Part shown: in pieces, positions 1-32,160 of the stretch
Numbering within the stretch: position 1 is the stretch's first letter
How the letters are laid out: each line of letters starts with the position of its first letter
NCBI GenBank assembly: GCA_009924165.1
Contig: RFSD01000004.1
Coordinates: forward strand, 1 to 32,160
DNA: 32,160 nt
DNA from: Chitinophagia bacterium
GTDB lineage: Bacteria; Bacteroidota; Bacteroidia; Chitinophagales; Chitinophagaceae
Reading direction: 5' to 3'
Program-made: the position numbers and the translations under genes
The notes under the pieces: model-generated
Told to the model about the DNA's origin: nothing
Databases searched by the model: none
Seen by the model: only the letters and a program-made list of their open reading frames with translations

Positions 1-29
1 TTAAAAAAATAAATTTTTCTATTTTTTAA

Positions 30-1028
30 TTATACGATTCCTTTAGACACAAGATACTCTGCAATTTGAACTGCATTCGTAGCGGCACCTTTACGAAGAT
101 TATCACTTACAATCCACATATTTAAAGTCTTTGCTTGCGTTTCATCTCTACGCAATCTGCCTACAAATACATCGTCTTTATCATGTGCCCATAATGGCAT
201 TGGATAAAACTGTGCTGCATCATCTTGTTGCACCATCACACCAGGAGCTTGAGTCAATAATGCAGTCAATTCTTTTAAATCAAATTCATTTTCAAATTCT
301 ACATTCACACTTTCACTATGACCACCCACTACTGGAATACGAACGGTGGTCGCAGTTACCTTAATAGAGTCGTCTCGCATGATCTTACAAGTCTCTTTAA
401 TCATTTTCATTTCTTCCTTAGTATAACCATTCTCTAAAAAAACATCTATCTGCGGAATTACATTTAAGTCTATCTGATATTTATAAGCCATTTGGTCGGC
501 TGATAATTTTTCCCCACCGCGCTCATTAAATAATTGGTCTACAGCTTTTTTACCTGTTCCAGTGACACTTTGATAAGTGCTCACTACGACTCTTTTAATT
601 TTATATTTTTGATGTAAAGGTTGCAATGCCACCACCATTTGTATGGTCGAGCAATTAGGATTCGCAATGATAAAATCCTCTGCAGTTAATACAGAAGCAT
701 TTACTTCTGGTACAACTAATTTTTTGGTTGGATCCATTCTCCATGCCGAAGAATTATCAATGACACGAATACCAGCAGCGGCATATTTTGGGGCCCACTC
801 TAAAGATGTTGTTCCTCCAGCAGAAAAAATAGCTATAGTAGGTTTTGCTGCAATACCGTCTTCTAAACTTACAATTTTATATTGTTTGCCATTGAAGCTT
901 ACCGCTTTACCAACTGAACGCATCGATGCAACTGGAACTAAATCAGTTACCGGGAAATGACGCTCTGCAAGTACTTGTAAGATTTTGGTGCCTACTAAAC
1001 CTGTGGCACCAACAACTGCAACTTTCAT
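30..1028 (-). CDS. asd: Aspartate-semialdehyde dehydrogenase
   Basis: 332 aa ORF. N-terminal MKVAVVGATGLVGTKILQVL NAD(P)-binding motif, catalytic-Cys context IIANPNCSTIQ, and ASADH C-terminal RRDETQAKTLNMWIVSDNLRKGAATNAVQIAEYL. Confidence 0.96.
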   Translation of the reverse strand: MKVAVVGATGLVGTKILQVLAERHFPVTDLVPVASMRSVGKAVSFNGKQYKIVSLEDGIAAKPTIAIFSAGGTTSLEWAPKYAAAGIRVIDNSSAWRMDPTKKLVVPEVNASVLTAEDFIIANPNCSTIQMVVALQPLHQKYKIKRVVVSTYQSVTGTGKKAVDQLFNERGGEKLSADQMAYKYQIDLNVIPQIDVFLENGYTKEEMKMIKETCKIMRDDSIKVTATTVRIPVVGGHSESVNVEFENEFDLKELTALLTQAPGVMVQQDDAAQFYPMPLWAHDKDDVFVGRLRRDETQAKTLNMWIVSDNLRKGAATNAVQIAEYLVSKGIV

Positions 1029-1052
1029 ATTTTAAATTAAAAAAAATAAATG

Positions 1053-1973
1053 TTAAACCAACTCAATATCAAAGTTCACTAACTGCACAAAAGAGGCCAC
1101 ACGTGCTTTGATATCTTCCGCATTGATTTCTGTCAAACGCTGTGTACCAAATTTCTCTACACAAAAACTTGCCATTGCACTACCTAAGATGATTGCAGTC
1201 TTCATATTTTCAAATGAAATGTCTTTTGTTTTTGCTAAATGGGCTACAAATCCACCTGCGAAAGTATCACCAGCACCAGTTGGATCAAATACTTCCTCTA
1301 ATGGCAATGCTGGAGCAAAGAAAACTTCGTTTTCATGGAATAATAAAGCACCATGTTCACCTTTTTTGATGATCACATACTTTGGACCCATTTCCATAAT
1401 TTTTTTCGCTGCTTTTACTAAACTGTACTCGCCACTTAATTGTCTTGCTTCACTATCATTCACTAATAAAACATCTACCAAACTAATGGTATGTTTTAAA
1501 TCATCCATCATAATTTCCATCCAAAAATTCATCGTATCCATCACGATTAATTTTGGTCTATTTCTCATTTGTTTAATCACACTGCTTTGTACAGATGGCA
1601 CTAAATTCCCCAACATTAAAATTTCACAATCCTGATAACTTTCTGGAACAACTGGTTGGAAATTTTCCAACACATTTAATTGTGTATCTAAAGTATCTCG
1701 CGTGTTCATATCTAAATGATATTTACCGCTCCAGAAAAAAGTCTTTTCATCTTTTTTAATTTGAACGCCTTCTAGTACGACACCTCTTGCAGTCAAAGCA
1801 TCTAATTCTGCTTGCGGGAAATCTCCCCCAACCACTGAGATTTGCTTTACTGGAGTAAAATTTGAAGCGCACCAAGCAATATAAGTTGCAGCTCCGCCAA
1901 TAATTTTATCACTTTTCCCAAAAGGGGTTTCAATGGCATCAAAAGCCATAGATCCAACAACTACTAAAGACAT
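1053..1973 (-). CDS. PfkB-family carbohydrate/nucleoside kinase
   Basis: Motif DPTGAGDTFAGGFVAHLA is the PfkB signature. The track ORF runs to 2108, but the conserved N-terminus MSLVVVGSMAFDAIETPFGK starts at ATG 1973; the preceding 45 aa do not look like family sequence. Confidence 0.9.
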   Translation of the reverse strand: MSLVVVGSMAFDAIETPFGKSDKIIGGAATYIAWCASNFTPVKQISVVGGDFPQAELDALTARGVVLEGVQIKKDEKTFFWSGKYHLDMNTRDTLDTQLNVLENFQPVVPESYQDCEILMLGNLVPSVQSSVIKQMRNRPKLIVMDTMNFWMEIMMDDLKHTISLVDVLLVNDSEARQLSGEYSLVKAAKKIMEMGPKYVIIKKGEHGALLFHENEVFFAPALPLEEVFDPTGAGDTFAGGFVAHLAKTKDISFENMKTAIILGSAMASFCVEKFGTQRLTEINAEDIKARVASFVQLVNFDIELV

Positions 1974-2172
1974 GTTTAAATTTTTGATTTTCAGCTGCGA
2001 AACTACGATTTTTAAGACATCCTTCCCAAAGCAATCTACATTGACGTGAATCAACGAACACAACTGCTTGATTACCAAAAAACTAACAAAATCGAATGAA
2101 TTAATCAAAAATTAACCAAAACCTTGGCTTTTATTCGATAATTTTGTACCAAGAAAAGCTCAAAATATCATT

Positions 2173-2769
2173 ATGGCAAGAATCAAAACAGAAAAAAACG
2201 GGTCCAGAAAAGACGTCATTGTAAGAAAAGCTGCAACGCTTTTTAGAGAAAAAGGGTATAAGGCAGCTAGTATGCGCGATTTAGCAGAAGCGGTTGGGGT
2301 GGAAGCTGCAAGTTTGTACAACCATATTAAATCAAAAAGTGAGTTATTGCATGAATTAGTATTCAATGTAGCCAATCGTTTTGTGTTAAAAATTGATGAG
2401 ATTGAATCTGAGCAAATTAGTTCATTGAAGAAAATGGAGAAGATCCTACGATTCCATATTGTAGAGATGATACATCATTACGAAGAAGTATATGTAAGCG
2501 ATAGAGAATGGAAGCATCTTTCTGATCCTTATTTATCCAATTACCAAAATCAAAGAAGGGTATATCGTAAAAGATTGGCCGCAATCATTGAAGAAGGGAT
2601 TAGGAATAAGGAAATCAAGCAGATTGATGCCCCTACTGTGGTCCTTATATTCTTGCATGCTGTGAGTGGCATTGAAAGCTGGCACCGTTCAACTAAAAAA
2701 ATCAGCGCAGAGGAATTAGAAGAAAATATGGTTGCCATTTTAATTGATGGCCTAAAGGCAAATAGTTAA
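2173..2769 (+). CDS. TetR/AcrR-family transcriptional regulator
   Basis: N-terminal HTH: RKAATLFREKGYKAASMRDLAEAVGVEAASLYNHIKSKSELL. Confidence 0.93.
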   Translation: MARIKTEKNGSRKDVIVRKAATLFREKGYKAASMRDLAEAVGVEAASLYNHIKSKSELLHELVFNVANRFVLKIDEIESEQISSLKKMEKILRFHIVEMIHHYEEVYVSDREWKHLSDPYLSNYQNQRRVYRKRLAAIIEEGIRNKEIKQIDAPTVVLIFLHAVSGIESWHRSTKKISAEELEENMVAILIDGLKANS

Positions 2770-2801
2770 TCTAGTTCAATTAAACCCGTCCTAAGCAAAA
2801 T

Positions 2802-2839
2802 AATAAAAAGCCTTCTCAAAAAAGAGAAGGCTTTTTATT
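2802..2839 (+). terminator. Intrinsic terminator between tetR-family gene and obg
   Basis: Perfect inverted repeat AATAAAAAGCCTTCTC-AAAAAA-GAGAAGGCTTTTTATT with a built-in T-tract. Symmetric, so potentially bidirectional. Confidence 0.85.
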
Positions 2840-2864
2840 AAATTAAATTACCGCTTGATTGTAG

Positions 2865-2872
2865 TAACTTTG
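2865..2872 (+). promoter_or_regulatory. Candidate Bacteroidota -7 box (TAACTTTG) upstream of obg
   Basis: TAnnTTTG match 19 nt before the GTG start, downstream of the terminator. No clear -33 TTG seen. Confidence 0.5.
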
Positions 2873-2891
2873 TAGCTTATAAAAAGTATTT

Positions 2892-3899
2892 GTGTCAGAA
2901 AGAAATAATTTCATTGATTACATCCGAATTTTTGCCCATAGTGGTCATGGCGGAGCTGGGTGTAGACATTTTCTTAGAAATAAATTAACAGCCAAGGGTG
3001 GACCTGATGGTGGTGATGGAGGAAGAGGTGGACATGTTATCCTAAGAGGTAATTCACAGCTTTGGACCTTATTGCATTTACGTTATCATAAAAATGTATT
3101 GGCAAAGGATGGAGAGAATGGCTCTAAAAATAAATGTACTGGTAAAGACGGTGAAGATATCATTATTGAAGTACCATTGGGTACCATCGCTAGAGACGAG
3201 GAAACTGGTGCAATAGAAGCAGAAATTTTACATGATGGACAAGAAATAGTTTGGTTGAAAGGTGGACGAGGTGGTTTGGGTAATTGTAATTTTGCCACAC
3301 CAACACAACAGGTACCTGAATATGCGCAACCTGGTGAAGAAGGTATAGAAGGATGGAAACAAATAGAATTAAAAGTACTTGCAGATGTTGGATTGGTAGG
3401 CTTCCCAAATGCAGGTAAGTCAACACTCTTGTCGGCCATTACTGCCGCAAAGCCAAAAATTGCTAATTACGCTTTTACCACATTGACCCCTCAGTTAGGT
3501 ATGGTTGAATACAGAAACAATCGATCCTTCTGTATTGCAGATTTACCTGGAATCATCGAAGGCGCTGCCGAAGGAAAAGGTTTAGGACATCGATTCTTAA
3601 GACATATCGAAAGAAATGCCGTATTGCTTTTCTTAATTCCAGCAGACTCCAATGACCATAAAAAAGAATTCGAAATTTTAAAGAATGAGTTGAATGAGTT
3701 CAATCCTGAATTGTTACAAAAAGATTTCATTATCGCAATCAGTAAATCAGATTTACTGGACCAAGAATTAATGGACGCGATTGAAAAAGAATTACCAGAA
3801 AATATTCCACATATTTTTATCTCTTCTGCAATTTCTAAAAACTTAATGGAACTAAAAGATTTATTGTGGCAGACACTGAATAAACCGGTCAACGCATAA
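2892..3899 (+). CDS. obg: GTPase Obg/CgtA
   Basis: Glycine-rich Obg fold ([19 protein letters not shown]), G1 [13 protein letters not shown]3 [28 protein letters not shown] start at 2892. Confidence 0.96.
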
Positions 3900-3962
3900 G
3901 CACTCAATTTATATTCAATTCTACTTGATTAATCGAATGTGCATTTTAAGATAAAAACATCG

Positions 3963-4006
3963 TATAAAAAAAGAGTCTCAATTTTCATTGAGACTCTTTT
4001 TTTATA
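3963..4006. terminator. Bidirectional intrinsic terminator between convergent obg and typA
   Basis: Perfect 20-bp inverted repeat TATAAAAAAAGAGTCTCAAT-TTTC-ATTGAGACTCTTTTTTTATA located between two convergent genes. Confidence 0.9.
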
Positions 4007-4022
4007 CTTTAAGCGTACCTGC

Positions 4023-5825
4023 TTATTGAGCAGATTGTTTTGTTGCTTTACTTCGCTCATTCTCGTCCAATAAAGACTTACGCATACGAACCGACTTTGG
4101 TGTCACCTCGATACACTCGTCAAATTGAATATACTCCATACACTCTTCTAAAGTGTATTGAACTTTTGGTGTGATACGAACGCTATCATCACTTCCGCTT
4201 GCACGGTGGTTGGTTAATTTTTTCATCTCCACAGCGTTGATATTCAAATCACCTGGCTTAATGTGTTCAGCTAATACTTGACCAGCATATACCTCTTCAC
4301 CTGGCTCGATAAAGAAACGACCTCTATCTTGTAATTTATCAATTGAATATGCAGTTGTAGTACCGCCTGTTTTTGCGATCAACACACCATTACTTCTTCC
4401 CGGAATTGGCCCTTTCCAAGGCTTGTATTCATTAAAACGGTGTGCCATTACAGCTTCACCTGCTGTTTGTGTTAACATTTGAGAACGTAATCCAATCAAA
4501 CCTCTAGAAGGAATATCAAATTCTAAGTGTTGCATGGTACCCTTCGATTCCATGATCAACATTTCACCTTTCTTTTGGGTGACTAAGTCAATTACTTTAC
4601 CACTATAATCGGCTGGTACATCTACTACTAATATTTCAAATGGCTCATGTTTCTTTCCATCAATATCTTTTACCAAAACTTGAGGATTTCCTACAGTTAA
4701 TTCATAACCTTCACGACGCATTGTCTCTACCAATACACCTAAGTGTAAGATACCACGACCATACACCAAGAAGCTATCCGCACTATCTGTTTCTTCTACA
4801 CGTAATGCTAAATTCTTTTCAGTTTCTTTCAACAAACGATCACGAATATGTCGAGAAGTAACAAACTTTCCTTCTTTACCAAAGAAAGGTGAGTTGTTAA
4901 TACTAAAAGTCATACTCATTGTAGGTTCATCTACACTGATAACTGGTAATGCTTCAGGATTTTCTGGATCAGCAATCGTATCACCAATATTGAATTCTTC
5001 TAAACCAACAACAGCACATAAGTCGCCAGAAACTACTTCTGTTACTTTACGCTTACCCATTCCTTCGAATACGTATAATTCTTTTACTTTATTTTTTTTA
5101 ATGCTACCATTTGCTTGCACCAAAACAATATTTTGGTTTTCTTTAATGGTACCTCTTTCTACTTTTCCGATCGCAATACGACCTAAGAAAGTAGAATAAT
5201 CTAATGAAGTGATTTGCATTTGTGTATGTCCTTCTTTTACATCTGGACCTGGAACATATTTTAAAATACCATCCATTAAAGGTGTGATATCTTCACATTG
5301 AGTCAATGATTCATTAAACCAACCATTTTTTCCGCTACCATAAAAAGTAGGGAAGTTCAATTGCTCTTCGGTTGCATCTAGGTTGAAGAATAATTCAAAT
5401 ACAGCATCGTGCACTTCGTCAGGACGACAGTTTTCCTTATCCACTTTATTGATAATTACAATTGGTTTTAAATTCAATTGCAATGCTTTTTGTAATACAA
5501 AACGAGTTTGTGGCATTGGTCCTTCAAAAGCATCCACCAACAAACAAACACCGTCAGCCATTTTCAAAACACGCTCTACCTCACCACCAAAGTCAGAGTG
5601 ACCTGGGGTATCGATTACGTTAATTTTTACACCTTTATAGGTTACTGAAGCGTTCTTACTTAAAATAGTAATACCTCTTTCACGCTCCAACTCGTTGCTA
5701 TCCATGATCAAGTCTCCAGTCTCCTGGTTATCTCTGAATACTTTTGTTGTGTGTAATATTTTGTCTACCAAGGTTGTTTTACCGTGGTCAACGTGCGCGA
5801 TAATCGCGATGTTTCTTATTTCCAT
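4023..5825 (-). CDS. typA: Ribosome-associated translational GTPase TypA/BipA
   Basis: AHVDHGKTTLVDKIL, ERERGITILSKNASV, DTPGHSDFGGEVERVL and BipA C-terminal domain (VRMRKSLLDENERSK). Confidence 0.97.
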   Translation of the reverse strand: MEIRNIAIIAHVDHGKTTLVDKILHTTKVFRDNQETGDLIMDSNELERERGITILSKNASVTYKGVKINVIDTPGHSDFGGEVERVLKMADGVCLLVDAFEGPMPQTRFVLQKALQLNLKPIVIINKVDKENCRPDEVHDAVFELFFNLDATEEQLNFPTFYGSGKNGWFNESLTQCEDITPLMDGILKYVPGPDVKEGHTQMQITSLDYSTFLGRIAIGKVERGTIKENQNIVLVQANGSIKKNKVKELYVFEGMGKRKVTEVVSGDLCAVVGLEEFNIGDTIADPENPEALPVISVDEPTMSMTFSINNSPFFGKEGKFVTSRHIRDRLLKETEKNLALRVEETDSADSFLVYGRGILHLGVLVETMRREGYELTVGNPQVLVKDIDGKKHEPFEILVVDVPADYSGKVIDLVTQKKGEMLIMESKGTMQHLEFDIPSRGLIGLRSQMLTQTAGEAVMAHRFNEYKPWKGPIPGRSNGVLIAKTGGTTTAYSIDKLQDRGRFFIEPGEEVYAGQVLAEHIKPGDLNINAVEMKKLTNHRASGSDDSVRITPKVQYTLEECMEYIQFDECIEVTPKSVRMRKSLLDENERSKATKQSAQ

Positions 5826-5842
5826 GTACTGTTTTGAGGGTG

Positions 5843-5850
5843 CAAAGGTA
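5843..5850 (-). promoter_or_regulatory. Candidate -7 box (TACCTTTG on minus strand) upstream of typA
   Basis: caaaggta on + strand equals TACCTTTG on the minus strand, about 17 nt upstream of the typA ATG. Confidence 0.6.
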
Positions 5851-5901
5851 CGCCGTTTACAGTCCTAAAAAAAACAATTGGGAAAAAAGGGTGACAATGC
5901 A

Positions 5902-6996
5902 CTAAATTCGGATATATATTTTAAATTTATCTAATACATAACCCAATAGCCAGCAAAGTAACATGAAGGAAATGGCAAAGAAAAGAGATCCCCAATAAGG
6001 GTTAAAATGAGTGAATCCTAGTTGATACAACCAGTCAAAAGCACTTGCATAACCAGTAGGCCCTTTTAGTAAGTTCAAACTAACAAGAAAAATCTCAGAA
6101 AAAAGGTAGATCACGAGCGGATTTTTACCAAAAATTCCAAAAAATCTAGAAAATTGATGTTGACGATTGATGTCTACCCTGTAAATGATGGTTGCCAGGA
6201 TAATCATATTTAATCCAATTGTTAGCACTACAAAGGAACTGGTCCAAAGTTTTTTGTTAATAGGAAATTCAAAATCCCACATAAAGGCTAAAAATACAAA
6301 GCCAGCACCCCACATAAATAGGTGCGTTAACCCTTCATAGGTTTTCCCATTTGTTTGTATAAAGTTACCAATGATAAAGCCCACTAAAATATTTACAATC
6401 GCTGGCAAAGTGCTTAGCAAACCTTCTGGATCAAAAGCGATATCCTCACCTTGGTATAAATGGTTTGGCCCGAGTAAGTATAGATCCAATCTTAAAACCG
6501 CATTTCCAGTTAAACTGAAAGGATCTCCAGATTGGCCAAAACGAACAGCAAGATACCAATAGGTCAACAATAATACAGCAGTCAATACCTTGACCACTCT
6601 TTCATGCATAAAATGCGCAAACAAAGCTGCAAATAAGTATGCGAGTGCAATACGTTGTAAAACACCAAAAATTCTAGTATCCTGCAAGTCACCTGTGAAT
6701 GGGAACCAGTACATTAAAAAGCCAAGGACAAATAAAATAAAACTGCGTTTAAAAATGGTAAGCAGCACTTTTGCTCTACCCGCTTTTTCTAAATTGGGTA
6801 AAACAAAACTTAGTGAGTTACCTATTGCAAATAAAAAGGATGGAAAAACCAAATCGGTCGGTGTAAAGCCATGCCAGTTTGCATGTCTAAAAGGTGCAAA
6901 AGTATGCAATTCATCTCCTGGTGTATTGACAATGATCATCAAGCAAATTGTCATACCTCGAAAAACATCCAATGATAAAAACCTTTCTTTATTCAT
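5902..6996 (-). CDS. DUF5009 / heparan-alpha-glucosaminide N-acetyltransferase-like membrane protein
   Basis: N-terminal RFLSLDVFRGMTICLMIIVNTPG typical of the HGSNAT/YeiB-like family, with multiple predicted TM segments. Confidence 0.85.
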   Translation of the reverse strand: MNKERFLSLDVFRGMTICLMIIVNTPGDELHTFAPFRHANWHGFTPTDLVFPSFLFAIGNSLSFVLPNLEKAGRAKVLLTIFKRSFILFVLGFLMYWFPFTGDLQDTRIFGVLQRIALAYLFAALFAHFMHERVVKVLTAVLLLTYWYLAVRFGQSGDPFSLTGNAVLRLDLYLLGPNHLYQGEDIAFDPEGLLSTLPAIVNILVGFIIGNFIQTNGKTYEGLTHLFMWGAGFVFLAFMWDFEFPINKKLWTSSFVVLTIGLNMIILATIIYRVDINRQHQFSRFFGIFGKNPLVIYLFSEIFLVSLNLLKGPTGYASAFDWLYQLGFTHFNPYWGSLFFAISFMLLCWLLGYVLDKFKIYIRI

Positions 6997-7076
6997 AACT
7001 GCAATTTAGTGGATTTAGATCAGCAAAATATTTTTTTAAGGCAGCCAAAATAACTAGCTTTAAAAAAAATAACCAA

Positions 7077-8060
7077 ATGCGTATATTAAAAATAGTCATT
7101 CTCTCCTTTTTTGCTTTAATTGTTATTTATTTTTTAGGACCTAAACCTCCAAAGCCAGTATTGAACGAGACCTTGCCAACTGTGGCAAGCATCGATACCC
7201 TTGATGCTTATATCAAAGCAATGGAAGCTCCCTATAAGATTAAACCAAACAATGAAGCTAAAATTATTTGGGCAGACAGTAGTAAAACACAAACAGATTA
7301 TGCAATTGTTTATTTACATGGATTTAGCGCAAGCCAAATGGAAGGCGACCCAGTACACCAAAATATTGCTAAACAATTTCACTGTAATTTATACTTAGCA
7401 AGATTAGCAGAACATGGTATTGATACCACCGAAGACCTCATGAATCTAACTGCCGAAAAATATTGGGAATCTGCAAAATTGGCTTATGCAATTGGTAAAC
7501 AAATTGGTAAGAAAGTAATTTTAATGAGTACGTCCACTGGGGGTACTTTAGCATTGCAATTAGCAGCCAATTATCCAGAAATTGCAGGCTTGATTTTGTA
7601 TTCACCTAACATTGAAGTATTTAATCCATCTGCACCATTATTAAATAATCCATGGGGCTTGCAGATAGGTAGAACTGTATTAAAAAGTAATTATGTAGAT
7701 ATTAAATACAAAGACAGCGCTTACCCAAAATATTGGAATACCCATTATAGAATAGAAGCCGTTGTTGCTTTGCAAAATTTATTAGAAGCTACGATGACAG
7801 AAACTACTTTTAAGAAAATTCATCAACCAACATTGGCATTGTATTATTACAAAGACGAAGCGAATCAGGACAATGTAGTAAAAGTGGGTGCCATTCAAAA
7901 AATGATGCAACAAATTGCGACTCCTACTAATTTAAAAATGGAAATGGCAATGCCTAATACAGGCAATCATGTGATTGCTTCTCCAATCGTTTCAAAAGAT
8001 ATTGTAAGTGTAGAACAAGCCACAGCAAAATTCATGCAGGAAATGATTATAAAACAATAA
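7077..8060 (+). CDS. Alpha/beta hydrolase, membrane-anchored or exported
   Basis: N-terminal hydrophobic segment, AIVYLHGFSAS oxyanion region, nucleophile elbow LMSTSTGGTLALQLA, C-terminal NTGNHVI histidine. Confidence 0.82.
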   Translation: MRILKIVILSFFALIVIYFLGPKPPKPVLNETLPTVASIDTLDAYIKAMEAPYKIKPNNEAKIIWADSSKTQTDYAIVYLHGFSASQMEGDPVHQNIAKQFHCNLYLARLAEHGIDTTEDLMNLTAEKYWESAKLAYAIGKQIGKKVILMSTSTGGTLALQLAANYPEIAGLILYSPNIEVFNPSAPLLNNPWGLQIGRTVLKSNYVDIKYKDSAYPKYWNTHYRIEAVVALQNLLEATMTETTFKKIHQPTLALYYYKDEANQDNVVKVGAIQKMMQQIATPTNLKMEMAMPNTGNHVIASPIVSKDIVSVEQATAKFMQEMIIKQ

Positions 8061-8064
8061 CTAA

Positions 8065-9147
8065 TTAGTGATCGGAAGCAAGTGCTACAGCAATTTTAGA
8101 ATCAGCTGTGCCATAGTATAAATACCATTGAGTTTTATAGTACACCAAGCCTTCTACAAAACATACATTATTGACTTCTCCTTTTAACTCATAAGGTTTG
8201 TCAGGTTGTATGAAAGGCTTGACTGCCCTATCTATAAGCTTATAAGGTGCAGCGGTATCAAATAAAGCCTGCGCGGCAGCATAAGTGAATTTTGGACTAG
8301 TTGGATCGTTGTTATTAGCAGCATTACTGCTATTATAAATAAGTACAATACCTCTTGGGGTATACAATGCAAATGGACCTGGCTCTACCAAACGGCTATC
8401 AAAATAACCAGGCCTAGGTGTAAGTACCGAGACTAGTTTTTTACTTTCTTCATTTTCCAAAACTTCCCAATGCAATAAATCAGAAGAGTACGCCATGAAT
8501 AAGTCGGTGTCTCCAAAATACATCCAGTATTTGTTATTGATTTTTTTAGCAACCATTTTTTCCCCTATGCGCTCGGCAACAATCGCACCCGACTTGGACC
8601 AAGTATCAATGTATTTAGGATGGGTTAAAACAGGACCTTGTTTTTGAAAATGAATTAAATCCATTGAAGTAGCAAAACATAATCGAGCCGTTTTACCATC
8701 ATACGCAGTATAGGTTAATAGATATCCTCCAGCTGGATTTTCTACAATTCTTGGATCTTCAATACCGCCCTTGCCTTCGTATAAGGCAAAGCTATCTTTA
8801 GAAGGATATAAAATTGGTTGCGCTTGTCTTTTAAAATAAATTCCATCCTCACTAATGGCAAGCCCTATACGAGATGTCATTGCACTGTCTTGTGCGCGGT
8901 ATAATAAAAATACTTTTCCATCCTTTACAAGTGCTGTAGGATTTAAAACATTTTTTGCTTCCCAAGCTACGCTATCATTTTGTAAAGGGCAGAAAAAACG
9001 ACTGCTGGTATCCGGAACTAAAATTGGATTGGCAATATCTACTTTATGAAAACTAGGCGCCCAGTTGGTGATATTTTTATTTTCATTAGGACTACTTGTA
9101 CAAGCAGCTAATAAAATTAAAAAACACATGAAGGTGTTTATTTTCAT
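8065..9147 (-). CDS. Glycoside hydrolase family 130-like lipoprotein (beta-mannoside phosphorylase/hydrolase family)
   Basis: Lipobox LILLAAC. Family motifs FLLYRAQDS..RIGLAISEDGIYF, EDPRIVENPAGGYLLTYTAYDGKTARL, KSGAIVAER, CFVEGLVYYKTQWYLYYGTADSKIAVA. Confidence 0.85.
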   Translation of the reverse strand: MKINTFMCFLILLAACTSSPNENKNITNWAPSFHKVDIANPILVPDTSSRFFCPLQNDSVAWEAKNVLNPTALVKDGKVFLLYRAQDSAMTSRIGLAISEDGIYFKRQAQPILYPSKDSFALYEGKGGIEDPRIVENPAGGYLLTYTAYDGKTARLCFATSMDLIHFQKQGPVLTHPKYIDTWSKSGAIVAERIGEKMVAKKINNKYWMYFGDTDLFMAYSSDLLHWEVLENEESKKLVSVLTPRPGYFDSRLVEPGPFALYTPRGIVLIYNSSNAANNNDPTSPKFTYAAAQALFDTAAPYKLIDRAVKPFIQPDKPYELKGEVNNVCFVEGLVYYKTQWYLYYGTADSKIAVALASDH

Positions 9148-9156
9148 ACTTACTTA

Positions 9157-12100
9157 TTAGTCTACAACTCTTTGATGCTTGGAAGATAGATAAGTATACA
9201 CTGCTGGGATCACAAATAAAGTCAAAATTAAAGAGAACATTAACCCTCCTACAATAACTGTACCTAGAGGCTTTCTGCTCGTTGCAGCTGCACCTAAACT
9301 AATGGCAATTGGCAATGCGCCTAATGCTGTCGCTAAGCTTGTCATTAAAATAGGCCTTAAGCGTTGCGCTGCAGCTTCTAAGACAGCTTCCTTAATGGCT
9401 AAACCAGCTTCTCTTTTCTTGTTGGCGAATTCCACAATTAAGATACCATTCTTAGTCACCAATCCAATCAACATGATGATTCCAATTTGTGAGAATATAT
9501 TTAATGTTTGATCCAACATCCATAAGGAAATCAATGCACCCGCTATAGCCAATGGTACAGTAATCATGATGATAAAAGGATCTGTGAAGCTTTCAAACTG
9601 CGCTGCAAGCACCAAGTAAATCAAAATCAATGCTAATAATAAAGCATAAGAAGTATTTGAAGCACTTTCTTTGAAATCTCTAGAAGGACCACCCAAAGCC
9701 GTTTGGAAACTTTCATCTAATTTCTCTTTTGCAATGCGCTCCATCGCATTCACACCATCCCCGATTGTTTTCCCTTCTGCTAAAGAAGCAGAAATAGTAG
9801 CTGAATTAAAACGATTGTAGTGGTAAAGATTTGGAGGATTGCTACTCTCCTCGATTGTCAATACACTTGATATAGGAATGCTTTCGCCACGACTATTTCT
9901 AATGTATATTCTACTGATGTCCGTAGGGGTGTTACGATCCGATTTAGGCACCTGTGTAATCACTTCGTACTGACGATCGTTCATGATGAAATATGCAGAA
10001 CGTGCGCCACTAAATGCAGACTGTAATGCCTGAGAAACATCTGCTGTAGATAAACCAAGATCCCTCGCACGCATACGATCAATTGTCAAATCTAATTCTG
10101 GTTTATTGAATTTTAAGTTAACGTCGACATTTTGGAATGTTTTATCTTTTCTGGCAGCTTCTAAAAATTCAGGAATCACTTTTCTGATTTTTTGGAAATC
10201 TAAGTTTTGAATGATGAACTGCACTGGTAAAGAACCACGAGACATCATACCAACAGAAATGGTTTGCTCTTCTATAGAGAAAATTCGAACATTTTTTAAA
10301 CGTTTAAATTTTTTATTTAAATCTGCTGCGATTTCACTTTGTGTCCTTGTTCTTTCTTTTATATCCACCATACCTAATCTACCAGATGCGCCAGTACTTC
10401 CGCCACCCCATGCAGGCACACTACCCCAAGTAAATGCATGCTCAGGTATGGAATCTTGCATGATGCGAATCGCTTTAAATAAATCTGCCCTTAGGTCCTC
10501 ATAACTTGTTCCTTCTGCAGCGGACATAGTGATACGTACTGTACTTTTGTCTTCCATAGGGGCCAACTCACTTTGTATAGTACTTCCTATTAAAATTATG
10601 ATTGCAAAGCATACGCCTACAATCACCCATGCCATCCATCTAATTTGTAAAAATTTAGCGAGTCCGTTTTTATACCCTAATTCCATGCCTTTAAAAAATG
10701 GCTCGGTACGTTCGTAGAATTTTCCATGTTCGCCGCCATTTCTGTTTAAAAACACATTCAACACTGGCGTAATTGTAAGGGATACAAATGCTGAAACTAA
10801 AACAGCGCCTGCAACCACCACACCAAACTCTTTAAATAAGGAACCTACAAAACCTTGTAAGAAAATTACAGGTAAGAATACAACGGCCAATGTAATAGAA
10901 GTAGATACGACTGCAAAGAAAATTTCCTTACTGCCTTCTCTTGCAGCGTCTTTGATAGGAAGTCCTTCCTCTAGTTTTCTAAAAATATTTTCGGTGACCA
11001 CAATACCATCATCCACAACAAGTCCTGTTGCTAAAACGATCGCTAATAAAGTCAATACGTTAATTGAGAAACCTGCCAAATACATAATAAAGAAAGTGGC
11101 TATCAAAGAAATTGGAATATCAATTAATGGTCTAATCGCAATCAGCCAGTTTCTGAAGAAAAAGAAGATGACCAATACCACCAAAGCAAAAGAAATCACA
11201 ATAGTTTCTTTCACTTCCGACAAAGCTCTACGCACGTTCTTGGTATTATCAATAGGTATTGCAAATTCTATATCTGATTTATTTTGTGCTTTTACTTCCT
11301 CTAATCTTTTATAAAATTCATCAGCAATATTAATTTGATTGGCACCAGGTTGAGGAGAAATGGTCAACATCACAACAGGTACGCCGTTAAAATAAGTGCC
11401 TTGATCTTCTTGCTCTGGACCAAGCTCAACCCTTGCTACATCACCCAACCTCACAATACCATTAAGGTCTTCTTTTAAAATAATATTTCTAAAATCTGCT
11501 TCGGTGGACAATCTTCCTAAAGTACGAATAATAAATTCTGATTTATTGCCATAAATTCGGCCAGAAGGTAATTCCACATTTTCTTTATTCAGTGCCGTTT
11601 GGATATCATTAAATGCAATTCCAAATGCATTTAGTAAATCTGTGTTTGGAAAAATACGCATCGATAAACGCTTCCCTCGAACGCCAACACTAGAAACTTC
11701 GTCAATCGTTTGAAACCTTTGTTGCAAAACATTTTCGGCATATTCAGTTAATTCTAATAAACCTTTTGTCTTACTTCTTAATGTAAGCATTAAAATAAAA
11801 TCTCCACTTGCGTCTGCTTTTGACACTATTGGAGGATTATTGATATCTTCAGGTAAGCTTCTCGCAGCCTGTGACACTTTATCTCTTACATCATTGGCTG
11901 CTGTCTCTAAATTCACGCCTAAATTAAACTCAACAGTGATATTTGAATTTCCAACCGAACTAGAAGAATTGATTGTACGAATTCCAGGGATACCATTAAT
12001 GGCTTTCTCTAATGGTTCTGTAATTTGACTTTGAATCACTTCGGAGTTCGCTCCTGAATAGGATGTTTGTACTGAAACGATTGGTGGGTCTATCGCTGGA

Positions 12101-12210
12101 TATTCTCTTAATGCTAAAAAAGAATAACCAACCAAACCAAAAATGATAATCGCAATATTCATCACAGTGGCTAGCACAGGACGTTTTAACGAGAGTTCCG
12201 ATATATTCAT
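9157..12210 (-). CDS. RND efflux pump permease (AcrB/HAE1-type)
   Basis: 1017 aa. MNISELSLKRPVLATVMNIAIIIFGLVGY, VLATGLVVDDGIVVTENIFRKLEEG, MLIGLVTKNGILIVEFANKKRE, SRKPLGTVIVGGL. Confidence 0.96.
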   Translation of the reverse strand: MNISELSLKRPVLATVMNIAIIIFGLVGYSFLALREYPAIDPPIVSVQTSYSGANSEVIQSQITEPLEKAINGIPGIRTINSSSSVGNSNITVEFNLGVNLETAANDVRDKVSQAARSLPEDINNPPIVSKADASGDFILMLTLRSKTKGLLELTEYAENVLQQRFQTIDEVSSVGVRGKRLSMRIFPNTDLLNAFGIAFNDIQTALNKENVELPSGRIYGNKSEFIIRTLGRLSTEADFRNIILKEDLNGIVRLGDVARVELGPEQEDQGTYFNGVPVVMLTISPQPGANQINIADEFYKRLEEVKAQNKSDIEFAIPIDNTKNVRRALSEVKETIVISFALVVLVIFFFFRNWLIAIRPLIDIPISLIATFFIMYLAGFSINVLTLLAIVLATGLVVDDGIVVTENIFRKLEEGLPIKDAAREGSKEIFFAVVSTSITLAVVFLPVIFLQGFVGSLFKEFGVVVAGAVLVSAFVSLTITPVLNVFLNRNGGEHGKFYERTEPFFKGMELGYKNGLAKFLQIRWMAWVIVGVCFAIIILIGSTIQSELAPMEDKSTVRITMSAAEGTSYEDLRADLFKAIRIMQDSIPEHAFTWGSVPAWGGGSTGASGRLGMVDIKERTRTQSEIAADLNKKFKRLKNVRIFSIEEQTISVGMMSRGSLPVQFIIQNLDFQKIRKVIPEFLEAARKDKTFQNVDVNLKFNKPELDLTIDRMRARDLGLSTADVSQALQSAFSGARSAYFIMNDRQYEVITQVPKSDRNTPTDISRIYIRNSRGESIPISSVLTIEESSNPPNLYHYNRFNSATISASLAEGKTIGDGVNAMERIAKEKLDESFQTALGGPSRDFKESASNTSYALLLALILIYLVLAAQFESFTDPFIIMITVPLAIAGALISLWMLDQTLNIFSQIGIIMLIGLVTKNGILIVEFANKKREAGLAIKEAVLEAAAQRLRPILMTSLATALGALPIAISLGAAATSRKPLGTVIVGGLMFSLILTLFVIPAVYTYLSSKHQRVVD

Positions 12211-12234
12211 CTCAATAATGTATTAATTGTGAGC

Positions 12235-13284
12235 CTACTTGATGATGTCAACAAGTGGCAATGTCTTCCCAATTTTTAATTCACTTCCGTCTCTTACAAA
12301 AAGCATCCCAGCAACAATTAAGCTATCCCCAATTTGAACGCCAGATGTAATTTCAACACCAGAGGCCGTACGATACCCTGTCTCCACATTGACAAATTTT
12401 GCTTTACCATTCTTAACAACCACCAATTGTTTTACTTTAGAATCAGGGATGATGATATTAGATGGAACCAAGATACTAGGCTTTTGTTGGTTCTCTCCAA
12501 GGAATATTTTTGTATAAGCACCTGGTATCAACTTGCCTTGTAAATTAGCGCGTACTTTAATATTACGAGACGTAGCAATAATCTGAGGCTCAATTGCAGC
12601 AATGGTTGCAGTCATTTTAACGCCAGGATTAGCAATGCTTTCCACCGTTACCTTCTTACCTACTTTAATATAATTTTGATATAATTCTGGCAAGGTAAAG
12701 TCTACTTTCAGTTGGTCTACTTTTTGTAATGTTACAATCGTAGTGGCTGTGCTGATGTATGCTCCAAGACTTACTTGCTTTAATCCCATCTGACCAGCAA
12801 AAGGCGCTTTAATCACCGTTTTATCAATTAAAGACTGTGTATAAGCCATGTCTGCTTTCAAACTATTTACTTGTTGCAAGCTAATATCATAATCACTTTG
12901 ATTGATTCCTTTAGCTTGTACTAATTTGTAATTTCTTTGTTCAGTGATTGTTGCTAATGCTAATTGTACTTTTATTTTTTGCATTTGCGCTTGTAAATCA
13001 GCATCATTTAACTTGGCTAAAATGGTGCCAGCTGCTACCATTTTGCCTTCAGGAATTTGTAAAAAAACAATACGGCCATTGGTTTCAGGACGTATATCTA
13101 CAAATTCACTAGCCACTACTGAACCATTCACTTCGATGACTTTATCTATGACTTGCGTTGCAGCAATTGCTATATCCACAGATACTGGCGCATTCGCGTT
13201 GAATTTATCAGTTGGCTTTGTTTTTCCCTTACATGCAAACAATCCTAAGATCAGGATGAAGGCAACATAATTTAACTTTCTCAA
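12235..13284 (-). CDS. RND efflux periplasmic adaptor (membrane fusion protein) lipoprotein
   Basis: Lipobox LGLFAC, RPETNGRIVFLQIPEGKMVAAGTILAKLND biotinyl-lipoyl-like domain, KAPFAGQMGLKQVSLGAYISTATTIVTLQ. TTG start at 13284. Confidence 0.93.
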   Translation of the reverse strand: MRKLNYVAFILILGLFACKGKTKPTDKFNANAPVSVDIAIAATQVIDKVIEVNGSVVASEFVDIRPETNGRIVFLQIPEGKMVAAGTILAKLNDADLQAQMQKIKVQLALATITEQRNYKLVQAKGINQSDYDISLQQVNSLKADMAYTQSLIDKTVIKAPFAGQMGLKQVSLGAYISTATTIVTLQKVDQLKVDFTLPELYQNYIKVGKKVTVESIANPGVKMTATIAAIEPQIIATSRNIKVRANLQGKLIPGAYTKIFLGENQQKPSILVPSNIIIPDSKVKQLVVVKNGKAKFVNVETGYRTASGVEITSGVQIGDSLIVAGMLFVRDGSELKIGKTLPLVDIIK

Positions 13285-13357
13285 ATTGGTCTAATTTTAG
13301 TGCTTAAAGATAGCTAAAATGCCATGTTTTTAGAAAGAAAATAGATGAATGGTTGAA

Positions 13358-14089
13358 TTATCGTCCTCGTTTAAATTGAATGAACTTCTGTTGAATAAAA
13401 TAGCCCAATTCCAGGTCGTTCAATAGTGCTAGGGTTGGATAGGATGGCTTGCAGTATTCCATAAATACATCCAGCCTTGGACCATCTAATTTAGTCAGTT
13501 TTTGGACAAAGCGCTTAGTAAAGCGATAGTTGATGTACTTCTCTTGTTCCTGGTATATTAATCTATTTTGTAAAAATTGGGCGTTTCGGTTACGTTTGAA
13601 CCTGAACATATTGATAATTTCATTGATATCGAAACCAATTGTAATCCCTCCATTTCCAAACATATTTTGTTGGTTACTCAGTTTTAATCCAGGGGGGTTA
13701 TAATTAAAGTATTTGGCATAATCCATCCTATTTTGAATTGAATCATACCTGTAATAACTATTGCGCACTCTCACTTCTGGAAGATCAAAACCATTCACAT
13801 GAATCATGACGTTAAAATTACTCTGATCCTCAATTTGATCTAGTGCAAATTTTTGGGTGCTTTTCCCAAACAATGAAAATGTTAAAGAGTCATTTGGCTG
13901 AAGCGTAATTAAATACCTACCCAAAGAGTCAGTTTGTGTGCTACTGTATTTAGTGTAAACCATCACTGCTTCGATTGGCATTCTTCCGGAAATATCATAG
14001 ACTATGCCACTAATGGTATGCCTCTGTGCCTTTAGGGAAGAAAATGCAACAGAGGTCAATAAAAAAAATAACAGGATAGATTGTTTCAT
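13358..14089 (-). CDS. CarboxypepD_reg-like domain exported protein
   Basis: Signal peptide MKQSILLFFLLTSVAFSSLKAQ followed by HTISGIVYDISGRMPIEAVMVYTKYSSTQTDSLGRYLI. The track start at 14203 overlaps the chromate transporter; ATG 14089 resolves this. Confidence 0.78.
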   Translation of the reverse strand: MKQSILLFFLLTSVAFSSLKAQRHTISGIVYDISGRMPIEAVMVYTKYSSTQTDSLGRYLITLQPNDSLTFSLFGKSTQKFALDQIEDQSNFNVMIHVNGFDLPEVRVRNSYYRYDSIQNRMDYAKYFNYNPPGLKLSNQQNMFGNGGITIGFDINEIINMFRFKRNRNAQFLQNRLIYQEQEKYINYRFTKRFVQKLTKLDGPRLDVFMEYCKPSYPTLALLNDLELGYFIQQKFIQFKRGR

Positions 14090-14129
14090 GAATGGCTGCA
14101 AAAATAAACAATTCAAGTCTATATGGATG

Positions 14130-15404
14130 TTAAAATATAGTTGGCCATATCGATAACAATGTGCCCAAAAAGATGGTCCCCAGAACAACCCATTGTGGGG
14201 CAACTTTATAGCGCACTAGTACAATCGCAGTTGTGCAAAAAATAAATAGGTAGACCCCTATATTCATGCCAGTCATGATGCCTAAATCAAATACAATATC
14301 TTTTAATAAAAATAAGGTTGCACCAAGCATAATACCCACCACAGCTGCATAGATACCTTCCAATGACCGATAAAACAAAGCATACTTTTTTAGTTTCTGC
14401 CAAATGGGGAAAAAGAACAAGACAATTAAAAAGCTAGGTAAAAAAACGCCGATACTGGCTACCATGGCACCTATGATTTGTCCTCCAATTCCTTTTTCTT
14501 CTAAAGCCAATGCACCGGTAAAGCTTGCAATAGAAAAGATTGGACCAGGAATGGCCCTAACAATTCCAGAACCTGTTAAAAAAGCAGCACTATTTATTTT
14601 TAAAACATCTCTTTTGCTTTCTTTGACATGTTCAGTGTTTGGACGAGTTACATATTGTTCATACATCATTGGAATTAACACATCACCCCCACCAAAAACA
14701 AAACTTCCAAATCGATAATTATTTTCAAAGAGATTATACACTTTACGGTGCTCCCAGTTTTGACGTGTTGCTTGTTCAGATACAAAACCTGCTATAAGAA
14801 AAAATAAAAGGAATAAATGTAAATGCACCCATTTAATTTGTTTAGGTGCAGCACCTTGATCTGGGATTCTTTTATTACTAAAATTGGTGACAATACCAGC
14901 TAAAACAATGACAACAGGTATCGTCCAAGGTGTTTTAAAACCGACTAAAGTAAGGATACATGCGAAGCCAAAAACAAAAAAAGTAATAGTGTTATTGATC
15001 GCTTTTTTATATAAAAGATAGGTGGCGCTGGCGATAAAACCAATTACCATTGGTTGTAATAAATGCAAGGTTTTCAAAACAGGTTGTAAGTCAAGATGAG
15101 TATAGGCAATGGCTAGACTAGCCATAAAACTTGTAGCTGGTAAAATCCAAATGAGCAAAGTAATTAAGGCTAATGAAAAGCCGCCTCTTTTAAAAGCAAT
15201 CAAAACAATTGTTTGCGTGGATGAGGCACCAGGAAGTAATTGGCAAAAAGCATTGTATTCCATCAACTCCTCCGATGTAATATCCTTCCTTTTTTCTACA
15301 AATCGATGTTGCAGTAGGCCAATATGAACTTGAGGACCACCAAAAGCGGTTAAGCTATGTTGGAAAACAGCTTTTAGAAATGGTATATGTCTTAAGAGGT
15401 ACAA
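14130..15404 (-). CDS. chrA: Chromate efflux transporter (CHR family, two-domain form)
   Basis: FLKAVFQHSLTAFGGPQVHIGLLQHRFVEKRKDITSEELMEYNAFCQLLPGASSTQT and repeated C-half FGGGDVLIPMMYEQYV. TTG start directly after an in-frame TGA. Confidence 0.88.
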   Translation of the reverse strand: MYLLRHIPFLKAVFQHSLTAFGGPQVHIGLLQHRFVEKRKDITSEELMEYNAFCQLLPGASSTQTIVLIAFKRGGFSLALITLLIWILPATSFMASLAIAYTHLDLQPVLKTLHLLQPMVIGFIASATYLLYKKAINNTITFFVFGFACILTLVGFKTPWTIPVVIVLAGIVTNFSNKRIPDQGAAPKQIKWVHLHLFLLFFLIAGFVSEQATRQNWEHRKVYNLFENNYRFGSFVFGGGDVLIPMMYEQYVTRPNTEHVKESKRDVLKINSAAFLTGSGIVRAIPGPIFSIASFTGALALEEKGIGGQIIGAMVASIGVFLPSFLIVLFFFPIWQKLKKYALFYRSLEGIYAAVVGIMLGATLFLLKDIVFDLGIMTGMNIGVYLFIFCTTAIVLVRYKVAPQWVVLGTIFLGTLLSIWPTIF

Positions 15405-15501
15405 TCAGATTGATTTATGTAAAAATAAAATAATTTATTTGCATCCAAAGCATTTAATAATTTATAGGTGAAGTATATCAATACATAACTATGATAATTT
15501 G

Positions 15502-15509
15502 TATCTTTA
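15502..15509 (+). promoter_or_regulatory. Candidate -7 box (TATCTTTA) 4 nt before ATG of DUF3089 gene
   Basis: TATCTTTA-CCAC-ATG. No clear -33 element seen. Confidence 0.4.
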
Positions 15510-15513
15510 CCAC

Positions 15514-16557
15514 ATGAAAAACTTGTTTTTATTAAGTGTTTTGTTCATGGCTTTTGGATGTGGCAAAAGCAATTATGCTACCTACAAGCCTACTTACGCT
15601 AATGTTAATTGGGAGGAGCAACCAGACTATAGTCAGTTAAAGAATTGGGCAGCGCATCCTAATAAAATAGACCCTTCCGATAGCATACCGGCTAGTATCT
15701 TAAAAAAGTACCAACCCAAAAGCTTAGTAGATGTATTTTTTGTGCATCCTACAACTTATTTAGATCCTGCAATGCCTAATGGCTGGTCTGCCTCTTTAAA
15801 AGATATTGCAATAAATATTCAAACAGACTACACAACAATACTGAATCAAGCAAGCATATTCAATGAAGTAGGTATGGTCTATGCACCAAGATATCGTCAA
15901 GCGCACATCAAGAGTTACTATCCAGTCAATAAAATAGATACCATCAATGCCTTGGCTGCATTTGAATTAGCTTATCAGGATGTAAAAAAAGCATTTGAAT
16001 TTTATTTAACCAATCATAATCAGGGAAAGCCCATCATCATTGCTGCACACAGTCAAGGAAGCACACACGCAAAGCGACTACTTAAAGAATTTTTTGATGG
16101 AAAAGCATTGAGCAAACAATTAGTGTCTGCTTATATCGTAGGAATGGCGATTGACCCGAAAGAATTTACAAATTTAAAAGCTTGTACCAAGCCAACCGAA
16201 ACAGGATGTATCTGTGCATGGCGAACTTACAAAGAGGGCTATGTTCCACCAATTATCCAAAATGAAAAATTCAATTCTATTGTGACCAATCCACTAAGCT
16301 GGGACAGCAATCAAGTTTCAGTTAGTAGAAAAGTAAATCAAGGAGCCGTATTGTATAACTTTAAAAAAGTCATACCTAATGTGGCAGGAGCATATAACCA
16401 TGAAGGTGTATTGTGGACGCCTAAACCTAAATTTTTTGGAAACATTTTATACAATACTAAGAATTATCATATAGCAGACTATAACTTATTCTATATGAGT
16501 GTACGTAAAAATGCAATGGATAGAGCGGTACAATTTTCAAGCAGCAGTTCCAATTAA
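15514..16557 (+). CDS. DUF3089 domain lipoprotein (alpha/beta hydrolase-like)
   Basis: Lipobox LFMAFGC after ATG 15514, DVFFVHPTTYLDPAMPNGWSASL, IIAAHSQGSTHAKRLLKEF. The track start is a TTG 15 nt upstream. Confidence 0.85.
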   Translation: MKNLFLLSVLFMAFGCGKSNYATYKPTYANVNWEEQPDYSQLKNWAAHPNKIDPSDSIPASILKKYQPKSLVDVFFVHPTTYLDPAMPNGWSASLKDIAINIQTDYTTILNQASIFNEVGMVYAPRYRQAHIKSYYPVNKIDTINALAAFELAYQDVKKAFEFYLTNHNQGKPIIIAAHSQGSTHAKRLLKEFFDGKALSKQLVSAYIVGMAIDPKEFTNLKACTKPTETGCICAWRTYKEGYVPPIIQNEKFNSIVTNPLSWDSNQVSVSRKVNQGAVLYNFKKVIPNVAGAYNHEGVLWTPKPKFFGNILYNTKNYHIADYNLFYMSVRKNAMDRAVQFSSSSSN

Positions 16558-18788
16558 TTACCTACTTCGCTTAAAAATTTAATGCGCATTATTTTAAGTT
16601 GCTCCCATGTGTAGTCATTTTCACTCAATTCTTGTTGTGCAATTTGCAATGAAGAAGTTTCGCAGCTTTTGAAATACTCTAAGATTTCTTCTTGATCATA
16701 TTCGTCTAACCATTCATCAATGGCATAATCTAAATTTAATTTAGTGCCACTTGCTGCAATGGTTTCCATTTCCTCCAACAAGCTATCTAGTCTTAGGTCT
16801 TTATTTTTTGCAATCGTTTCTAAAGGAATTTTTTTATCTACATTTTGAATGATATAAATCTTATTACTTGATTTATTTACCACGGATTTCATCACAAAAT
16901 CATCTGGCTTTTCGATATTGTAATCAATTACATATTGTTCAATAAGTTTGATAAACGCTTCGCCGTATTTAATGGACTTCCCCTTACTCACGCCTTGACA
17001 ACGCTCCAATTCTGTAAATGTGGTTGGATATAATGTCGCCATATCTTGTAATGATGTCTCCAGAAAAATTACGAATGGTGGTAAGCCAAGTTTTTTTGCA
17101 ACAACTTGACGAAGATCTTTCAATAATTCAAATAAACGATCGTCAGTGGTAACAGCATCTTCGGCCACTTCGCTTTCCTCGTCGTCCCCTAATTCGGCGG
17201 CAAAAACATTTTGCAAGACCACCAAAAATGAACTAGGTTTTTTCAAGAACTTTTGACCTTTTGCAGTCAGTTTTAATAGGCCGTATTCTTCGATGTCTTT
17301 TTCGATCAATTCTTCAAGCATTGCCTGACGAATCAAACTGTTCCAAAATAAGTCATCATGCGTTTTTCCAATACCAAAAACAGGCAATTTTTCGTGGCGA
17401 TACAAACCAATCTGAGGCGTGTAATGCCCCGTAATAATTTGCACGACATAAGCAGCAACAAATCTTTCATCCAATGCCTGTATCGTTTGTAATAATTGAA
17501 CTAATTCTGATTTTGCTTGGAATTGTTCTTTTGGATGTAAGCAATTATCACATTTGCCACAATTTTTATCGGGCCATGATTCTCCAAAATAATGTAGCAA
17601 ACTTCGTCTTCTGCAAACACCACTCTCAGCAAATGCCACAGTTTCATCAATTAATTGTGCACCCACTTCTCTTTCACTCAAAGGCTTGTCTCTTAAAAAG
17701 TGTTCTAATTTAGATACATCTTTTTGTGAGTAATATAAAATACAATTCCCTTCCAAACCATCTCTTCCAGCCCTGCCTGTCTCTTGGTAATAATTCTCAA
17801 TAGACTTAGGAATATTATAATGAATCACAAAGCGAATATCTGGTTTATCAATCCCCATACCAAATGCAATAGTCGCTACAATCACCTGCACGTCTTCGTT
17901 TAAAAATTGATCCTGTCTTTCTGCACGTAATTTTTGATCTAACCCAGCATGGTATGCGACTGCTTTAATATTATTTGCTTTTAAAAGATCTGCAAGTTCT
18001 TCTGTCGTTTTTCGATTCAGGGTATAAATAATACCGCTTTTCTTTTTATGCTTTGTAATATATTTTACAATGCTTTTAACAGTCTGATCCTTTTTAATTT
18101 TCGGCTGCACTTCGTAATAGAGATTTTCCCTATTAAAAGATGAAATTAAAATTTCTGGATGATTAAGTGATAAGTTTTTTACAATATCACTTTGTACTTT
18201 AGGTGTGGCTGTTGCAGTCAATGCAATAATGGGCGCAGCTGGATTGATCTCTTCCATCATCTCTTTTAAACGACGGTATTCAGGTCTAAAATCGTGCCCC
18301 CATTCTGAAATACAATGGGCTTCGTCCACTGCAAAAAAAGATACTTTCAAGTCGCTAAAAAAATCAAGGTTTTCTTGTTTTGTCAAAGTCTCAGGCGCAA
18401 CATATAATAATTTGGTCTTGCCACTTAAAAGATCTTCTTTGACAACTTTGATCTGTCCTTTATTTAAAGAAGAATTTAAAAAGTGGGCAACTTCGTCATG
18501 CTCACTATATCCTCTAATAAGATCTACTTGATTCTTCATTAAGGCAATCAGCGGGGATACAACAATAGCACATCCTTCCAACATCATTGCTGGTAATTGA
18601 TAGCACAAACTCTTTCCCCCGCCTGTGGGCATGATTACAAAAGTGTCCCTGCCACTTAATAGGGATTGGATAGCTTGTTCTTGGGTACCCTTGAACTCGG
18701 AGAAGCCAAAATATTGCTCTAAAGCCGCTAGTATCTCCTTGTTTTGAGGTATAGTGGTCTTTTTAATCGTTTTTTTAGGCGTGGGCAT
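16554..18788 (-). CDS. recQ: ATP-dependent DNA helicase RecQ
   Basis: Helicase motifs PTGGGKSLCYQLPA, DEAHCISEWGHDFRPEYRRL, QETGRAGRDGLEGNCILYYS, Zn-binding CRRRSLLHYFGE..CGKCDNC, HRDC-like C-terminus. Confidence 0.96.
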   Translation of the reverse strand: MPTPKKTIKKTTIPQNKEILAALEQYFGFSEFKGTQEQAIQSLLSGRDTFVIMPTGGGKSLCYQLPAMMLEGCAIVVSPLIALMKNQVDLIRGYSEHDEVAHFLNSSLNKGQIKVVKEDLLSGKTKLLYVAPETLTKQENLDFFSDLKVSFFAVDEAHCISEWGHDFRPEYRRLKEMMEEINPAAPIIALTATATPKVQSDIVKNLSLNHPEILISSFNRENLYYEVQPKIKKDQTVKSIVKYITKHKKKSGIIYTLNRKTTEELADLLKANNIKAVAYHAGLDQKLRAERQDQFLNEDVQVIVATIAFGMGIDKPDIRFVIHYNIPKSIENYYQETGRAGRDGLEGNCILYYSQKDVSKLEHFLRDKPLSEREVGAQLIDETVAFAESGVCRRRSLLHYFGESWPDKNCGKCDNCLHPKEQFQAKSELVQLLQTIQALDERFVAAYVVQIITGHYTPQIGLYRHEKLPVFGIGKTHDDLFWNSLIRQAMLEELIEKDIEEYGLLKLTAKGQKFLKKPSSFLVVLQNVFAAELGDDEESEVAEDAVTTDDRLFELLKDLRQVVAKKLGLPPFVIFLETSLQDMATLYPTTFTELERCQGVSKGKSIKYGEAFIKLIEQYVIDYNIEKPDDFVMKSVVNKSSNKIYIIQNVDKKIPLETIAKNKDLRLDSLLEEMETIAASGTKLNLDYAIDEWLDEYDQEEILEYFKSCETSSLQIAQQELSENDYTWEQLKIMRIKFLSEVGN

Positions 18789-18851
18789 CTTAATAAGCTT
18801 AAAATCAACCGTTTACTATCTAAATCTACTATTAAGTTAACGCATTTTGTT

Positions 18852-18863
18852 GAACAAAAGTTC
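18852..18863. promoter_or_regulatory. Palindromic site GAACAAAAGTTC in recQ/kdsD divergent region
   Basis: TGAAC-AAAA-GTTCA, 5-bp perfect arms. Resembles GAAC-N4-GTTC SOS-type operators; factor unknown. Confidence 0.3.
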
Positions 18864-18941
18864 ACTAAAAAGCATAATTTTTTAAAATAAACCTTTTAAC
18901 AAAGGATAGATTAAAAAATGACTATAAAGTTAACGAAGTAT

Positions 18942-18949
18942 TACCTTTG
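18942..18949 (+). promoter_or_regulatory. Candidate -7 box (TACCTTTG) upstream of kdsD
   Basis: TACCTTTG 13 nt before ATG 18963. It lies inside the longer track ORF, which supports the downstream start. Confidence 0.55.
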
Positions 18950-18962
18950 CTCCATCTATACA

Positions 18963-19931
18963 ATGCCTATGTCATCTGAGATTAAATCCATTGCCAAAAA
19001 CGCTTTATTGATTGAATCAAAAGCGGTTGCAGGATTGGAAAAGTTTATAAACGACCAATTTGTTGCAGCTGTTGAAGCGGTGATCGCATCCAAAGGTCGT
19101 TTTATTATTAGTGGCATTGGTAAAAGTGCCATTATCGCACAAAAAATTGTAGCTACTTGTAATTCTACTGGAACCCCTGCAATGTACCTTCATGCTGCAG
19201 ATGCCATTCATGGAGACTCGGGAATGATTGGACCAGAAGATGTCGTGATGATTATTAGTAAGAGTGGTGAGAGTCCTGAAATTAAATTATTAGTGGATTT
19301 AATAACCCATTTTGGTAATCCATTGATTGCCATGGTTGGTAATGTAGATAGTTATTTAGGAAAGGCCACTTCGCTAGTTATTAATACAACTGTAGATCAA
19401 GAAGCATGTATTCATAATTTAGCACCCACATCCTCTACCACGGCGCAAATGGTAATGGGCGATTTAATGGCCATTGCGTTTATGGAATTAAAGGGTTTTA
19501 ATTCCAAAGATTTTGCCAAATTTCACCCAGGGGGTAATCTTGGTAAAAGATTAACCTTAACAACGGGTGCCATTGCAAAACAAAATACCCAACCAAGTGT
19601 ACTAGCATCCACAAGTTTGAAAGAAGTCATTAATGCTATATCAAAAAGTAGGATGGGCGCAACAGTGGTTTTAGATGATTCTGGCACTATTATTGGCATG
19701 ATTACAGATGGCGATATTCGCAGAATGTTAGAACAACATAATAGTATACAAGATCTTAATGCTGCTGATATTTTTCATAAAAAGCCAATTACAATTTCCT
19801 CCAACACCTTGGCCATTGAAGCATTTGATTTAATGAAAGCGCATGACATTAGTCAATTGATTGTTGCTGACGAAGGTCAGTATAAAGGAATGATACACAT
19901 GCACGATTTAATGAAAGAGGGGATTTTATAA
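18963..19931 (+). CDS. kdsD: KpsF/GutQ-family arabinose-5-phosphate isomerase (SIS + 2 CBS)
   Basis: GRFIISGIGKSAIIAQKIVATCNSTGTPAMYLHAADAIHGDSGMI, KSGESPEIKLL, FHPGGNLGKRL, followed by two CBS repeats. Confidence 0.93.
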   Translation: MPMSSEIKSIAKNALLIESKAVAGLEKFINDQFVAAVEAVIASKGRFIISGIGKSAIIAQKIVATCNSTGTPAMYLHAADAIHGDSGMIGPEDVVMIISKSGESPEIKLLVDLITHFGNPLIAMVGNVDSYLGKATSLVINTTVDQEACIHNLAPTSSTTAQMVMGDLMAIAFMELKGFNSKDFAKFHPGGNLGKRLTLTTGAIAKQNTQPSVLASTSLKEVINAISKSRMGATVVLDDSGTIIGMITDGDIRRMLEQHNSIQDLNAADIFHKKPITISSNTLAIEAFDLMKAHDISQLIVADEGQYKGMIHMHDLMKEGIL

Positions 19932-19940
19932 AACATATCT

Positions 19941-21028
19941 ATGCAAAACAAAAATCACTATGTAGCCATTATGGCTGGAGGTATTGGAAGTCGTTTTTGG
20001 CCAATGAGTAGGACCGCTCTTCCTAAACAATTTTTAGATGTTTTGAATACTGGTAAAACATTGGTACAATGGACCTATGAACGTTATGCAAAATTTATTC
20101 CTGCCGAAAATATTTTTATTGTTACATCCGAAGAGTATGTTGACATTGTAAAAGAACAATTACCAATCTTACCTGTTGAAAATATTTTAGCAGAACCTAG
20201 CAAAAAAAATACAGCGCCATGTATTGCCTATATCTCATTTAAATTGGCACAAATGAATCCAGATGCAAAATGTATCGTTGCGCCAAGTGATCATTTAATT
20301 TTAGAAGAGGAACGTTTTCAATCTATTGCATTACAAGCTTTGGATTTCGTAGATAATATTAAAGCACTAGCCACTTTAGGGATTCAACCTACACACCCTA
20401 ACACCGGCTATGGTTATATCCAATTTGAAGGACTAGAAGTAGCTAAGGATGTCTATAAAGTAAAAACCTTTACCGAGAAACCAGATTTAGAAATTGCTAA
20501 ATCCTTTTTAGCTAGTGGTGATTTTTTATGGAACGCAGGAATTTTTGCTTGGAGCATTAGTAATATTTTAACTGCTTTCGAAAAGTATCAACCAGAAATG
20601 TTTGAATTATTTGATCAAGAGAAGCAACATTTTAATACACCAAAAGAGCATGGCGCAATTCAAAGAATCTATCCACTGTGTACCAATATTTCTATTGACA
20701 TCGCGATCATGGAAAAGGCAAATAACGTATATGTAATGCCAGCTTCGTTTGGATGGAGTGATCTTGGAACATGGAACAGTGCTTATGAGAATATGGAGAA
20801 AGATTATTTAGGCAATGCTGTTGCTTCTGATAATGTGATTGTGATTGATGCTACAAAATGTATGATCAATTCACCAAAAGACAAACTAGTGTTAGTTCAG
20901 GGATTAGATGACTTTATTGTGATTGATACAAAGGATGTATTATTGATTTGTAGTAAGGATAAAGAACAATCTATTAAAGAATATGTAGCCGAAGTAAAGC
21001 GAAACAAAGGAGATAAATATATTTAAAT
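19941..21028 (+). CDS. manC: Mannose-1-phosphate guanylyltransferase
   Basis: MAGGIGSRFWPMSRTALPKQFLDVL, VAPSDHLI, NTGYGYIQF, FTEKPDLE, FLWNAGIFAW, FGWSDLGTWNS. Confidence 0.94.
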
Positions 21029-21078
21029 TACCTATCTTAGAGTGGTTGGGATTTTGCTAATCAAAAAATACCCCCTCT

Positions 21079-21952
21079 ATGGCAACCATTATTACAGGCG
21101 GCTAAATTAGCGATCGAGGCTGCAGGAATAGATCCTGAAACAATTGATCAAATTATTGTAGCACATAATTTTGGAGACGTACAAAATGGCACCATTCAAT
21201 CAGATGCTATTCCTGCAATAGCATCAAGAGTGAAACATCATTTAGGCATTGTCAATCCCAACTGTATAGCGTACGATATCTTATTTGGCTGTCCTGGTTG
21301 GATACAAGGTGTCATTCAAGCAGATTCTTTTATTAAATCGGGTATGGCAAAAAGATGTTTAGTGATTGGAGCAGAGACACTAAGCAGGGTCATAGACCAG
21401 CACGATCGAGATAGTATGATATTTAGTGATGGAGCTGGGGCATGTATTGTGGAGCATAGTGATGATCCTAATCAGGGTATCTTAGCCTTTAGTGTACAAA
21501 GCCATTGTAATGAAGAAGCCTATTTTTTATATTTGGGTAAATCAAATCATCCCCAAGCAGATGATACAACAAGGTATATAAAAATGAAAGGCCGAAAAGT
21601 GTATGAGTATGCCATTAAGAATGTGCCAATTGCCATGAAAGCTTGTATCGAAAAAGCTGGAGTGGGTATACATGAAGTGAAAAAATTCTTCCTACATCAA
21701 GCCAACGAAAAAATGGATGAAGGCTTTATTAAGGCATTGTATAAATTATATGATATAAAGGCTATCCCGGCAGACATCATGCCTATGAGTATCCACGAAT
21801 TAGGTAATAGTTCCGTAGCAACTATTCCAACTTTATATGACCTAGTACTTAGAGGAAAATATTCAGAACATCAATTAGAAAAAGGCGATGTCGTAATTTT
21901 TGCATCTGTTGGTGCAGGCATGAATATCAACGCAATTTGCTATCGACTCTAA
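21079..21952 (+). pseudogene. 3-oxoacyl-ACP synthase III (KAS III/FabH-like), 5' internal deletion and frame break
   Basis: The body (NPNCIAYDILFGCPGWIQGV catalytic Cys, FLHQANEKM His, ELGNSSVATIP Asn) is intact. In-frame KAS III-like sequence extends upstream of the track start GTG 21230 (AAKLAIEAAGIDPETIDQIIVAHNFGDVQNGTIQSDAIPAIASR) with no ATG/GTG/TTG. An ATG at 21079 in another frame reads MATIITGG*, resembling a KAS III N-terminus. Confidence 0.75.
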
Positions 21953-23796
21953 TAGCCTCTTTGGTTATTGCCCTCAATGTAATTAGTATATGCTTTATTA
22001 CAAACTTTATTGCCACCTGGTGTTGGATAGTTACCAGTAAAATACCAATCACCTGTATTGGTAGGACAGCATGCATGCAATCCTTCAATGGTCTGATAAA
22101 TCACTTCTACAGGAATTTGAATATTATCTGGCGTGATGAGTTGCGCAATTTTATCTGAAATTTCTTCTGTTGTAAAAGGCTTGTACAATTCACGTACCAC
22201 ATTTTCTGTATGTAGTTCGTTTTTTGCTTCAAGTGCTTTGATCTTTTGATATATATCATTCATTATCTGCTCCATACCTCTTTCTTTCAACAAGGCAATA
22301 GCAGCTTTGAATGCAATAAAATCGCCCATCTTACTCATATCAATACCGTAACAATCAGGGTACCTGATTTGAGGTGCAGATGAAACCACAATGATCTTTT
22401 TTGGAGAAAGTCTGGATAGCATTCTAACGATGCTTTCTTTTAAAGTGGTCCCTCTAACAATACTATCATCTATGACCACCAAACTATCTTCATTTTTACG
22501 CACTGTACCATACGTGATATCATAGACATGTTGCACCATCTCATTTCGGTTCGCATCTTCAGTAATGAATGTTCTTAATTTGACATCTTTGATGGCAATT
22601 TTTTCTTGACGAATTTTTCGATTCACCATCTCACCTAATTTATCCGCGTCTACGTCTTTACCCCAACTCAAAATACGTTCTACTTTAATGGCATTCAAGT
22701 ATTCTTCCATTCCTTTTATCAATCCATAAAATGCCACTTCAGCAGTATTTGGGATATAAGAGAAAATCGTATTCTTTAAATCTTTTTCAATTCTATCTAA
22801 AACAATTTTACTCAAGTAATGTCCGAGGGCGATACGCTCTCTGTAAATTTTTTCATCGCCGCCTCTAGAAAAATAAATACGCTCAAAAGAACAAGCCCTT
22901 CTTTCTTTTGGTGCAACAATTTGTTCTATGGTGTATCCGCCTTTATCGTCAATAATTAAAGCATTACCCGGCATTAATTCATGTACTTCATTTTCGCCTA
23001 CATTAAATGTGGTACGTATAGCTGCTCTTTCACTAGCAGCTACAATCACTTCGCCATCAATATAATAATAAGCTGGACGGATACCATGCGCATCACGCAT
23101 GATAAAGCTATACCCATTGCCCACAAGTCCACCAATGGTAAAGCCCCCATCAAACATCGGCACGGATTGCTTTAATACTTCTGCTATATTTGGACAATTA
23201 GGATTTTTTGTTTCTTCAATAACTAAAAAGTGATGGATCACTTCCATCATCGCTGCTAAGTCGCTTTGTTTTTCAAAAGGACCTGGATCATATTGAATTT
23301 GTTTGAACAATTCATCTGTATTCACCAAATTGAAATTACCTGCTAATGCAAGGTTTTTTCCTGGTACTAAATTTCTCTTTATAAATGGATGGCAAAATTC
23401 AACATTGTTCTTGCCTTGAGTCCCATACCTTAAATGTCCTAGTAACAATTCACCCATAAAAGGCAAATGCCCTTTCATTAACCCTGGGTGCTTGGTAATA
23501 TCTGGTTGTAATTTTTCTAGTTCTTGTATTTCTTGTCCTACTTTAAAAAATAAATCAGCAATAGGTTGCTGTGCACTACTTCTTAATCTATATAAAAAAG
23601 GATTGCCTGCTTCTATATCTAGTTTAACAGTTGCAATCCCTGCGCCATCTTGACCACGATTGTGTTGCTTCTCCATCAAAAGGTATAACTTATTTAGACC
23701 GTAGGTAACTGACCCCCTATTTTGTAAATAGTAGGAGAAAGGTTTTCTTAACCTAATGAATGCTAAGCCACATTCGTGTTTGATTTCGTCGCTCAT
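21949..23796 (-). CDS. purF: Amidophosphoribosyltransferase-like class II glutamine amidotransferase (long Bacteroidota form)
   Basis: Short propeptide MSDEIKHE then CGLAFIRL (Ntn Cys), HNRGQDGAGIA, GHLRYGTQGKN, PRPP motif LVVIDDSIVRGTTLKESI. 615 aa. Confidence 0.85.
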   Translation of the reverse strand: MSDEIKHECGLAFIRLRKPFSYYLQNRGSVTYGLNKLYLLMEKQHNRGQDGAGIATVKLDIEAGNPFLYRLRSSAQQPIADLFFKVGQEIQELEKLQPDITKHPGLMKGHLPFMGELLLGHLRYGTQGKNNVEFCHPFIKRNLVPGKNLALAGNFNLVNTDELFKQIQYDPGPFEKQSDLAAMMEVIHHFLVIEETKNPNCPNIAEVLKQSVPMFDGGFTIGGLVGNGYSFIMRDAHGIRPAYYYIDGEVIVAASERAAIRTTFNVGENEVHELMPGNALIIDDKGGYTIEQIVAPKERRACSFERIYFSRGGDEKIYRERIALGHYLSKIVLDRIEKDLKNTIFSYIPNTAEVAFYGLIKGMEEYLNAIKVERILSWGKDVDADKLGEMVNRKIRQEKIAIKDVKLRTFITEDANRNEMVQHVYDITYGTVRKNEDSLVVIDDSIVRGTTLKESIVRMLSRLSPKKIIVVSSAPQIRYPDCYGIDMSKMGDFIAFKAAIALLKERGMEQIMNDIYQKIKALEAKNELHTENVVRELYKPFTTEEISDKIAQLITPDNIQIPVEVIYQTIEGLHACCPTNTGDWYFTGNYPTPGGNKVCNKAYTNYIEGNNQRGY

Positions 23797-23806
23797 GATG
23801 AAATTT

Positions 23807-25198
23807 CTAGTATGTTTTTTCCTTTACAATTGCATTTGCCACTTTTGTCCAATCTGTCAATTCTTTACAAGCTTGGAAATCGTTGTCTATAAATACATAG
23901 TAATTAGGTACTTTATCTTTAAACCAAGATTCTAGCACTTTTGCTTTTTTCTCTTCAAGAGCCCTTAAAGAAATACGGTTATAATCTTCTCTTAAATTCT
24001 CTTTATGTGGTTCTGTTCTTTCTTTGTAATAAACAATTCGAACAGTTTTTCTTCCTCTATCATCTACATACAATTGAGGTTGTGAAATATCACCTGGCTT
24101 CATATTTTGAATCAAGACCACCATCTCTTTATCCAACTGGTCAAAATTGATATAAGTGGACCCATCACGACCAGTTACAGCGCCACCACTGAATTTACTA
24201 GATTCGTCATCACTGAATTTGTTCACTGCCTCACCAAAGCTAGTTTTGTTTTCTAAAATTGCCTTTCTAACACTGTCTAATATATGTTTTGTCTCATTGA
24301 TCTCGTCATTGGTGATTGGAGGGATTCTTAAAATATGCTTTACAACAGCATCATCTCCAGATCTAGAAATCAACTGAATGATATGGTATCCAAATTTTGA
24401 TTTCACAGGAGCAGAAATCTGACCTTCTTTTAATCTAAAAGATGCCGCCATAAAAGCTGGATCAAATTCTCTTACGTTTCTGTTTAAACTAAATTGACCT
24501 AGATTTTCTTTTGAACTAGGATCTTCAGAATATAATTTCACCAATTGTTCAAACTTATTCACACCACTTTCTACTTGCTTTCGGTATTCCAACATTTGTT
24601 GAATCACATATTCTTCGATATCACGATTTGCTTTCGGGTGCATGATGATTTCCGAGATCTGCACTTCACTTTCATACAAAGGCAAACTGTCTACTGGAAT
24701 TTTTGCATAAAAAGCTTTTACCTCATTTGGTGTAATCTTTACTTTGTCAATAATTTTATTCTGCATTTCCTCCGCCAAACGTTGTTCTTTAATCAAAAGT
24801 CTAAAATCATCTTTCAACTGAAAGATAGACCTTCCAGCAACTTCTTCTAAGACTTCCTTTGAACCAAATTGTTGTATGAAATTTCGAATACGGCCATCAA
24901 TAGCCACTTCAATTTCTTCCTCTGTAATTAATATAGAATCTTTTTCGGCTTGTAATACTAAAGCTTTTCGAATCAACTGCCCTTCGATTACCTGACAAGG
25001 CGTTGGTAATTCAATATTTTCTTGACCCTGTGCTTGTCTCTTATAATCTGCAAGTGCATTGTCTACATCGGAACGCAGAATATATTTATCACCCACTGTG
25101 GCAATAATTTTATCTGCTAAAACTTTTTTGATTTGAGCTGTTGCTGTACTAGCAATAACAATTAAGACTAAGGCGAATACGATGCGAACTATTTTCAT
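23807..25198 (-). CDS. SurA-like peptidylprolyl isomerase (parvulin type)
   Basis: Signal peptide, ADKIIATVGDKYILRSDVDNAL SurA-N domain, FSLNRNVREFDPAFMAASFRLKEGQISAPVKSKFGYHIIQLI parvulin motif. Confidence 0.9.
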   Translation of the reverse strand: MKIVRIVFALVLIVIASTATAQIKKVLADKIIATVGDKYILRSDVDNALADYKRQAQGQENIELPTPCQVIEGQLIRKALVLQAEKDSILITEEEIEVAIDGRIRNFIQQFGSKEVLEEVAGRSIFQLKDDFRLLIKEQRLAEEMQNKIIDKVKITPNEVKAFYAKIPVDSLPLYESEVQISEIIMHPKANRDIEEYVIQQMLEYRKQVESGVNKFEQLVKLYSEDPSSKENLGQFSLNRNVREFDPAFMAASFRLKEGQISAPVKSKFGYHIIQLISRSGDDAVVKHILRIPPITNDEINETKHILDSVRKAILENKTSFGEAVNKFSDDESSKFSGGAVTGRDGSTYINFDQLDKEMVVLIQNMKPGDISQPQLYVDDRGRKTVRIVYYKERTEPHKENLREDYNRISLRALEEKKAKVLESWFKDKVPNYYVFIDNDFQACKELTDWTKVANAIVKEKTY

Positions 25199-25206
25199 CA
25201 AATATA

Positions 25207-25263
25207 AATTAAGGGTCTAAGTTCCGATAGCTGGAGCAATGCTCCAACTATCAAATCTTAATT
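25207..25263 (-). other. Intercistronic two-tier hairpin between infB and surA-like gene
   Basis: On the minus strand: AATTAAG outer arm, inner GATAGTTGGAGC-ATT-GCTCCAGCTATC (12 bp with one G-U), CTTAATT outer arm. No strong U-tract follows. Confidence 0.6.
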
Positions 25264-25266
25264 TTT

Positions 25267-28089
25267 TTATAAAGTACGTTTAACTTCTTCTTCCTCAAAT
25301 GCTTCAACGATATCACCTGGCTTTAAGTCGATAAAGTTTTTGATGGTCAAACCACATTCCATATTAGAGACCACTTCTTTCACGTCATCTTTGAAACGTT
25401 TCAAGCTTCCTAATTCAGCTGCTTGGCCTTCGCCTTTGGGGAACTCAACGATACCATCACGAATAATACGAATCTTACTGTTTCTGCTCAACTTACCATC
25501 AAGTACAAAACATCCGGCAACCGTTGCTTTATCAAACTTGTAGACTTCTCTAACCTCCACATTCGCCACTATTTTCTCTTGGATTTTTGGTTCCAACATA
25601 CCTTCCATCGCACTCTTAATTTCATCAATCGCATTGTAGATGATTGAGTACATTTTAATTTCAACACCTTCTGTTTCTGCTAAGCGACTTGCTTGCATAC
25701 TAGGGCGAACGTTAAAACCAATGATGATGGCATCAGAAGCAGCAGAAAGCAATACATCAGATTCAGAAATCTGACCCACCCCTTTCAATACCACTCTTAT
25801 CGCAATTTCTTCGGTTGATAATTTTTGTAATGAATCACTCAAGGCTTCTACAGAACCATCCACGTCACCTTTGATGATAATGTTTAATTCTTTAAAGTTA
25901 CCTAAAGCCAAACGACGACCGATCTCGTCTAATGTAATATGTTTTCTAGTTCTCAAGCCTTGCTCTCTTAATAATTGAGAACGCTTGGTTGCTAATTCTT
26001 TCGCTTCTGACTCGTCTTCATATACTTTGAATTTCTCACCAGCTTGTGGTGCACCATTCAAACCTAATATTACAACAGGTGTAGACGGAGGTGCTACTTC
26101 GATACGCTGATTACGTTCGTTGAACATGGCTTTAACACGACCATAAAACTGTCCTGATAAAATTAAATCTCCTTGATGTAAAGTACCATTTTGAACAAGT
26201 ATTGTAGCAACATAACCACGTCCTTTATCTAAAGAGGCCTCGATAATTGTACCTGTTGCTTCTCTATTTGGATTGGCTTTTAAATCTAAAAGTTCAGATT
26301 CTAATAATACTTTCTCTAACAAAGCATCTACATTCAAACCTTGTTTAGCAGATAATTCTTGATTTTGGAATTTACCACCCCAAGCTTCTACTAAAATATT
26401 CATTTGAGATAATTGCTCGTATATTTTTTGTGGCTGCGCACCGTCTTTATCTATTTTATTCACTGCAAAAATCATTGGCACATTCGCTGCTTGAGAGTGA
26501 CTAATGGCCTCTTTTGTTTGCGGCATCACTGCATCGTCTGCAGCAACTACGATAATTGCAATATCTGTAACTTTAGCACCACGAGCACGCATCGCTGTAA
26601 AGGCTTCGTGACCTGGTGTATCCAAGAAAGTGATGGCTTTACCATTTGGCAAAGTCACTTCGTATGCACCAATATGTTGCGTGATACCACCGGCCTCACC
26701 TGCAACCACATTCGCGTTACGTATATAATCCAATAAAGATGTTTTACCGTGATCCACGTGACCCATGATGGTAACGATTGGAGGACGCTCCACTAAATTT
26801 GCTTGATCTTCAGCTTCCTCTTCCTCATCCATTTCTACTACATCTTCTAAGCCAACAAATTCAACTTCGAATCCAAATTCACTGGCAACCAATTCAATCA
26901 CCTCCGCATCTAAACGCTGATTGATCGAAACCATGATACCCAAGTTCATACACTTGCTGATGATATCTGCAAAGCTTACATCCATCAAGCTCGATAACTC
27001 ACTCACGGTTACGAATTCTGTTACCTGTAATTTATTATCTTCTCTTAGTTCATTATTTTCATTTTCAGCAGCTTCTTCTCTTCTTTGACGACGATACTTA
27101 GATTTCGTGCCCTTACCACGACCACCTTGGCCAGATAATTTAGCTTGCGTTTCCTTGATCTTATCTTGAATTGCTTTCTGATCGATTTCTTTTTGCTCAG
27201 CAGTCTGCGGCATATTTCTTCCGCGTCCACCACCTTGTCCACCTTGTGGACGATTGCCATTATTAGGACGATTGCCTTGGTAACCACCGCCTTGTCCACC
27301 TTGTGGACGATTGCCTTGATAGCCGCCACTACTTTGAGTTTGACCACCTTGTCCAGTTTGACCTGTTTGATTTGGTCTGCCTTGAACAGGGATACGCTTA
27401 CGAACACGTTTTTCTTCCTGCGTTAAAGGTTTTGGTCTAGTATCGCTATTAATTGGTAAATCAATCTTACCTAAAATGGTTGGACCTGTTAATTTGTCTG
27501 CTTGGATATTTGTAATTGCACCATGCACATTTTCAGGGGCGATAGAATGATCTTCCGGCGGCGCTTTTGGAGCTGGTGTTGGATTCGCTTTTTTAGCAGC
27601 CGGTTTTTTAGCAGTCGCTTTAGGAGCAGGCTCTTCTGTTTTTTTAGTGGTCTTTTTTGGTCTAGTAGAAGAGTCAATGGCAGAAAGGTCAATCTTATTC
27701 ACCACTTTTGGTGCTTCCACCTCTGGTGTTTCTACTTTAATTTTAGCAGGCGCTGCTTCAACTGGAGCTGCAGCTGCTTTGGATGTTTCCACAACTGGCG
27801 TTTCAGTAACAACTGCTTTTTTAGCTGGAGCAATTTCTTCCTCCGCTTTTTTGCTTTTGTCTGCTGTTACATTTTTTGGCAATTCCACATGGTCTGCCTT
27901 ATTCTTAGCAACCTTGTCGCTTTGGAATTCTGCCTGCAAAGCATAGTACTGACTTTCAGTTAATTTGGCTGTTGGCTTAAGGTCATCCTTAGGAAAACCT
28001 TTTTTACTAAGAAATTCAATCAAGGTATCTTGACCGATGTTGAATTCTTTAGCAGCTGCTAACAGTCTTGGTAGTTTCAATTCTGACAT
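25267..28089 (-). CDS. infB: Translation initiation factor IF-2
   Basis: [82 protein letters not shown]. Confidence 0.98.
27230..27320 (-). repeat. Short direct repeats in infB encoding Gly/Gln/Arg/Asn-rich segment
   Basis: ccttgtccaccttgtggacgattgcc occurs at 27233-27258 and 27290-27315, 57 bp apart. It encodes repeated (Y)[12 protein letters not shown]. Confidence 0.85.
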
Positions 28090-28159
28090 TTGAATGTTTT
28101 TTGTCCCTTTTTTTTGAACAGAGACGCGTTCCTTTTATAAATATACTTCTATTTAAAGG

Positions 28160-29410
28160 TTATTCACCTTTAGCAAACTCTTCTGTCAAGACACGGCGTA
28201 CTTCCGCAATTGTCTCCACTTCTAAGTCTGTTCTTTTTTCTAATTCTTCTGCGCTTAATTTCAATACACTTCTTCCTGTATCACAACCAACACGCTTAAA
28301 CTCATCAATAATCCATGCTTCAATTTCATCACTAAATTCGTCTAAATCGATATCGAACTCATCCACAATTTCTTCGTCTTCACGGTACACATCTAATTCA
28401 TAGCCTGTTAATTCAGACGCCAATTTGATGTTCACACCACGACGACCAATTGCTAAAGAAACTTGATCTGATTGTAAGTACACTTCGGCACGCTTGCGTT
28501 CAGCATCAATATTCATATAGCTGATTTTTGAAGGCGTCAATGAACGTTGAATTAATAATTGTGTATTCGTTGTAAAATTAATAACATCGATATTTTCATT
28601 TTTTAATTCTCTTACGATACCATGAATACGAGAACCTTTCATACCCACACAAGCACCTACTGGATCGATACGATCATCGAATGATTCAACAGCTACTTTT
28701 GCACGCTCACCTGGCTCACGAACAATTTTCTTAATCGTAATTAAACCATCAAAAATTTCCGGCACTTCTATTTCTAATAATTTAGCTAAGAATAATGGGC
28801 TTGTTCTTGATAAAATAATCACAGGTGTATTATTTTTCATATCCACTCTTGCAATCACCGCTCTAATTGTTTCTCCCTTCTTAAAAAAGTCTTGAGGGAT
28901 TTGTTCTGTTTTTGGAAGAATCAATTCGTTTCCTTCTTCGTCTAACAATAAAACTTCCTTCTTCCAAACCTGATATATTTCAGCATTGATAATTTCACCA
29001 ATTCTATCAGAATATTTTTTTACAAGAACGTTTTTCTTTAAATCATTGATACGAGATGCTAAAGTCTGCTTTGCAGCAAGGATAGCCCTTCTACCAAAAT
29101 CGTAGATATTCACTTCCTCTAATAATTCTTCACCAATTTCAAAATCAGGTTCGATTTTGATTGCATCAGAATAAGAAACTTCAGCTAAAGGATTATCTAC
29201 ATCATCATCCGGTCTGATTTCACGACGACGGATGATTTCTAGGTCACCTTTTTCTGCGTTTACGATTACATCGAAGTTTTCATCGCTACCATATTTTTTT
29301 CTCAATAAGGTTTTGAATACATCTTCTACTACTTTCATCATCGTAGGACGATCTATATTTTCAGCGTCTTTAAACTCCGCGAAAGCTTCAATCAAATTAA
29401 TACTTGCCAT
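28160..29410 (-). CDS. nusA: Transcription termination/antitermination factor NusA
   Basis: S1 and KH-domain motifs: REPGERAKVAVESFDDRIDPVGACVGMKGSRIHGIVRELKNENIDVI and LAIGRRGVNIKLASELTGYELDVY. Confidence 0.97.
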   Translation of the reverse strand: MASINLIEAFAEFKDAENIDRPTMMKVVEDVFKTLLRKKYGSDENFDVIVNAEKGDLEIIRRREIRPDDDVDNPLAEVSYSDAIKIEPDFEIGEELLEEVNIYDFGRRAILAAKQTLASRINDLKKNVLVKKYSDRIGEIINAEIYQVWKKEVLLLDEEGNELILPKTEQIPQDFFKKGETIRAVIARVDMKNNTPVIILSRTSPLFLAKLLEIEVPEIFDGLITIKKIVREPGERAKVAVESFDDRIDPVGACVGMKGSRIHGIVRELKNENIDVINFTTNTQLLIQRSLTPSKISYMNIDAERKRAEVYLQSDQVSLAIGRRGVNIKLASELTGYELDVYREDEEIVDEFDIDLDEFSDEIEAWIIDEFKRVGCDTGRSVLKLSAEELEKRTDLEVETIAEVRRVLTEEFAKGE

Positions 29411-29449
29411 AACATCATTTTTTTATCAAGCAGTCAAGCTTGAGATTTG

Positions 29450-29920
29450 TTAAAATTGAATTTGAACTATAGTTGATTTTATATTTTCAAATGGAATAAG
29501 CATAGTTTCTTGGGTCGCTTTTTTCCCCTTACCAGCAGTCCATTCTATTAAAATATCTTTATCTGTAACTTCTTTCATTACGCCCGTAAAAACTGATTCG
29601 TCATTCAATATCACTTCTACGGTACGTCCAATATTTTTTACATATTGTCTGTTTAAAATCAAAGGCTCTTCTACACCAGGTGAAGAAACCTCTAATGCAA
29701 AATCACCTTCAGGGAACCATGCAGCTTCTTCGATGGCCTTGTACAATCTTCTGTTGAATGAAGTACATTGTTTGATAGGCAAACCTTGGTCGCCATCAAT
29801 ATATACTCTTATTATGTGACCAGGCTTTACTTTGATATGTACCAAAAAATAGCTTGGATCCTCTTGTAATAAAGGCTCTAATAAGGTATAAACCCTGTCT
29901 TTTAATTCGTTTACTTCCAT
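29450..29920 (-). CDS. rimP: Ribosome maturation factor RimP
   Basis: LEVSSPGVEEPLILNRQYVKNIGRTVEV and synteny rimP-nusA-infB. Start placed at ATG 29920 (MEVNELKD); the track start at 29959 lies in the leader hairpin. Confidence 0.92.
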   Translation of the reverse strand: MEVNELKDRVYTLLEPLLQEDPSYFLVHIKVKPGHIIRVYIDGDQGLPIKQCTSFNRRLYKAIEEAAWFPEGDFALEVSSPGVEEPLILNRQYVKNIGRTVEVILNDESVFTGVMKEVTDKDILIEWTAGKGKKATQETMLIPFENIKSTIVQIQF

Positions 29921-29933
29921 ACTTAAAAAAGAA

Positions 29934-29957
29934 GAAGGGAACGATTTCGTTCCCTTC
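29934..29957 (-). terminator. Terminator/attenuator-like hairpin in rimP leader
   Basis: Minus strand GAAGGGAACGA-AA-TCGTTCCCTTC followed by TTCTTTTTTAAG, lying between the TACCTTTG -7 box and ATG 29920. Confidence 0.6.
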
Positions 29958-29978
29958 ATTTCTCTGCATATTCTAGAT

Positions 29979-29986
29979 CAAAGGTA
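29979..29986 (-). promoter_or_regulatory. Candidate promoter of rimP-nusA-infB (TACCTTTG on minus strand)
   Basis: caaaggta on + strand, with a possible -33 TTG (minus strand) at 30008-30010, 21-nt spacing. Confidence 0.6.
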
Positions 29987-30028
29987 ATAAAAGAGGATGA
30001 AATCACCCAATTTTATTCAATCTGGACG

Positions 30029-30036
30029 TATTTTTG
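30029..30036 (+). promoter_or_regulatory. Candidate -7 box (TATTTTTG) 4 nt before ATG of DUF4834 gene
   Basis: TATTTTTG-TGGT-ATG. Confidence 0.5.
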
Positions 30037-30040
30037 TGGT

Positions 30041-30301
30041 ATGACCAAGCTATTGATTTACGGATTCCTGATCTATCTCTTGTATAAATTGATCTTTAAT
30101 GTCGTACTTCCTGTACGTAAAGGGGTCAAGACTGTTCGCCAAAATATGGAGGAAATGCAACGAAAAATGGCCGAAGCACAGCAGCAAAACACCAATTATT
30201 CTGGATTTACGACCCAAAATCCACCTAAATCTGCACCAAAATCAAGTAGTGAGTCAGTTAAAAAAGACGCTGATTACATTGATTTTGAGGAACTTAAGTA
30301 A
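30041..30301 (+). CDS. DUF4834-like small membrane-anchored protein
   Basis: 86 aa with N-terminal TM (LLIYGFLIYLLYKLIFNVVLP), coiled RQNMEEMQRKMAEAQQQ and acidic DADYIDFEEL tail. Confidence 0.75.
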   Translation: MTKLLIYGFLIYLLYKLIFNVVLPVRKGVKTVRQNMEEMQRKMAEAQQQNTNYSGFTTQNPPKSAPKSSSESVKKDADYIDFEELK

Positions 30302-30305
30302 GATA

Positions 30306-30929
30306 CTAGCTTAATAACTTAGGCAATTCCTTTTCAATGAACATGCCTGGTTGCAAATACAAGACCTGCAATCCAATCGAGGCAGCTCCAATGATATTGG
30401 GCATATTGTCATCAATGAACAAGGTTTCAGCAGCGTTAAGCCCTTCTTGTTCTAAAATATATTGAAAAGAGGCAGGGTCAGGCTTGCGCATCCCCATTTG
30501 ATGAGAATAATAAGGTTTTTTAAATAGCTTTTCGAAATCCCCACCGATCTCCCTTTCAAATTGAGGAAGCACATAATCACAATGTATTTGATTGGTATTG
30601 GAGTATAGAAATAGGGGGAATTTTTGTTGATTTGCTTTAATCCAATCCATACTCTCTTTTCGAAAACCAACTAATAAGGAATTCCAAGCTGTAATAATTT
30701 GAACATGATTCAGTGATAAATTGTACAATTGATTGAACCCTTCGCAGAATCCTTCCTGGTCGATGAAGCCTTTTTCCAAATCATAAAATAATTGATCACA
30801 TTTATTGAGTGTAAAATGATTTTGAAAATTAGGGATACCTAATGCATCAAATTGTGCATACATATGATTGAAATCAATATCGTATAAAACATTGCCTAAA
30901 TCAAAAATGATATTTTTTACTGGAGTCAT
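30306..30929 (-). CDS. HAD-superfamily hydrolase
   Basis: NIIFDLGNVLYDID motif I, LYSNTNQIH motif II, KPDPASFQYIL motif III, TLFIDDNMPNI motif IV. Confidence 0.92.
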   Translation of the reverse strand: MTPVKNIIFDLGNVLYDIDFNHMYAQFDALGIPNFQNHFTLNKCDQLFYDLEKGFIDQEGFCEGFNQLYNLSLNHVQIITAWNSLLVGFRKESMDWIKANQQKFPLFLYSNTNQIHCDYVLPQFEREIGGDFEKLFKKPYYSHQMGMRKPDPASFQYILEQEGLNAAETLFIDDNMPNIIGAASIGLQVLYLQPGMFIEKELPKLLS

Positions 30930-30972
30930 AAATTGCTGAAAGAAATTAAAAATGAATCGTTGTTAATTAATG

Positions 30973-30980
30973 CAAAGATA
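30973..30980 (-). promoter_or_regulatory. Candidate -7 box (TATCTTTG on minus strand) upstream of HAD hydrolase
   Basis: caaagata on + strand, about 43 nt upstream of ATG 30929. Confidence 0.5.
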
Positions 30981-31013
30981 CAAATAGATTGATTGAAGAT
31001 CTTTTACAAATTG

Positions 31014-31021
31014 TATATTTG
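31014..31021 (+). promoter_or_regulatory. Candidate -7 box (TATATTTG) 4 nt before ATG of VOC gene
   Basis: TTG (30993-30995)-N18-TATATTTG-ATCC-ATG. Confidence 0.6.
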
Positions 31022-31025
31022 ATCC

Positions 31026-31418
31026 ATGCAACAAAATCTAGCCCATATCGCAGTGGTTGTTCGTGATTATGATGAAGCCATTCATTATTATACCAATACG
31101 CTAGGATTTAAATTAATAGAAGACACGATACTTTCTGAAACAAAACGCTGGGTGATGGTACAGCCAACCGGCGCAAACAATGGGTGTATGTTATTGCTTG
31201 CAAAAGCTGCAACACCCGAACAAGAAAAAAGCATTGGCAATCAAACTGGAGGACGTGTATTTTTATTTTTATATACCGATAATTTTTATCGTGACTTTGA
31301 AAACTATAGTGCTAAAGGTGTCGAATTCACTATCCCTCCACATATCGAAGCTTATGGAACAGTTGCAGTCTTTAAAGATCTTTATGGAAATCTTTGGGAC
31401 CTAATTGAACCTTCATAG
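31026..31418 (+). CDS. VOC/glyoxalase-bleomycin resistance superfamily protein
   Basis: LAHIAVVVRDYDEAIHYYTNTLGFKLIEDT and C-terminal YGTVAVFKDLYGNLWDLIEPS. Confidence 0.92.
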   Translation: MQQNLAHIAVVVRDYDEAIHYYTNTLGFKLIEDTILSETKRWVMVQPTGANNGCMLLLAKAATPEQEKSIGNQTGGRVFLFLYTDNFYRDFENYSAKGVEFTIPPHIEAYGTVAVFKDLYGNLWDLIEPS

Positions 31419-32013
31419 CTGCTGCCATATATTTACATGCAGCATCCCCTTTGTTTAATTCGTTCTGGATATTCGTATGCGAAGCCTCGTCTCGGTTTTG
31501 ACTCAGCTTGAACACGTGCTGTAAGTCATTTACAACAATATCAAATGAATAAATGGCTTTCATATTTTGTTCCATGTATTCCTTAGATAAATTTTTGACT
31601 TGCGTTGGCGCATCTGCATCTTTTTCAAAATGCAAAGTCAATTCAGTGAGTAAATTTCTTAAATGCGTTTCGTCTTTTATTTCTAATTGCCCTCTGGCAT
31701 GCACGGTTTGATAGTTCCAAGTGCTGCCCATATTTTTTGTGGTATACCAATTAGCGCTCACAAATGCAGAAGGTGCAGAAAAAATAACCAATACATTTTT
31801 GTTCACTTCAAAAGCATTGCTATGATCCTGTTTGCGCATGATATGACCACTAATGGTGATGATATCATTTTCTACTTTCATTAAAACGGGTATATGCGTA
31901 GCTACTGGAAGTCCTTTGCTGTCTACACCACAAATGGTTACAAAAGGATTCGCCTGCATAAAATCAATCACTTGTTGATGATTGCTGGCTTTGAAATGAG
32001 GAATATTATACAT
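31372..32013 (-). CDS. PaiB-like FMN-binding negative transcriptional regulator
   Basis: MYNIPHFKASNHQQVIDFMQANPFVTICG..GLPVATHIPVL, GHIMRKQDHSNAF, SANWYTTKNMGSTWNYQTVHARG, FKLSQNRDEAS. Confidence 0.9.
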   Translation of the reverse strand: MYNIPHFKASNHQQVIDFMQANPFVTICGVDSKGLPVATHIPVLMKVENDIITISGHIMRKQDHSNAFEVNKNVLVIFSAPSAFVSANWYTTKNMGSTWNYQTVHARGQLEIKDETHLRNLLTELTLHFEKDADAPTQVKNLSKEYMEQNMKAIYSFDIVVNDLQHVFKLSQNRDEASHTNIQNELNKGDAACKYMAAAMKVQLGPKDFHKDL

Positions 32014-32094
32014 CGTTAAAAGTTAAGTAGTGAAAAATAAATTCAAATAATTTTTAATTGAATTGTTAAAAAATTGATTTTAAAAGTTTACTTC

Positions 32095-32160
32095 TTATAA
32101 AGGCAATGCAGTAGTCGTCTTAATCTCATCCATCACAAACAAACTATTGATATGCGCTAC
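32095..32160 (-). CDS. C-terminal fragment of probable Lrp/AsnC-family regulator (truncated by window edge)
   Basis: Minus strand reads VAHINSLFVMDEIKTTTALPL*. The '(T)TALPL' terminus is typical of Lrp/AsnC proteins. Not in the supplied ORF track. Confidence 0.55.
   Translation of the reverse strand, partial: VAHINSLFVMDEIKTTTALPL

Follow-up and report, generated by a model that had tools for sequence, protein, structure and literature searches.

The window, i.e. the whole stretch of DNA analysed here (32,160 nucleotides of contig RFSD01000004.1 from a Chitinophagia bacterium), carries a FabH-like β-ketoacyl-ACP synthase III (KAS III) gene that lacks 191 bp found in every close relative, and the best reading, to which we assign a probability of about 0.6, is that the locus encodes a secondary KAS III paralogue in which this deletion has very recently produced a null allele. 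The junction is documented by one contig of one draft assembly, and an assembly artefact is the main alternative.

The KAS III gene follows two genes that we, from our own reading of their sequences, take to be kdsD/KpsF-like and manC-like. The spacer between the manC-like gene and KAS III (21027-21078, + strand) is conserved in part with relatives and is followed by the original KAS III start (21079-21105, + strand), where the ATG at 21079 reads MATIITGG*, i.e. the seven conserved residues MATIITG, then a Gly and a frameshift-induced TAA stop at 21103-21105. According to the alignment KAS III family sequence begins at about 21098 in a frame other than that of the ATG and runs to 21949, giving a remnant of 284 codons without internal stops (21098-21952 including the stop codon, + strand), in which the Cys (GCPGW), His (HQAN), and Asn (GNSS) are kept. 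Stops are absent from this frame between 21041 and 21949, and its earliest ATG, GTG, or TTG is the GTG at 21230, from which a mechanical ORF call of 240 amino acids starts (21230-21952, + strand), a start that no relative uses. An earlier sequence-only reading of this DNA had taken MATIITGG* for the first residues of the same protein and had traced family sequence upstream to about 21098 with no start codon before GTG 21230; the N-termini of the relatives confirm the former, and the latter holds as well. The in-frame segment 21041-21097 (SGWDFANQKIPPLWQPLLQ) does not belong to the family, being the spacer together with the genuine start region translated out of frame.

Nucleotide comparison of the contig with three relatives (L032, L003, and L004) revealed that 191 bp, about 64 codons, are absent from the window copy, and a multiple alignment showed the same 191-bp gap against six relatives. 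The comparison resolves into two collinear blocks, which have 2 bp in common in the window (GC, 21098-21099, + strand) and are spaced apart by extra DNA in the relatives, where the missing segment codes for a conserved run of residues, for example GTGSIIPHHIKSNQDFVENTFYDEQSELIKTPNQEIVEKFKGITGIMERRYADVGVNTSDLAA. Codons 8 to ~70 are thus lost, and since 191 is not divisible by three, the reading frame is broken relative to the intact orthologues. The sequence-only reading had proposed that an internal deletion, out of frame, brought ...ATTACAGG next to CGGCTAAATTAG..., and had suggested an alignment against full-length KAS III orthologues as a check; this alignment bears the proposal out, showing the gene intact in relatives and the 191-bp gap in the window, while the size put forward, 75-90 codons (~225-270 bp), was too high. 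The missing segment was not found elsewhere in the same assembly, protein and DNA searches returning the locus itself, the paralogue, and chance-level matches.

The full gene is present in 33 of the 36 other genomes of the genus, with open frames of 335-380 codons. The remaining three (G019, G023, and G030) were checked for a true loss, and none of them provides evidence for one: in G019 KAS III is cut by a contig edge adjoining manC, in G023 (70% complete) there is no close KAS III copy and manC and purF are missing too, and in G030 (76% complete) there is likewise no close copy, with manC and purF present only as contig-edge fragments. Every relative examined whose contig reaches the gene start has the full N-terminus, which in the loci read is of the MATII[TS]GTGS type with its ATG 70-74 codons ahead of the remnant. 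Orthologous KAS III proteins from Chitinophagaceae and other Bacteroidota (L003-L111) are intact and of ~352-358 amino acids in those read, and among the nearest relatives the full-length orthologues share 71-96% identity. Close relatives also have the gene order manC-KAS III-purF in common with the window. The short architecture was found in none of the 36 genomes of the genus or the loci read, so that conservation of this form by relatives, which the sequence-only reading had named as evidence against a deletion, was looked for and did not emerge.

The remnant scores 77.6 bits against PF08545 and 46.2 bits against PF08541, both above the gathering scores, and both ACP_syn_III domains are present in it. 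Both remnant and full-length relative match along the FabH profiles (NF006829/TIGR00747; PF08545, PF08541) and retain Cys, His, and Asn. Solved KAS III structures align with the remnant from their residue ~55 on, the Cys in FGCPGW aligning to the active-site Cys region and HQAN and GNSS to the His and Asn motifs. Because codons 8 to ~70 are missing, the window copy does not have the N-terminal half of the thiolase fold in full. With 188.7 bits the remnant stays below the NF006829 cutoff of 249, but the intact relative also falls short of both curated FabH cutoffs (223.7 vs. 249 for NF006829 and 203.8 vs. 292.1 for TIGR00747), which marks this protein as a divergent Bacteroidota paralogue. The same assembly contains an intact FabH of 330 amino acids with a WIKSRTGI motif on contig 52, which exceeds the NF006829 cutoff although just 237 of its 330 residues were scanned. 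It is the second KAS III seen in the assembly. Given this canonical FabH, the window gene is, as judged from its sequence, a secondary FabH-like β-ketoacyl-ACP synthase III paralogue, and since the canonical enzyme is retained, fatty acid initiation should continue. Our search of the literature on FabH paralogues of Bacteroidetes yielded nothing directly useful.

Relaxed selection on the remnant was not observed. Its 284 codons gave a dN/dS of 0.049 relative to L032, compared with 0.029-0.059 for intact pairs of the same set, indicating strong purifying selection. Polarisation with outgroups placed 25 synonymous and 5 nonsynonymous changes on the window branch and 19 and 7, respectively, on the L032 branch, with 14 changes unpolarised, and limited the unconstrained share of the window branch to at most ~6% (4-7% depending on the baseline), a rough figure, as it combines plain parsimony counting with a Poisson limit. 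As dN/dS is that of intact pairs, the break is either very recent or an artefact. The view that the catalytic Cys/His/Asn residues and the rest of the ORF are undecayed is therefore upheld, the positions being kept at a dN/dS of 0.049. Three origins had been offered for the break, namely a recent mutation, an assembly collapse, and a truncated protein that is still expressed: intact selection favours the first, the 2-bp overlap speaks against a repeat collapse, and the lack of any relative with such a form argues against a functional short protein.

If real, the 191-bp deletion would have removed codons 8 to ~70 and shifted the frame, so that translation from the native ATG would stop after 8 residues. 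The 2-bp overlap of the deletion ends would be expected for replication slippage or end-joining-like illegitimate recombination, and we infer a microhomology-type mechanism and the presence of the deletion in cells. The deletion would be very recent, or confined to the assembled strain variant. The N-terminal segment of KAS III forms part of the thiolase core and contributes to CoA binding, and because this part is lost the allele is probably null by now.

Quite possible, even if we do not consider it likely, is that the organism has an intact gene and that the junction was created in the draft assembly, by a chimeric read pair, a wrongly closed gap, or a path through a strain mixture. The assembly is in 234 contigs, with a completeness of 97% and a contamination of 1.7%, KAS III is intact in all relatives, and the lack of decay in the remnant is just what an assembly or library fault over an intact gene would produce. 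Moreover, assembly errors account for many pseudogenes of public bacterial assemblies (PMC11017572), but that paper is concerned for the most part with frameshifts and internal stops rather than with deletions as large as this one. The rest of the window also argues against an artefact, as the 25 other genes checked align with relatives without any frame break. Sizeable gaps among them are confined to an infB-like sequence (25267-28089), which has 28-40 gap positions relative to relatives, in frame and in a low-complexity N-terminal region. Classical repeat collapse appears unlikely, since the ends share 2 bp only and no long repeat spans the site in the relatives, their direct repeats being short, imperfect, and located inside the region, with none linking the two ends. 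A genuine illegitimate deletion would fit such short microhomology, but molecules that form chimeras can likewise join at a few bases.

It is very improbable that a shortened protein made from GTG 21230 (240 amino acids) or from a non-standard start retains some function. In its favour, the remnant has an uninterrupted frame with Cys, His, and Asn in place, but this architecture was seen in no relative, what has been lost corresponds in alignment to the N-terminal segment of solved KAS III structures together with the region of the TGI..R motif, and a start at GTG 21230 would cost a further 44 residues conserved in relatives. Programmed frameshifting or another form of recoding that yields the full protein has a negligible chance, as two frames of one gene do abut, but recoding cannot bring back 191 bp of conserved coding sequence that are physically missing from the assembly.

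If the deletion is real, this Bacteroidota genus can do without its secondary KAS III, in one population at least. A further possibility, which seems doubtful to us, is that the real deletion is also fixed in the species; it would then be the first case in which this secondary KAS III, which otherwise appears near-universal in the genus, has been lost, and would point to a recent change in the lipid or specialised fatty acyl product of the species. As a gene break it is of an ordinary, routine kind: like other bacterial pseudogenes formed by small internal deletions it has one frame-breaking deletion, the ends of which show microhomology, without any additional decay, and shows no feature that sets it apart from them. 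With its exact junction, undecayed remnant, and intact relatives the locus is a clean example for distinguishing recent pseudogenes from assembly faults. No copy of the junction was found in viral contigs, and no phage records carrying the locus were found.

In distant Bacteroidota the neighbourhood of KAS III gives no functional clue, as the gene changes neighbours, and no pathway can be assigned on this basis. In two Flavobacteriaceae loci (L073:4039-4566 and L108:3852-4373) a methyltransferase-like gene, a possible functional partner, follows the KAS III orthologue; this pairing is not conserved in the family of the window. A Saprospiraceae draft (L101:2782-3861) carries an otherwise intact KAS III orthologue with one in-frame stop (EYAMK*VPLAMK), which is either an independent break or a sequencing error.
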